From contig JAHEHU010000003.1 of the NCBI GenBank assembly GCA_024639765.1, forward strand, positions 1-64,000: a stretch of DNA of 64,000 bases. Reading direction: 5' to 3'. This DNA is from Eudoraea sp. (GTDB lineage: Bacteria; Bacteroidota; Bacteroidia; Flavobacteriales; Flavobacteriaceae). Within the stretch, counting starts at the first letter, position 1. Each line of letters starts with the position of its first letter. A program made the position numbers and the translations under genes. Shown one piece after another: positions 1-64,000 of the stretch. The notes under the pieces were generated by a model, which saw only the letters and a list, made by a program, of their open reading frames with translations, did no database searches and was not told the DNA's origin.

Positions 1-2
1 TT

Positions 3-401
3 CCTGGTGAAATAGATTCTAAAGAGCATCGTATTTTTCAACAATTAATCTTAAAAAACAAGGTGGGAGAGTTTAATTTTGAACACAGATACAGACTAGA
101 GCAACGCTTTATAGATTTTGGAGAGAGCACAGTCACTCAGCACAGGGCACGATACAGATTGCAAGTAACACTTCCCCTGACAAATACTTTTTTTGTAAAC
201 GTATATGACGAAGTTTTTATAAATCTGCAGGATCAGATCTTTGGACAAAATAGGCTATATGCGGCGGTGGGAGTTCACATAACGGACAACAGCAGCCTGC
301 AAGTGGGCTATCTTAAGAATCATTTTAATGCGGTGAATTTTGACAGGATTCAAGTTGGAGTTTTCTTCAATCCGGACCTGAGAAAAAACTCAAAGAATTA
401 G
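3..401 (+). CDS. DUF2490-like outer membrane protein, C-terminal part (5' truncated by window edge)
   Basis: Open frame continues upstream of the listed ORF to base 3 (PGEIDSKEHRIFQQLILKNKVGEFNFEHRYRLEQRF...); 'HRYRLEQRF' and terminal beta-strands typical of DUF2490. Confidence 0.75.
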   Translation, partial: PGEIDSKEHRIFQQLILKNKVGEFNFEHRYRLEQRFIDFGESTVTQHRARYRLQVTLPLTNTFFVNVYDEVFINLQDQIFGQNRLYAAVGVHITDNSSLQVGYLKNHFNAVNFDRIQVGVFFNPDLRKNSKN

Positions 402-500
402 CACAAAATAAGAACATCCGCGGAATTTTTTAAAATCTTAAATTATTGACTGCCCTCGTATTATTATGTAACTTTCAGTATTAACTAAAAAAAGAACAAA

Positions 501-1082
501 ATGAAATTATTACGAATAGCGCTACTGAGCTTGATCCTGATCACCACTTACAACTGTAAGGAAGCGAAGAAGGAGACAAATGAAACCATGGATGAAATGG
601 AAGAGACCGTGGAGGAAGTCACACAAGAGGTTGAAATGATTTCCTTTAATATGGAGCCAAAAAGTGATAGTGGTGTTGTAGGTGAGGTAAGCTTTGTTTC
701 AGAAAATGGGATGGTGAGTATGGTAGGCACCTTTAGTGGACTCACACCAGGAGAACACGCCATCCACATACATCAAAAGGCAGATTGTTCTGCAGCAGAT
801 GGTACATCAACCGGCGGTCATTGGAACCCCACTGCCGAACCTCACGGGAAATGGGGACAGGAAGAGGGATTTCATAGAGGTGATATCGGTAATTTTACAG
901 CAGACGAAGATGGAAACGCCCAAATTGAATTTTCAACGGACCTATGGTGTCTTGGATGTGAGGATGAAAATAAAAATTTAATAGGAAAAGCTGTGATTGT
1001 GCATCAAGGGGTAGATGACTTTACTACTCAGCCCACAGGGGCAGCAGGATCGCGCGTAAGCTGCACAGGGATCATCCAATAG
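501..1082 (+). CDS. Cu/Zn superoxide dismutase family lipoprotein
   Basis: Lipobox-like N-terminus (TTYNCKE), 'GEHAIHIHQKADCS...GGHWNPTAEPHGKWG...HRGDIGN' SodC motifs. Confidence 0.9.
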   Translation: MKLLRIALLSLILITTYNCKEAKKETNETMDEMEETVEEVTQEVEMISFNMEPKSDSGVVGEVSFVSENGMVSMVGTFSGLTPGEHAIHIHQKADCSAADGTSTGGHWNPTAEPHGKWGQEEGFHRGDIGNFTADEDGNAQIEFSTDLWCLGCEDENKNLIGKAVIVHQGVDDFTTQPTGAAGSRVSCTGIIQ

Positions 1083-1105
1083 GTTGTTGTTATATAAAAA
1101 CAGAT

Positions 1106-1131
1106 AAAAGCTGTCTACGGGCAGCTTTTTT
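1106..1131 (+). terminator. Rho-independent terminator after sodC-like gene
   Basis: AAAAGCTGTC-TACG-GGCAGCTTTTTT hairpin, cUACGg (UNCG-type) loop plus T-run. Confidence 0.8.
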
Positions 1132-1200
1132 ACGTTGGGTATACAATAGACTTATATTCCAGAAATATCCTGAAATACCATCAATAAAATTCAGAGGACT

Positions 1201-1302
1201 TTATTTACGAAGTAAGTTTTGCAGTGAGCGATTTGCCATCCATATTTTTACAAATACAAGAAGCATTGCAATTGTCCAACTTATAAAAAGGAAGTATTCC
1301 AT
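1201..1302 (-). CDS. Putative 33-aa single-TM microprotein (MEYFLFISWTIAMLLVFVKIWMANRSLQNLLRK)
   Basis: Manual translation of minus strand; one hydrophobic helix with basic C-terminus; below the length cutoff of the supplied track. Confidence 0.3.
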   Translation of the reverse strand: MEYFLFISWTIAMLLVFVKIWMANRSLQNLLRK

Positions 1303-1330
1303 AACGTAGGTGATTCGGGTCGGTTAATAC

Positions 1331-1639
1331 TCAGTTTTTACACTTAGTTTTTTCTTTCGTAACACTTGGGGCATCATGAAAGTTTGTACTTAAACGATAA
1401 AAGTAGTCATTTCGTCTGTAATTTCCTAAAGTTTTCTTAAAAAATTGACAGCGCCAGTTTATGGATCTACTGATTCCATTTCCTGTTTTTAATTTCCTAT
1501 AAATATACAGCTCTGGAGCAACCAGCCCCATACTAAAACTGCTTAGTTTCTGTGTAGTGTCTTTGGTTATCTCGCAGAGAAAGTTTGCAAAATTCATTTT
1601 CTGCGTTGTTAAGCAGATAGCAGTGCTTAAAAAAGCCAT
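1331..1639 (-). CDS. Hypothetical protein, 102 aa
   Basis: Only sizeable ORF in the sod-LETM1 gap, divergent from the LETM1-like gene; no recognised family. Confidence 0.3.
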   Translation of the reverse strand: MAFLSTAICLTTQKMNFANFLCEITKDTTQKLSSFSMGLVAPELYIYRKLKTGNGISRSINWRCQFFKKTLGNYRRNDYFYRLSTNFHDAPSVTKEKTKCKN

Positions 1640-1674
1640 ATTTTAACGTACTTTGCCAAATAAATAATAATACA

Positions 1675-2892
1675 ATGAATCCCTCAGGCCCAGGCTGGAT
1701 AAATAAATTTGGAGAGGCTGTTACCAATAAGTCGGGTATATATTCTGACTTTTCTACTTTATATGAAAGCCTGAAATCAAATGGCTTTGTGTATGGCATC
1801 AATGTAAAGATACCCTCCTTTATTAGCATACAACATTCGCCCTCAGAGGATGAGATGGCAAAGATAAATTTAGTCTCTGCACTTTATTTCACCTATTCAC
1901 TTGAGCGCCCAGATAGCAGTTTTGAGCACTTTCTGGAAACTATCTTTACATTTTACAAAGAACTGAATGTAAGTAGGATCTCCTTTCTCAATAAGATCTT
2001 AACCGGGAGTAAAACATCGGCCCAGCTCGAAAAACTTATTGATTCCAGGGTTTATCTGGAAGACAATGTTATTAGTCGAACTTTTAATAGTATCATCACC
2101 AATTCTCTGCTGTTCATAGATGTACTAACGTTGCGCTACTACTTACGCGGCGGTGATAACATACGAGAACACGCCAAAAAACTAGAGTACCTCGCCATCA
2201 ATATCACTTATCATGCTTTAAATGCCAAGGAAAAGAACAAAACGGACGAAAAACTATCACAATTATTTGCATCCTCCCTTTCTTTTATTGATGATGATGA
2301 ATCACATTTTGACGGGTCTTATCGCCAAGTGCTGCTCACCAATTATTCGCCCTGGGAGAATCAGTACTTTCTAGATGTTGCGAGTCTTACGGTTTGGGAA
2401 GACTATTCATTAGATTATAAAGAGTCCGAATACATATATGGAATTGGAAAAGACATGGGATTTCCAAAAGATCAGATCGCGAAATCTTTGGAAGATATCA
2501 CCATCTTTTTTAAGAAGAATGTTCGAAATATTTCTTTTTTAAGGGATACAAACATGGCGGTACAATTCTATGACAGCATGTCTAAAGTGGTGAATAAACT
2601 TATCCTCAGAAACAGCAAACGACTCCAAAAGGAACTATCAGAAAGTAAAGAATTGGTTTACCTAATCTCTAAAGGCACGGTTAAAGATCTGAGTGCGGAG
2701 GAAAAGAAAAAGATACAAGATCAGTTAATGGATGTCTTTAAAAGTGTTCCCTCCCTCGCTATTTTTTTATTACCGGGCGGTGCTGTATTGTTACCAATTT
2801 TTATTAAATTGATACCAGCCTTGCTTCCGTCATCCTTCGATGAGAACAGAGTGGTGAAAAAGGACAAAAATTCTCCCGAAAAGCCACTATAA
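1675..2892 (+). CDS. LETM1-like protein ('LETM1-related biofilm-associated protein' type)
   Basis: C-terminus 'DVFKSVPSLAIFLLPGGAVLLPIFIKLIPALLPSSF' closely resembles the LETM1 TM/ribosome-binding-like signature. Confidence 0.75.
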   Translation: MNPSGPGWINKFGEAVTNKSGIYSDFSTLYESLKSNGFVYGINVKIPSFISIQHSPSEDEMAKINLVSALYFTYSLERPDSSFEHFLETIFTFYKELNVSRISFLNKILTGSKTSAQLEKLIDSRVYLEDNVISRTFNSIITNSLLFIDVLTLRYYLRGGDNIREHAKKLEYLAINITYHALNAKEKNKTDEKLSQLFASSLSFIDDDESHFDGSYRQVLLTNYSPWENQYFLDVASLTVWEDYSLDYKESEYIYGIGKDMGFPKDQIAKSLEDITIFFKKNVRNISFLRDTNMAVQFYDSMSKVVNKLILRNSKRLQKELSESKELVYLISKGTVKDLSAEEKKKIQDQLMDVFKSVPSLAIFLLPGGAVLLPIFIKLIPALLPSSFDENRVVKKDKNSPEKPL

Positions 2893-2944
2893 GAAAAATC
2901 TATAGTGAGTATTATATAACTTATTTTCAGATTCTTATCTTACT

Positions 2945-3700
2945 TTATTCTAACCATAACTTAAAGTCGCGTACTCGCTCCCTACTTACGATGATTTCCT
3001 GGTCTGAAGTCTTGTTTAACTTGATCTGAAGTCTTGAATTGGTATAGGAAATGATGTCTTTTATGTGGTTGACATTGACAAAGAATTTCCTGCTTACCCT
3101 AAAGAATATTTTAGGGGTTAGTTCCGTTTCCAAATGCTCGAGTGTGGTATCTAGCAGGTACGATCTTCCGTCTATGGTTGCCGCATAGGTACCCTTATTT
3201 TCACTGTAAAAACATTCAACATCATCTGCATGGATGATCTTAAGGTGCTGCCCTACCCTAACCGTGAATCTTTTTTTGTATTCTCTCTCCACAGGATTGA
3301 CAAGCAACTTTTTTATATCCTCAAAATCGATGGCCAGTTTAGGAAGCGTTGTATTTTGAGATTTGAATTGATTGACGGCCTTTTCTAGTTCATCCTCATC
3401 AATGGGTTTTAGCAAATAATCTACGCTATTCAATTTAAAGGCCTGTAAGGCGTATTCGTCAAAAGCAGTTGTGAAGATGATGGCACTCTTTATCTCCAGT
3501 ACCTCAAAGATTTCAAAAGAGAGTCCGTCTGATAGTTGAATATCCAAAAAAATAAGATCGGGATGGGGATTGTTCTGGAACCATTCTATAGACTCTTCTA
3601 CAGAATGAAGAATATTGGATGCCTTTACCCCAAGGGTCTCTAACATTCTTGCTAATCTACGAGCGGCGGGTTTTTCATCTTCTATGATAAGTACATTCAT
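2945..3700 (-). CDS. LytTR-family response regulator
   Basis: REC domain (VLIIEDEKPAARRL...PDLIFLDIQLSDG...TAF..YALQAFKLNSVDYLLKP) plus LytTR C-terminus. Confidence 0.95.
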   Translation of the reverse strand: MNVLIIEDEKPAARRLARMLETLGVKASNILHSVEESIEWFQNNPHPDLIFLDIQLSDGLSFEIFEVLEIKSAIIFTTAFDEYALQAFKLNSVDYLLKPIDEDELEKAVNQFKSQNTTLPKLAIDFEDIKKLLVNPVEREYKKRFTVRVGQHLKIIHADDVECFYSENKGTYAATIDGRSYLLDTTLEHLETELTPKIFFRVSRKFFVNVNHIKDIISYTNSRLQIKLNKTSDQEIIVSRERVRDFKLWLE

Positions 3701-3745
3701 GATAATCTCTAAGAATTAGCCGTGTATATTTATTCCGGAAATATA

Positions 3746-4093
3746 CTATAAGGAATTCTCCTTTCCATATTCTTCCTTCAGAAACTTCTTTAACTGTCGT
3801 TCTTCCCAGTCCTTTATGATGCCAATGGTAGGTCTAAATGCACAAATCCCATGAATGAGAAGCCCTATTCCCCATAGAATTGGTATACCAAGAACGTTCC
3901 AAAAAAGCCAGAAGACAACATCCATATTTCCCCCAGCATTATTTGTTTCCAGGAAGTCTACCCCGCGCAGACCAAAATAAACAATCAGTATGTTTACAAC
4001 AAAATAGACGGTAAGATGGCGATAAAACCGCTTTATTTTGTAGACACGTTTCTGGGCTTTTTTATAAGCCGATAATTTTATTTCTTCCATCAT
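3746..4093 (-). CDS. 2TM domain-containing protein
   Basis: A-KKAQKRVYKIKRFYRHLTVY ... WGIGLLIHG ... WEERQLKKFLKEE motif shared with neighbours. Confidence 0.9.
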   Translation of the reverse strand: MMEEIKLSAYKKAQKRVYKIKRFYRHLTVYFVVNILIVYFGLRGVDFLETNNAGGNMDVVFWLFWNVLGIPILWGIGLLIHGICAFRPTIGIIKDWEERQLKKFLKEEYGKENSL

Positions 4094-4416
4094 TACTTGT
4101 ATTTTTCGGCATCGCGTTTATCTTTTTCAATGTATTTTTTAATCTGTTTCTCCTCCCAGTTCTTTCCCAATATAGGATTGTAGTTAAATACCTTTGCTGC
4201 ATGAAAAGCAAGTCCTATTCCCCAAAAAAATGGGGTGAAAAAAGTACCTATTTGCCAAAAAGTATCCCCATCGCCTAAAGCGCGAATCAGGATATTCACT
4301 ATTATGAAAGAATTGATAATAATGTACACTGTTAAATGGATATAAAAGCCTTTGAGCTCTTCCACCCTTTTTTTCGCCTTTTTTAACTTCTCGTTCTCTA
4401 TCTCTTGAAACTCCAT
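4093..4416 (-). CDS. 2TM domain-containing protein
   Basis: KKAKKRVEELKGFYIHLTVY ... WGIGLAFHA ... NPILGKNWEEKQIKKYIEKD. Confidence 0.9.
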   Translation of the reverse strand: MEFQEIENEKLKKAKKRVEELKGFYIHLTVYIIINSFIIVNILIRALGDGDTFWQIGTFFTPFFWGIGLAFHAAKVFNYNPILGKNWEEKQIKKYIEKDKRDAEKYK

Positions 4417-4438
4417 AATTAATTTAATTCACCTTTTA

Positions 4439-4741
4439 TTATTCCCAACGTTTTATCTCGTCCTCGTCTTTCATCAATTCTTTGATCTTGCGCTCTTCCC
4501 AGGCTCGTCCAAAAAATGGGTTTAGATCAAAGGTGCCGATTGCGTGGAAAACAATGCCGATCCCCCAACCAAAGGCGGCCCAAAGGAACCACATGTAACG
4601 CCATTCATTTGTTAGGTAATTAATTACTGCCAAAGCTGAAATAACAATGACATAGGAAGTTAGATTACTGTAAAATTTCTTAATTCGTTCCACACGCTCC
4701 CTAGCCCGCAGGTATTTGTTCTCTTTACTGAAGTCTTCCAT
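4439..4741 (-). CDS. 2TM domain-containing protein
   Basis: RARERVERIKKFYSNLTSY ... WGIGIVFHAIGTFDLNPFFGRAWEERKIKELM. Confidence 0.9.
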   Translation of the reverse strand: MEDFSKENKYLRARERVERIKKFYSNLTSYVIVISALAVINYLTNEWRYMWFLWAAFGWGIGIVFHAIGTFDLNPFFGRAWEERKIKELMKDEDEIKRWE

Positions 4742-4892
4742 GATTAGTATTATTATACGGTTTAATTTATATGTCTAAGGTCCTTAGAATCTGTCTTTTT
4801 CCTAAAAGAATTGAACTCAATTGTCAAATTGTGATGATGAAGCGTCTTTTCACCAAGATTAGAGATCTTATGCTCTTGCTGCTGTAATCCAT

Positions 4893-6215
4893 TTAATAAT
4901 CGTCTTTCTCCATAAATTCCTTTATTTTCCTTTCTTCCCAGGATTTACCCCACAAAGGATTGTAGCCATAGGCCTCCATGCCATGGGTAATAAGGCCAAA
5001 GCCCCAGCCAAGTGCCGGAAACACGACCCATGGAAAATCAGTGGTCCTATTATTAAGCCAAATCAGAAAGGGGATCACAATGCAGTAGGCTATTAGATTT
5101 CCGTAGAATCCTTTTATGGCCTCAACCCTTTCCTTTGCTTTCTGATACCGTTTGTCTTCTATAAATTCCTTTTGCGTTTCCATACTGCCTATTTGTTTTG
5201 TGAGCATCGGTAATTTCACACTGAATTCTGATGCCGTTCTGTTAATACTTACATTCCTGTTGGATAAGATGGAGTAACGTTGCTGAATATTGCGTAACCC
5301 TACCCCGCTGCTTCTTTTTACCACCTGCTTTTCCTGAAGATTATTACTCACCACCAGGCAACCATCTTCTTCATATACTTTTATTTTCAATGGCTTTTCT
5401 GAGGTGATCACATTGTGTTTAACAGCATTTTCCAAAAGCAATTGCAAGGAAAGCGGAACGATCCTGGCATCCGCATTACTGCATGTTTCTGGTATATCGA
5501 ATACTATACTGTCCTCAAATCTCATAGCCAATAATTTTATATAGGTCCGGGCAAAATCAAATTCCTCATTTACCAGCACAAGATCTTTGTTCTTTTGTTC
5601 CAGGACATAGCGGTACACTTTTGATAGCGCTGTTGTAAATCGTTGTGCCTGTATGGGATCTTCATCAATAAGACTTGTCAGCACATTTAAACTGTTGAAG
5701 AGAAAATGCGGGTCTAATTGATTTTTCAAGGCATCGAACTTGGCAGAGGCGGTCCCGGCAATGATCTTCTGTTCTTTAATTTTCGTGTCTTGCAGTGCTT
5801 TATAAAAATAAAAGGCATGAAAAAAAAGTGATGCTACCAGGGTAATGGCCAGGGCTGTCACATAATAATAAATCTTTTCATTGGCAATAAAATACTCAAA
5901 AGTGGCCCTGTAAATGATCACTTCTACAAACCATCTAACCAACCCAAATGCAATGACAGTGAATATAACAGAGCCAATAGCACCAAACCAAAGTCGTTGC
6001 TTCGCCTGAGTCTCCCAACTGTAACGCTTACTGGCGTATACATGGAAATAAGAACTTACGGCAGTTAGTACGAAACTGTATATGAATGTTATTCCAAACC
6101 TTTCTAATAATTCCGCGACCTTTACCTCATTCCCAAAGTTGATTATGAGGTTTAGCAGCACGATCCCAACAGTTATTAGAATGGAAACCTTGATTATTTT
6201 GCTTAGATCTTTCAT
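4893..6215 (-). CDS. LytS-type sensor histidine kinase with C-terminal 2TM domain
   Basis: 'LKNQLDPHFLFNSLNVLTSLI' phosphoacceptor motif, HATPase 'LLLENAVKHN', then KAKERVEAIKGFYGNL...GWGFGLITHGMEAYGYNPLWGKSWEERKIKEFM. Confidence 0.93.
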   Translation of the reverse strand: MKDLSKIIKVSILITVGIVLLNLIINFGNEVKVAELLERFGITFIYSFVLTAVSSYFHVYASKRYSWETQAKQRLWFGAIGSVIFTVIAFGLVRWFVEVIIYRATFEYFIANEKIYYYVTALAITLVASLFFHAFYFYKALQDTKIKEQKIIAGTASAKFDALKNQLDPHFLFNSLNVLTSLIDEDPIQAQRFTTALSKVYRYVLEQKNKDLVLVNEEFDFARTYIKLLAMRFEDSIVFDIPETCSNADARIVPLSLQLLLENAVKHNVITSEKPLKIKVYEEDGCLVVSNNLQEKQVVKRSSGVGLRNIQQRYSILSNRNVSINRTASEFSVKLPMLTKQIGSMETQKEFIEDKRYQKAKERVEAIKGFYGNLIAYCIVIPFLIWLNNRTTDFPWVVFPALGWGFGLITHGMEAYGYNPLWGKSWEERKIKEFMEKDDY

Positions 6216-6466
6216 AAAATTTGCCTTTAAAATGGCTTTTAAAATATCCCCCTCTGCTTAAAGGTAATAAAAAGAAGATTTTTTAAGGTTGAAGTATTAA
6301 AGTTGCCAGGCTTAAAGAGCTTCTACCCTAATACACTACAAATCTCCGCGCTTTTCTTCAAACCCTAAAACTAGGTATACCCAATTGTATTTTTCCATGC
6401 CTCAACTGTAGATTGATACCCTCCATATAGACTTATTTTACCTATTTTTAGACCATAGTCCTGTGT

Positions 6467-7087
6467 ATGTATATTCCATCAAAATACAAGAATGAAGACC
6501 TGTCTGAGGTAACCGAATTTATTAGATCAAATTCTTTTGGAATCCTTATAAACCAACTCAACGGCAAACCCTGGGCAACGCATACTCCTCTCGAATTAGA
6601 TAAGGACAAGGATGGGAATGATATTCTGGTAGGTCATATTGCAAAAGCAAACCCCCAGTGGAAGGCGTTTGAAGCAAATTCGGATGTATTATGCATTTTT
6701 AATGGGCCCCATACCTATGTTTCCTCGTCCTGGTACAAAGAAGAAGAGGTTCCTACATGGAACTACATTGCCGTACATATCTATGGCAGCCTTACTGTTA
6801 TGACAGAATCTGAGGTGCTTACCTGGTTACACGGTTTGGTAGATCACTATGAACAAGGAGAAAAAACACCTGTATCACTCTCGGAAATGTCCCCTGCTAC
6901 CCTAAGGCAAGTAAAAGGAGTAGTTGGTTTTCGAATTAAAATTGATCAGATACAGGCTGCTTATAAGTTGTCTCAGGGAAGAGAAGAAGATCATGCCAGG
7001 ATCATCCACGAACTTCAAAATAAAAACGAAGCAGGAAGCCGGCACGTGTCAGACATTATGAAAAAAAGAGGATCAAAAGGATCTTAA
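6467..7087 (+). CDS. FMN-binding negative transcriptional regulator (PaiB-like)
   Basis: MYIPSKYKNED...GHIAKANPQWKAF...GPHTYVSSSWY...VPTWNYIAVHIYG PaiB signature. Confidence 0.92.
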   Translation: MYIPSKYKNEDLSEVTEFIRSNSFGILINQLNGKPWATHTPLELDKDKDGNDILVGHIAKANPQWKAFEANSDVLCIFNGPHTYVSSSWYKEEEVPTWNYIAVHIYGSLTVMTESEVLTWLHGLVDHYEQGEKTPVSLSEMSPATLRQVKGVVGFRIKIDQIQAAYKLSQGREEDHARIIHELQNKNEAGSRHVSDIMKKRGSKGS

Positions 7088-7111
7088 TAATTGGGGGCTT
7101 TAAAATGCATT

Positions 7112-7846
7112 TTAAAAAGTTTGCAGATGTTTCAGCAGTGCCTCTTTATAAGATTTACTTAAGGGGATGACCTTTCTATTGATCTCCACATGACTTTCGG
7201 CAACCACCTCTAGCCTGGTGATATTTACAATGTAGGATCTGTGCACTCGCACAAAATGTGAACCTGGAAGCTTATCCTCCATTACCTTTAAAGTAGCCGT
7301 TAATAAATAAGGCTGTTTAGCGGTCACAATATGACAATAGTTCCTATCTGCTTCTATGAATAATATATCCTCCAACAATAGCTTTACCATCTGACCATGG
7401 TGTCTGATGAAAATACGGTCGTTGAGGAATTCAACTAACTCCTCGTTCATAAATTCGTTTTTCTCCCTTTTTTTTATTTGTTCTTCCACCAGGGACAAGG
7501 TGCGATGCAGGTTGCGCATGTTGATGGGCTTAGCGATAAACGCGAACGGATGCGTTTTCTTAGCTCTTTCAAAGGAAGATTCATCATTATTCGCAGTTAT
7601 ATAAACAATGGGAATATCTGAATTAGCCTGGATAGAATAGGCAGTTTCAATTCCGTCAATACTGCCTTTCAGGTTGATGTCCATAAGCACTACATCTGGC
7701 GTATTCAGCTTTGCATGGACAATGGCATCCTCCCCCCTAGTTTCTATACCCGTGATCTCGTATCCTATTTTTGATAATTGCAGAGAAATGTTTGCTGCGA
7801 TGATCATATCATCTTCCACAATAAGGACTCGTATTTTAGATGCCAT
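7112..7846 (-). CDS. LytTR-family response regulator
   Basis: REC 'VLIVEDDMIIAANI...DVVLMDINLKGSIDGIETA' plus LytTR domain. Confidence 0.95.
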   Translation of the reverse strand: MASKIRVLIVEDDMIIAANISLQLSKIGYEITGIETRGEDAIVHAKLNTPDVVLMDINLKGSIDGIETAYSIQANSDIPIVYITANNDESSFERAKKTHPFAFIAKPINMRNLHRTLSLVEEQIKKREKNEFMNEELVEFLNDRIFIRHHGQMVKLLLEDILFIEADRNYCHIVTAKQPYLLTATLKVMEDKLPGSHFVRVHRSYIVNITRLEVVAESHVEINRKVIPLSKSYKEALLKHLQTF

Positions 7847-7848
7847 GT

Positions 7849-9810
7849 CTATGCAGCTTTAGTTAGTTGAAAATCAAAAGTAACTAGCGTACCCTTATCT
7901 ACAGATAAGTGCATAACCCCATCTAACTGAGCTGTGAGCAGTGCAATAAGCTGGGTGCCAAATCCTGTTCCGACCGACTCCTTTGACATGCTTTTTCCGA
8001 TGCCGTTATCAGAAACCTCCAGGTGCAACATGTTGTCTCGTTTTTGCAGACGAATGCATATCTTGCCCTCTGTAGTGCCTGGAAAGGCATATTTAAGCGC
8101 ATTAGACAGTAATTCATTGACAATAAGGCCAATGGGGATCGCATGGTCTATATCGACATGTATTACCTCCATATCGCACTCTATCACTATTCTTTTCTCC
8201 ATTCCGTATGTTTGGATGACATGATTCCCCAGGTTTTGAAAATAGTCCTTCATTTCTATATGTGACAAACTTCTCCCCTGATACAACTTCTGATGAATCA
8301 TACTCATGCTTTGAACCCGTTGCTGACTTTTGACCATTGCTTCACGAATCTTTGGATCGGTTATCTGATCTGACTGCAGGGACAACAAACTGGAAACGAT
8401 TTCCAGATTATTCTTCACCCTGTGATGTATCTCTTTGAGAAGGAATTCTTTTTCCTCATTTTGAATTTGAAGCAATTTGTTCTTCCTCCTGTTATTTCTT
8501 ACTGAGTTGAACAATAACAACAAGTACAGAAAAAGGAGTACAGATACAATAATTATCAAGGTCTGAACTGTTTTTTGTTTTTTGATCTGGCTCCCCTGAA
8601 GCAGAATGGTATTCTCTTTTTGTGCTACCTCAAATTCCGTTTGTATCTGGGACATTCGTTCCGCAGCTTCTGCTGTAAAAACTTCTTTCTTTAATTCGTC
8701 ATACACTTCAAAGGCTAAATATGCTTCTTTGTAATTATGGCTGCCTGCAAAGGCCCTCCCCAGATTTTGATATGCCTCACTTAAATAAAAGGCATCACCA
8801 AAATCCTCCGTAGCTACCTCAATACTATTTTGAAGACTCGTAATGGCCGAAAGGTACTTTCCCTGAAGGTTTTGCAATTTTCCTAATGACAACCATGCCC
8901 TCATGAGCATAAAATTATTATTTAATTGCTCACAATAGGATATTGCTTTCTGGGCCGCTTCTTCTGCTTTTGCATAGTTGTCTAATCTGCCGTAGAGATC
9001 GGCTAATGAGATATAAACATCGCTCAGGTTGTTGTAGAATCCGTATCGTTCCCCTATGGCAATGGAATGTTCAAAGTAGGTGCGTGCTTTTTCTAATTCT
9101 CCAAGCGCCAGATAGTTATTACCAACCACATATAAAGTAAAGTCATAGTCAAGATCGTTCATTCCTAAAGTTTCAAATAAAGACAAGGAAAGTAGTCCTT
9201 GCTCTAAACCTTTATCATATTTCTCTTGTTTCCAGAAAAGATTACTCAGATCGCTATGTGCAAGTGCTCTGGCGTGCAAGTCATTTAGCTGCTCCCCTAT
9301 TCGAAGTGATTTTAAGGCATAATCCGCTGCCCTGGTGAGATCACCCCGTCTCTCATGGACATATCCAAGTTGGGTATATAGAAAGGGCAGATCTTTTTGT
9401 TCTATATCGTTTTGTGCTAAAAGTAAGACGTTCTGCGCACTATCTAACTGCTCATTTCTGAGTAAAATAGCTCCTTGAGTGATCCTGAATCGGGCCAGCC
9501 ATTTTAAACAATCTTTGGAGGCAGCTTCACCTAAGCCAATTTTAGTGAATTCATACGCTTTTTTAAGATCGCGAGTATGCCAATAATATGCCAGATCATT
9601 AAGGATCAATAATTTGAGAGAATCAGTAGGTGCCTTAACGTAGGCTATTTGTAGTGTGTCCAGGTAAGAGGGTCCAAAATTATCTGTATCAACAAAGACC
9701 CTTTTGTAGGAATTTTCCTTATCAAAGTCTATAATTTGGGCCGTGGCAATAAACCCGTTCAATAAAGAAAAGAAGGTGATAGAAACGACTTTGAAAAGAC
9801 GAGTTCTCAT
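7849..9810 (-). CDS. TPR-containing sensor histidine kinase (HisKA_2 / HATPase)
   Basis: Multiple TPR units; 'LLKEIHHRVKNNLEIVSSLLSLQ' HisKA_2 box; 'LIVNELLSNALKYAF'. Confidence 0.93.
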   Translation of the reverse strand: MRTRLFKVVSITFFSLLNGFIATAQIIDFDKENSYKRVFVDTDNFGPSYLDTLQIAYVKAPTDSLKLLILNDLAYYWHTRDLKKAYEFTKIGLGEAASKDCLKWLARFRITQGAILLRNEQLDSAQNVLLLAQNDIEQKDLPFLYTQLGYVHERRGDLTRAADYALKSLRIGEQLNDLHARALAHSDLSNLFWKQEKYDKGLEQGLLSLSLFETLGMNDLDYDFTLYVVGNNYLALGELEKARTYFEHSIAIGERYGFYNNLSDVYISLADLYGRLDNYAKAEEAAQKAISYCEQLNNNFMLMRAWLSLGKLQNLQGKYLSAITSLQNSIEVATEDFGDAFYLSEAYQNLGRAFAGSHNYKEAYLAFEVYDELKKEVFTAEAAERMSQIQTEFEVAQKENTILLQGSQIKKQKTVQTLIIIVSVLLFLYLLLLFNSVRNNRRKNKLLQIQNEEKEFLLKEIHHRVKNNLEIVSSLLSLQSDQITDPKIREAMVKSQQRVQSMSMIHQKLYQGRSLSHIEMKDYFQNLGNHVIQTYGMEKRIVIECDMEVIHVDIDHAIPIGLIVNELLSNALKYAFPGTTEGKICIRLQKRDNMLHLEVSDNGIGKSMSKESVGTGFGTQLIALLTAQLDGVMHLSVDKGTLVTFDFQLTKAA

Positions 9811-10012
9811 TTCTTATGTTTTCTCATTTTGAGGAAATGAGGCCCTTCAAGATACAAAAAAAAAGATTTCAAAACTTGTGCTAAATAATATACCCTATTC
9901 GGACAGTAAAAGACAAGCTTCGTCCTTAATTGGTTTGGAATCTGTTATTTTCTGTGTTTCTTAAAAAAGAACTGGTGATCAGCACCTTGTGTTGCAATGA
10001 AAATAATGTCGA

Positions 10013-10525
10013 ATGAAAAGTGCCATCCTTTTATGCTTATTGTTGCTTACAAGTCTTTTTGGGTGCCAATCTACCTCAAAAGAAGCAACGGTTCAAAGTG
10101 ATCAGCAGGAAGCGGCGGTTAACATGTATGTTGATTCTTGTTGGAACGAACATAAGATGATCGCTATCCGTGAATTGATGTCGAATGATTTCACCAGGAA
10201 TCTCAACGGGATACCAGTAGCAAGCGGACCCAAGGAATTGGAGGCCTATATTAAAAGCTTTATACGTGCCTTCCCTTCCTTGAAGATAAAGGTAGATGCT
10301 ATGATACAAAAAGACCGGCAGGTGGTCACCACCTGGTCTTTTGAAGGAACAAACACCGGGGAGTTTGCGGAATACCTGCCAACGGGAAAGAAAGCTAAAG
10401 TATCTGGGGTCACCCTTTTTCAATTTAACAACGAAGGTAAAATATTGAGGGAGGATACGTACTACAATGAATTATACCTGTTGCAACAATTGGGTTACAC
10501 CTTAGAACCCCCTAACCTGGAATAG
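10013..10525 (+). CDS. SnoaL-like ester cyclase family lipoprotein
   Basis: Lipobox LFGCQS; 'FPSLKIKVDAMIQKDRQVVTTWSFEGTNTGEF...PTGKKAKVSGVTLFQFNNEGKI'. Confidence 0.8.
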   Translation: MKSAILLCLLLLTSLFGCQSTSKEATVQSDQQEAAVNMYVDSCWNEHKMIAIRELMSNDFTRNLNGIPVASGPKELEAYIKSFIRAFPSLKIKVDAMIQKDRQVVTTWSFEGTNTGEFAEYLPTGKKAKVSGVTLFQFNNEGKILREDTYYNELYLLQQLGYTLEPPNLE

Positions 10526-10568
10526 AACAATAAAAGCGACTAATATTTACTAATTTAAATAAACAACC

Positions 10569-11339
10569 ATGAAAACACTAAAACAATCCCTAATCCTGTT
10601 CGCCATGATCTTTATGATCCCCTTGGGGGCTTATGCACAGGACATGACCAATAATCAATCATTTTGGATACATGAAGATGTAGTTAAACCCGGAATGACG
10701 GCAGAATACGAAGCTGTCTGTAAAGAATTACTTGGCCACTTAAAAACGCATAATATCCAAGAGGCCAATTTTATTGTAACCAACACGGCCGATAACAGGT
10801 ATCTCTATGTGGGACCTATAAATAATATGAGTGATCTAGATAATCCTGTATTTGCCTCATTGGGAGAAAAAATGGGAGCAGAGAATATGAATGCACTCTT
10901 CAAAAGAATGGACAAATGTTATGACGTAGAGCATGATTACGTCATTACACTAGATAATGATCTTTCATATCAACCCAGTGGAATAGATCAAACCCCTGAG
11001 GGTGAGGATTACAGAAAATTTCACTATCTCTACATAACCCCGGCAAACAGGGCACTTGTCAAAGAAAAAATGAAAGCTGTAAAAGATATGTTCACCAGTA
11101 AAGGATCCAAGGTATACTATCGTGTATATCGCAGTGGATTCGGAACACGAGGTGAATTTTATATGGTGGCCGTTGCCGCTAAAGACGAAGTAGATTATGC
11201 TCAAAAAGCCATAGCCAATGAGGCCCTGATGGGAGAGGATGGAAGAAATACCATGCAGGAACTATTCAGTAATTTATTGAGTTATGAAGAGTTCGTAGGA
11301 CATATGCGTCCAGATATGGCGTATTCCGCTTCCAACTAA
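10569..11339 (+). CDS. Secreted hypothetical protein with two apparently related halves
   Basis: Signal peptide (..IPLGAYAQD); halves share K..M..V pattern and end in 'RPDMAYSAS' / 'DLSYQPS'. Confidence 0.75.
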   Translation: MKTLKQSLILFAMIFMIPLGAYAQDMTNNQSFWIHEDVVKPGMTAEYEAVCKELLGHLKTHNIQEANFIVTNTADNRYLYVGPINNMSDLDNPVFASLGEKMGAENMNALFKRMDKCYDVEHDYVITLDNDLSYQPSGIDQTPEGEDYRKFHYLYITPANRALVKEKMKAVKDMFTSKGSKVYYRVYRSGFGTRGEFYMVAVAAKDEVDYAQKAIANEALMGEDGRNTMQELFSNLLSYEEFVGHMRPDMAYSASN

Positions 11340-11412
11340 CAAAAGAGCCGGCAGATATAAACAAATAGCAAGAAAAGGGCCATGTGCTTGGCACATCCTA
11401 ACCAACCTTACG

Positions 11413-11442
11413 AAAAGACCCGGAACAATCCGGGTCTTTTTA
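11413..11442 (+). terminator. Rho-independent terminator
   Basis: AAAAGACCCGG-AACAAT-CCGGGTCTTTT perfect stem plus T-tract. Confidence 0.85.
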
Positions 11443-11501
11443 CTTTGAACAATTATCTAAAACGCCTAACTTTAAGGATAAAACCTAAAAACACTACCAT
11501 T

Positions 11502-11885
11502 ATGTTACACAGCAAATTTTGGCAAGGGTTCTTTGCCATAGCACCAATAGCCATGTTGTTTCTTGGGCTCATCGCCTATTTCATATTCCTGTTCTTTGTA
11601 ATAAGTAATTCAGGGGATTTTGGCCATGATGCCGAATATTACTCATCTAACTCCATTTTGGGTAATATTGGCCTCTTATTATTATACATTTTAGTTGCAG
11701 TAGTTGTGTCGCTGGGAAGCCTTGTTTTTTATATCGTTCATGCGGCCAACAATCCTAATCTCAGGGAAAATAACATGCTACTGGTCTGGATCCTGCTTTT
11801 TATCTTTGCCAATGGAATTGGTCAACTAATCTATTGGATCATTGAGATCATCAACAAAAGAGACCAACAAACTCTATCTGCTTAA
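11502..11885 (+). CDS. Small multi-TM hypothetical membrane protein
   Basis: Start moved to ATG at 11502 (MLHSKFWQGFFAIAPIAM) because the track's upstream extension runs through a terminator hairpin. Confidence 0.75.
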   Translation: MLHSKFWQGFFAIAPIAMLFLGLIAYFIFLFFVISNSGDFGHDAEYYSSNSILGNIGLLLLYILVAVVVSLGSLVFYIVHAANNPNLRENNMLLVWILLFIFANGIGQLIYWIIEIINKRDQQTLSA

Positions 11886-11919
11886 CACGGAAATTTTAAT
11901 TAGAGCGAAGGGCCGCTGC

Positions 11920-13626
11920 TTAGTCATCAAAGTTCAGGGTGGCCATGCGTGAGCTGTTGGTTCTCTCAACACTCATAATCCATAACTCATTTCCGTATTG
12001 CTCTCTAAAATTTGTCTTCACTGTTTCCAGATCTTCCTCAGTACCTTCATAGCGTGCTAAGTACACATAGTTCAGGCCATTGATCGGATTTTTGAAATGT
12101 CCGGCTTTTATACCCTGACTTTTTAGATCAGCCAGGAATTTTTCAAGGTATTCCTGAGTTTCAAAAACATTGGCGATCACATAATGCCCCTCCGGTATTC
12201 CCACCAGGTCACTTAGCAATGTAGCCTCGGTCTCCTTTTTATTAGGAGCCAGTGACATCTGTCCTAAACGCTTTAAAGAATCAATATTCTTGAGCATTTG
12301 CAGCTTCATGTTCTCACTAAGGCGTTGCTCTCCTGCTGCCTTATCAGCAGCTGGTCCTTTGGCCAATAAGCCCGACTGTTGCTGCATCCCGATGGCGGTT
12401 TTTATTTCATCGAGTTCTCGTCTGTTATTACGCACGGCCATCTCAAATCGCCTTTCCATTTCAGAACCGATATAGTTTTCCAGGGAGTCTACTTTATAAA
12501 TCAATTCATCTATGACCGCATAATTAGCACGATTCAGCTTGCGCAGTTTATCTATCTCCAGAAAAAGTGGATTTTTGTTCTTCTTTATCCTCCTTTTTAC
12601 ATCGAGGTAGTCCGTATCTTTTGTCTCTTCAGAATCGGCTTGCACCATATCCTCAGTAAGGGTTGGTATAAAATTATAAGCTATAGATACCTCATGAGTG
12701 ATCCCAAAGTTATTGATATCCTGAGCGAATCCCTTTTCAAAGCTGTAGCCGAGAGATAAACGCTTATTTACATTAAATCCTGCTCCGGCAGATCCACCAT
12801 AATAGCTATCGTATCCTGCCTGTATCCAACCAAGACGAGGAAGGTCTAAAATGATCCCCCCTCCAAATACAAGGTCCTCCTCTCCTATTTTGCGCAATCT
12901 GGCCAGCGGCATGAGTCGGCCATCTTGAAAAATACCATCACCATATTCAAAATTTCGGGTATATTGAAGGTGTGCGGAAAATGATTTTTCATTGAATTCT
13001 GTGATCGATTCACCGGTTTTAAAATTAAAATCGAACAGGTCCTCCGCAAAAAGACCAACATCAAAACTGCCAAAAGACACATTTATTCCAGGCTGAAAGG
13101 CAATTATTGCGTTTTCGCTGAATGAGGCCAGCAGGGGATCTTCTTCATTTGTAACAGCCCGTGCTTCGTCAAAACTACTTCGATAGTAAGGTATATTCAA
13201 CCCAAAGGTTAAATTACTCTTTTCAGAAAGACGCACTCCGTACGCGTAATTGGTAAGGATACCAATATTGGAGACCAGCCCTTCCTGCTGATTGTAAATA
13301 CTGATCCCTAGTCCGGTTCTGTCATTGATCCTACCGCTATAGCTAAGAAAATAATTTTGATAATTATCATCAAAATAGGCAGATTGGCTTCTGTGAAAAA
13401 AGTTTATATACGATTTATCTTCCCTAACTGTAGAAAAAGTTGGGTTGATAAGAAATCGATTAAATTTTAAGAGATTTTGAAAAGGTACGTTATAAGAAAC
13501 AAAAGGTGTTTCTTCCTGGCTAAAAAGGTGTCCCGAAAATGAAAGACTCAACATAATCAATGCCCAAAACCTAAAATGGACAACACAAACAGATTCCTTG
13601 AAAATAGATAGACTATTGCAGAACAT
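11920..13626 (-). CDS. PorP/SprF-family type IX secretion-associated protein with C-terminal coiled-coil/SPOR-like region
   Basis: 'NRFLINPTFS...YINFFHRSQ...GLGISIYNQQEG...TNYAYGVRLSEKSNLTFGLN' PorP/SprF; 'GHYVIANVFETQEYLEKFLADLKSQGIKAG' SPOR-like. Confidence 0.85.
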   Translation of the reverse strand: MFCNSLSIFKESVCVVHFRFWALIMLSLSFSGHLFSQEETPFVSYNVPFQNLLKFNRFLINPTFSTVREDKSYINFFHRSQSAYFDDNYQNYFLSYSGRINDRTGLGISIYNQQEGLVSNIGILTNYAYGVRLSEKSNLTFGLNIPYYRSSFDEARAVTNEEDPLLASFSENAIIAFQPGINVSFGSFDVGLFAEDLFDFNFKTGESITEFNEKSFSAHLQYTRNFEYGDGIFQDGRLMPLARLRKIGEEDLVFGGGIILDLPRLGWIQAGYDSYYGGSAGAGFNVNKRLSLGYSFEKGFAQDINNFGITHEVSIAYNFIPTLTEDMVQADSEETKDTDYLDVKRRIKKNKNPLFLEIDKLRKLNRANYAVIDELIYKVDSLENYIGSEMERRFEMAVRNNRRELDEIKTAIGMQQQSGLLAKGPAADKAAGEQRLSENMKLQMLKNIDSLKRLGQMSLAPNKKETEATLLSDLVGIPEGHYVIANVFETQEYLEKFLADLKSQGIKAGHFKNPINGLNYVYLARYEGTEEDLETVKTNFREQYGNELWIMSVERTNSSRMATLNFDD

Positions 13627-14021
13627 GGCACAAGTATTTTCTGCACTAAATCATAGCTCCTTTCACAAGGTGGGATCACCTTTCGCCAAGAATAAAATTA
13701 TAAAATTAAGAAGGAGTAATTTCTAGTACATAGGTTAATAGTTACTTTAGATTTGGACTCCCAAGGTGAGAAAAGAACGATAACCGGACAATTTTTTTCG
13801 CCAAAATGCATCCATGATGTCCTAATTTCGATGAAAGAACCTATAATTGTTAAAGAAATGTGTTGTTCATCGGAAAAATGATTTTTTATTTTTTCAACGT
13901 GTTCTATTTCAACCTGTTAATTATTCATAGGTTAAAGGAGCTTCATTCAGTGCTCATTTGAAAAAAACATATTTTTAGCCTAATCAAACAAAGAGAACAA
14001 GCTTTATTAAACTCCTATTAT

Positions 14022-15368
14022 ATGACCTCAATCTCCATCAGTTCGAAAAAACCCAAACTATCATTTTGGCAAATATGGAATATGAGCTTCGGATTTTTAG
14101 GGATCCAATTCGGTTTTGCACTACAAAATGCCAATGTGAGCAGAATATTTGAAACACTGGGTGCCTCTAAGGATGAACTTCCTATCCTGTGGTTAGCTGC
14201 TCCTGTAACCGGCTTGTTGGTTCAGCCAATCATTGGGTATTACAGTGATCGTACCTGGCACCACAAATGGGGAAGAAGACGGCCGTTTTTTGCAATTGGA
14301 GCAATCCTGGCAACTGTTGCCTTATTCTTAATGCCCAATTCTACAGCATTATGGATGGCTGTGATCATGCTTTGGTTAATGGATGCCTCTATTAACATCA
14401 GTATGGAGCCGTTCAGGGCCTTTGTAGGGGATATGCTCCCAGATGAACAGCGTACCAGCGGTTTTGCCATGCAAAGTTTTTTTATTGGGATAGGGGCCAT
14501 TATTGCCTCTGCCCTCCCCTATATCTTTACGAATTGGTTTGGAATTAGCAATATAGCTGCAGATGGAGGAATTCCTGATTCAGTAAAATGGTCCTTCTAC
14601 CTTGGTGGAATCGCTTATTTCACAGCGGTTATGTGGACCGTTATTAAAACGAAGGAATATCCACCAGATGACATTGAGAAATTAAAAGAGGAGAATGCCA
14701 GTAAAGGGATCTTTGGTGGCCTGGCAGAATCTTTTGTAGGAATCTTCAAAATGCCCAGGACCATGGTGCAGCTTGCTTTTGTTCAATTCTTCTCCTGGTT
14801 CGCACTTTTTGCTATGTGGATCTATACTACCTCTGCCGTAACCAGTCATGTATACAATACAGCAGACACCACCTCAGTTATTTACAACGAAGGAGCAGAT
14901 TGGGTAGGTATTTGTTTTGCCATCTACAATGGTATTGCTGCACTGGTAGCCTTCTTACTGCCTGTTGTCGCCAAAAAAGTGAGCAGACGTATCACTCATT
15001 TGTTGGCGTTGCTATGTGGTGGTATAGGACTTTTATCCATCTATTTTATTACAGACCCTGCAATGCTTCTGGTTTCCATGATTGGGGTTGGTATTGCATG
15101 GGCCAGTATTCTTTCCATGCCTTACGCCATGCTTTCCAGTATTCTACCGGCTAATAAGATGGGGTATTATATGGGTGTATTCAATTTTTTTATTGTCATT
15201 CCCCAAATAGTAGCTGCAGGCATCTTAGGATACCTTCTGCGTTCTTTTTTTGGGAATATTTCCATTTATGCTCTTATTATAGGAGGCGTTTCCATGGTCA
15301 TTGCTGCCATGCTTTGTTTACTTGTTCAGGACAATGATGATACTATCAACCTTTTAAATAAGGAATGA
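14022..15368 (+). CDS. MFS transporter, SLC45/maltose-type sugar permease
   Basis: 'NMSFGFLGIQFGFALQNANVSRIFETLGA...PIIGYYSDRTWHHKWGRRRPFF' signature. Confidence 0.9.
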   Translation: MTSISISSKKPKLSFWQIWNMSFGFLGIQFGFALQNANVSRIFETLGASKDELPILWLAAPVTGLLVQPIIGYYSDRTWHHKWGRRRPFFAIGAILATVALFLMPNSTALWMAVIMLWLMDASINISMEPFRAFVGDMLPDEQRTSGFAMQSFFIGIGAIIASALPYIFTNWFGISNIAADGGIPDSVKWSFYLGGIAYFTAVMWTVIKTKEYPPDDIEKLKEENASKGIFGGLAESFVGIFKMPRTMVQLAFVQFFSWFALFAMWIYTTSAVTSHVYNTADTTSVIYNEGADWVGICFAIYNGIAALVAFLLPVVAKKVSRRITHLLALLCGGIGLLSIYFITDPAMLLVSMIGVGIAWASILSMPYAMLSSILPANKMGYYMGVFNFFIVIPQIVAAGILGYLLRSFFGNISIYALIIGGVSMVIAAMLCLLVQDNDDTINLLNKE

Positions 15369-15475
15369 TCCAGATAACAATTGAGTCGTTACTTTTTACA
15401 GTTGGGTACTTCTTTCTACTACTTATTATCAGAAGGTGACATCTTTGAGGCATTATAAATCATAAACCATATATC

Positions 15476-15895
15476 ATGAAAAAAATGACCCTCTTACTCG
15501 CATTCATTCTATTTATCAACCTTAGCTTTTCTCAGGATACAGAAGGTGTTACTATTGTGGTGACTGTTGAAAATGTACTTTCCGATGGTGGGGAAATTCT
15601 TGCTGCCCTACATACCGAGGAGACCTTTATGCAAAGTAACGGCATCGCAGATGCTATGACAGCAGGTAAAAAAGGTGCCATTAGCTTTACCTTTAAGGAT
15701 GTTAAACCCGGCAGTTACGCCGTAATGGTAATGCACGATCTGAACAGTAATAAGAATATGGACTTCAATTCTGACGGGATGCCACTCGAAAGTTATGGAA
15801 TGTCTGGTAGTGAACTGCAAATGGGACCGCCTACCTTTGAAGCGGCCAAATTTGATGTATCTGATAAAGATCTTGAATTGCGAATACGGTTTTAG
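15476..15895 (+). CDS. DUF2141 domain-containing secreted protein
   Basis: Signal peptide; 'FTFKDVKPGSYAVMVMHDLNSNKNMDFNSDGMPLESYGMS'. Confidence 0.93.
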   Translation: MKKMTLLLAFILFINLSFSQDTEGVTIVVTVENVLSDGGEILAALHTEETFMQSNGIADAMTAGKKGAISFTFKDVKPGSYAVMVMHDLNSNKNMDFNSDGMPLESYGMSGSELQMGPPTFEAAKFDVSDKDLELRIRF

Positions 15896-15911
15896 ATCAC
15901 TATAACTATTC

Positions 15912-15938
15912 AAAAAGCCCACTTAAAGTGGGCTTTTT
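15912..15938 (+). terminator. Rho-independent terminator
   Basis: AAAAAGCCCACTTAAAGTGGGCTTTTT, near-perfect palindrome with A/T flanks. Confidence 0.9.
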
Positions 15939-16091
15939 GATGCATTTAAATCTCTTCAGCCAGCCACAATGCTTTCTTACCTTTAAGTATATTGACTCCC
16001 ATGTTGATATAATAGAAGACCTATTTTGCAATTTTGATTCAAAAGGCCAGTGTTTTCTTATAATCTGCTGTTTCAATTTTTCATTACTATT

Positions 16092-16946
16092 TCAGAAGGC
16101 TACAAATTTCCAGGACAGCACTCCTCCTTTTTCGTCCGTATAGGATCCAGTCAGCACATTCCCTGATTTCGGTAGGGGCATATCAAAGGCCTCCAGGACA
16201 ATATGATCTCGGTCCGGATACCAATCGTATTCGGGGAACATGCTCATCAATGCCTCGGGGTAGAGTACCGGGCGCTCTTCACTTTCCATTTTCTCTATGA
16301 AAGCGCGTGTTACTTTCATTTCGGTGGCGGTAAGGACTTTTACACCAAATGCATCAATATCAGGTTCATAGGTCCCGGGTTCAATACGGAACGAATAATG
16401 GCCCGCAGCGCGATTCCTTCTTAAATATGTGGCTTTACTATTACGTTTGATCATGGCGCTTCCTTTCCCATCTTTGAAATGCACTACCCGGGCATCGCCT
16501 AAACCCGAAAGGTTCATTCTCGCAATTGTATAGGTGACCGAACCCCTGCCTGCGAAAAGAAAATTCCCTTTCGCCGGGGTAAATACAATATTCCCATTTA
16601 CTTCAATGTCCTCAGACGTCGCGCCCCTGAGTCCCTCCATTTCTAAAAGTTTGGTTGAACCATCGTAATACCCGTCCCTAAATTCCAGCTTGTAGTGGAA
16701 GTTCCCTTTCCATCCTGCATAGTTTGTTATCAATCCGATACCTTTCATATCTGGTATACTCGTCTGTTGTTCGTTCGATCGTAGTGCAGGCAACTCCGCA
16801 GTTATTTCATTTTCCCCCTCCATGAAGGAAATCTGGGTTCCATGTGTTACTCCAACAAATGAGACCAGGGCAGTGATTAAAACCGCGGACAAACCCAGCC
16901 AAAAAGAGCCCGGAAAAATCTGCTTAAAAAGATTTCTAGCTTTCAT
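16092..16946 (-). CDS. Hypothetical protein with N-terminal TM/signal anchor
   Basis: Long ORF, N-terminal hydrophobic segment; no family recognised. Confidence 0.75.
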   Translation of the reverse strand: MKARNLFKQIFPGSFWLGLSAVLITALVSFVGVTHGTQISFMEGENEITAELPALRSNEQQTSIPDMKGIGLITNYAGWKGNFHYKLEFRDGYYDGSTKLLEMEGLRGATSEDIEVNGNIVFTPAKGNFLFAGRGSVTYTIARMNLSGLGDARVVHFKDGKGSAMIKRNSKATYLRRNRAAGHYSFRIEPGTYEPDIDAFGVKVLTATEMKVTRAFIEKMESEERPVLYPEALMSMFPEYDWYPDRDHIVLEAFDMPLPKSGNVLTGSYTDEKGGVLSWKFVAF

Positions 16947-17013
16947 AAGTTTTTTGTTTTAGTTATCGCTACAGGAACTATGAATACATACCTGCACAAG
17001 TCGTTTTCGCTCC

Positions 17014-17805
17014 TTACATATTCATCATAAACTCCCGTAAACTGCGTTTTGTGTAGCCTTCCGGCATGTCAAATTCAGAAGCAGATACAACCCCTTTTTC
17101 AATGCTAATCACCTCACTGCTAGACTCTGAGCCTTCTTCCTCATAGCGGTTTGACCTTAATTCAAACCCCGCTTGCTGAACCGCTTTATAGGCCTCTGAG
17201 AATTCTGGATCGCTCCTTAAAAAGGATTCATCCGGAACCGCGCAAGCGACTAATCTGGATGAAAACTCAAGCATTTCCCTGTAAGCCTCTGTGATTTCCA
17301 TTAAATCGGGGTCGTTGGTTATCCATTTTTCTTCGAAAAAGCCGGAATCAGACTCAATAGAATATTTCATGGTAGCATAGTCCATAATGGATTCTCCCTT
17401 TTCCTTGGTCACAATCACTTTAGGAACCGGCATGGCGTTTTGTTGTTTGATAATGTTTTGCAACATTTCCTCACTCATTCCCTCGCGCATCGATTTTACG
17501 GCATCGCAATACGCTTCCAGGGTACCCTCGGCATAGGTCTGATTGGCCTCATTGATCATCACAATACGATTTTTTGCACTGTTATACATGGTAATAGTTT
17601 CCTCTTCACTCTCCTCGTACATACTATCGTTGTATTCGCTAGGTTCACCCTCCTGGTACCCATCGGTGCCCTGGAGCATTTTAATCCATCCTTCCCCTAT
17701 AAGAATGATGCTCTTGTCAGATTCGGTGATTTTCCAGTTTTGTGCATATGTGGTCAGCACTCCAAAACTGAAAATAAAAAAGAATAAGCGTGAATATTTT
17801 TTCAT
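17014..17805 (-). CDS. Secreted hypothetical protein
   Basis: N-terminal signal 'FFFIFSFGVLTTYAQ'; no family recognised. Confidence 0.75.
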   Translation of the reverse strand: MKKYSRLFFFIFSFGVLTTYAQNWKITESDKSIILIGEGWIKMLQGTDGYQEGEPSEYNDSMYEESEEETITMYNSAKNRIVMINEANQTYAEGTLEAYCDAVKSMREGMSEEMLQNIIKQQNAMPVPKVIVTKEKGESIMDYATMKYSIESDSGFFEEKWITNDPDLMEITEAYREMLEFSSRLVACAVPDESFLRSDPEFSEAYKAVQQAGFELRSNRYEEEGSESSSEVISIEKGVVSASEFDMPEGYTKRSLREFMMNM

Positions 17806-17910
17806 TGGATTGGATTTAATTTTTTAAGGAACTTACATCAAGTCTGGTTTCAAAGATTGATTACGGAATATGCTTGTATATTTCAGACACAAAAGGTGTC
17901 CTGCCCTATC

Positions 17911-19140
17911 TTACATCTTCACAAACTCCACCCTACGGTTATTGGCTTTACCCTCTGGGCTACTATTATCGGCAATGGGCACATCTTCGCCAAAGCCTTT
18001 TGAAACAAGTCTTTCAGAGGATACACCCATGTCTACCAGGGTATTCACAACTTTAGTGGCCCTTTGTTCCGAAAGGTTTTTATTTAACTGTGTGTCACCA
18101 TCGCTATCGGTATGGCCCTCTACACTAAATTTTATCTCCGGATATTGTTGCATCAATTTCACTATTTCATTCATGACGCCCATTGATTCGGGTTTTAAGG
18201 TAGCCTTCCCAGAATCAAATTTTATTCCATTGGTTACAATTTTACCATCCGTGACAAAACGGTCATATAAAGGGACGGCTCCTTCTGCCAGACGGATATT
18301 CTTAATGAGTGTTGGATAGTCTCCTGTTTGACCAAAATCATACGTATCTCCACTAATAGAGATTGCCGTGGGATTTCCTTGCACATTGGGTATCATTAAT
18401 AACCTATCCTGGTCCATATAAATTTTAAGAGCTCTAATGTTGAATGAAATAGCCACATGACGCCAGTGAGGATATTCCTTTTGTGATGCTTCTGGTAATT
18501 TTCGTTGCATCTTACCTCCCTCGTAAGAAGCTTCCTGGTCACGACCCACTACAATGTCATATAATCCTTCCGGGCGGCGATTTGATATTCTTCTATCCCA
18601 TAGGGAAATCGTATACTTACTTGTTCTGCTGGATAAATACATATCAAATTCAATAGTGAATTTTTCGGGGAGATAGTCGCCATCCTTTTTCATCAAAGGG
18701 GTTATCGTGGCCCCTGAATTTTCCACAGGAAACCGAATCACATTTTCTCCGTCGAATAGGGCGTTTTCAACATAGCCATCTACAAGATCCCACTGCGATG
18801 GAAATTCACCATTCTTTTCACCTTCTAAATTATCTTCGAAGATCACTATTTCACCTGGTATAAAATCAAATTTAGACCAAGGCTTTAAAACCTTATCAGA
18901 TGATTCATTCCCTGCGGGAAGTCCTTTCCCTTCTTCTTTATTTTTGCCGGATATGGTATCCCCTTTCTTTCCCTCCATGCCATCTTCTCCCTTATCCAAT
19001 CCCTTATCAATGGTCTTGTCTATTTTTCGGTCAACTCTCCTTTCAACTTTCTTTTTTATTTTCTTTAAAATTTGTGCTTCAGCAGATACCGGGGTAATAA
19101 GGAAAAATCCTAACAGCCCTAAGAATAGTGCATTTTTCAT
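17911..19140 (-). CDS. OmpA family protein with LamG-like/concanavalin-like N-terminal region
   Basis: C-terminus 'IKFSVEGHTDSDGDTQLNKNLSEQRATKVVNTLVDMGVSSERLVSKGFGE' OmpA peptidoglycan-binding motif. Confidence 0.93.
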   Translation of the reverse strand: MKNALFLGLLGFFLITPVSAEAQILKKIKKKVERRVDRKIDKTIDKGLDKGEDGMEGKKGDTISGKNKEEGKGLPAGNESSDKVLKPWSKFDFIPGEIVIFEDNLEGEKNGEFPSQWDLVDGYVENALFDGENVIRFPVENSGATITPLMKKDGDYLPEKFTIEFDMYLSSRTSKYTISLWDRRISNRRPEGLYDIVVGRDQEASYEGGKMQRKLPEASQKEYPHWRHVAISFNIRALKIYMDQDRLLMIPNVQGNPTAISISGDTYDFGQTGDYPTLIKNIRLAEGAVPLYDRFVTDGKIVTNGIKFDSGKATLKPESMGVMNEIVKLMQQYPEIKFSVEGHTDSDGDTQLNKNLSEQRATKVVNTLVDMGVSSERLVSKGFGEDVPIADNSSPEGKANNRRVEFVKM

Positions 19141-19449
19141 GACGATTAGTATTTAGTGAATCTATTTAACATGTATGAAAACATTTAAAAGTGTTAAGGT
19201 GATAATATGAACAATTAATTATTCGAACAATGACGTAGGTCATGTGTATGACTTAATCTACTACCATAAAATTCTTCTGAGTTTAACTATGTTGGTTCTT
19301 CCAATTTATTTCATAACAATCTCACTTTTATTGAAAGTACAAATGACTGAAATCAGAATTGCCTTGGCTCCTCTCAAAAACCCGAGCCATGACAGGGCGG
19401 ATTCTCATCACTAATAAATTGTTTATTACCGGAGCGTCAATAACCTATA

Positions 19450-19681
19450 AGTAGTTGCGGACGAACTGCAAATTGGTCTACATACTTCAGTAGGAAACTT
19501 TCAGATAGTTGTAGAAGATTCTGATGGCATGGTAATATTAGACCGAAATATCCGGGGAAGAGATTGTGAAGATTGCTTTGGTGGTGTTACCTCAAACCGA
19601 GCCCCAGGTATTTGCACAGTTACCATTATGGTGACCAATTTCAGGGGAGACTGGAGCTTTTCCTTTAGTGACCGAAATTAA
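19450..19681 (+). pseudogene. Frameshifted/5'-truncated remnant of a small secreted-protein gene
   Basis: Manual translation: VVADELQIGLHTSVGNF / (shift at TTTT 19498-19501) / QIVVEDSDGMVILDRNIRGRDCEDCFGGVTSNRAPGICTVTIMVTNFRGDWSFSFSDRN*; followed by a strong terminator. Confidence 0.55.
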
Positions 19682-19703
19682 CCCCGATCTGGTGAAAATA
19701 CAT

Positions 19704-19741
19704 AGCGCTGTTGAACATGAAGATTCAACAGCGCTTTTTTT
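19704..19741 (+). terminator. Rho-independent terminator downstream of gene remnant
   Basis: AGCGCTGTTGAA-catgaaga-TTCAACAGCGCT followed by T-run. Confidence 0.88.
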
Positions 19742-19813
19742 GTGTTGGCAGATATACTGCAAAGGGTAATCTCAATTCGTCTAACTACCCCGCCCAAATT
19801 ACAATTTACCAAA

Positions 19814-20293
19814 TTAAATCTCTTCTGCCAGCCAGGCTTTCATCATCCAAACGGTTTTCTCCTGTTCGGTTATAAAATCGCTCATCATTGAATTTGTTCC
19901 TTCGTCGTTGGCGTTTGCAGAAGCATCTAATATTCTACGCTCTATCTTTAACAACTCTGTGAGAGAATTTACTATAAGTCTGATGGCGTCTTCATCTACA
20001 GTGACATTTTTGCCCAATGGTACTTTGGCATTCTTTATATAATCGTCAAAGGTATGCAAGGGCACTTCACCCAAGGTTAGAATGCGTTCTGCTACCTCAT
20101 CTACTTTTATGTTAGCGTCATCATACAATTCCTCAAACTTAACATGCAGGTCAAAAAAGCGCTTGCCTTTAATATTCCAGTGAATACCCCGTAGATTCAT
20201 GTAATAGAATTGAAAATTTGCCAGAAGGATGTTCAAGTCTTTTCCTAGTTCTCTAGATTGTTTGGTGTCTAAACCAATACTGTTTAATTTCAT
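19814..20293 (-). CDS. dps: Dps family ferritin-like DNA-protection protein
   Basis: 'ANFQFYYMNLRGIHWNIKGKRFFDLHVKFEELYDD...VDEVAERILTLGEVPL' Dps signature. Confidence 0.95.
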   Translation of the reverse strand: MKLNSIGLDTKQSRELGKDLNILLANFQFYYMNLRGIHWNIKGKRFFDLHVKFEELYDDANIKVDEVAERILTLGEVPLHTFDDYIKNAKVPLGKNVTVDEDAIRLIVNSLTELLKIERRILDASANANDEGTNSMMSDFITEQEKTVWMMKAWLAEEI

Positions 20294-20403
20294 GTCTTTT
20301 GTGTCTTTATCATTTTTTCAGTATAAAGTTATTGAATTAAAATCATGTATAATCATAAGATTTATTGATAGTTTTTATAAATTTATTGCTTAAAATTATA
20401 AGA

Positions 20404-21345
20404 ATGACCATTACCCAATTACAGTATGTCCTGGCTGTAGCAGAATATCAGAACTTCACTGTAGCCGCTGAAAAAAGTTTTGTTACGCAGCCCACCTTGA
20501 GTATGCAGGTGCAAAAGCTGGAGGATGAACTGGATGTTCGAATTTTTGATAGGAGTAAAAAACCTATTTCCATTACCGAGGCCGGAAAGAAGATCGTTGC
20601 ACAAGCCAAGAATATTGTGAACGAGGCCAAACGGATCAAGGATATTGTAGATCAGGAAAAAGGATTTATCGGAGGTGAGTTTACACTGGGGATCATCCCA
20701 ACTGTTATGCCCACCTTGCTACCTATGTTCCTAAAAACCTTTATCAACAAATACCCTAAGGTACATTTAGTGATCAAGGAACAAAATACAGACAGTCTTA
20801 TCAGAAACCTGCAGGATGGCCATTTAGATGCAGGCATTGCAGCCACACCACTCGATATAGAATATATCACAGAACGCCCACTTTATTACGAACCCTTTGT
20901 TGGATATGTGCCTCCAAGCCATAGGCTGCGTAATGCTGATAAATTAGAGCCTAAGGAACTAGACATCAGGGACATACTTTTGCTCCGCGATGGTCATTGT
21001 TTCCGAGAAGGAGTAGTAAACCTATGTAAGGCGACACAAAATCTGGAAGATGAGCATTTTCAGTTGCAAAGCGGGAGTTTTGAAACTTTGGTCAACTTAG
21101 CGAACGAAGGCCTTGGTATGACCTTATTGCCTTATCTCAATACGCTGGAATTAGACGATAGTAAAAGATCAAATTTAAAGTATTTCAAGGAACCATCGCC
21201 TGCGAGGGAGATCAGCCTGATTTATCACAAGAAAGAGCTAAAGCTTCATATTGCGAATGCCTTGAGAGATGTGATCGCTGCTGTGGTGAGAGGAGCCATA
21301 AAATTTCAGGACGTGAATATTATAAGTCCGTTATCGAAAAAATGA
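20404..21345 (+). CDS. oxyR: LysR-family hydrogen-peroxide-inducible activator (OxyR-like)
   Basis: MTITQLQYVLAVAEYQNFTVAAEKSFVTQPTLSMQVQKLEDELDVRIFDR; LLRDGHCFREGVVNLC redox-Cys region; start trimmed to ATG 20404. Confidence 0.88.
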   Translation: MTITQLQYVLAVAEYQNFTVAAEKSFVTQPTLSMQVQKLEDELDVRIFDRSKKPISITEAGKKIVAQAKNIVNEAKRIKDIVDQEKGFIGGEFTLGIIPTVMPTLLPMFLKTFINKYPKVHLVIKEQNTDSLIRNLQDGHLDAGIAATPLDIEYITERPLYYEPFVGYVPPSHRLRNADKLEPKELDIRDILLLRDGHCFREGVVNLCKATQNLEDEHFQLQSGSFETLVNLANEGLGMTLLPYLNTLELDDSKRSNLKYFKEPSPAREISLIYHKKELKLHIANALRDVIAAVVRGAIKFQDVNIISPLSKK

Positions 21346-21371
21346 CCGGATTTGACAAGATCCTGAACCAT

Positions 21372-21402
21372 AAAAAAAGCCGCCAGATCGGCGGCCTCTT
21401 TT
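21372..21402. terminator. Terminator between convergent oxyR and small ORF (possibly bidirectional)
   Basis: AAAAAAAGCCGCC-AGATC-GGCGGCCTCTTTT. Confidence 0.75.
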
Positions 21403-21598
21403 AAGCTTTTATGTACACTAAACTCTCTTTTAATTCTGGTTTATCAATAATGAACTGGCGTAGCCAGTGTTTCAGTTCTTCAATTTCAAAAGGTAGTAAC
21501 TTCGAAATTGCTTTTTGTAACTCCTTGCTAAATAATTTAGCATCGAAACTAACTTTACGGAGTACTGTTTTGTAATACTCCAACATAGCTCTAGCCAT
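21401..21598 (-). CDS. Small hypothetical protein (65 aa)
   Basis: MARAMLEYYKTVLRKVSFDAKLFSKELQKAISKLLPFEIEELKHWLRQF; coherent amphipathic sequence next to a terminator; ATG trimmed from track ORF. Confidence 0.7.
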   Translation of the reverse strand: MARAMLEYYKTVLRKVSFDAKLFSKELQKAISKLLPFEIEELKHWLRQFIIDKPELKESLVYIKA

Positions 21599-21702
21599 AC
21601 ATGTGTATTTAGTAGTTAGACTGTTTACCGAAATTAACAAAAAAAAGGTATTAAATATTGCACTGTCTTAGTTAAATATTAGATAATTTCAATTTATCAT
21701 CG

Positions 21703-23016
21703 ATGAACTGCACTATGAATCACAGGTTTCAAGGAGGCAAAGTACTAGTCAAAATAGGTGTTATCTTCCTCTTGTTCATTTATTTATCAGGTTGTGCCTC
21801 TCAAAAAGAAAGGCGATTTGAGAAACAAATGAACAAGGCGCTCTCCATAGGCGATTTTGAGGATCATTTTACAGGGCTCATGATATATGAACCGACGAAA
21901 GGGGATACACTTATAGAATTAAATAGTGACAAATACTTTACTCCGGCAAGCAATACTAAAATCTTCACCCTCTATACTTCCTTAAAAATACTTCCCGATT
22001 CTGTGCCTACTTTGAAATATGCGGTACAACAAGATACCTTATACTTCCAGGGAACAGGAGATCCATCGGCCTTGCATCCATATTTTCAAGATAGTAGCAG
22101 CGTTCATTTCATAAAAAAATTCAATACCTCAAGGCAAGTAACAGGCAAGTTTAGGTTAGAACGATTTGGTATGGGTTGGGCATGGGAAGACTATGACAGT
22201 TCTTTTTCTCCGGAAATATCCTCCCTGCCACTCCACGGGAATGTCATTACGATCTTTAAGGATACATCCCTCTCTGTGATCCCCGAATATTTTAGAGACA
22301 GCGTGCAATTAATCACAAATGGCAGAAACCGGGCCGAAGATCGCAATACTTTCTATTTTGATCCACAAAGAAAAGATACGCTGCAGGTGCCCTTCAAAAA
22401 TAGCGTAGGACTAACCAAAACATTGCTGGAAAGCGCAGTTGGAAAAACCATTTCCCTGACCGACTCTTTCCCGTTGGCAGATAAAAAGGTCCTCTACAGT
22501 ATTGCAACAGATAGCCTGTACAAATATATGATGCAGGATAGTGATAATTTTATTGCCGAGCAATTACTGGTGATGGCTTCTTCTGTTCTCACAGATACCC
22601 TTTCGGGTACCGTGACCAGAGACTATATGTTAGATACCTACCTGGCTGGTCTGACACATAAACCCAGATGGGTAGATGGCTCTGGTCTATCCAGATACAA
22701 TCTGTTTACACCGGCATCTATGATCTATGTGCTAAAAGCTCTTTATAAGGAAATCCCCGGAAAACGCCTATTCACATTTTTTCCTGCGGGTGGCATTTCC
22801 GGAACTCTGGAAGATTGGTACGCAGGGGATCCTGAGCCTTATGTGTTTGCCAAATCTGGCACCCTGGGAAATACCTATTGTCTTAGTGGCTATCTGGTCA
22901 CTTCATCAGGTAAAACCCTTCTTTTTAGTTTTATGAACAATCATTTTATGGAGCCTACCGCATCTGTTAAAACAAAGATTGAGCACATTCTTGAAACAAT
23001 CAGGGATTCCTATTGA
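21703..23016 (+). CDS. D-alanyl-D-alanine carboxypeptidase / endopeptidase (PBP4, DacB-type) lipoprotein
   Basis: 'FTPASNTKIFTLYTSLK' SxxK, 'DSDNFIAEQLL' SxN, 'FAKSGTLGNTYCLSGY' KTG-like box. Confidence 0.92.
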   Translation: MNCTMNHRFQGGKVLVKIGVIFLLFIYLSGCASQKERRFEKQMNKALSIGDFEDHFTGLMIYEPTKGDTLIELNSDKYFTPASNTKIFTLYTSLKILPDSVPTLKYAVQQDTLYFQGTGDPSALHPYFQDSSSVHFIKKFNTSRQVTGKFRLERFGMGWAWEDYDSSFSPEISSLPLHGNVITIFKDTSLSVIPEYFRDSVQLITNGRNRAEDRNTFYFDPQRKDTLQVPFKNSVGLTKTLLESAVGKTISLTDSFPLADKKVLYSIATDSLYKYMMQDSDNFIAEQLLVMASSVLTDTLSGTVTRDYMLDTYLAGLTHKPRWVDGSGLSRYNLFTPASMIYVLKALYKEIPGKRLFTFFPAGGISGTLEDWYAGDPEPYVFAKSGTLGNTYCLSGYLVTSSGKTLLFSFMNNHFMEPTASVKTKIEHILETIRDSY

Positions 23017-23025
23017 GGCCTTTGT

Positions 23026-23607
23026 TTATAAAAGTTTTTGTATGGCAGCATATTGCAAGAGCATAATGGTTTTAGCATCCCTTATCAATCCTTCTTTGAT
23101 CATCTTCAATGCATGGACCATAGGTAATTCTAGCACCTCAATGTTTTCTGTTTCCCCGGTTGCTCCTCCCCCTTTTCCTATTTTCATAGCATCTTCAATT
23201 GGTGCAACAAAAAAATGAAGGACCTCTGTTACGGCACCAGGGGACATATAGGCCTCAAAGACTTTCTGAACATTCGCTACCAGAAATCCTGTTTCCTCCA
23301 ATACTTCCTTTTTGATGCAGCTCACAGGATCCTGATCATCTAGCACGCCGGCACATACCTCTATCATCATTCCGGTCTCATTGTCATTCACATAGGTAGG
23401 CATACGGAATTGCCTGGTAAGGATCACCGTCTTCCTTACTGGGTGGTACAACAAGATAGCCGCGCCATTGCCCCTGTCGTATGCTTCGCGCTTTTGTGTT
23501 TCCCAACTGCCGTCCTCCTTTTGATAGTCATATGTGTAGCGGTTGAGTGTATACCACTGATCGGATAATACTTCTTTCCTAATATTCTTAATAGTTCCGT
23601 TCTTCAA
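23026..23607 (-). CDS. NUDIX hydrolase (NudK-like GDP-mannose pyrophosphatase)
   Basis: 'VCAGVLDDQDPVSCIKKEVLEETGF' Nudix box. Confidence 0.88.
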   Translation of the reverse strand: MKNGTIKNIRKEVLSDQWYTLNRYTYDYQKEDGSWETQKREAYDRGNGAAILLYHPVRKTVILTRQFRMPTYVNDNETGMMIEVCAGVLDDQDPVSCIKKEVLEETGFLVANVQKVFEAYMSPGAVTEVLHFFVAPIEDAMKIGKGGGATGETENIEVLELPMVHALKMIKEGLIRDAKTIMLLQYAAIQKLL

Positions 23608-23674
23608 TCCTTTCTATTTTAATAGGCTATGTTAATCATTTGCTGAGAACAAAAAACCTGCATTACAAATTCCT

Positions 23675-24328
23675 TTAAACTGAAATAGCTTTATTCAGGT
23701 ATCGCCTAAAAGGAAGCATTTCCTTGTACACTTCTAGTACAATATCCTGAAAATCGCCGCGCAGTACTGTTTCCTCCGAAACAGCATGTACAACGGCAAA
23801 CGTCTTATTTCTCAGGAGATCAATGTATGGATGGTCTTTGGAAAATCCTTTTGGGGTGGTTTTGAGCCTTTCATCCTCATATAAACTTCCAAAGGTCTTT
23901 TTAAAAGAAGGCTTACTTAAAATTTCAACCAAATGCTCACCATCATAATCAATGGCCTCTCTCAAACTTCGCAATATTTTGGGTTCTGGTCGCCATAAAC
24001 CACCTGCCAACATAGATCCATGAATCCCTATCTCTATATAGAAATCCCCTGTATTTGGCGCTTTATCTAACCCAGCGCCAAAATGATCCTTATACACCGG
24101 TTTAGTAGGATGAAACATGAGATTATTGTTAATCCTGTTTATTCCTTTTCTTCCCGGCGTAGAATAGTATTCCGGATCTAATTCAATTAGGCGAAGATTC
24201 AATTCATCTAGCCATTGGATAAACTCATTACGAAGTTTATGGTAAGATTTACGGTTGCGATCCATCCAATCCTTGGAATTGTTCTTTTCCAATTCGCGAA
24301 GAAAATGGAAGAGTTCCTTAAAATTCAT
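23675..24328 (-). CDS. DUF2461 domain-containing protein
   Basis: 'FLRELEKNNSKDWMDRNRKSY...INNNLMFHPTKPVYKDHFGA...FYIEIG..GSMLAGGLWRPEP'. Confidence 0.93.
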   Translation of the reverse strand: MNFKELFHFLRELEKNNSKDWMDRNRKSYHKLRNEFIQWLDELNLRLIELDPEYYSTPGRKGINRINNNLMFHPTKPVYKDHFGAGLDKAPNTGDFYIEIGIHGSMLAGGLWRPEPKILRSLREAIDYDGEHLVEILSKPSFKKTFGSLYEDERLKTTPKGFSKDHPYIDLLRNKTFAVVHAVSEETVLRGDFQDIVLEVYKEMLPFRRYLNKAISV

Positions 24329-24379
24329 GCATGTGTCTTTTGATCTTCCTTAACTTATCAATGCAAAAAGGAAGATATG

Positions 24380-25180
24380 TTAGAAGCGATTATCCCCATC
24401 AATTAGATCTCCCAGACCTCCAAGAATACTACCTTCTCCTCTATCTTTCCCCCCGGTTTTAGGAGCCGCGGCCCAAACCCTGCTGGCTAGTCTGCTAAAA
24501 GGAAGCGACTGTATATAGACTGTTCCCGGGCCTCTCAGGGTTGCAAAAAATAATCCTTCACCACCAAATAGCGTATTCTTTATGCCTCCCACGAATTCAA
24601 TATCATAATCCACGTCCTTGGTAAACCCAACGATACACCCCGTATCTACTTTGAGTACTTCCCCGGGACCCAGTTCTTTTACAGCCAGGGTACCCCCAGC
24701 ATGTACAAAGGCCATACCATCGCCTTCCAACTTTTGCATAATAAACCCTTCCCCTCCAAATAATCCTCTTCCGAGTCTTTTTGAAAATTCTATCCCAACG
24801 GAAACACCTTGTGCAGCACACAAAAAGGCATCTTTTTGACAAATGAATTTTCCTTGGTTCTCAGAGAGATCTATGGGTAAGATCTTTCCCGGATAGGGAG
24901 AAGCAAAGGATATATGTTTTTTTCCCTGCCCTGCATTGAGGAAGGAGGTCATAAAAAGTCCTTCTCCGGTAAGTATCCTTTTCCCGGCAGAGAGTAAGCT
25001 ACCCAGAACGCCTTTATTCTGATTGGAGCCGTCCCCAAAGATGGTATCCATCTTAATATCATTCTCCATCATCATAAAACTGCCGGCTTCTGCCACTACG
25101 GCTTCCTGCGGATCTAGTTCTATCTCAACATATTGCATTTCTTCTCCAAAAATTTGGTAGTCTATTTCGTGTGCATTCAT
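24380..25180 (-). CDS. TIGR00266/AIM24 family protein
   Basis: '[25 protein letters not shown]...[11 protein letters not shown]...[16 protein letters not shown]...[28 protein letters not shown]'. Confidence 0.95.
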
Positions 25181-25234
25181 GGTCTTATAATTAGGTTTAT
25201 ATGTTAGTGGTGTTAGCTGATATTTTGTTACAAA

Positions 25235-25720
25235 TTATTTGAGTAGCGATTTAATGATGTCCTCCAATTCCCTGTGGCGTTGTGTCCCGATCATATATTT
25301 CTTTCCATTTTTCAGAATCAGGAAAAGACCTCTGTTACCTTTTACATTGTAGACGGTGCCATAGGAAGTCCAGATCCTAAGACCATAGCCTATAAGGGGA
25401 CTGTATTGCACTATTTCTGCCTTTTCTATCTCGCTCCAGAGAAACCGTTTTTTGGCAAGCGGTGGGTAATTGATGACTATTTCCTCTTTGGTGATGGTGG
25501 TTTTTAGTTGTATCATCCAAAGAAAGACACATATTCCCACATTCAGTACAAAAATTATGATAAGTCCAATATCGGAGGTCGGTTGATCTCCAAATGGTTC
25601 ATTCAATACCATCTGCTGAAAGATTCCATAGACAGGGATCATAGTGATGCCGCCCAACAACAGCCACAACCACAGCTGTCTAAAGCGTTGTACTTCTTTG
25701 AATATAATGCTAGGATCCAT
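25235..25720 (-). CDS. Two-TM hypothetical membrane protein (PH-like C-terminus)
   Basis: Two hydrophobic helices then 'ITKEEIVINYPPLAKKRFLWSEIEKAEIV' bPH-like. Confidence 0.75.
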   Translation of the reverse strand: MDPSIIFKEVQRFRQLWLWLLLGGITMIPVYGIFQQMVLNEPFGDQPTSDIGLIIIFVLNVGICVFLWMIQLKTTITKEEIVINYPPLAKKRFLWSEIEKAEIVQYSPLIGYGLRIWTSYGTVYNVKGNRGLFLILKNGKKYMIGTQRHRELEDIIKSLLK

Positions 25721-25751
25721 CAGCTTTTCGGAGCTACTAATTTAATGTTAC

Positions 25752-26219
25752 TCAATTCGACTTTACTTTAACAGTCCATTCAAAACTGAATTCAGATACC
25801 GTAGTCCCTTCCTCATTGAGGCCCTTAGAATTCATCCAAAAGGTATGCCCCTCCCCTGTTGTGATCGTTTTGTTCAAAGCTTCACGAATTTTATGACCGT
25901 CTGTACAAGTAAAGGTTATTCTCCCTGTGGCCTTTTTAGTAAAGGAACCTTTATTATTAATCACAAGCATGGAAATAGGTTTTCCGCTCTGACGAATATG
26001 ACGACTCACCATAACACCCGTACTTAATTCGGCAGCCATGCCCTGTACCGCCCAAAACATTGATCTGAAAGGATTCTGATTAACCCACCTGTGTGTTACG
26101 GTGACCACTGCCTTATCTTCATCAATGGCTCTCAATCGCACACCGCACCACCACGCAGCAGGTAATTTGAAAAACAGAAAAGCATTGATTTTAGTGACAT
26201 TAGCACCCATTAGACCCAC
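25752..26219 (-). CDS. DUF4442 (hotdog-fold thioesterase-like) protein
   Basis: 'LPAAWWCGVRLRAIDEDKAVVTVTHRWVNQNPFRSMFWAVQGMAAELSTGVM'. Confidence 0.85.
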   Translation of the reverse strand: MGLMGANVTKINAFLFFKLPAAWWCGVRLRAIDEDKAVVTVTHRWVNQNPFRSMFWAVQGMAAELSTGVMVSRHIRQSGKPISMLVINNKGSFTKKATGRITFTCTDGHKIREALNKTITTGEGHTFWMNSKGLNEEGTTVSEFSFEWTVKVKSN

Positions 26220-26292
26220 TATTTGGGCTTAAAAGTACCCAAAATTCTTTAATTATATAATGTTAAATATATGTTAAATTATAGTACTATGT

Positions 26293-26325
26293 TTTGCATA
26301 ATACCTTCTTTTAGATATATATTTG
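26293..26325 (+). promoter_or_regulatory. Bacteroidetes-type promoter upstream of DUF4870 gene
   Basis: TTTG (26293-26296), 21-nt spacer, TATATTTG (26318-26325) matching TTTG/TANNTTTG. Confidence 0.55.
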
Positions 26326-26344
26326 CATAAGAAACTAATATGTC

Positions 26345-26824
26345 ATGGCAGAAACCTTATCAAAACACGAAAAAAACTTGTCGGCGGCGATTCATGCATC
26401 CACCTTTAGCAGGTTCTTTGTTCCTTTTGGCAACATCTTGTTACCACTTGTATTTTGGCTTGCCAACCGCAATGACTCAGCCTATGTTGACTATAATGGA
26501 AAGCAGGCACTTAACTTTCAGATCAGCTTATTTCTGTATTCCATTGTTTTTGGCGTAATCTCCATTCCTTTTTTCTTTGGCTTCTTTCCTGATTTTTTTG
26601 AACATGGATTTATGAACTGGGGAGATTGGAATCGCTTTAATGGAGTAAACGTTAATTTAAATTGGGCCGATTTTCCTTTTCGCCGAATCTGGCCATTAGG
26701 CTTGGCCGGAATTATACCAGTGGCACTATTTATTGTCAATGTGGTATACACCATCTTGGCTACCTTACGAACCAATGAGGGACAGGTATTTAAATACCCC
26801 ATAACCATACCTTTTATAAAGTAA
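26345..26824 (+). CDS. DUF4870 domain-containing membrane protein
   Basis: 'PFGNILLPLVFWLANRNDSAYVDYNGKQALNFQIS...' and C-terminal 'ATLRTNEGQVFKYPITIPFIK'. Confidence 0.92.
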   Translation: MAETLSKHEKNLSAAIHASTFSRFFVPFGNILLPLVFWLANRNDSAYVDYNGKQALNFQISLFLYSIVFGVISIPFFFGFFPDFFEHGFMNWGDWNRFNGVNVNLNWADFPFRRIWPLGLAGIIPVALFIVNVVYTILATLRTNEGQVFKYPITIPFIK

Positions 26825-26958
26825 ATAATTCTGAAGCAGTTTATTCATCAATCGATCATCAGTACAGAACATCAAATGAACCATCAAAAAACGAACAGTT
26901 AACCCAGTGCTAAAAAATTCGGCTCATCACCGGATAGCATGCAACAGAAGTTAAAATT

Positions 26959-27300
26959 ATGAACATAGAAAACACAAAAGCACAGATGCGTAAAGGGGTG
27001 CTAGAATATTGTATCTTATCTATCCTGCAAGAGGAAGATAAGTATACTTCTGAAATTCTGGACACGCTAAAAGACGCAAAAATGCTGGTAGTGGAAGGTA
27101 CTATCTACCCACTGCTTACCAGATTGAAAAATGCGGGATTGCTGAATTACCGCTGGGAAGAATCTACTTCCGGGCCGCCCAGAAAATATTATGGGCTTAC
27201 AGAAACCGGTAAAATGTTCCTTAAAGAATTGGATACAACCTGGGACGAATTAAGAAATGCCGTGAATTTGGTTACCAACGCTAAAAAAACGAAAAAATGA
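26959..27300 (+). CDS. PadR-family transcriptional regulator
   Basis: 'QMRKGVLEYCILSILQEEDKYTSEILDTLKDAKMLVVEGTIYPLLTRLKNAGLL'. Confidence 0.95.
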   Translation: MNIENTKAQMRKGVLEYCILSILQEEDKYTSEILDTLKDAKMLVVEGTIYPLLTRLKNAGLLNYRWEESTSGPPRKYYGLTETGKMFLKELDTTWDELRNAVNLVTNAKKTKK

Positions 27301-29030
27301 ACAAAACAGTCAATATAAATCTTGCCAATGTCCTTTTTCATATTGATGAAGAGGCATTTAAGAAACTACAACGGTATTTGGAGGCCATAAAAAGGTCCTT
27401 CTCAGGAACAACTGGTAGCGAGGAGATCATTGCTGATATTGAAGCCCGTATCGCCGAACTATTTCAGGAAAGAATGGAGAGTGATCGTCAGGTCATTACC
27501 ATGAAAGAGGTAGATGCCGTGATCAAAGTTATGGGGCAACCCGAGGACTACCAGGTAGATGAAGATATCTTCGAAGATGCTCCTAAGTCGGGTCCAGCTG
27601 AGACTACGCGCACCAAGAAATTGTATCGGGATATAGATAATAAGTACCTAGGTGGGGTCTGTGCCGGATTAGAACACTATTTTGGAATTGATTCCCTTTG
27701 GATTCGACTCATATTTATATTCCTGGCCATCTTTACCGGATTTGGTTTTATAGCCTACATCCTGCTGTGGATCTTGGTACCAGAGGCAGCCACTACCTCC
27801 CAAAAGCTAGATATGAAAGGGAAACCTGTCAATATTAGCAACATTGAAAAAAAAATCAAGGAAGGATATGAGGATGTTGCCGAAAAGGTAAAAGGGGTAG
27901 ATTATGATAAAATGGGTAACAAGGTAAAAAGCAGTGGTCGTACATTTTTTGATGCCTTAGCCAGCTTTATTATGTTCTGCTTCAAGGTTTTTGCGAAATT
28001 CATTGGGATCATCTTGATCATAACGGGAGCCGCTACCCTTATCGGATTGTTTATTGGGATGTTTACCGTAGGAATTCTAGATGTGATTCATATTCCCGGT
28101 ATTGATTTCTACGAAATGGTAAATGCTACAGGGGCACCGGTTTGGTTGATCTCCCTGCTCACATTCTTTGCCGTGGGTATCCCATTCTTTTTCCTGCTTT
28201 ATCTGGGCTTGAAAATCCTGGTAAATAATCTGAAGTCTATTGGAAACGTTATCAAATTTTCCTTGCTGGGTCTGTGGTTGATCTCCATTATTAGTCTGAT
28301 CGTCTTCGGTATAAAAGAAGCTGCGGCCCATGCGTACTCTGGCAGCACTACGGTAAAGGAAACCTTATATTTTCCTGCAGCTCAGGACACGCTGTTGATA
28401 AGGGCTACAAGCGGTGAACTCTTTGATAATCAGGAAGATATAGGGATCAATAATATGACCTTAAGTTACGATGAAAATGGAGAGCGCGTGCTGTTCACGG
28501 ACGACATTCGCTTCGATATATCTAAATCTAGTGACTCCCTTTCCTATATTAGGATCAGGAAAGATGCCAATGGCAGTTCCACCTCCGACGCCAGGGAACG
28601 TGCAGGCAACATTCAATATAGCTACACGCTCGAGGGAAACACACTTTCTGTGAGCAATTATCTTTACACAGCCATTAAAAATAAGGTAAGAGATCAGGAG
28701 GTGCGGGTAACCCTATCCGTACCTGCCGGAACTTATCTGAAATTTGATGCCGGAATGCGTCGCTATATGGGAAGAGTTACGCGCTACGACAGGGACATGT
28801 ACCGCGGAGATATCGTGGATCATCTATGGTTAATGGGGAATAATGGGGAATTGGAATGCCTGGATTGTTCTGAAAATTCAAAAGGAGTACGATGGAATGA
28901 TGACGATGAAGGTCGCATCATTATTGATCAAGAAGGAGTTGATATCGATATTAAGGATGGTGGTGATTCCTTCAAATTAAAGATCGATGAGAACGGAGTT
29001 GAGATCAAATCTGATGACGGTGGGCGATAG
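27297..29030 (+). CDS. PspC domain-containing membrane protein
   Basis: 'KKLYRDIDNKYLGGVCAGLEHYFGIDSLWIRLIFIFLAIFTGFGFIAYILLWILVPEA' PspC; overlaps padR by 4 nt. Confidence 0.95.
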   Translation: MNKTVNINLANVLFHIDEEAFKKLQRYLEAIKRSFSGTTGSEEIIADIEARIAELFQERMESDRQVITMKEVDAVIKVMGQPEDYQVDEDIFEDAPKSGPAETTRTKKLYRDIDNKYLGGVCAGLEHYFGIDSLWIRLIFIFLAIFTGFGFIAYILLWILVPEAATTSQKLDMKGKPVNISNIEKKIKEGYEDVAEKVKGVDYDKMGNKVKSSGRTFFDALASFIMFCFKVFAKFIGIILIITGAATLIGLFIGMFTVGILDVIHIPGIDFYEMVNATGAPVWLISLLTFFAVGIPFFFLLYLGLKILVNNLKSIGNVIKFSLLGLWLISIISLIVFGIKEAAAHAYSGSTTVKETLYFPAAQDTLLIRATSGELFDNQEDIGINNMTLSYDENGERVLFTDDIRFDISKSSDSLSYIRIRKDANGSSTSDARERAGNIQYSYTLEGNTLSVSNYLYTAIKNKVRDQEVRVTLSVPAGTYLKFDAGMRRYMGRVTRYDRDMYRGDIVDHLWLMGNNGELECLDCSENSKGVRWNDDDEGRIIIDQEGVDIDIKDGGDSFKLKIDENGVEIKSDDGGR

Positions 29031-29168
29031 AATGACAATTCATCCATATTTATCAACAATTGGGTATTTGAAACTACCCGAAGTACCAATTAGAAAATAT
29101 ATTTGACCTAACAATAATTACTAACAATCTAAAGGAATAAAATATCATTCCGAATAAAAAGTAACATC

Positions 29169-29891
29169 ATGACAACACTAGCTAGAATTGCAATTGCCGT
29201 ACTAATGGCCCTTTTCTTATCTTCCTGTGCTTTCGATATGAATTTTGGTTCAGGAAAGAGAGGTAACGGAGAAGTAGCCAAAGAAGAAAGAGAAGTGTAT
29301 GAGGAATTCACGGAAATATCTGCATCTGAAGGTTTAGATGTGTATGTAACCCAGGGAGATGATTACGCCATTGAAGTAGAAGCCGATGAGAACATTATTG
29401 ATCTCATTGGTACTGACATTAAGAATGGGAAACTTAAGATCCACGCCATAGAGAATATTGGCAGGGCCACCAAGAGGATCCATGTTTCCTTACCATCTGT
29501 AACCAGCCTCCGTGCTTCCAGTGGGGCCGATCTTGTTACGCAAAATGTGATCAGAGCCAACAATATATCATTGGACGCCAGCAGTGGAGCAGGAATGAAA
29601 ATAGCCCTGGTAGCAGAAGAAGTAGATGCAGACAGCAGCAGTGGGGCAGGCATAAGATTAGAAGGCGAAGCGGTAGTATTTTATGCGGATGCGAGTAGCG
29701 GTTCGGATATCAGAGCAAAAGATTTTGCTGTGCGTACCTGTCATGCAGATGCCAGCAGCGGAGCTGACATTTCGGTCAATGTCTCCGAGAGGCTGATAGC
29801 CGATGCCAGCAGTGGAGCCGATATATCATATGCCGGCAACCCGGATGTACAGAAAAACAAATCCTATTCTGGCAGTGTCCGTAGAAACTAA
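29169..29891 (+). CDS. Head GIN domain (DUF2807) lipoprotein
   Basis: Lipobox FLSSCAF; 'LDVYVTQGDDYAIEVEADENI' and repeated DASSGA turns. Confidence 0.93.
   Translation: MTTLARIAIAVLMALFLSSCAFDMNFGSGKRGNGEVAKEEREVYEEFTEISASEGLDVYVTQGDDYAIEVEADENIIDLIGTDIKNGKLKIHAIENIGRATKRIHVSLPSVTSLRASSGADLVTQNVIRANNISLDASSGAGMKIALVAEEVDADSSSGAGIRLEGEAVVFYADASSGSDIRAKDFAVRTCHADASSGADISVNVSERLIADASSGADISYAGNPDVQKNKSYSGSVRRN
29505..29830 (+). repeat. Degenerate intragenic beta-helix repeats encoding (x)ASSGA(D/G)I
   Basis: RASSGADL, DASSGAGM, DSSSGAGI, DASSGSDI, DASSGADI, DASSGADI within the DUF2807 protein. Confidence 0.8.
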
Positions 29892-29918
29892 CTATACCAA
29901 TTTCCAACCATGATTATT

Positions 29919-29945
29919 AACCCTGAATATTCCTTCAGGGTTTTT
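29919..29945 (+). terminator. Rho-independent terminator
   Basis: AACCCTGAA-tattcc-TTCAGGGTTTTT. Confidence 0.85.
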
Positions 29946-29990
29946 ATCTGTGTTGAACCGCTTTGTTTATCTTAGGGATAAATTTCACCC

Positions 29991-31004
29991 ATGCAACTTA
30001 AGCTTAGCTCTCACAAACTCCAACTTAAACACACCTTTACAATTTCGAGGGAGTCACATATTACCCAGGACACACTTATTGTACACCTTGGGTATCAAGG
30101 TAAAACAGGCTACGGAGAAGCCACATCCAATCCATATTATGGACATACCTTGAAAAGCCTGCAAAAGGAAATTGAAGCCCTTAGATCCGAGATAGAGAAG
30201 TATCCGTTTTCAGAACCCGAAGTATTTCATACATGGCTATCTAAAAAAGAACTGAGTTCCTTTGCATTATGTGCTTTAGACCTTGCGGCTCACGATCTAT
30301 ATGGGAAACTCAGGAATAAACCCTTATATGAACTTTGGGGCACTTCCAATAAAAGCTATCCTAAAACGAATTACACCATTGGAATAGATACCATTGAAAA
30401 GATGGTTGAAAAAATGAAGGAAACACCATGGCCCATTTACAAGATCAAATTGGGAACCAAGGAAGATGTGGATATTGTCCGGGAACTACGAAAACACAGT
30501 AATGCTATTTTTAGAATAGATGCAAACGGAGCCTGGTCTGCGGCGCAGACAATAGCCATAGCTCCTACCCTTAAAGAACTAGGTGTTGAATTTATTGAAC
30601 AACCCCTGAAAGCTGATGATTGGAGCGGTATGGAGAAGGTTGCCCATCATTCTGTGCTTCCAGTTATCGCAGATGAGAGTTGCCTTGTTGAAGCAGATGT
30701 TGACCATTGTGCCTTGCATTTTAATGGGATCAACATTAAACTTACCAAATGTGGTGGGCTTACGCCGGCACTGCGCATGATTAAGCGAGGCAAAAAACTG
30801 GGGCTAAAGATCATGGTTGGCTGCATGACAGAATCTACCGTAGGAATCTCAGCCATAGGCCAGTTATTGCCTCAATTAGATTATGTTGATATGGATGGAC
30901 CATTATTAATCACGAACGATATTGCAACGGGGATAGAGATATTGAACAATGCAAGTATTAAATTCCCTGCTACAGGTGGTAGTGGTATAAGGTTGAAATC
31001 ATGA
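29991..31004 (+). CDS. Dipeptide epimerase (enolase superfamily, L-Ala-D/L-Glu epimerase-like)
   Basis: 'YKIKLGTKEDVDIVRELR...FRIDANGAWSAAQ...EFIEQPL...VIADESC...INIKLTKCGGLTPALRM...GCMTEST'. Confidence 0.93.
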   Translation: MQLKLSSHKLQLKHTFTISRESHITQDTLIVHLGYQGKTGYGEATSNPYYGHTLKSLQKEIEALRSEIEKYPFSEPEVFHTWLSKKELSSFALCALDLAAHDLYGKLRNKPLYELWGTSNKSYPKTNYTIGIDTIEKMVEKMKETPWPIYKIKLGTKEDVDIVRELRKHSNAIFRIDANGAWSAAQTIAIAPTLKELGVEFIEQPLKADDWSGMEKVAHHSVLPVIADESCLVEADVDHCALHFNGINIKLTKCGGLTPALRMIKRGKKLGLKIMVGCMTESTVGISAIGQLLPQLDYVDMDGPLLITNDIATGIEILNNASIKFPATGGSGIRLKS

Positions 31005-32047
31005 AAGTAGAGGTATCTGAATATCCGGGAAGAATGGTGAACGTAAACGGTACATCCTTCCTATACTTTGGTGGCACATCCTATTTAGGAGTACACACAG
31101 ATCCGGAATTTCGAGATCTGGTGCTGCGCTCGGTCAGGCAATATGGTTCTAACTATGGTGCTTCCAGGAGATCGAATGTGCAATTTTCTATTTATGATGA
31201 AGCAGAATCATATATGGCTAACTGGGTAGGAAGTGAAGCCTGCCTCACAATGTCTTCAGGATATTTAGCGGGACAATTGGTAGCCAACCACTTTAATTCC
31301 AACCAATACAAATTATTCTATGCCCCAAACAGTCATTCTGCGCTCTTTAGAACAAATGCCAAACCATTCACAACCTACACCACTTTAAACATTGCACTGA
31401 GAGAACACTTCGATAAAAAGAGAAAAGAGACGCCAGTCATATTTCTGGATGCTATAGATTTTTCTGGGTGCAACTATCCCGATTTTGAAATTCTCAGAAC
31501 CCTGCCTTTAGCCTCATGTATTCTTGTAGTTGATGACTCCCATGGCATTGGGATCGTAGGGGAAGAAGGAGCCGGTGTTTTCAGATACTTATCCTCCATG
31601 CCATGTCTAGAATTTGTTGTTTGTGCTTCGCTGGGCAAAGCTCTGGGCTTGCAAGCCGGGGCAGTATTTGGAAAAACAGAACGAATTGAAGAAATGAAGT
31701 CATCTAATTTTTTTGGAGGGGCCAGCCCGGCAGCGCCCTTTTATCTAGGACATTTTATGGAAGCCAGGGAACTGTATGCTAAAAAACGCAGATTGCTACA
31801 GGATAACATTAAGATATTTTTATCCAATATCATCAATTCAAAGCGATTGAACTTTATGCCAGCGTATCCTGTGTTTGGTTTTTCGGACACACAACTTACA
31901 AACCACTTAAAGCAGCATAAAATCATTATTACAGATTTCAGGTATCCTAATGAGGACACTTTTGCCACCAACAGAATTGTTTTAACAGCTGCCCATACCA
32001 ATGGGGATATTATCTTCCTGTGTGAAGCACTGAATACTTTTGAATAA
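31001..32047 (+). CDS. PLP-dependent aminotransferase class I/II-fold enzyme (BioF/KBL-like)
   Basis: 'YGSNYGASRRSNVQ', 'VVDDSHGIGIVGEEGAGVF', 'CASLGKALGLQAGAVFG'. Confidence 0.85.
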   Translation: MKVEVSEYPGRMVNVNGTSFLYFGGTSYLGVHTDPEFRDLVLRSVRQYGSNYGASRRSNVQFSIYDEAESYMANWVGSEACLTMSSGYLAGQLVANHFNSNQYKLFYAPNSHSALFRTNAKPFTTYTTLNIALREHFDKKRKETPVIFLDAIDFSGCNYPDFEILRTLPLASCILVVDDSHGIGIVGEEGAGVFRYLSSMPCLEFVVCASLGKALGLQAGAVFGKTERIEEMKSSNFFGGASPAAPFYLGHFMEARELYAKKRRLLQDNIKIFLSNIINSKRLNFMPAYPVFGFSDTQLTNHLKQHKIIITDFRYPNEDTFATNRIVLTAAHTNGDIIFLCEALNTFE

Positions 32048-32161
32048 AGTTTTTTGAAAACCTACGCTTTTGTAAAATTTCAATTATTTATAATTACATA
32101 AAAAAATTAACAAAAATATTGTATCTTAATTGTCATTCTTGAAGCACTAAATAATTCAACT

Positions 32162-32605
32162 ATGAGAAATACAATGAAGATCGCCGGCCTGGCTATTATT
32201 TTAATTCTTGCCGCAACGGTACTATCGTCTAAACCAAATACGATGCACTCCATGCAAGGGGTCTGGGAATTACAAAGTTTTTCTAATTGGAATGGTGATG
32301 TCATAGACACAGTGGCCAAAGCCCCGGGTTACAGGCAGGTTAAAATCTATTACAATGGCAAGATCATGTGGTCTCGCTGGGTACCGGGCGATAAACAAGG
32401 CAGATTTGGTTATGGTTCATATCATCTTACAGAAGATGAACTCCATGAAACCATCGAATATGGAGATTTTGAAATGATGCAGGCACTGGACACAATGCGT
32501 GTCTTTGAATTTAAACTAGATTTAAAGGATAATACGTATAGTCAGATCTCGATGGATCAGGATGGAAATCCTACTTTTTCGGAAAATTATATTCGTATCG
32601 ATTAA
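32162..32605 (+). CDS. Small secreted hypothetical protein (lipocalin-like)
   Basis: N-terminal signal/TM, 'MQGVWELQSFSNWNGD' lipocalin-like start. Confidence 0.75.
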   Translation: MRNTMKIAGLAIILILAATVLSSKPNTMHSMQGVWELQSFSNWNGDVIDTVAKAPGYRQVKIYYNGKIMWSRWVPGDKQGRFGYGSYHLTEDELHETIEYGDFEMMQALDTMRVFEFKLDLKDNTYSQISMDQDGNPTFSENYIRID

Positions 32606-32622
32606 GGTTTCGTTGAACACAT

Positions 32623-32654
32623 AAAAAAACCCCGATTTGATCGGGGTTTTTTTT
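32623..32654 (+). terminator. Rho-independent terminator (convergent genes)
   Basis: AAAAAAACCCCGAT-TTG-ATCGGGGTTTTTTTT. Confidence 0.9.
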
Positions 32655-32679
32655 ATTATCTACGTATAATATTGTTCCA

Positions 32680-33645
32680 TTAATTCACTTCGGCAGGTGC
32701 TTCTATCGTTGCCAGATACCGCTCTGCATCTAGAGCAGCCATACATCCGGTTCCTGCTGCCGTTACTGCTTGCCTGTATTCCTTATCCTGAACATCACCG
32801 CTGGCAAAAACCCCAGGTTTAGAGGTCTTGGTAGTTTTACCTTTGGTGATCAAATAACCGGTATCATCCATTTCAAGTTGCCCCTTGAATATATCTGTAT
32901 TGGGTTTATGACCAATAGCAACGAAAAATCCGGTAATGGGAATTTCCTCTTTTTCACCAGTTTGATTATTAACCATCCGCAAACCTTCAACTACCTGTTC
33001 GCCAAGGATCTCGTCCACCTCAGTATTGAATCGAATATCTATGTTTGGTAAACTTTGCACCCGGTGTTGCATCGCTTTGGAAGCCCTCATTTCATCACGA
33101 CGAATGAGCATGGTTACCTTTTTACAAATATTGGCCAGATAAGAAGCCTCCTCTGCGGCTGTGTCACCCCCACCTACAATGGCAACTTCCTGTCCTTTGT
33201 AGAAAAAGCCATCACAAACTGCACAAGCAGAAACCCCGCCTCCCCGCAAACGTTGTTCACTGGGAATATTCAGGTATTTAGCTGTGGCGCCGGTTGAAAT
33301 GATGACAGTTTCGGCTTCAACTATTTTGGAATCATCAATAGTTACCTTATGAATTCCTCCTTTTTTTGTACTAAACTCCACCGCAGTAGCCATCCCGATG
33401 CGTACCTCTGTTCCAAAACGCTCGGCCTGTTGTTGTAATTGTACCATCATTGTGGGGCCATCAATACCTTCAGGATACCCTGGGAAATTGTCAACTTCTG
33501 TGGTAGTGGTTAATTGCCCTCCGGGTTCCATCCCTGTATACATAACCGGTTTAAGATCTGCCCTTGCTGCATAAATTGCCGCGGTATACCCCGCAGGGCC
33601 CGATCCTAAAATAAGTGTTTTTAATCGTTCTATTTTTTCTGACAT
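32680..33645 (-). CDS. trxB: Thioredoxin-disulfide reductase
   Basis: 'ILGSGPAGYTAAIYAARA', 'CAVCDGFFYKG' redox motif, 'GVFASGDVQDKEYRQAVTAAGTGCMAALDAERYL'; start trimmed to MSEKIE. Confidence 0.97.
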   Translation of the reverse strand: MSEKIERLKTLILGSGPAGYTAAIYAARADLKPVMYTGMEPGGQLTTTTEVDNFPGYPEGIDGPTMMVQLQQQAERFGTEVRIGMATAVEFSTKKGGIHKVTIDDSKIVEAETVIISTGATAKYLNIPSEQRLRGGGVSACAVCDGFFYKGQEVAIVGGGDTAAEEASYLANICKKVTMLIRRDEMRASKAMQHRVQSLPNIDIRFNTEVDEILGEQVVEGLRMVNNQTGEKEEIPITGFFVAIGHKPNTDIFKGQLEMDDTGYLITKGKTTKTSKPGVFASGDVQDKEYRQAVTAAGTGCMAALDAERYLATIEAPAEVN

Positions 33646-33792
33646 ATCACAAACTTCCTTAAAATTCAGGGCATAAATGTAACCCATTCACTACTAAATA
33701 GTACCTCAAAGTTATCAAAAGTTATTATACTCTCATAACTGCTGATCTGGCTTTAAAAAGGATCTTTTTCTGCCAAAAAAGACCAAAATAAA

Positions 33793-34446
33793 TTACAATT
33801 TTGTACCGAAGGCAAGATCGCCGGCATCCCCCAGTCCTGGGATGATATAGCCTTTGCTGGTAAGTTGGTCATCAATGGCAGCGATCCACAAATGTGTAGT
33901 TTCAGGAAAAACAGAGGAAACATGATGTACACCATCCTTGGAACCAATCACTGATATGATATGGATCTGTTTGGGTTCGCCATGTTCTTTTAGGGCTTTT
34001 AGTACATTTTCTAAGGTCCTCCCGGTGGCCAGCATAGGATCTGTTAGTATTAGGATCTTGTTATTAAGATCCGGGGCTGCAAAATATTTAACGATCACTT
34101 CAAACGCATCTCCTCCACCCGGATGGTGCCTGTATGCAGAAATGAACGCATTTTCGGCATGGTCAAAATAATTGAGGAGGCCCTGATGCAACGGCAGACC
34201 AGCTCGGAGCACAGAGCAAAGTACAAACTGATCTGAAGGGATTCTTATGTCTTTTGAACCGAAGGGCGTTCTAACTGTTTTAGTCCTATATTCAAGGGAT
34301 TTGCTCAGTTCATAACTCAAGATCTCTCCCATTCTTTGAATATTCCGACGGAAACGCATCTTATCTTTTTGAATGACCTCATCCCGTATCTCAGCCATGA
34401 ATTGATTTAAGAGCGAATTTTGATCTTCAAAATGATGTACTATCAT
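33793..34446 (-). CDS. upp: Uracil phosphoribosyltransferase
   Basis: 'LCSVLRAGLPLHQGLLNYFDHAENAFISAYRHH', 'ILILTDPMLATGRTL', 'ITVIG/AAIDDQLTSKGYIIPGLGDAGDLAFGTK'. Confidence 0.95.
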   Translation of the reverse strand: MIVHHFEDQNSLLNQFMAEIRDEVIQKDKMRFRRNIQRMGEILSYELSKSLEYRTKTVRTPFGSKDIRIPSDQFVLCSVLRAGLPLHQGLLNYFDHAENAFISAYRHHPGGGDAFEVIVKYFAAPDLNNKILILTDPMLATGRTLENVLKALKEHGEPKQIHIISVIGSKDGVHHVSSVFPETTHLWIAAIDDQLTSKGYIIPGLGDAGDLAFGTKL

Positions 34447-34615
34447 AGATAGACTAATTTATTCTAAAGATACATGAATGTATTCAAAGCTCTCAATTCT
34501 ACTTTATGAACGTACGGGGATCATTAAAAAACGCAGAATTGTAACAAGAGTTACTTTTCGTAGAACGTATTATTCATAACTTTATAAATTAGAAAATTAC
34601 TGTAATTGTTTTTGT

Positions 34616-35836
34616 ATGAAGCGACGCCTTTTCCTTTCAAGAGCTGCCCTCAGTTCTTTGACCGCCCTTATTGGGACCGATATTGTATTTGGGTCTATGA
34701 TCCCGAAAGGATATTCTCCCCTGCTTTTACAAGATCCTGACCCTTTTACCTTATTTAAAAAGGATAAAGGCATGGAAGTGCTGAATGACAAGCCCTGGAA
34801 CATTGAGGCAAAAGCCCATTTATTAGATGATGATATAACGCCCAATAAATTTATGTTCATTAGAAACAACGGGCTGATCCCGGAAGATATTGATGTATCT
34901 ACCTGGACTTTGACCATTGATGGTGAAGCAGTAAAAACTAAAAAGACCTATACACTGGCGGAATTAAAATCAAAATTTAAATCGTACACATATCAATTAA
35001 CCTTAGAGTGTGGGGGCAACGGGCGAAGTGAATTTGATCCACCCGCCAAAGGGAATCAATGGACAGTAGGGGCCGTCTCCTGTGCTACATGGACAGGCGT
35101 TCGCTTGCGTGATGTATTAGAGGACGCAGGTTATACAGACAAAGCCATCTATATTGGTTACCATGCTGCAGATGTTCATCTCAGCAGAGACCCAGAAAAG
35201 GAGCCTATTTCTAGAGGTGCTCCCATGGCAAAAGCACTACAGGATGAAACACTGATAGCCTTTAAAATGAATGGCCAGGATATTCCTTTGGCCCATGGAT
35301 ACCCCTTACGATTGGTAGCCGGGGGGTGGCCTGCATCGGTCTCTGGTAAGTGGTTACAACGTATTAGCATTCGCGACCGTGTACATGATGGGACAAAGAT
35401 GACAGGGGATGCCTACAGAGTGCCATGTAATCCTGTAGCTCCCGGGGAAAAAGTGAAGGACGAAGATATGTGCATTATAGAGTCCATGCCTGTAAAATCG
35501 CTGATCACCTATCCTCGTACCGGGGCAATGATAAAAGAAGGGCAAAAATTGAATATCAGGGGCCATGCCTGGGCAGGTGAACTGGAAGTGGCCAAAATGG
35601 AATATTCTATCGATTTTGGTGCTACATGGCAAAACTGCCCCATTGCAAAACCAAAGAACAGGTTGGCCTGGCAGAATTTTACGGCCTCCATTTCCTTTCC
35701 AAAGAAAGGATATTACGAGGTATGGGCGAGAGCAACAGATGCTAATGGGAACAGTCAGCCCATGTTACTACCGGGATGGAACCCAAAAGGATATTTGAAT
35801 AATGCCTCTCACAGAATTGCTATCAAGGTTACCTAA
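34616..35836 (+). CDS. Sulfite oxidase-family molybdopterin oxidoreductase (SorA/SoxC-like), Tat signal
   Basis: 'MKRRLFLSRAALSSL' Tat-like; 'YQLTLECGGNGRSEFDPP' Mo-ligand Cys region; 'DIPLAHGYPLRLVAGGWPASVSGKWLQRI'; C-terminal Mo-co dimerisation domain. Confidence 0.93.
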   Translation: MKRRLFLSRAALSSLTALIGTDIVFGSMIPKGYSPLLLQDPDPFTLFKKDKGMEVLNDKPWNIEAKAHLLDDDITPNKFMFIRNNGLIPEDIDVSTWTLTIDGEAVKTKKTYTLAELKSKFKSYTYQLTLECGGNGRSEFDPPAKGNQWTVGAVSCATWTGVRLRDVLEDAGYTDKAIYIGYHAADVHLSRDPEKEPISRGAPMAKALQDETLIAFKMNGQDIPLAHGYPLRLVAGGWPASVSGKWLQRISIRDRVHDGTKMTGDAYRVPCNPVAPGEKVKDEDMCIIESMPVKSLITYPRTGAMIKEGQKLNIRGHAWAGELEVAKMEYSIDFGATWQNCPIAKPKNRLAWQNFTASISFPKKGYYEVWARATDANGNSQPMLLPGWNPKGYLNNASHRIAIKVT

Positions 35837-35838
35837 GG

Positions 35839-36318
35839 ATGGAAGAACACGATAAATTTAAATCCCAGGTCAAAAGCATTTACCGGCTTTTATCCACCTT
35901 GATGGTGCTTTTTGCAGTAACTGCGCTGACCATAATTTACCTTGTCTCAGATCCTACGCTCTCCTTCTTTACTGGACCTGCACCGGTGGAAGAGTATGTG
36001 GCGGTACCTTCGGAAGAAGACTTTGACAAAATAGAGAATGGAATCCATGTACGTACAGGATTTAAGGATGCCGAAGGCTTAATGACCGTTGTGAACAACT
36101 GTACTAATTGCCATTCTGCCCAATTAGTCATTCAGAACAGAATGAATGAGGAGCGCTGGAAAGCGACCATACAATGGATGCAAGAAACACAGAACCTTTG
36201 GGATCTTGGGAAAAATGAGGAGATCATTGTGAATTACCTTGTAACCAATTATCCTCCACAAAAGAAAGGTAGGAGAGAAATATTAAGAAATATCAGCTGG
36301 TATGATCTTACGGAATAG
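35839..36318 (+). CDS. Membrane-anchored monoheme c-type cytochrome (SorB-like)
   Basis: One TM anchor, single 'CTNCH' heme motif, 2 nt after the sulfite oxidase gene. Confidence 0.85.
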   Translation: MEEHDKFKSQVKSIYRLLSTLMVLFAVTALTIIYLVSDPTLSFFTGPAPVEEYVAVPSEEDFDKIENGIHVRTGFKDAEGLMTVVNNCTNCHSAQLVIQNRMNEERWKATIQWMQETQNLWDLGKNEEIIVNYLVTNYPPQKKGRREILRNISWYDLTE

Positions 36319-37249
36319 CCTTTTATTGGTCCTCTTTGCAATTCAGCTGGTCTCTTGCAAGGAAAATAGCTCGTATGAGTCTAAGGAGGAAGTGCTTTCG
36401 AACAGTCGTTTGATCGCGTATAATAGTCCCCTTTTGAAATCGAAAGACCCCGCGATCGCAATCATCGATTTCCGGGATCGGGAAGCTTATGCCAAAGGAC
36501 ATTTACCAGGAGCCATTAATTTATACAGGAACGATTTTCAAGATAACAGTTTACCTTTTAAAGGGATGCGTGTCAGCAGAACAAGGGTTGCTGAACGACT
36601 CGGAAAAGAAGGGATCTCAGAAAAGGCTACCCTGGTGGTATACGATGATAAAGGCTCATCGGACGCCTCGAGGTTATGGTGGCTACTTCATCTCTATAAT
36701 TTTGAACAGGTTTACCTGCTGGATGGAGGAATAGATCATTGGAAAAAAATGGGTGGCGCCTTAAGTACTGACATACCTGAAAAAGATGAAACTATTTTCC
36801 ACTTTACAGATCAACCGGATAAACCCCTGGCGATCTCTAAAGAAAAGTTATTGAAATTGATATCATCAGATGCGTCCAACCCATTTCTAATCGATGCCAG
36901 AAGCAAAGAAGAATATGAAGGTCGCAAATTGAAGGAGGGCGCTGCAAAACCAGGAAGGATCGCAGGAAGTATCAATATTGATTGGGCCGAAGCAGTGGAC
37001 TACGGGAATTCATACACCTTTAAACCGATAACCGAACTGGAAAAAATATATGGGAAAATAGGTGCCTCCCGGGAAGATACGATCATCGTCTATTGCCACA
37101 CGGGTGTGCGGTCTTCCCATACAACTTTTGTATTGACACAATTATTGGATTATAAGAATGTATTTAACTATGACGGTTCCTGGGTGGAATGGAGTTATGA
37201 TGACAACCTCCCTTTTGAAACCGATTCTATTATTTTTGTAAAAAATTAA
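36302..37249 (+). CDS. Two-domain sulfurtransferase (rhodanese) lipoprotein
   Basis: 'AIIDFRDREAYAKGHLPGAINLYR' and second domain 'FLIDARSKEEYEG...GSINIDW...IIVYCHTGVRSSHT'; lipobox QLVSCKE. Confidence 0.93.
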   Translation: MILRNSLLLVLFAIQLVSCKENSSYESKEEVLSNSRLIAYNSPLLKSKDPAIAIIDFRDREAYAKGHLPGAINLYRNDFQDNSLPFKGMRVSRTRVAERLGKEGISEKATLVVYDDKGSSDASRLWWLLHLYNFEQVYLLDGGIDHWKKMGGALSTDIPEKDETIFHFTDQPDKPLAISKEKLLKLISSDASNPFLIDARSKEEYEGRKLKEGAAKPGRIAGSINIDWAEAVDYGNSYTFKPITELEKIYGKIGASREDTIIVYCHTGVRSSHTTFVLTQLLDYKNVFNYDGSWVEWSYDDNLPFETDSIIFVKN

Positions 37250-37252
37250 ACT

Positions 37253-38134
37253 ATGGAAAATTATTGGAATGCTTTTGTGAGTGCCTTTAACGGCAGCGTA
37301 TCATGGACATGGAAATCGATCATTTTTGATGTTCCCTGGTACACGAATTATTTTTGGGGGTTGATCGCCATTTCCCTCTTTGCATGGTTTCTGGAGATCG
37401 TATTCCCCTGGAGAAAAGAGCAATCGATCTTTCGAAAAGATTTTTGGTTAGATGCCTTTTATATGTTCTTCAACTTTTTCATGTTCGCCATCGCGATCAG
37501 TGGATTTTATAAAATGCTTGAAGTTTTGTTTAAAGATATAGGGATCACTGCAAAAAGTCTGTCTATCATTGACCTTTCTACCTTGCCAATGTGGGCTCAG
37601 TTACTGATCTTTTTTATTGTACTAGATTTTGTTCAATGGTTCACGCACATCCTTTTACACAAGTACAGCTTTCTATGGAATTTCCACAAGGTGCATCATT
37701 CTGTTAAGGAAATGGGGTTTGCGGCACACCTTCGATACCATTGGATGGAAAATATCCTGTACAAACCCCTGAAAGTATTTGGAGTCATGATCTTAGGAGG
37801 ATTTGAACCTTCTCAGGCTTACATTGTTCACTTTGTAGCCATTGCAATAGGTCATTTAAATCATTCTAATGTGAAAATAACATGGGGACCTTTACGCTAT
37901 ATTTTCAACAATCCCGTGATGCACTTGTACCATCATGCCTATGTACTACCCAAAGGTTCCTTTGGTGTAAATTTTGGAATTAGTCTGAGTCTGTGGGATT
38001 ATATTTTTAAGACCAACTATATCCCTGAAGAGAGCGGCAAGGTGCCATTAGGTTTTCCGGGAGATGATAAATTCCCTCAGGATTTCCTTCACCAGAACGC
38101 GTATGGCTTTGTAAAACCCAAAAAAGAAAATTGA
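37253..38134 (+). CDS. Sterol desaturase / fatty acid hydroxylase family protein
   Basis: Four TM plus His boxes 'HILLHKYSFLWNFHKVHHS', 'HLNHS', 'HLYHHA'. Confidence 0.92.
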   Translation: MENYWNAFVSAFNGSVSWTWKSIIFDVPWYTNYFWGLIAISLFAWFLEIVFPWRKEQSIFRKDFWLDAFYMFFNFFMFAIAISGFYKMLEVLFKDIGITAKSLSIIDLSTLPMWAQLLIFFIVLDFVQWFTHILLHKYSFLWNFHKVHHSVKEMGFAAHLRYHWMENILYKPLKVFGVMILGGFEPSQAYIVHFVAIAIGHLNHSNVKITWGPLRYIFNNPVMHLYHHAYVLPKGSFGVNFGISLSLWDYIFKTNYIPEESGKVPLGFPGDDKFPQDFLHQNAYGFVKPKKEN

Positions 38135-38141
38135 TTTTCTG

Positions 38142-38828
38142 CTAAGAATTTTCCAAAATAAAGTTGGCGGCCATCCTCGCATGAAGGGTGGTCGTTGCCA
38201 ACATAGGTATATCAGCATTGTCTGACGCCAACAATATGGGTAGTTCGGTACATCCCAACACAATAGCCTCCGCACCGCGAGCCTTCAATAGATTAATTTG
38301 ATCCAGATAAAACGTCCTGGCCTCCTCTGTGAACTTACCCTGGGTTAATTCTTTTGAAACGTAGTGATGAGATTGCATCAATCCCTCGCCTTCAGGGATG
38401 ATAGTTTCAATATTATAATGATCCTTTAAGAATTCCGGTATAAACCCAAGTGTCATGGTTGGTCTGTTTCCCAAGAGACCTACTTTTTTAACACCAAGAC
38501 GTACAGCTTCCCTAGCCGTTGCCTCTGCTATATGAAGGATAGGGATCCCGATTTTTGGCTGAACATGATCGTAGGTCATATGAGGAGTGTTGGCGCAGAT
38601 GACCAGGGCCTTTGCGCCTGCATTTTCTAATAATTGAGCCACCTCCAGGTACTTTTTATTGATCTTTTCCGCATTCTGCTCGCGCATTAGTTCAATATTG
38701 ATGCTGTATATGAGTAATTCAGGGTTGCCTTGAGTACCGATAGCCTCTCCCACCATTTCATTGATAAGTTGGTAATATACAATGGTAGAATGCCAGGAGG
38801 TTCCCCCAATTAGGCCAATATGTTTCAT
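38142..38828 (-). CDS. Aspartate/glutamate racemase family protein
   Basis: 'MKHIGLIGGTSWHSTIVYYQLINE', 'LVICANTPHMTYD', 'AIVLGCTELPIL'. Confidence 0.95.
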   Translation of the reverse strand: MKHIGLIGGTSWHSTIVYYQLINEMVGEAIGTQGNPELLIYSINIELMREQNAEKINKKYLEVAQLLENAGAKALVICANTPHMTYDHVQPKIGIPILHIAEATAREAVRLGVKKVGLLGNRPTMTLGFIPEFLKDHYNIETIIPEGEGLMQSHHYVSKELTQGKFTEEARTFYLDQINLLKARGAEAIVLGCTELPILLASDNADIPMLATTTLHARMAANFILENS

Positions 38829-38869
38829 TTTTGAGGTCTTTCTAGTTTTTACTTTTTCAACTGCAACTA

Positions 38870-39667
38870 CTATTCAGAAAGCAAAATAATCCTGTTATTC
38901 CGATCCTGTTCATTTCGGTAATTGTTCAGCGGCATTAGTTTTCTTAGAACTTCTACCTGTTCCAGGGATACAGTGATCGGATCCCTGAAAATGAACCATT
39001 TCACGTTTTCAGTACAAGGCGGTGTGGTCAGAGATCCTGTATAGCTGAAATAAGCCCTGACCTCAGGTAAATTAAGGTTCATGTCAAAAGCAAGGTCTAC
39101 CAATATTGTGTCTCCCTGTTGAATGGGCAGGTAGCGTTCTAAAAAATCAAAAGGTTCACTGCTTTTATCTTCCTTCGCCATTACAGCAAGTACGGCGTAA
39201 TCTCCGGTTGCACTCCGGTGCACCAGATGGATGACCATAGGATAACGAATTCCTTCGATCAAATGTTCGGCGGGTTCATGGAAATGGAATTGTTTTAAGT
39301 CGAAACGCTCCTCTTCCAGCATTATATAATCCCCTTCTGCAAAATTATACTGGATGGTGTGACCATTGTTCACCACATTATAAATGTGGGTGCTGTCTGC
39401 ATAGAAAATTTGCAATGATCCCTTGCTTATCCCCCTGTCATAATTAACAATGTTGATAGGTGATTGATCCAGACCATCACAATCTGAATACTCCTCTATC
39501 ATTGCCCAATGTTCGGGACCTGCCTCACCCTCATACTCCCAATGAGACACCTCTGTGTTTAAGGTTTCCACATCGGACGTAGTCTCATTTGGAAACTCCA
39601 TATTTTTTTGCTGTCTGCATGCCTGTATGACAATTAAAAGCGCACAAATGAAAAGTATGTTTCTCAT
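38870..39667 (-). CDS. Alpha-class carbonic anhydrase lipoprotein
   Basis: 'QSPINIV', 'FDLKQFHFHEPAEHLIEG...MVIHLVHRS', 'YFSYTGSLTTPPCTENVKWFIF'. Confidence 0.97.
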   Translation of the reverse strand: MRNILFICALLIVIQACRQQKNMEFPNETTSDVETLNTEVSHWEYEGEAGPEHWAMIEEYSDCDGLDQSPINIVNYDRGISKGSLQIFYADSTHIYNVVNNGHTIQYNFAEGDYIMLEEERFDLKQFHFHEPAEHLIEGIRYPMVIHLVHRSATGDYAVLAVMAKEDKSSEPFDFLERYLPIQQGDTILVDLAFDMNLNLPEVRAYFSYTGSLTTPPCTENVKWFIFRDPITVSLEQVEVLRKLMPLNNYRNEQDRNNRIILLSE

Positions 39668-39729
39668 AAGAAACAGTAAATTTAGAGTGGATAGCTGCCT
39701 AATACCATAACAAATTTAAAACAAAACTG

Positions 39730-40758
39730 CTATTCTACGGGTTCTATCGCAAATTGAATACGCCACATACCCCGTAACTGTTCTATATCATAATTTATAG
39801 CCTTGTCCTGTGGATATAATGCTCTCAAAGTATCTAAAACAGGTGTTGTAATTTCCTTATTGGGCGACCCATGACATTGCAGGCACATAGCATTAGTAAC
39901 AATAGGGTAATAAAAGTAGACCTCATCATCCGCTTGTTTCGTTATAGATCGGATATCACCCTTATTCTCAATCTGCCTGTTAAAGGCGGTCATAAAACCC
40001 TGCTCTTCTTCGCTTGCCTGGTTCGATGGATTTCTTGGTTTATCTGAAATACGTTTTATCAGGACATTCTTCATGATGCCCATACTGTCTGTAAGTCTGC
40101 TCGCCCGGGTCTTACAAAAATCTATGGCTCCCGCGGTGCCTTTCTCCTGAATTGCATGCATCAGGTTTTTGCCAAGAACCCCCTGTGTGGCCATCGCTAT
40201 TTCCATTCCTTTTTCACTGTAGTAAGGAGCTACGCCTTCATAGGTTTCATCTTCTATTTGTGCTCTCTTCTTACCCATTCCCTGTCCATTACCCATTCCT
40301 TTGCCCTGGCCATGACCTTTTTGGAAATGTTCTTCAAACCAATCTGGTTGCGGCAGTTCTGAAACGTACAAATAGTCTGCTATTGCCCTTATGGATTCCT
40401 CAGAATACGGCTGATAGGGCATCACCCCAAATCTCCTGAGGGCACCACGCATTCTGGACTTTTCTGGTTGTGGATCATTGAGCCAGTTGATCATGGCTCT
40501 GGTGAAATCTTCTTTATTCGTATTTTCATCAATATAGTGCCTTTTCACAGCAACCATGGGCGGTGCTATCATTGTTGCTTGAGAAGCTGCAGGATTGTGG
40601 CATATATAACATTCACTCTCTACTATTTTTCTTCCTTCAACTGCGGACCCTTCCACTATTACCTCAGTAGAAAGTTCATCAACAGTCCGATATCCTTTTT
40701 GAGAATCTTTACATGAAAGACTGAGGAAGATGCCAAGAAAAAAAGCCAGATAGCGCAT
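39730..40758 (-). CDS. Cytochrome c fused to DUF3365 (Tll0287-like) heme domain
   Basis: 'CYICH' N-terminal heme motif, 'AIDFCKTRASRLTDSMG...PSNQAS', 'MCLQCHG' C-terminal heme motif. Confidence 0.9.
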   Translation of the reverse strand: MRYLAFFLGIFLSLSCKDSQKGYRTVDELSTEVIVEGSAVEGRKIVESECYICHNPAASQATMIAPPMVAVKRHYIDENTNKEDFTRAMINWLNDPQPEKSRMRGALRRFGVMPYQPYSEESIRAIADYLYVSELPQPDWFEEHFQKGHGQGKGMGNGQGMGKKRAQIEDETYEGVAPYYSEKGMEIAMATQGVLGKNLMHAIQEKGTAGAIDFCKTRASRLTDSMGIMKNVLIKRISDKPRNPSNQASEEEQGFMTAFNRQIENKGDIRSITKQADDEVYFYYPIVTNAMCLQCHGSPNKEITTPVLDTLRALYPQDKAINYDIEQLRGMWRIQFAIEPVE

Positions 40759-40826
40759 AATATAAGTTAAAGAAAGTCCGTGTTAGTTAGATTTCATAAT
40801 CAGTCACAAAGTGTAATGGTCACGTT

Positions 40827-41171
40827 TTACTTCCAGCGCAAGATACCCCCTTTAAGGTCGTACACCTTTTCAAATCCTCTTGCTGCTAATTGATGAGCTG
40901 CCTTATTGCTTCTATTCCCAGAACGGCAATACAGATAAAGAGGTTTGGTTTTATCCATTTTTTCCATTTCCCTGTAAAAAGCATCCCCCGTATAATAATT
41001 TATATTAATGGCCCTGGCAATATGTCCACCTTTAAATTCCCTGGGGGTTCTTACATCCACCAACTGTACTTTGTTCCTGTGTACAGCTTTTTTAAAATCC
41101 TCAACCGCCAATACTTCCACATTCTCGCTGGTGACAGACCTAGATCTAAATAGTGTATTAAATAATGACAT
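40827..41171 (-). CDS. Single-domain rhodanese-like protein
   Basis: 'VQLVDVRTPREFKGGHIARAININY...PLYLYCRSGNRSNKAAHQLAARGFEKVYDLKGGILRW'. Confidence 0.96.
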   Translation of the reverse strand: MSLFNTLFRSRSVTSENVEVLAVEDFKKAVHRNKVQLVDVRTPREFKGGHIARAININYYTGDAFYREMEKMDKTKPLYLYCRSGNRSNKAAHQLAARGFEKVYDLKGGILRWK

Positions 41172-41685
41172 TTTACTTTAATTTTAAATTTACTAATAAT
41201 GAAAAGGGAGCAATGATCTATTTAGTAATTGCTCCCTACTTCAATCCAACCAAAAAACAATATCGATACTTCTAAAGAAGGCTTATCGCACATATATTAT
41301 CCTGTTTTGTATCTGGTGTGACCGCAATAGTATCTAAATCTTCCGGTATTTGGCTCTTCTATACTATTCGATCATCAACTTTATTCCATGCTTCTCCAAT
41401 AATGCTATTAAATATATAAAGACTTCAGTTGTTGGCGAGTAACCTAGGTTACACATGTATTTTAATTCTGATCAAATAGCCTTGCTTAATTTGAAGTGTA
41501 TGATATAATTCCAACAGAGCGCAGCCTGAGTTTGAAAGGGATAAGGACGGTTTTGTCGATGGAATACGCATTCCGAATAGCTATTCTTGCTTTTTAAAAG
41601 GTAAATCTCCGGAACATGATAAGTATCATTTTATAGACAATTTTATTTGAATAGATTCATAAAGTGAATTTTAAATAGATATTCC

Positions 41686-42531
41686 ATGAAAACGCTTTTG
41701 TATGCCACAGACTTTTCAGACAATTCTATTGCGGCTCTAAAATTTTCTGAAATGCTGCGTGTTCAGTTTAAAGCTAAACTTTACCTGTTACATGTTTTTG
41801 ATATGAATCCGACCTTCATGAGTACTGTAAGCATTTCATATAGCCGAAAGGAGGAGGCAGTCCTCAAGGAGAACAATACCAAACTGTCCCAATTCTATAA
41901 AAAACATCTGGGGAAATACCCTGAGGACCTGGGTATATCATTGATCGTAAGTGAGCATGGCATCTCATCAATAGGAATTCTCGAAAACGCGGAAAAGATC
42001 AATGCCGATCTTGTTATTATTGGCACCAAAGGAAGTACACTACTAAAAGACCTTTTCATAGGAAGTACCGCTTCTACGCTGATCAATAACTCTTATGTGC
42101 CATTAATTATGGTTCCAAATAAGGCGCATACAAAGCCAATTGAGAAGATCGTATATGCAACGGCCTTCGAGGAGGCTGATGTTTTAGCCATACGAAAGCT
42201 GGTAGCCCTTGCAGAACCGTTTAACGCTTTGATACAGCTACTTCATGTTTCTCCTAAAAGTGAATATGCGGGGGAAGATCAAATGGCGTGGTTCAAGGAA
42301 ATGTTAGGAAATAAAGTTTCCTATCCCAAAATTAAATTTGAACTCATATTCGCAGAAAATATCAATACCTCTTTGCAAGCCTATGTTGAGGAAGAAAAAC
42401 CATCATTACTTGCTATGCTCGAAAGGGAAGACCATGGCCTTATGAGCAGTATTTGGCATAAAGATGTTGTAAAACAAATGAAATCTGTTATAAAAATACC
42501 TTTGCTAAGCTTTCATAAAGAGAATTTGTAA
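41686..42531 (+). CDS. Universal stress protein (tandem UspA domains)
   Basis: 'LLYATDFSDNSIAALKFSE...DLVIIGTKGSTLLKDLFIGSTASTLINNSYVPLIMVP'. Confidence 0.94.
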   Translation: MKTLLYATDFSDNSIAALKFSEMLRVQFKAKLYLLHVFDMNPTFMSTVSISYSRKEEAVLKENNTKLSQFYKKHLGKYPEDLGISLIVSEHGISSIGILENAEKINADLVIIGTKGSTLLKDLFIGSTASTLINNSYVPLIMVPNKAHTKPIEKIVYATAFEEADVLAIRKLVALAEPFNALIQLLHVSPKSEYAGEDQMAWFKEMLGNKVSYPKIKFELIFAENINTSLQAYVEEEKPSLLAMLEREDHGLMSSIWHKDVVKQMKSVIKIPLLSFHKENL

Positions 42532-42633
42532 GGGTATTTACGGCGCTATTTTTCGTACCTTAAAGGAAGTACGGCAAATAACGTATTTATAGAATAGTCA
42601 GAAAATTTAATCCTAACCTAAAAATTATAGCTC

Positions 42634-43371
42634 ATGAACCCAATGTTGTTTTTTTTATTGATCCTTGTTCTTTTTCTGGTTGCCGGGATACGGATCGTTT
42701 TTGAATATAAACGAGCTCTGAAGTTCCGATTCGGAAAATATGTTAAAACCTTACAACCCGGTTTTAGATGGATCATTCCGTTCGTTGAGACCATTCAGAA
42801 AGTAGATATCAGGGTGATCACCATTAAGATCATTTCTCAGGAAGTGATGACCGAAGACAACGTACCTTGCAGCATAGATGGAGTCGTCTTTTTTCAGATC
42901 ACAGATCCTGAAAAGGCTGTATTGGAAGTAGAGGAATACTCTTTTGCAATCACCCAGTTATCACAAGCAGCTCTAAGGGATGTCTGTGGAAAGGTTGAAT
43001 TAGATACTATTCTTTCCAAAAGAGAGGAAATGGGAAAAAACATAAAGACCATTGTAGAAGGTGAGACTAAGCGCTGGGGAATTGAAATTATTGATGTGAA
43101 GATTAAGGACATCCAGTTGCCAGAAAATATGAGGCGTATGATGGCCAACCAGGCAGAAGCAGAACGCTCGAGAAGGGCACGTATTATTTTAGCCCAGGCC
43201 GAGGATCAGGCTGCTGATATGCTTCTTAAAGCAGGAAAAAAAATAGACCAATCGCCTTCTGCCATTAAACTCAGACTGTATCAAACCTTATCTAATATTG
43301 CTGCAGAGAAGAATTCTACCATTTTATTCCCTTTCCCGGAGGAAGTATTGCCTCCTAAACGCAAGGAATAA
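42634..43371 (+). CDS. SPFH/band 7 slipin-type protein
   Basis: 'EYKRALKFRFGKYVKTLQPGFRWIIPF...VPCSIDGVVFFQITDPEKAVLEVEEY...RRMMANQAEAERSRRARIILAQAE'. Confidence 0.95.
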   Translation: MNPMLFFLLILVLFLVAGIRIVFEYKRALKFRFGKYVKTLQPGFRWIIPFVETIQKVDIRVITIKIISQEVMTEDNVPCSIDGVVFFQITDPEKAVLEVEEYSFAITQLSQAALRDVCGKVELDTILSKREEMGKNIKTIVEGETKRWGIEIIDVKIKDIQLPENMRRMMANQAEAERSRRARIILAQAEDQAADMLLKAGKKIDQSPSAIKLRLYQTLSNIAAEKNSTILFPFPEEVLPPKRKE

Positions 43372-43430
43372 AGCCCGGTTAGGGTGGTGAACAATTCAAC
43401 CAAGATTCAGGAGCCCACATAGAGCGTTCT

Positions 43431-43460
43431 AAAAAAAAAGAGCCCTCCTGTGGGCTCTTT
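43431..43460 (+). terminator. Rho-independent terminator
   Basis: A-run, AAAGAGCCC-tcctgt-GGGCTCTTT. Confidence 0.82.
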
Positions 43461-43510
43461 AATATTAGCATTCATGTTAGACAGGAGGGCTACTTACAAA
43501 GAGGAATATA

Positions 43511-43981
43511 TCATGCGATTTCCACTTTTCTGGGTTTCATTTTTTTTACTTCTTCCTTTTTAGTTAGTTTGAAACGTAAGATACCATCATTGTATTTGGC
43601 TTTAATTTCATCTTCCAATACATTTTCTGGCAACATTAAGGTTCTCATAAAGGAATTGTAAGCAAATTCTTTGCGGGTATAATCCTCATCTTTTACCTCT
43701 TCAGTTTCCTTTTTCTCTGCCTTGATGGTGAGATACCTATTTTCGATAGATACTTCAAAATCCTTTTTAGCAAATCCGGGAGCTGCAAGTTCAATTTCAA
43801 AATAATCATCAGTTTCTTTAATGTTTAAAGCTGGTTCCCCAACTCTACCATTCCAGAAGTCATCATTTACCAAACCTCTATTCCATAGGTGATTTTCAAA
43901 GAAATCTTCCATATCGAAGAAATCAGACGTAATCAGATTAGTTAGAGGTCTTCTCCGATTTTTAAATTTTGTTAATAACAT
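43511..43981 (-). CDS. Hsp20/alpha-crystallin family small heat-shock protein
   Basis: 'EPALNIKETDDYFEIELAAPGFAKKDFEVSIENRYLTIKAEK...FMRTLMLPENVLEDEIKAKYNDGILRFKL'. Confidence 0.96.
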   Translation of the reverse strand: MLLTKFKNRRRPLTNLITSDFFDMEDFFENHLWNRGLVNDDFWNGRVGEPALNIKETDDYFEIELAAPGFAKKDFEVSIENRYLTIKAEKKETEEVKDEDYTRKEFAYNSFMRTLMLPENVLEDEIKAKYNDGILRFKLTKKEEVKKMKPRKVEIA

Positions 43982-44148
43982 GTTTTTTATTTTTTAGGTT
44001 AAACAATCCGTTCAATGTAATAAGAGGAAGGGTATTTGAATACAGGATACAAGGTACTCACAGATAAAAATATTACCTATGACCTATATCATTTCGCCGA
44101 ATTATTTATACACTTTTTTTAAAGTAAAGGACAATGATGTGCCAGTAC

Positions 44149-44568
44149 TCAATTCCGTAGGATAATATTGATGACTCCATTGGCACCTCGGGCTCCATAT
44201 AACCCCAGTTCAGAAGGTGTTTTGTAGACTTCAATGGTTTTTACATCATCCGGATTTATACTGCCCAATATTCCCGAAAGTCCACCGCTATAAGCTACTC
44301 CGTTCACCAGGAACAATGGCTCCGAAGTATTTGAAAAAGAATTAGGCCCAAAGACCCGCACTACATTTCCCCTTACCGTTATCCCCGGCACCCTCTGAAG
44401 CATCAGTAATATACTGACCTCTCCCTTATTTGCAGAAACAGTTCTCATACTGTTGGATGAATCTTCTCCTGAAACGGTCCTTACTTTGGAAGAGGTGCAG
44501 GCAACTGCCAAGGTACCAATTGTAATAATCAACGTGATCACTCTTATTAATCCTAGATTGTAACCCAT
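44149..44568 (-). CDS. Free-standing TonB-receptor plug-domain lipoprotein (no beta-barrel)
   Basis: Lipobox LAVACTS; 'LMLQRVPGITVRGNVVRVFG...PLFLVNGVAYSGGLSGILGSINPDDVKTIEVYKTPSELGLYGARGANGVINIILRN' then stop. Confidence 0.85.
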   Translation of the reverse strand: MGYNLGLIRVITLIITIGTLAVACTSSKVRTVSGEDSSNSMRTVSANKGEVSILLMLQRVPGITVRGNVVRVFGPNSFSNTSEPLFLVNGVAYSGGLSGILGSINPDDVKTIEVYKTPSELGLYGARGANGVINIILRN

Positions 44569-44594
44569 AGTTTTATTTTTGATACGTACTAAAA

Positions 44595-45914
44595 TTATCC
44601 TTCCCAGAGTTTCCAGGGAGCTCTGTATGTTGGCGACAAATAACCGTTTGCTTCCTTATCATTGATTATTCTGCCTTGGTTGGCATCCCATTCTAATTTC
44701 CTGCCTGTTCTATAGGCAATGTTACCTAAATGTGCAACCAGGGCGGCATTTCTACCTATTTCTATTGTGCAATTCGGATCTTTCCTACTTTGGATACATT
44801 CAAAAAAGTTCCTGGTATGTTCATCCAATCCATTAACATAGCTCTTTCTGGGAGGCAATACTTCGGTAAGATATTTACCATCCTCTTGAAAGGGTAACAC
44901 CTTCCAACTGGCTCTATTCACTGCCAGGATCCCATTTTCACCAATAAAAGCCACTCCCGGCTCCCCAGATTCATCCAAATAGGGCGAAGTTCCCATCGCA
45001 ATGAATTGTTCCCAAACAAGGCTAAAATCACCAAAATCATAGACAGTTGTAAGTGTATCGGGAGTTTCAGCTGCATTATTCGGAAAGGCCAGTTTGCCCC
45101 CTATAGCCATTATTGATTTAGGAGTACTAACATCCATTCCCGCCAACACCATATCCAGCATATGTACTCCCCAGTCTGTCATGAGTCCACCCGCATAATC
45201 CCAGAAATACCTGAAGGAGCCATGAAACCTGTTCTTATTGAACGGACGTTTAGGGGCGGGTCCCAACCATCGATCGTAGTCCACTCCGGCAGGCGGCATA
45301 CTATCTGGCACTACATCGAATCCTTTTCCATAATTAACATCTGCCCAGGCTTTTACCTGTCTTATCCTACCCAAAACCCCTGTTTTAAGATATGCCAAGG
45401 CCTCTATCCAATGTGGGTCACTGCGCTGCCATTGGCCCACCTGCACTACCCTATTGTACTTCCTTGCTGCCGCAACCATTACGTTGGCCTCATCAATGCT
45501 ATTGGCAATTGGTTTTTCAACATAGACATCCTTTCCCGCAGCACAGGCATCGGTCATTTGAATACAATGCCAATGATCTGGTGTGCCAATGATCACGGCC
45601 TGGAGCGACCTTACTTTCAACAGTTCTCTGTGATCAGAAAATGTTTTAGGACGTTTCCCGGTCTTCGTTTCCAATTCGTCCGCTCTCTCCTTCAATAATT
45701 GCGAATCTACATCACACAAGGCTACACAGCTTGCACCAGGGTTTTTCAAAAATGAATTCAAATTTGCCCAGCCCATTCCACGCACCCCTATTAAGCCTAC
45801 ATTCACTTCATTAGAGGGAGCCGTAAGAGTTTTTGCGTTCAATTGACTCAAGGGGAAAGCAGTAGCCAAGGACGCTACTCCCAGGTCTTTAAGGAATGTT
45901 CTTCTATTTTGCAT
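44595..45914 (-). CDS. Gfo/Idh/MocA family oxidoreductase with Tat-like leader
   Basis: 'MQNRRTFLKDLGVASLATAFPLSQ', 'VNVGLIGVRGMGWANL', 'DVYVEKPIANSIDEA', 'DWGVHMLDM'. Confidence 0.95.
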   Translation of the reverse strand: MQNRRTFLKDLGVASLATAFPLSQLNAKTLTAPSNEVNVGLIGVRGMGWANLNSFLKNPGASCVALCDVDSQLLKERADELETKTGKRPKTFSDHRELLKVRSLQAVIIGTPDHWHCIQMTDACAAGKDVYVEKPIANSIDEANVMVAAARKYNRVVQVGQWQRSDPHWIEALAYLKTGVLGRIRQVKAWADVNYGKGFDVVPDSMPPAGVDYDRWLGPAPKRPFNKNRFHGSFRYFWDYAGGLMTDWGVHMLDMVLAGMDVSTPKSIMAIGGKLAFPNNAAETPDTLTTVYDFGDFSLVWEQFIAMGTSPYLDESGEPGVAFIGENGILAVNRASWKVLPFQEDGKYLTEVLPPRKSYVNGLDEHTRNFFECIQSRKDPNCTIEIGRNAALVAHLGNIAYRTGRKLEWDANQGRIINDKEANGYLSPTYRAPWKLWEG

Positions 45915-45990
45915 AGCCCGCGGATTTAACCCTTAATGTAGTCAATTTTTGGGTATTTAATGGATCCGTCAGCGGAAGAATTCGGCTTAC

Positions 45991-46755
45991 TTACAATTCA
46001 ATTTCCAACATAACCGGGCAATGGTCCGAGCCCAAATATTCATTGAGGATCTCCACCTTTTTAACTTTATCTGCCAAAGAGGGACTTAGCAGAAAGTAAT
46101 CTAAGCGCCAGCCAGTATTGCGTTCCCTTGCTTTAAATCTGTAACTCCAATATGTGTAGGCTTCCGTGTTTGGGTGCCGTTGCCTGTAGATATCAACCAA
46201 GCCGTCCTTTAAAAAAGTATCCATTCCGTCTATTTCTATTTGCGTATATCCGGCCGTTTTATTGTAGTTAGATTTATCGTTCTTAAGATCGATAGGTCTG
46301 TGAGCAACATTAAAATCGCCACAGACAATTACCGGCTTTATTGCTTCTTTTTTCCTGATGAATTTTAGAAAATCGGCGTCCCATCCCTTTCGATACCCTA
46401 ATCTATCTAATTGTGACCCGGAATTAGGGACGTACACATTGATCAGAAAAAATTCGGCGTATTCTGCACATAAGATGCGCCCTTCTGAATCATGTTGGGC
46501 TATGCCCATATCCTTAGTAGTATCCTCGGGGGCAGGTTTAGTGAGAATTGAGGTTCCTGAGTACCCCTTTTTATCAGCAGCATTGCTCAGGATCGTATAC
46601 GTATTCAAGGGTTTAAGAGCTTGTGCAACTTCATCTTCCTGGGCCTTGGTCTCCTGCAGGCAAACAACATCTGCATTCAATTCCTCTAGGGTGGTAAAGA
46701 AGTCTTTCTTAACGATGGCCCTTATGCCATTTACATTCCAGGTTACTAGTTTCAC
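45991..46755 (-). CDS. xth: Exodeoxyribonuclease III
   Basis: 'MKLVTWNVNGIRAIVKKDF...DVVCLQETKAQ...VCGDFNVAHRPIDLKN...SDHCPVMLEIEL'. Confidence 0.96.
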   Translation of the reverse strand: MKLVTWNVNGIRAIVKKDFFTTLEELNADVVCLQETKAQEDEVAQALKPLNTYTILSNAADKKGYSGTSILTKPAPEDTTKDMGIAQHDSEGRILCAEYAEFFLINVYVPNSGSQLDRLGYRKGWDADFLKFIRKKEAIKPVIVCGDFNVAHRPIDLKNDKSNYNKTAGYTQIEIDGMDTFLKDGLVDIYRQRHPNTEAYTYWSYRFKARERNTGWRLDYFLLSPSLADKVKKVEILNEYLGSDHCPVMLEIEL

Positions 46756-46828
46756 TTTAATTATATTTTATTCCCTATTCTAAAATTATTTTATTCCTTC
46801 ATCTTTTATGGTAGCATACCTAAGGACA

Positions 46829-48562
46829 TCACAATACTTTCTTTATCTCTCCGCAGGTTAACATGGAATCCCCGTAAAAAGGGTTTCGGATCTCTTTTTC
46901 CCAACTTAACCAGTCAGAACCTTTATAATTATTAGCCATAGGGCAATGTAAGACATATACCGGTTTAGCCAGCTTATTGAGTCTCGGAACTATCATGACA
47001 AAGAGGTTTGATAATTGGCCAAATTGTTGCCGTTGTTTGTCTATTGAGGTTGTCATGGAAATATCCATAAAAGATCTCTCCAACTCCTGTAGATCGTTAA
47101 CCAGCGTACCCTTTAATGCTGCTGTATTTACCCTTTTTAGCGTAGAAAGTGCCTTTTGCGAGAATTGCTGCACCTTTTCTGGGTCTGATTGTACCAGGGC
47201 ATCTTTAAGATCCATATAGGACTGCAATACAGGTGTAAAAGAATCTTGAAAAATAGGGGGTACTTCCATGTTCTCAGATTTAATAGTAGCTCCCATTCCC
47301 TCATGGCTCTCATGACCTGTTACTATAGTTCCTCCCTCATTCATCATAGACTTTTTCCCTTTTAATTGTGCAGCGGCATCTACTGTAAACGTGCCATGAG
47401 TAACAATTTCATCTCCGGTTTCTAATCCTTCTAATACCATGTAGCCATCCGCTACCTCATCTCCTAAAGTTATTTCGCGCATTTCAAAAACGGAGCTTTC
47501 TGCATTGGTTTTAAGATACACCAGAGAGCGCTTTCCCGTCCATAGTACCGCACTACTTGGAACTATGATTTCCTCATTTTTCCCTGCCGCTATAGCTACC
47601 GCTCCTTCTACGAACATCCCTGGTTTTAATAGGTTCATTTTGTTTTCTATTTCGGCCCGTATCTTAACAGTGCGTTTAGAAGTGTTCAGAACAGGATCAA
47701 TAAATGTTATTTTAGCCTGAATTACTTCGTTGGGATATGACAATGATCTTACTTCTATCTTCTGTCCTTTTTTTAATTGGGACATTTGATTCTCATAACC
47801 ATCAAAAACGGCCCAAAGCGACTTCAGATTAGAAATTTTAAAAAAGGGCTCGCCCTGTTTAATATAATCTCCTTCATCTAACATTATCTTAGATACCACC
47901 CCGGAAATGGAGGCGTAAATGGGGTAACTTTCCCGCACCGTACCAGAGGTTTCAATAGCGGCTATTTGTTTATCTGTCAACTTCCATAACTTAAGTTTGT
48001 TTTTTACCGCCCTATACAGCTCAGGCTGAGATTCTTTAAGATTAAGTGCCGTTAATAATTCCTGTTGGGCAGATACTAGTTGAGGAGAATATATACTTGC
48101 AAGTGCCTGTCCCTGCTTCACTTCTTGTCCCTCATAACTAACAAAGAGTTTTTCAATTCTACCATCATAATAGGCTGACTGGGTAGCGTTTTTTTCTTCG
48201 TTCTCCTGGAGTATTCCTGTTAGCTTTATGGCCTGTTCTCCTAAGCTACCCTCACCTATAATGGTCGTTTGTACATCGGCCAGGGCAAGTGCATTCCTGG
48301 ATAGGGTGAACTGGGTATCGGAAAGCCCGTTAGTATCTGTATCGGCCAGAATCAGATCCATACCACAAATGGGGCAACTCCCGCTACTTGCCTGCCTTAT
48401 TTGAGGATGCATGGAGCAGGTCCAAATTTGATCTGTAACCATTTCTGACTCATGGTCATGAATCTCCTGAGATGTTACATTGGGAGATTCGCTAAAAATA
48501 AAATAGCCAAGTAGCATGCCCGCTACTATTGAAATACAAACGTATATGATCGTTTTTTTCAT
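46829..48562 (-). CDS. CusB-type RND periplasmic adaptor with N-terminal heavy-metal-binding motif and C-terminal DUF3347-like module
   Basis: '[24 protein letters not shown]', HlyD-like barrel-sandwich, C-terminal 'HCPMANNYKGSDWLSWEKEIRNPFYGDSMLTCGEI'. Confidence 0.93.
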   Translation of the reverse strand: MKKTIIYVCISIVAGMLLGYFIFSESPNVTSQEIHDHESEMVTDQIWTCSMHPQIRQASSGSCPICGMDLILADTDTNGLSDTQFTLSRNALALADVQTTIIGEGSLGEQAIKLTGILQENEEKNATQSAYYDGRIEKLFVSYEGQEVKQGQALASIYSPQLVSAQQELLTALNLKESQPELYRAVKNKLKLWKLTDKQIAAIETSGTVRESYPIYASISGVVSKIMLDEGDYIKQGEPFFKISNLKSLWAVFDGYENQMSQLKKGQKIEVRSLSYPNEVIQAKITFIDPVLNTSKRTVKIRAEIENKMNLLKPGMFVEGAVAIAAGKNEEIIVPSSAVLWTGKRSLVYLKTNAESSVFEMREITLGDEVADGYMVLEGLETGDEIVTHGTFTVDAAAQLKGKKSMMNEGGTIVTGHESHEGMGATIKSENMEVPPIFQDSFTPVLQSYMDLKDALVQSDPEKVQQFSQKALSTLKRVNTAALKGTLVNDLQELERSFMDISMTTSIDKQRQQFGQLSNLFVMIVPRLNKLAKPVYVLHCPMANNYKGSDWLSWEKEIRNPFYGDSMLTCGEIKKVL

Positions 48563-48566
48563 CGTT

Positions 48567-49271
48567 TTATTTTTTAATAACTCGTTTTCTAATTGTTGGT
48601 GAACTAATATAAAAAAGCGTGAAACCGCTTAACACTGTAATAAGACCCATCAGGGAAAATCCACGAAGAAGGACTGTATTGAAATTATCTCTTCCTTCAT
48701 AGTCCATGGTGTGTGTCATCCATAAAAAATCGAACCAACGCCAATCCCTGTAACGTACTGTTTGAAAAGAACCATCATCTATGGAAACATATGCTTTGAC
48801 ATTTTTAGCTGACTCATATGAAATTACATATGCCGGCAGTGGTTTTTCCCTGTATTCATGATGTTTTCCTACTTCATCAATCCGCTCTATATCCGCAACT
48901 ATCAATTCAGAAAGCATATTTTTTTCTGAAATTTTAACAGCTTCCTGTTCTGTAATTCCATTTTTAACAACTCCTGTTACGGCATGTATCAAATATTGGT
49001 CATTGATCCAATAATAGGGAACATCGGCAATCTCTCTTAATTCAATTGCAAAAATCTCTTTTGGTATTGAGATCTCAGATAAGCCTATCAAATTATTGAA
49101 GGATCTTGGAATTGTCTTCTCCTTACGATAATGATCTCCGTGTATCTCGTCTATATCCGTCCAGCTAAAGTATATCCCACTAATTGTCCATAATAAGAAT
49201 TGTATTCCAAGGAATAATCCTAAATATCGATGAGCCTTACGGATCTTTTGTTGTGTTTTACGTTTTACCAT
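48567..49271 (-). CDS. PepSY domain-containing membrane protein
   Basis: 'RKAHRYLGLFLGIQFLLWTISGIYFSW', 'DDGSFQTVRYRDWRWFDFLWMTHTMDYEGRDNFNTVLLRGFSLMGL'. Confidence 0.9.
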   Translation of the reverse strand: MVKRKTQQKIRKAHRYLGLFLGIQFLLWTISGIYFSWTDIDEIHGDHYRKEKTIPRSFNNLIGLSEISIPKEIFAIELREIADVPYYWINDQYLIHAVTGVVKNGITEQEAVKISEKNMLSELIVADIERIDEVGKHHEYREKPLPAYVISYESAKNVKAYVSIDDGSFQTVRYRDWRWFDFLWMTHTMDYEGRDNFNTVLLRGFSLMGLITVLSGFTLFYISSPTIRKRVIKK

Positions 49272-49276
49272 TGGGG

Positions 49277-51772
49277 TTAATTTATATTGGTTGTTCTTAA
49301 GCGTAGAGCATTACCAATTACTGAAACCGAACTAAAGCTCATGGCTGCAGCGGCGATCATTGGTGACAATAAAATTCCGAAAAATGGAAAAAGTACTCCG
49401 GCCGCTATAGGTATTCCTACGGTATTATAAACCAAGGCGAAGAACAGGTTTTGTTTAATATTCCTCATCACCTTACTACTCAAATTCTTTGCCTTTACGA
49501 TTCCCTGCAGGTCGCCTTTCACCAACGTTATTTTTGCACTTTCAATAGCTACATCCGTACCCGTACCCATAGCAATCCCTACATCACTTTTTGCAAGGGC
49601 AGGTGCATCATTTATACCGTCTCCCGCCATTGCCACGACTCTCCCATTTTGTTGTAATTCTTCAACTATCCTAAGTTTATCTGCAGGTAGCATACCGGCC
49701 TTAAAATCGGATAAATGTAATTCGTTTGCCACTGCTTTCGCTGTATCTTCATTATCGCCTGTTAGCATAATAACACCTATGCCTTTGTCTTGTAATGCCT
49801 TAATCGCTTTTTTACTGCTTTCCTTTATCTTATCTCCTATGACCACAAAACCAACAGCCTTACTTTCGACCGTTAGAAAAGAGACTGTTTTGCCCTTCCT
49901 TTGAAAAGCCGTTACCTTCCTTCTCAGGTCTTCAGATATCCTGGTCTTAGCTTCTTCCATCATCTTCTCATTTCCCAGGGAAACCTTTTTACCATGTATG
50001 ATACCTTCAACCCCTTTTCCGGTTATTGCCCTGAATTCAACAACATCAAGGAGTTTGACCCCTTGTTCTTTTCCATATTTCACAGTGGCCTCAGCTAAGG
50101 GGTGTTCACTCAATTGGTTCAGGGATATTATATATTGAAGTACTTCCTTTTCAGTTACTGTTTCCCCTGAAGCACCTACGGACTCTACCGCTGGTTTCCC
50201 TTCGGTTATGGTCCCTGTCTTATCGATAATGATAGTATCTACTTTGTCCATTCTTTCCAAAGCCTCGGCATTTTTGATCAATACACCATTCTGAGCTCCT
50301 TTCCCAACACCTACCATAACAGACATTGGTGTAGCCAGGCCTAATGCACAGGGGCAGGCGATGATCAATACGGCGATGGCGTTGACCAGGGCATATACGT
50401 AGGCAGGCGCAGGCCCCCAAATAACCCATACACCATAGGTGATCAGCGCTATTAGGACAACTGCCGGAACAAAATAGCCTGAAACTTTGTCGGCTAAATT
50501 CTGTATAGGTGCCTTACTTCTGCTGGCTTCATTTACCATCCGGATAATTTGGGAAAGCAGTGTATCCGAACCTATCTTTTCTGCCTTCATCAAAAAGGAT
50601 TGATTCCCGTTTATCGTTCCGCTATGGACCTTATCCCCTACCGATTTAGTAACCGGTAAAGGCTCTCCGGTGATCATGGACTCGTCTACGGAACTATATC
50701 CCTCTGTCAATATGCCATCAACTGCAATCTTATTGCCTGGCTTTACACGAAGTATATCCCCTAAAACGATTTGATCAATAGTAATTTCTTCCTCAGTACC
50801 ATCTTTTACTCTTATGGCTTTGTTTGGGGCAAGATTTAACAAGGCCTTTACGGCAGAATTTGTTTTGCTGTGTGCCCTGGCCTCTAATACCTGACCCAAC
50901 AATACCAAGGTTAGGATGACAGTAGCCGCTTCAAAATAGACGTGGACATTTCCTGTTTCTGTTTTAAATTGAGAGGGGAAAAATTCCGGAAAAAACATTC
51001 CAAAAACACTGAACGACCAGGCAACACCAGCCCCTATTCCTATAAGGGTAAACATATTGAGATTCCAGGTTTTTATAGAGCGATACGCCCGTTCAAAAAA
51101 CATCCAGGTAGCATAGAATACTACGGGAAGTGAAAGGCCAAACTGAACCCAGTTCCAGTTTTTTTGATCTATCAAGGTATACAGCGGATTCTCAGTGACC
51201 ATTTCAGACATGGCAATTAAAAAAATGGGCAGGGTAAAAACCATAGCCACCCAAAATTTCTGAAGTAAAGCCTTAAATGTCCTTTCCTCCGCAGACAACT
51301 CGGCTTTCACAGAAACTAAAGCCATGCCACAAATAGGACAACTCCCGGGCTCATCGCTGATAATTTCAGGATGCATTGGACACGTATATTGCGAATCTGT
51401 TGGTGTAGAATACGTTTGCTCTTCCACCAGGGCCATTCCGCAAACAGGGCAGTCACCTGATTCTTCATAGGTTTTATCTCCTTCACAATGCATTGGGCAA
51501 TAAAAAGTGCCAGTCCCTTTTCCTTTAGGTATACCTTTTGCAACATGAACCTGTTTCTCACCCGGAGAATGAATGGTATATCTACCTCCGTCTTTTTGTA
51601 GTGCTTTCTTAAATTTTTCAATGGGAATATGCGTATTCATCTCAATGACAGCCTCACTATTCGCTAAATCAACGGAAATGCTAGAAACACCTTTCACTTT
51701 AGAAAGTGTCTCTTCTACATGTGCACGACATCCATTGCAGGTCATTCCGTGTATGTGAAAAGTGTGTTTCAT
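49277..51772 (-). CDS. copA: Copper-translocating P1B-type ATPase (HMA plus two CPMH/CGM metal-binding units)
   Basis: 'MTCNGCRAH' HMA, two 'CPMH...CPxCGMAL' units, '[12 protein letters not shown]', '[11 protein letters not shown]', '[10 protein letters not shown]'. Confidence 0.96.
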
Positions 51773-51775
51773 TTT

Positions 51776-52321
51776 TTACTTTTGAATGGTTTCTGTAACG
51801 CTGCCACATTTCAACATTTTATCTCCGTAATACGGATTCCGGATTTCTTCCACATTAGAAATCCAATACCCACCTCTTCCCTCAAAGGCCATGGGACAGA
51901 ATTGCTTGTAAATGGTCCCTTCTGAAATAGATTCCTTGAACATCGGTTCTACAGCCGTGGTAAACTCAGAGAACAGTTCACGTTGTTTCTCAAGATCGTC
52001 AGTATTGGCCATGGCAAGAGCTTTTGATTTCATGTCTTCCTGTTCTTCGGAAAAACTTTCGGCAAGGTTACCAGCTGCCTTTTTTACTTCATTAGCTTCC
52101 GAATTGACCAAGGCCATGCGTATCTGTTGATAATTATGAAAGACTTTTTCCGTCATTCCATCGGTAAAAGTGGCATCGGCAATTTCGGTTGTTTGCTCCT
52201 TCACTTGTTCTACTTCTTGCGGGGTATTGATTTCTGCGTCTTGTTTATTTTTCTTTTCTCCGCAGGATGCCAAAATCAAAATGACTACTGCCGCTACTGC
52301 TACATATTTATTCTGTTTCAT
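51776..52321 (-). CDS. DUF3347 domain-containing lipoprotein
   Basis: Lipobox LASCGEK; 'FHNYQQIRMALVNSEANEVKKAAGNL...KQFCPMAFEGRGGYWISNVEEIRNPYYGDKMLKCG'; start trimmed to MKQNKYV. Confidence 0.88.
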   Translation of the reverse strand: MKQNKYVAVAAVVILILASCGEKKNKQDAEINTPQEVEQVKEQTTEIADATFTDGMTEKVFHNYQQIRMALVNSEANEVKKAAGNLAESFSEEQEDMKSKALAMANTDDLEKQRELFSEFTTAVEPMFKESISEGTIYKQFCPMAFEGRGGYWISNVEEIRNPYYGDKMLKCGSVTETIQK

Positions 52322-52396
52322 AGTATTTGTTTTATTGATCTTCATGTTTGTTGAATTTAGACTAAACATTGGCAATGCTTCATTGTATTACATTTT

Positions 52397-53617
52397 TTAT
52401 TGATTCGTTAGATAATTGATTACTGCCATTTGAGAATAATAGTTTGTAACTGACTCAATCTGGTTTATTTGAAACTTTAGCTGTAGTTCCTGAATATCCA
52501 GTACATCGTTAAAATCGATAGTGCCCGTTTCATAATTTTTTAGCAGGATTTCCTCTGCATCGTTGGCCTGTAGCAAATTTTTAATTTGCGTATTGTATAT
52601 AATTCGAGCAGCTTCTTTATCATTTATGGCCGTATTCAAAACCGTTTCCAACAGATTTCTACGATTGGTCTTATTAGCATTGATTTCCTCTTGTCGTAGT
52701 TCGTTCTGAACCGAACGGGACTTAAAACTATTGTTAAAAATGGGGATGGAAAGCGAGAGCATAGGCATCAGAATATCCTTCCCGTTATCGCTGAAATCCA
52801 TTCCCACCCTTTCCGCCACAGGGATGTAGTCCAGTCCAAAACCAAGATTCGGATTGGCCTCTTTCTGGTTCAGAACTTCCATTTGGGCCACGGATTCGTA
52901 AAGTCTATCGTATTTTTCCAGTTCGGGATGCAAATCAAATTCTGCTATTGGTTTTGCAAAATTTTCATTGATACCCATGCTATCGACCACAGCTATTCTG
53001 ACGTCTTCATCACGGTTTAAAAGGTTATTGAAAACGTTACTTTCCGATAGCAGTACCTGCATCAAAACTTCCTTTTGAGCCTGTAATTCGTTTTGACGAA
53101 TTTGCAACCGCAGCACATCCACGGCAGAGGTATTGCCCACTTCTACCGAGGTTAGGGCCAACCGTTCGTAGGTTTTCAGGAGCTGAATATTCTCTTCCAA
53201 AACTTCCTGCTTTTTGGTAACGGCATACAGCTTGTAATAAGATTGCGATACTGACAACCGTAGTTTCCGTTTGGTAATCGCAATGTCCAAATAATCGACA
53301 TCGGCCAGGGAGCTGGCATAATTTTCCCTTGCGGTTATCGTACCGAACCAGGGTAACATTTGTTTTACGGAAAACCGCGCCTTTTGTGCTCCCGTACGTG
53401 TTTCGGGTTCGCTGACAAAAACACCCGCACTTATTTCCGTATTGGGCAGGGCATCGGCTTCATCTACTTTCTCCTTTGCGATGTTGTACTTGATTTCAAA
53501 AGCCTGCAGCTCTGGATTGTTAGCTTCGGCTTCTTCTATATAAGATTGCAAGGTCTGGGCTTGTACAAAGCCTACCGCCAACAGTCCTATTATTATGCTA
53601 CCAATTTTCTTCATCAC
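52397..53617 (-). CDS. TolC family outer-membrane efflux protein (CusC/CzcC-like)
   Basis: 'NPELQAFEIKYNIAKEKVDEADALPNTEISAG...VSQSYYKLYAVTKKQEVLEENIQLLKTYERLALTSVEVGNTSAVDVLRLQ'. Confidence 0.93.
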   Translation of the reverse strand: MMKKIGSIIIGLLAVGFVQAQTLQSYIEEAEANNPELQAFEIKYNIAKEKVDEADALPNTEISAGVFVSEPETRTGAQKARFSVKQMLPWFGTITARENYASSLADVDYLDIAITKRKLRLSVSQSYYKLYAVTKKQEVLEENIQLLKTYERLALTSVEVGNTSAVDVLRLQIRQNELQAQKEVLMQVLLSESNVFNNLLNRDEDVRIAVVDSMGINENFAKPIAEFDLHPELEKYDRLYESVAQMEVLNQKEANPNLGFGLDYIPVAERVGMDFSDNGKDILMPMLSLSIPIFNNSFKSRSVQNELRQEEINANKTNRRNLLETVLNTAINDKEAARIIYNTQIKNLLQANDAEEILLKNYETGTIDFNDVLDIQELQLKFQINQIESVTNYYSQMAVINYLTNQ

Positions 53618-56600
53618 TTTTCTCTTTTAAGTTGCCATTCGTTTTTCCAACTGTACAGTACCGGAACCACTAACAAGGTAATCAAGGCTATAAACATTCC
53701 CCCAAAGCTCGGTATTGCCATCGGAATCATAATGTCACTTCCGCGCCCTGTGGAGGTCAGTATTGGCAATAACGCCAATAGGGTCGTTGCCGTGGTCATC
53801 AGACAAGGACGAATTCGTTTTTCTCCGGCTTCAACGACCGATGCCCTAATTGTTTCCAAGCTTTTAGGTTTGTTCCTATCAAAGGTCTGGGTCAGGTAAG
53901 TGGCCATGACCACCCCATCATCCGTGGCGATACCGAAAAGGGCAATAAAACCGATCCATACGGCCACACTCAGATTGATAGGATGCATCTGGAACAAATC
54001 CCTTAGGTTTTCCCCGAAGAAGTTGAAATTCAGAAACCAATCCTGCCCATAGAACCATATCATCAAAAAGCCTCCGGCAAAAGCCACGGCGATTCCCGTA
54101 AATACCATAAGGGATGTAGAAACCGAACGGAATTGGAAATACAGAATCAGGAAAATGATCAGTAACGCCAAAGGAACAACTACGGAAAGTGTTTTTTCTG
54201 CCCTGAGTTGGTTTTCGTAGGTACCCGTAAATTTATAGCTAATGCCTTTTGGAACCATCAGCTCCCCGCTATCGATTTTTTGTTGGATAATGGCTTGGGC
54301 ATTTTCCACCACATTGACTTCGGCATAGCCGTCCAGCTTGTCAAAAAGCACATAGCCCACCAAAAAGGTGTCCTCGCTTTTTATGACCTGTGGCCCCTTC
54401 TCATACCGGATATTGACCACTTCGCTCAAAGGAACAGGACTACCTTTGGCAACAGGAACATAAATGTTCTTGATGTCTGTTGGGTTCTCCCGAAGTTCTC
54501 TCGGATATCGTACCCTAACGCCGTAACGCTCCCTTCCTTCAACCGTTTGTGTCAGGGTCATACCGCCTACGGCGACTTCCAATACACGCTGCACATCCTC
54601 GATGAGAATGCCATATCTCGCCAAAGCTTCCCTATCAATATCAATGAGAAGATAGGGCTTACCTACTATCCTATCGGCAAACACCGCTTCGTCCTTGACA
54701 CCTTCGGCCTCTTTAAGAATATTTTCCAATTGAAGCCCAAAGGCTTCAATTTGTAGCAAATCCTGTCCTTTGACCTTGATGCCCATAGGGGCGCGCATTC
54801 CCGTTTGCAACATCACCAATCGGGTTTCTATGGGTTGCAGTTTGGGCGCTGATGTTACTCCCGGTAATCGTGTTACTCTTACGATTTCGTTCCAAATATC
54901 GTCCGGGGATTTAATCTCGGGCCGCCAAGTGCGAAAGTATTCTCCGGTTCCATCGGGAATCAGATTTTCATACGTTACTTCGGTAAAATCTTCAATTGCA
55001 CTATCTCCATGTTCAGAACTGTTATCATCGAACACCGTATTAGGGTTCAAGACCAAGTTGCCATCCTTTAGTATAAACAGGCCATCTTCATTGACCTTAA
55101 AACGCTGGCGTTCGCCTTCTTCGTTTCGCATGTATTCCGATTTGTACTGAATGATATTTTCGTACATGGAAACGGGAGCGGGATCCAATGCAGACTCTGT
55201 CCGGCCTGCCTTGCCAACTACAGTTTTTATTTCGGGAATACTGGCCACGGCCATATCTAACTGCTGCAATACCCTTTTATTTTCCTCAACACCTGCATGA
55301 GGAAGAGAAGTCGGCATCAAAAGGAAGGAACCTTCATTTAGCGCGGGCATAAATTCCTTACCTGTATTCTGCATGATCAGCACCCCAAAAACGACAATGG
55401 CCGTAGGAATGGATAGGAATGCCAATTTGTTATCTAATGCCCAGCGCAATATCTGGGTGTAGTATTTTCTAAAGAGCGTGAATACCCCTAACAACCCAAA
55501 ACATATCAACCCAACAAAAATCAGGTTTGTAAAAATACTCCTGTCAAAGCCCAAGGGTCGCCAATAGGTTGCCAGAATGAATACGATTGCCGTAACGGAA
55601 ATAATAATATTTAAAAGGTTTGCCTGTTTATCCGTAAGGGAAAATCCGTTGAACAAGCGTCCTGCCAATTCAGCATTTTTTAAGGGACGTATCGTTCCAA
55701 ATGCCATTAAGACCAGTCCCAACCAATAGCCATAGACTACTGCAATAAGTCCCGTAATGATGAGTAATACGCTGAATATGTAGCCCATGATACTCTTGCT
55801 CCGTTTTTTCCGAAAGAGGAACGCTGCAAAAGGTGGTATCAGAAACAGGGCAACTATAATTGATGCCGTCAATGCAAAGGTCTTGGTAAACGCTAAGGGT
55901 CTAAACAATTTTCCTTCGGCACCAATCATCGTAAACACAGGAATAAAACTGACAATAGTGGTCATTACGGCAGTCAAAATAGCGCCGGATACTTCTGCGG
56001 AAGCATTATACACAACTGTATTAATGGGGAGTTTATCGCCGTCTTCGTCGAGATGCCGAATGATGTTCTCGGATAGAATGACCCCAACATCGACCATGGT
56101 TCCGATGGCGATGGCAATACCCGAAAGAGCCACAATATTTGCGTCAACCCCAAAAAGTTTCATAGCAATAAAGACCATTAAAACGGCAACGGGCAACAAT
56201 CCCGAAATCAATACAGAAGCCCGAAGATTGAAAACCATAATGACTATGACCAGAATAGTAATCAATATTTCCAAGGTCAATGCCTCGTTGAGTGTTCCCA
56301 AGGTTTCCTGGATAAGTTCGGTTCGATCGTAAAAGGGTACGATTGTCAGTTGCGAGGTTGTTCCATTGCTCAGTACCTTGGATGGGAGTCCTGAACTCAG
56401 TTCATTGATTTTGTCTTTTACATTGTTGATGACCTCCAAAGGATTTGCCCCATATCTGGCTACAACAACGCCGCCTACGACTTCAGCCCCTTCCTTATCG
56501 AGTATTCCACGGCGGACTGCGGGGCCCAGGGACACATTGGCAATATCCTTTACACGAATGGAGGTATAATCTTCCGAGGTTACGACGGCGTTTTTAATGT

Positions 56601-57378
56601 CCTCCAAAGATTTCACATAGCCCAATCCACGAATCAAATACTCCGCCTGATTCATTTCCAGGGTCTGAGCACCAATATCCCTATTACTCTGTTTGACCGC
56701 ATTGACCACCTGATGAAGCCCGATATTATATTGCTTCATCAGCTCAGGATCCACGTCTATCTGATACTCCTGAACAAAGCCCCCTATGGAGGCCACCTCG
56801 GAAACACCACTTGCTGCAGAGAGGGCATATTTTACATAGTAGTCCTGAATGCTGCGCAGTTCCTGAAGATCCCAACCTCCTGTTACATTTCCATTCTCAT
56901 CCCTGCCCTCTAAGGTGTACCAGAATATTTGCCCTAGTGCTGTGGCATCCGGACCCAAAGCGGGATTAACGCCTTCTGGCAAAAGATTGCTCGGTAAAGA
57001 GTTCAATTTTTCAAGGATGCGACTGCGACTCCAATAGAATTCTATATCCTCCTCAAAAATGATATAGATACTCGAAAACCCAAACATCGAGGAACTTCGT
57101 ATCGTCCTTACTCCCGGGATGCCCAAAAGGGATGTGGTCAACGGATAAGAAATTTGGTCTTCTATATCCTGTGGAGATCTTCCGGGCCATTTTGTAAATA
57201 CAATTTGTTGGTTCTCGCCAATATCCGGAATCGCATCAACTGCAACAGGATCACTTGGCAGAAAACCGGTGTTCCAATTGAACGGAGCATTTATTATGCC
57301 CCAACCAATACACAACACTAAAATTAGGACCGCTATTAATTTGTTCTCTATTAGGAATTTAATGCTTCTGTTTAGCAT
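53614..57378 (-). CDS. cusA: CusA/CzcA-family heavy-metal efflux RND permease
   Basis: 'DIGENQQIVFTKWPGRSPQDIEDQISYPLTTSLLGIPGVRTIRSSSMFGFSSIYIIFEEDIEFYWSRSRILEKL' and 'FGIATDDGVVMATYL'; overlaps tolC-like gene by 4 nt. Confidence 0.97.
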   Translation of the reverse strand: MLNRSIKFLIENKLIAVLILVLCIGWGIINAPFNWNTGFLPSDPVAVDAIPDIGENQQIVFTKWPGRSPQDIEDQISYPLTTSLLGIPGVRTIRSSSMFGFSSIYIIFEEDIEFYWSRSRILEKLNSLPSNLLPEGVNPALGPDATALGQIFWYTLEGRDENGNVTGGWDLQELRSIQDYYVKYALSAASGVSEVASIGGFVQEYQIDVDPELMKQYNIGLHQVVNAVKQSNRDIGAQTLEMNQAEYLIRGLGYVKSLEDIKNAVVTSEDYTSIRVKDIANVSLGPAVRRGILDKEGAEVVGGVVVARYGANPLEVINNVKDKINELSSGLPSKVLSNGTTSQLTIVPFYDRTELIQETLGTLNEALTLEILITILVIVIMVFNLRASVLISGLLPVAVLMVFIAMKLFGVDANIVALSGIAIAIGTMVDVGVILSENIIRHLDEDGDKLPINTVVYNASAEVSGAILTAVMTTIVSFIPVFTMIGAEGKLFRPLAFTKTFALTASIIVALFLIPPFAAFLFRKKRSKSIMGYIFSVLLIITGLIAVVYGYWLGLVLMAFGTIRPLKNAELAGRLFNGFSLTDKQANLLNIIISVTAIVFILATYWRPLGFDRSIFTNLIFVGLICFGLLGVFTLFRKYYTQILRWALDNKLAFLSIPTAIVVFGVLIMQNTGKEFMPALNEGSFLLMPTSLPHAGVEENKRVLQQLDMAVASIPEIKTVVGKAGRTESALDPAPVSMYENIIQYKSEYMRNEEGERQRFKVNEDGLFILKDGNLVLNPNTVFDDNSSEHGDSAIEDFTEVTYENLIPDGTGEYFRTWRPEIKSPDDIWNEIVRVTRLPGVTSAPKLQPIETRLVMLQTGMRAPMGIKVKGQDLLQIEAFGLQLENILKEAEGVKDEAVFADRIVGKPYLLIDIDREALARYGILIEDVQRVLEVAVGGMTLTQTVEGRERYGVRVRYPRELRENPTDIKNIYVPVAKGSPVPLSEVVNIRYEKGPQVIKSEDTFLVGYVLFDKLDGYAEVNVVENAQAIIQQKIDSGELMVPKGISYKFTGTYENQLRAEKTLSVVVPLALLIIFLILYFQFRSVSTSLMVFTGIAVAFAGGFLMIWFYGQDWFLNFNFFGENLRDLFQMHPINLSVAVWIGFIALFGIATDDGVVMATYLTQTFDRNKPKSLETIRASVVEAGEKRIRPCLMTTATTLLALLPILTSTGRGSDIMIPMAIPSFGGMFIALITLLVVPVLYSWKNEWQLKREK

Positions 57379-57484
57379 ACTTATTGATCATTAAACATTA
57401 GAAATTGAATACTTCAAAACACTATAAAGTGCTTAAGCCCGGTCTGGCGTATACCAGCGGGTTTTCAATTCAAAAATTTTATAA

Positions 57485-57898
57485 TCAAATAAGGAAAGTC
57501 TGATCCAGGATCTGTACATCCCGTATGAGAGGAGGTGGAGAATATTCTTTAAACGGGATAAATTCTTCCTTCTCTTCCTGAAATAAATGAAGATATGTAT
57601 ACGTAAATGAAAGTAAGAATGATTGTTGCTCTAGCGAAAAGGTGTCTGTAAAAAATTGTAACTCATCTTGTCCATAAACAACCATTTCCAATTCTGTGCA
57701 GCATTGCATCTCCAAATCGTCATTAACCATTTCCATAGAAGAATCCATCTCCATGCCACAAGACTCAGCTTTTTGAAATAGTTTAAAATCAACCAGGGTA
57801 TCACCACAAAAATGCATGTCCATGGAAAAGGACAAGGTAGAGAACAGTACCAGAGAAGCCATTAGAATGGCGCCTATTTTATTTACATTTTCGCTCAT
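57485..57898 (-). CDS. HYC_CC_PP family small secreted Cys/Met-rich protein
   Basis: 'FSMDMHFCGDTLVDFKLFQKAESCGMEMDSS...LEMQCCTELEM' and C-terminal 'YSPPPLIRDVQILDQTFLI'. Confidence 0.88.
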   Translation of the reverse strand: MSENVNKIGAILMASLVLFSTLSFSMDMHFCGDTLVDFKLFQKAESCGMEMDSSMEMVNDDLEMQCCTELEMVVYGQDELQFFTDTFSLEQQSFLLSFTYTYLHLFQEEKEEFIPFKEYSPPPLIRDVQILDQTFLI

Positions 57899-58059
57899 CT
57901 CCTTACAAAACTACAAAATTAAAGTATTTATTGCCCCACTTAACAAAAGATTGGGCGCCCAACTATTTTATTAACCAGCTGATTAACAAATAGAATATTC
58001 AAAATTAAGAGTATAATTATTTCCTATCTTGCTGCGCTAAATAAAATTAAAGATCAAAA

Positions 58060-58938
58060 ATGAAATTTGTAATACTTTCTCAGAATTCAAACCTATACTC
58101 CACGAAGAGACTGGTAGAAGCAGGCACCAAAAAAGGACATGAAATGGTGGTCATTGACCACAGTAAATGTGACCTGGTCATAGAAAAGAAAAAACCCGGT
58201 CTTATCTACAAAGGCAAAGAAGTTACCGGGGTCCATGGGGTTATTCCGCGTATAGGTGCGTCCATAACCTTTTATGGTACAGCAGTCGTAAGACAATTTG
58301 AAATGATGAAAATATTTACAGCGGTAGAATCTCAGGCCCTGGTTCGGTCCAGGGATAAACTAAGGAGTCTTCAAATTCTATCCCGTGCTGGTCTGGGATT
58401 GCCAAAGACCGTTTTCAGCAATTATTCCAAAGACGTAGGAAACATCATAGACAAGGCTGGAGGAGCTCCTGTGGTGATAAAACTTTTGGAAGGAACCCAG
58501 GGTCTTGGTGTTGTCCTTGCAGACAACAGGAACTCAGCAGAATCTATCTTAGAGGCGTTTAACGGCTTGCAGGCGCGTGTTATTGTTCAGGAGTTCATAA
58601 AAGAGGCCAAAGGTGCTGATATCCGCGCCTTTGTGGTAGACGGGCAAGTTGTAGGGGCCATGAAAAGACAAGGGAAAGAAGGAGAGTTTAGGAGTAATCT
58701 ACACAGGGGTGGCTCGGCAAATATCATTGAATTATCTGACGAGGAAGAAAATGCAGCTATTAAAGCCGCGAGGGTCATGGGACTTGGTGTGGCCGGGGTA
58801 GATCTGCTGCAATCTTCCCGCGGACCATTAATTCTGGAAGTGAATTCATCCCCCGGACTTGAGGGTATTGAAGCAGCCACAGGAAAAGATATTGCCGCAA
58901 AAATTATAAAGTACGTAGAAAGGCATGCCGAGGAGTAA
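58060..58938 (+). CDS. rimK: RimK-family ATP-grasp ligase
   Basis: '[23 protein letters not shown]', '[19 protein letters not shown]', '[25 protein letters not shown]'. Confidence 0.95.
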
Positions 58939-59890
58939 AATAGATTTATTAGGGCAGTCCATCGCCAGGGGTAAAGGCTACCAACTTAATCTGGATATTG
59001 CCAAATTGCATACCAGGACAAGGATTCAGGTACCTATCATTGTGGAACGCGGTAAGAAGGACGGCCCTGTTTTACTTATAACCGGTGGGATACACGGCAA
59101 CGAGATCAATGGGATCGAAATTGTCCGCCAGCTGATCGCAAAAAAATTCAATGTCCCGGAAAGAGGCACCATTATCTGCATTCCTGTGGTCAATGTCTTT
59201 GGTTTCCTTAATCAGGAGCGTGAATTTCCAGATGGCAGGGATTTAAATCGGGTTTTTCCGGGGAGTCCGAGGGGATCTTTGGCAAGCAGGTTTGCGTATC
59301 ATATCATTAAAGAAATAGCCCCTGTGGTAGATTATTGTATCGACTTTCACACCGGAGGGGACAGCCGTTTTAACGTACCTCAGATTCGCATCAATCAGGA
59401 AGACTCCGAAAGTTTGATGCTTGCTAAAGTATTCCATGCTCCCTTTATCATTGGATCTGCCAGGCGCGATAAATCGTTCAGGGAAGCCATGCATAAGTTG
59501 AAGAAAAAGATCCTACTCTTTGAAGGGGGGAAATCTAATCATTTGGATACCGGGGTAACCCATTCAGGGCTTAGTGGTGCAATGAGGATCATTCAAAAAT
59601 TAGATATGCGCAATTTTGAAGTGGAGTTGGCCCGTTTCGAAACAGCCACAGATGAAGCTGTACTTATTAACGACTCTAAATGGATCAGGGCTAATTACTC
59701 GGGGATGTTCCATCCAAAACCTATACTAGGTAAAAAAGTAAAAAAGGGATCAGTGATTGGAAGTATTTCGGATCCTTTTGGATATTTCGAGCGCAATATC
59801 AAGGCTTCTCATACAGGTTATGTTATTTGCATCAATGAATCGCCCATTGTAAACCAGGGAGATGCCGTTTTTCATATTTCGCGTGATTGA
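58925..59890 (+). CDS. Succinylglutamate desuccinylase/aspartoacylase family metallohydrolase
   Basis: '[21 protein letters not shown]', '[28 protein letters not shown]', '[11 protein letters not shown]'; overlaps rimK by 14 nt. Confidence 0.95.
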
Positions 59891-59916
59891 ATTGCTTCTT
59901 CAGAATGACATCCGTC

Positions 59917-62151
59917 TTATGTAATATACTTGGAAGTAAAGGTGTTAACGAACAAGATGTTGCCTACTTGATCATAGCCTAAGAATGTCTCTAAATTGTT
60001 CTCCGTTTTTATATTTCCTTCATGAAAACCGATCAGCGTTAGATCTGCATCAATAGAGTATTCATTGATCAGACTTTTGCGGTCCAGGTCCTCTTCTGCC
60101 TCTATCACCCGTATATTCTTTGCTGAAATAGGCAGGCGACCACTAGAGGTGAGTTGAATTAACTGTAATTGTTCCTTGGCCAAATGCTCTTTAGGAAACG
60201 TAGCGAAAATCTTGATCTCTCCGTTTTTCCAGTCAGAATGGCCCAGGATAATGTATGACAACAGTATCATAAGGCTGGCATTTTCATAATCCTCTTTGCG
60301 TATCCATATATGGATATCCTTATGGTATCCAAAGCCGCGGTCCGAACTTTCTAAAATACAAAGGTCATAATTGGCCGTTTTTAAAACACTGTAATTATCC
60401 ACTACATGTGATAACCATTCCTTCTCCCCTTTCTTATACTCAAAAAGCATCATGTTGTTTGGCTTACCTGATATACCCGGTTGTTGAATGGCCTGGATGA
60501 TAGCAGCCGTATTAGAGGGCGAAATGATCGTCTCCAGGAAAATATTGGATTTACTGGTGGAGGCGATTTTAATGAGCTTTTGCAGCTTGGCCTCTGCCGA
60601 AGCTTTGGAAGCTTTAGAAAAATATGCTTTCTCAAAATGAATATAAGTTCCAAATCCATAGCGATGCGAGATCCATTTCATAAGATCCAAGGCACTATAG
60701 CGTTCAAAAGTATCTTTAGACAAGCATAAAACAGCCGGTCTCCAGTCTTCTTCGGTTTTGGCTTTATCTGCTTTTTGGAGGAATACCTGCATTGTTCTGC
60801 TGAATTGATAGATAACACCCTGAAAAATACTCGCCATTCCCTTTTTAGTATCGCTCCTGGAAGAAATAAAAAAATACAGGCCTATCATGATAAAGATCGC
60901 AGCAATGGCATAAGGCGTATTGATCTTAAACATAAGGTAAATACACATGATGGCACCAAGGAGTGACAGATACCATTTTGACTTAAAGGACGGACGGTAC
61001 GCCGGGTCTGCCGCAAAATGTTGCAGAAATGAAATCAGACAAAGGGATCCATAGGTAACCATGAAAAACATGGATATGATCTCAGCTACAGCATTCACAT
61101 CACCCATCAAGACAAAGACCAGGGCAATTATACTGGTCAATATGGTGGCATTTCGGGGTTCATTATTCCTTTTCGTGCCCTTGGAAACCCAGAAATTGAC
61201 AAATCGGTTGGGAAAGACCTTATCTCCGCCAATAGCCTGAAGTGTTCGCGGAGCCACCATAAAAGACCCCAGCGCAGAGGAAATGGTTGCTGCAGCCAAG
61301 CCTATGGGGATAATAGGACCCCAAAGGGCTATTCTACTCATCACTAACTGGTCATTTAGAAGATCATCTGGCGCAGCTGAACTGGCTAGTTTATAGGCAA
61401 TAAAAACATATATGATTATCCCTACAACTGTCGCGGTGAGCGTGCCATATGGAATCGCTTTTTTGGGATCGCGAAGATCTCCTGAAAGTCCAACACCCGC
61501 CGTCATCCCCGTAAAGGCCGGGAAAATAATGGCAAAAACATAAAAGAAACTATAGCCCGAATCTGTACCTTTAAGTAATTGAGAACTGTCAAATACCTCT
61601 TCGTACGGAGTATGTCCTAAAAAGAACAATATCAGTGAAATAGCCAGGATGGTAACAACGACATACAAGGCTTTCATCCCTAAGGTTGCCCCTCTGCTTA
61701 CCATTAACCAAATTAGGGCCAGCAAGGCCGGTACGCTAAATAAACGGTTGTCATAAAGAATGTATCCAAATTCACTTTGTATCCAGGGTTTTATAGCATC
61801 AAAGGCCTCTGCAAATGCAATGACATAGAAGGCCACACTGATGGCCTGGGAAAGATATAGAGCGATCCCGATAGCCGCCCCAATGTTCACGCCAAAAGAT
61901 CGTGAAATGATGAAATATTCCCCTCCTCCCTCTACTTTCTGGTTGGTAGCAATTTCGGCCAGGGCCATGGCTGTAGGGATGGTAACCATATGCCCGATTA
62001 TTATTATAAAAAGAGTTCCCACAAAACCAACAGATCCTACCGCGAAACCAAAACGCAGGAACATAACGGCACCAAGTATAGTAGAAATTGCCGTTAGGAA
62101 AACCGGCAAGGTGCCAAAATTTGCTTTACTGGAGGAAAGTGATTTTTCCAT
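59917..62151 (-). CDS. SLC12-like (Na-K-Cl/K-Cl cotransporter family) amino acid permease-fold protein
   Basis: 'TILGAVMFLRFGFAVGSVG', 'GGGEYFIISRSFGVNIGAAIGIALYLSQAISVAFYVIAFAEA', 'FPAFTGMTAGVGLSGDLRDPKKAIPYGT', C-terminal 'WRPAVLCLSKD'. Confidence 0.92.
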   Translation of the reverse strand: MEKSLSSSKANFGTLPVFLTAISTILGAVMFLRFGFAVGSVGFVGTLFIIIIGHMVTIPTAMALAEIATNQKVEGGGEYFIISRSFGVNIGAAIGIALYLSQAISVAFYVIAFAEAFDAIKPWIQSEFGYILYDNRLFSVPALLALIWLMVSRGATLGMKALYVVVTILAISLILFFLGHTPYEEVFDSSQLLKGTDSGYSFFYVFAIIFPAFTGMTAGVGLSGDLRDPKKAIPYGTLTATVVGIIIYVFIAYKLASSAAPDDLLNDQLVMSRIALWGPIIPIGLAAATISSALGSFMVAPRTLQAIGGDKVFPNRFVNFWVSKGTKRNNEPRNATILTSIIALVFVLMGDVNAVAEIISMFFMVTYGSLCLISFLQHFAADPAYRPSFKSKWYLSLLGAIMCIYLMFKINTPYAIAAIFIMIGLYFFISSRSDTKKGMASIFQGVIYQFSRTMQVFLQKADKAKTEEDWRPAVLCLSKDTFERYSALDLMKWISHRYGFGTYIHFEKAYFSKASKASAEAKLQKLIKIASTSKSNIFLETIISPSNTAAIIQAIQQPGISGKPNNMMLFEYKKGEKEWLSHVVDNYSVLKTANYDLCILESSDRGFGYHKDIHIWIRKEDYENASLMILLSYIILGHSDWKNGEIKIFATFPKEHLAKEQLQLIQLTSSGRLPISAKNIRVIEAEEDLDRKSLINEYSIDADLTLIGFHEGNIKTENNLETFLGYDQVGNILFVNTFTSKYIT

Positions 62152-62323
62152 AACAAATGCGATGAAGAACTACTCAATATTACAATTTTATTCGTAGTAA
62201 AATCAGAGGGGTGCAGATTTATTTTACGCTCCAATTATACTTTAAGGGATTGTCTTATTTTAAGTAGGACCACTCCCTGTTCAGGTAATTCAAGTTAAGA
62301 AACAACTTTTTAGATGTTAATTA

Positions 62324-63415
62324 TCAGTCAATAGACATGGCTCCATACAAGGCAGCTCCAAGAAGCGCCGTATTTTCATTAAGGACTACAGTAACGGGGA
62401 TCAATTCGAGCAATGGATTCATTCTGCCCGACTGAACAAAATTTTTGTGAAATAACTCCTTATCTATTCCTCGGAGTATTTTTGGAACAATACCACCCCC
62501 AATATACACCCCCCCGGTGGCTTTTGTCTTTAAGGCAAGTTGAGCGGCTTCAGCAGCTAAGTAACGGACATACAATTCCAGGGTTTCAGTACATATGGGA
62601 TCACTTCCTTTCAATGCAGCTGCAGTTATGATCTTTGCTCTATCTTCCTTTACAGTTTCTTTGAAGAATCCGAAGGGCTCGGGTTGCTTTCTTAGTCGTC
62701 TTAAGAAATCATGAATATCACAGATCCCGGGACCAGACACCAGTCTTTCCCAGCTAACGTGCCCATATTTTTTGTGAAGAAATCGCCAAAGCTCTATATC
62801 CAGATCGTTTCGGGGACTAAAATCACAATGCCCCCCTTCGGTGGCAAAGGGATGATACCGTGCACCATACCAATACAGGCCTGCCTCGCCAAGACCTGTG
62901 CCTGAAGAAATAATAGCAGCATTACCATCTATGTCAGAACCGGCTTTAAGTACTTCCAGATCTTTGCGCTGCAGTGCCGCCAACCCATAAGCATTGGCTT
63001 CCATATCGTTTAGTAGTGATACCCACTTAACTTGCAGCCCCTTACGTATTTCGTCTATTGTGATCTCCCATGGGAAATTGGTGCCTTGCACTTTTCCCAT
63101 ATTCACCGGACCGGCAACACCCAGGCATACCCCATCAATAGTGGGGAACTTTTTTCCTAAAAATGAACGTGCTAAGGCCGTAAAAGATTTGTAATTCTTG
63201 GTAGTATAAACTCCTTCTTGGAATATGGTGAGTTGCCCATTGTTTATTTCAAAAAGCATCAAACTGCTTTTTGTGCCGCCCACATCACCAGCTAATAGGA
63301 TGGCCTTGGTATGAAGATCCGTTTTTGGTCTCAAAAAGGCCAAGGGGATCAAGGATTCATGGACAAGGGGTAATGAAAATATTTCGTTTTTTACCGTCAT
63401 GTTTTTTTTTACCAA
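62324..63415 (-). CDS. glk: Glucokinase (Glk family, PF02685-like)
   Basis: 'LLAGDVGGTKSSLMLFEI', 'VCLGVAGPV', 'FATEGGHCDFSPRN', 'GGVYIGGGIVPKIL'. Confidence 0.93.
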   Translation of the reverse strand: MVKKNMTVKNEIFSLPLVHESLIPLAFLRPKTDLHTKAILLAGDVGGTKSSLMLFEINNGQLTIFQEGVYTTKNYKSFTALARSFLGKKFPTIDGVCLGVAGPVNMGKVQGTNFPWEITIDEIRKGLQVKWVSLLNDMEANAYGLAALQRKDLEVLKAGSDIDGNAAIISSGTGLGEAGLYWYGARYHPFATEGGHCDFSPRNDLDIELWRFLHKKYGHVSWERLVSGPGICDIHDFLRRLRKQPEPFGFFKETVKEDRAKIITAAALKGSDPICTETLELYVRYLAAEAAQLALKTKATGGVYIGGGIVPKILRGIDKELFHKNFVQSGRMNPLLELIPVTVVLNENTALLGAALYGAMSID

Positions 63416-63820
63416 AGAATTCCAAAATATTTTGTTTTTAGATCAAAAGCACTTCTTGTTTGGTCTAAATTTCCGAAGGGTCAAGTACAGGTGTTGGTAT
63501 AGCTTAACACTAAGATATTGCCTTAACAAACATAGCTTTTGCATAACCCCTGTAAAATGATATATATCATAATAGAAGCATGTTGTACTTCATACTTTCG
63601 TAGAGATAAAGCGGCAATTTGTTTTTTCGTTATTGTAAAAATTTGAAGAACCATAAGATTTAACGTACTTAAGATACCATTGCAGTAATTAATGCTCAAT
63701 TAAATCCTATATTGGGGAAAAATGATCTTGTACGGTTTAAGTTTTTTAAAATGCATGATATATCACCAAAAAATGGGATATTAATTGATAATTCGGACCC
63801 TAAGATCAAAATTGAATTGA

Positions 63821-64000
63821 ATGAAAGTACTATTTTATACAAGAGAATTTCCACCCTACGTCTATGGAGGTGCCGGGGTACATGTTGAATATCTGGCAGC
63901 GGAGCTATCAAAATTAATGTCTGTAGAAATTCGCTGTTTCGGAGATCAGGATGAGACCACAGATCAACTTTCTGTTAAAGGTTTTCCATATGATAATCCG
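63821..64000 (+). CDS. glgA: Glycogen synthase, GT4 'actinobacterial-type' (3' truncated by window edge)
   Basis: Manual translation: MKVLFYTREFPPYVYGGAGVHVEYLAAELSKLMSVEIRCFGDQDETTDQLSVKGFPYDNP... Confidence 0.8.
   Translation, partial: MKVLFYTREFPPYVYGGAGVHVEYLAAELSKLMSVEIRCFGDQDETTDQLSVKGFPYDNP

Follow-up and report, generated by a model that had tools for sequence, protein, structure and literature searches.

The minus strand of the window (the whole 64,000-nt stretch of Eudoraea sp. DNA analysed here) carries a histidine kinase gene whose single open frame continues into a C-terminal 2TM domain. Downstream of it on the same strand lie three genes encoding free-standing 2TM proteins, followed by a gene for a LytTR-type response regulator (Table 1). 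Pfam placed the His_kinase domain (PF06580) at residues 158-236 (1.5e-23) and the 2TM domain (PF13239) at residues 358-436 (1.2e-28), in the same frame and with no stop between them. The original prediction, made from the DNA letters, had described the open frame, its strand, its length (440 aa) and an internal ATG at 5183 (codon 345) exactly as they were found here. It had also described the three adjacent genes as free 2TM genes, and all three belonged to PF13239 (E 2e-19 to 4e-31).

Table 1. Coordinates of the kinase-2TM gene, its proposed second product and the downstream operon genes in the window
Feature	Position	Strand	Details or basis
Histidine kinase with C-terminal 2TM domain, full-length product	4893..6215	-	440 aa; PF06580 + PF13239, one open frame
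Membrane region at the N-terminus (residues 1-140) with four predicted TM helices	5796..6215	-	AlphaFold2 and hydrophobic segments
His_kinase domain, phospho-acceptor motif DPHFLFNSLN (His170)	5508..5744	-	PF06580
Junction codons ACA AAA CAA ATA GGC AGT ATG GAA ACG CAA AAG, proposed initiation region	5169..5201	-	Synonymous A excess
Internal ATG, codon 345, proposed start of free 2TM product	5181..5183	-	Met in 166/231 orthologues
Putative free 2TM protein of 96 aa, second product read in the kinase frame	4893..5183	-	PF13239 at 358-436
Free 2TM protein, first copy	4439..4741	-	PF13239, 4.3e-31
Free 2TM protein, second copy	4093..4416	-	PF13239, 4e-28
Free 2TM protein, third copy, 1-base overlap with second	3746..4093	-	PF13239, 2.4e-19
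LytTR-type response regulator, last operon gene	2945..3700	-	PF00072 + PF04397

Architecture of the kinase and its operon

His170 was invariant across 87 aligned orthologues. An HATPase-like catalytic domain was recognised from the conserved N-box LLLENAVKHN and the conserved GVGLxNI motif; HATPase_c was absent from the Pfam output for the kinase at 1e-3. The closest fold to the kinase core was the GanS kinase domain (PDB 6swk, E 5e-8). LytS-type kinases usually, though not by definition, end after the ATPase domain, whereas this protein extends for approximately 100 further residues that contain the 2TM domain. We took it as a variant architecture of the LytS-type (PF06580) kinase.

In an AlphaFold2 model of the kinase-2TM protein, built with 87 orthologues (mean pLDDT 82.8, pTM 0.45), the N-terminal part formed four long helices that could span the membrane (2-25, 33-64, 71-101 and 115-164), with pLDDT mostly 86-96. 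The kinase core was followed by a low-confidence linker (342-351) and by helices 346-391, 398-415 and 426-439, the first two of which are the TM helices of the tail in this model. Among solved structures, the search for relatives of the 2TM domain gave chance matches only. Tethering of the kinase to the membrane at both ends, as originally suggested, is consistent with the model and the hydrophobic pattern.

The operon was complete in 197 of the 211 loci with enough downstream sequence to read it: the fused kinase comes first, then the free 2TM genes (between zero and seven, usually one to four), then the LytTR gene. This kinase-2TM / (2TM)n / LytTR operon occurs in most of the Flavobacteriaceae genomes sampled. 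As in LytTR two-component systems, the response regulator is encoded in the same operon as the kinase. Judged by gene content and order, the locus encodes a two-component system conserved in flavobacteria, in which a LytS-type kinase-2TM and a LytTR regulator are accompanied by several free 2TM proteins. A literature search, with many subscription journals outside its reach, returned nothing on PF13239 or on this operon.

Several further arrangements were observed. A second sensor pair is located nearby in the window (7112-9810, minus strand), in which a TPR-HisKA_2 kinase (7849-9810) is paired with another response regulator of the LytTR type (7112-7846). In one genome of the sister family introduced below, a 189-aa ORF resembling, by eye, isoprenylcysteine/phospholipid methyltransferases lies inside the 2TM operon (L272:3615-4184, plus strand), and four relatives in that family have a gap of similar size at its place. 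Additionally, two Flavobacteriaceae genomes encode a dihydrofolate reductase with a different 2TM protein fused to its N-terminus (L278:2787-3743, plus strand, and L279:2285-3223, minus strand; Pfam DHFR_1 3e-56 and 1e-62, respectively). The window genome has a second 2TM locus (G000:C186; L004:685-1089), directly followed by an overlapping ORF (1062-1580) that by eye looks like a dihydrofolate reductase.

Distribution and age of the fusion

The kinase and the 2TM domain were fused in all 231 distinct orthologues, which came from Flavobacteriaceae and a sister family within the same order, and in the seven of seven genus members with a whole gene. The named records of the main family, Flavobacteriaceae, included Maribacter, Allomuricauda, Aquimarina, Winogradskyella, Flavobacterium and others, and 311 of 400 family genomes matched the fused kinase at E<=1e-30. 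Among the matches listed, most span the fused kinase end to end and one only contains an internal stop, an in-frame TAG in an otherwise full-length match from one family genome (G080:C1:1979313-1980617, within L251). Among the genomes sampled, no fusion was seen outside Flavobacteriaceae and the sister family.

The kinase had been expected to end after its KLPML sequence. This is where 25 related kinases from other families do end: all are unfused and stop within a few residues of the LPxL motif, at the point where the tail begins in the fused protein. Moreover, in another family a free 2TM gene lies directly upstream of an unfused LytS-type kinase gene and a LytTR gene (L092:3-1860, minus strand), which may resemble the arrangement before fusion, although the genes stand in reverse order. 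The orthologue alignment called for in the original prediction thus found separate kinase and 2TM ORFs elsewhere, and the fused form is the rule in two families; from this distribution, the fusion is ancient. In a tree of 2TM domains five label changes were counted, with too few columns to decide between a single and a multiple origin of the fused domain.

Because the fusion is universal among the orthologues of two families and absent from related kinases elsewhere, it is neither recent nor an assembly error, and its presence in every orthologue examined in both families excludes chance. The proposed origin by loss of a stop codon therefore holds as ancient history only and fails as a recent event. 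A recent stop-codon loss in the window genome, or an assembly or sequencing error there, would account for the unusual domain order and for nothing else; with the same architecture in all genus members that have the whole gene and in 231 distinct orthologues, and with nearly all matches listed lacking stops, its probability is negligible, and the orthologue-wide fusion rules it out.

The internal Met and its codon context

Translation from the internal ATG would yield a 96-aa 2TM protein, comparable in size to the free 2TM proteins encoded next to it (100-115 aa), in agreement with the predicted match in length. The predicted alignment with the free 2TM start codons was near rather than exact: the internal Met lies 15 residues before a conserved Ala, compared with a mode of 12 for free 2TM proteins, and is thus slightly upstream of their usual start. 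Met occupied this position in 166 of the 231 distinct orthologues (72%), with V, L, I, R, A, K and more in the others. Among the Met-bearing orthologues is that of Flavobacterium silvisoli (L225), which reads KQIAYMETQ at the junction. Its state required 29 changes on the tree, indicating repeated loss. As an amino acid, it was conserved no better than its neighbours E, T and Q (59-70%, first set), which, taken alone, would argue against a conserved start.

Both the position and the modest conservation of the Met would suit an ordinary ancient fusion with a single product, in which the Met is the leftover start of a once-free 2TM gene, kept by inertia in the linker. Also in keeping with this history, the fusion is universal in two families, and related kinases outside them stop where the tail begins. 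However, inertia does not predict that the strongest A bias of the gene is found at the junction only while the Met is present, which is the pattern that emerged from synonymous codons.

Specifically, in an A-shift test the synonymous-codon A content around the Met was compared with each gene's own codon usage. In Met-bearing orthologues no other part of the gene was as strongly A-shifted as the junction (z=17, first of 437 windows), whereas in Met-lacking orthologues this shift was absent (z=1.6, rank 47) and the true gene start ranked first; these z-scores pool related genes and are hence inflated in size. The result was the same in a smaller, non-redundant set of orthologues. Among other Met columns with partial conservation, only column -8 showed an A shift, and its window overlaps the junction. 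In 29 phylogenetically independent pairs, Met-bearing genes lay above Met-lacking genes by 1.08 on average (median Wilcoxon p=6e-4, range 6e-7 to 0.04), and four control Met columns gave p values of 0.19-0.83 in the same test. The dichotomised form of the independent-pair test was weak (5.8 vs 1.2, median p 0.18).

Individual codons followed the same trend. Lys(-5) was encoded by AAA in 138 of 147 Met-bearing genes (94%; background 70%) and in 13 of 23 Met-lacking genes (57%); for Gln(-4), CAA was used in 114/124 (92%; background 68%) and 12/32 (38%), respectively. Within the genus, the junction reads ACT AAA CAA ATA GGA ACT ATG in one gene, compared with ACT AAG CAG ATA GGG ACT GTG in a species without the ATG. 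The G+C content was slightly higher in Met-lacking genes (0.395 vs 0.354), the yardstick of the test being each gene's own codon usage. By these comparisons, synonymous sites are selected for an initiation-like context that is present only with the internal Met. As in a dual-product gene, an in-frame start codon lies at the domain boundary, with an initiation context under selection.

The context itself resembles that of genuine starts. Ribosome profiling of F. johnsoniae showed that A at -3, -6, -12 and -13, together with weak structure, favours initiation, with no Shine-Dalgarno pairing (PMC6847099), and the features of the junction match these. The free 2TM genes of the same operons, which also served as the positive control, were used to train a start model. 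Against a score of -6.19 for other internal Mets, Met-bearing junctions reached 6.94, real free-2TM starts 6.53 and Met-lacking junctions 2.75. Position 5183 of the window reached the 99.9th percentile of internal Mets and outscored the start codons of the three adjacent free 2TM genes. The mean folding energy was -3.8 for Met-bearing junctions, compared with -7.7 for Met-lacking junctions and -9.3 for other Mets.

An A-rich, weakly folded stretch at a domain boundary could also serve another role, either as weakly structured mRNA that allows stepwise domain folding or as an internal promoter for the downstream genes. Such a role seems very improbable, given that the signal depends on the presence of the Met. 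For the promoter in particular, a flavobacterial -7 box (TAnnTTTG) was found upstream of the junction in 4% of Met-bearing genes, with no enrichment relative to the rest of the gene, and this candidate was rejected.

The number of free 2TM genes varied with the state of the junction. At least three free 2TM genes were present in 54 of 57 complete operons without the Met, compared with 49 of 140 with it (Fisher 1e-15, phylogeny ignored). In independent pairs, the association of Met loss with free-2TM number was 5.9 vs 0.1 on well-supported branches (median p 0.03) and 12 vs 5 pairs over all branches. Conversely, of the 94 operons with at most two free 2TM genes, 91 had ATG at the junction site, and the remaining three had possible internal starts, namely a shifted ATG in an A-rich context (two operons) or GTG (one operon). 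All six operons without any free 2TM gene carried the Met. This pattern would be expected if the internal start supplied a 2TM protein that extra genes can replace; as part of the link is phylogenetic, it is supporting rather than decisive. That Met-lacking operons nearly always have at least three free 2TM genes is likewise not predicted by inertia, and we consider a fusion with a single product unlikely. Descent of a free 2TM gene from the fused domain was also considered as the correlate of Met loss. The first tree pointed to it, as did the first 102 loci (p=0.004), whereas 211 loci gave p=0.32, and this candidate was dropped: the number of free 2TM genes, not their descent from the fused domain, correlates with Met loss.

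A probable two-product gene and its relation to known systems

Taken together, the comparative data suggest that one gene gives two products, the full kinase-2TM and a separate 2TM protein of 96 aa with the same sequence as the kinase tail (probability about 0.72), and initiation at the internal ATG is itself likely to occur. Of the two possibilities raised in the original prediction, a second product gained support from the Met-linked synonymous selection, the start-like context and the restriction of losses almost entirely to operons rich in free 2TM genes; the Met proved not to be invariant. The same prediction was to fall if orthologues were always fused and lacked a conserved Met. They are always fused (231/231), and the Met is retained in 72%, its initiation context being lost together with it.

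Under the two-product reading, some ribosomes would start at 6215 and produce the full kinase-2TM, and others would start at 5183 and produce the free 2TM protein. The 2TM domains may associate in the membrane, with free copies joining the kinase's own tail, a weaker step of the scheme. A bound free 2TM might then tune the oligomeric state or activity of the kinase before the signal passes to LytTR. We regard as tentative the proposal that free 2TM proteins, both internally initiated and encoded by the downstream genes, join the tail and act on the kinase in this way. In operons that gained extra free 2TM genes, the internal start would have become dispensable and decayed. Chances appear evenly balanced that the internally initiated copy is a kinase subunit or regulator repeatedly exchanged, across the Flavobacteriaceae, for subunits from tandem genes, so that the 2TM supply rather than the gene layout is kept.

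Since flavobacteria do without Shine-Dalgarno pairing, the junction offers a natural test of A-rich, Kozak-like initiation rules inside a coding sequence, with many evolutionary losses of the start and a ready experimental host (Flavobacterium). The 2TM family, in turn, would gain a concrete setting as part of a multi-subunit membrane sensor.

Internal in-frame starts giving regulatory C-terminal fragments are already known for a few bacterial and phage proteins. CheA is a histidine kinase whose gene has an internal start; CheA short retains the kinase but not the phosphotransfer site, whereas the proposed 2TM product would lack the whole kinase. No report of an internal start giving a regulatory C-terminal fragment in a LytS-type kinase was found in the literature. 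In the type III secretion pod protein SctQ/Spa33, an internal in-frame start yields a copy of the C-terminal domain that assembles with the full-length protein (PMC8211105). In the phage endolysin CTP1L, it yields a free C-terminal domain that complexes with and controls the full-length enzyme, and a synonymously recoded gene made far less of the short product (PMC4777826). The assembly of these C-terminal domains with their full-length proteins parallels the proposed joining of free 2TM to the kinase tail. Unlike the window gene, however, SctQ/Spa33 belongs to a different family with a soluble SPOA domain, neither a membrane domain nor a signalling kinase, and CTP1L is a phage lytic enzyme with a putative Shine-Dalgarno sequence at its internal start, a signal not used by flavobacteria.

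By Pfam score, the kinase tail and its three free neighbours exceed the curated 2TM cut-off by a wide margin (69-107 bits for these four domains vs 24.8 bits), as PF13239 proteins do. What sets the locus apart is that the domain is joined to a kinase and recurs several times within a single operon. With LytS/LytTR systems the locus shares the kinase core, the invariant PHFLFNSLN histidine motif and the adjacent LytTR regulator. It differs from them in the 2TM domain after the ATPase domain, the free 2TM genes in the operon and the probable internal start. The locus can be described as a LytS/LytTR variant whose kinase carries a 2TM domain at its C-terminus and, as codon choice and operon comparison indicate, a probable internal start.
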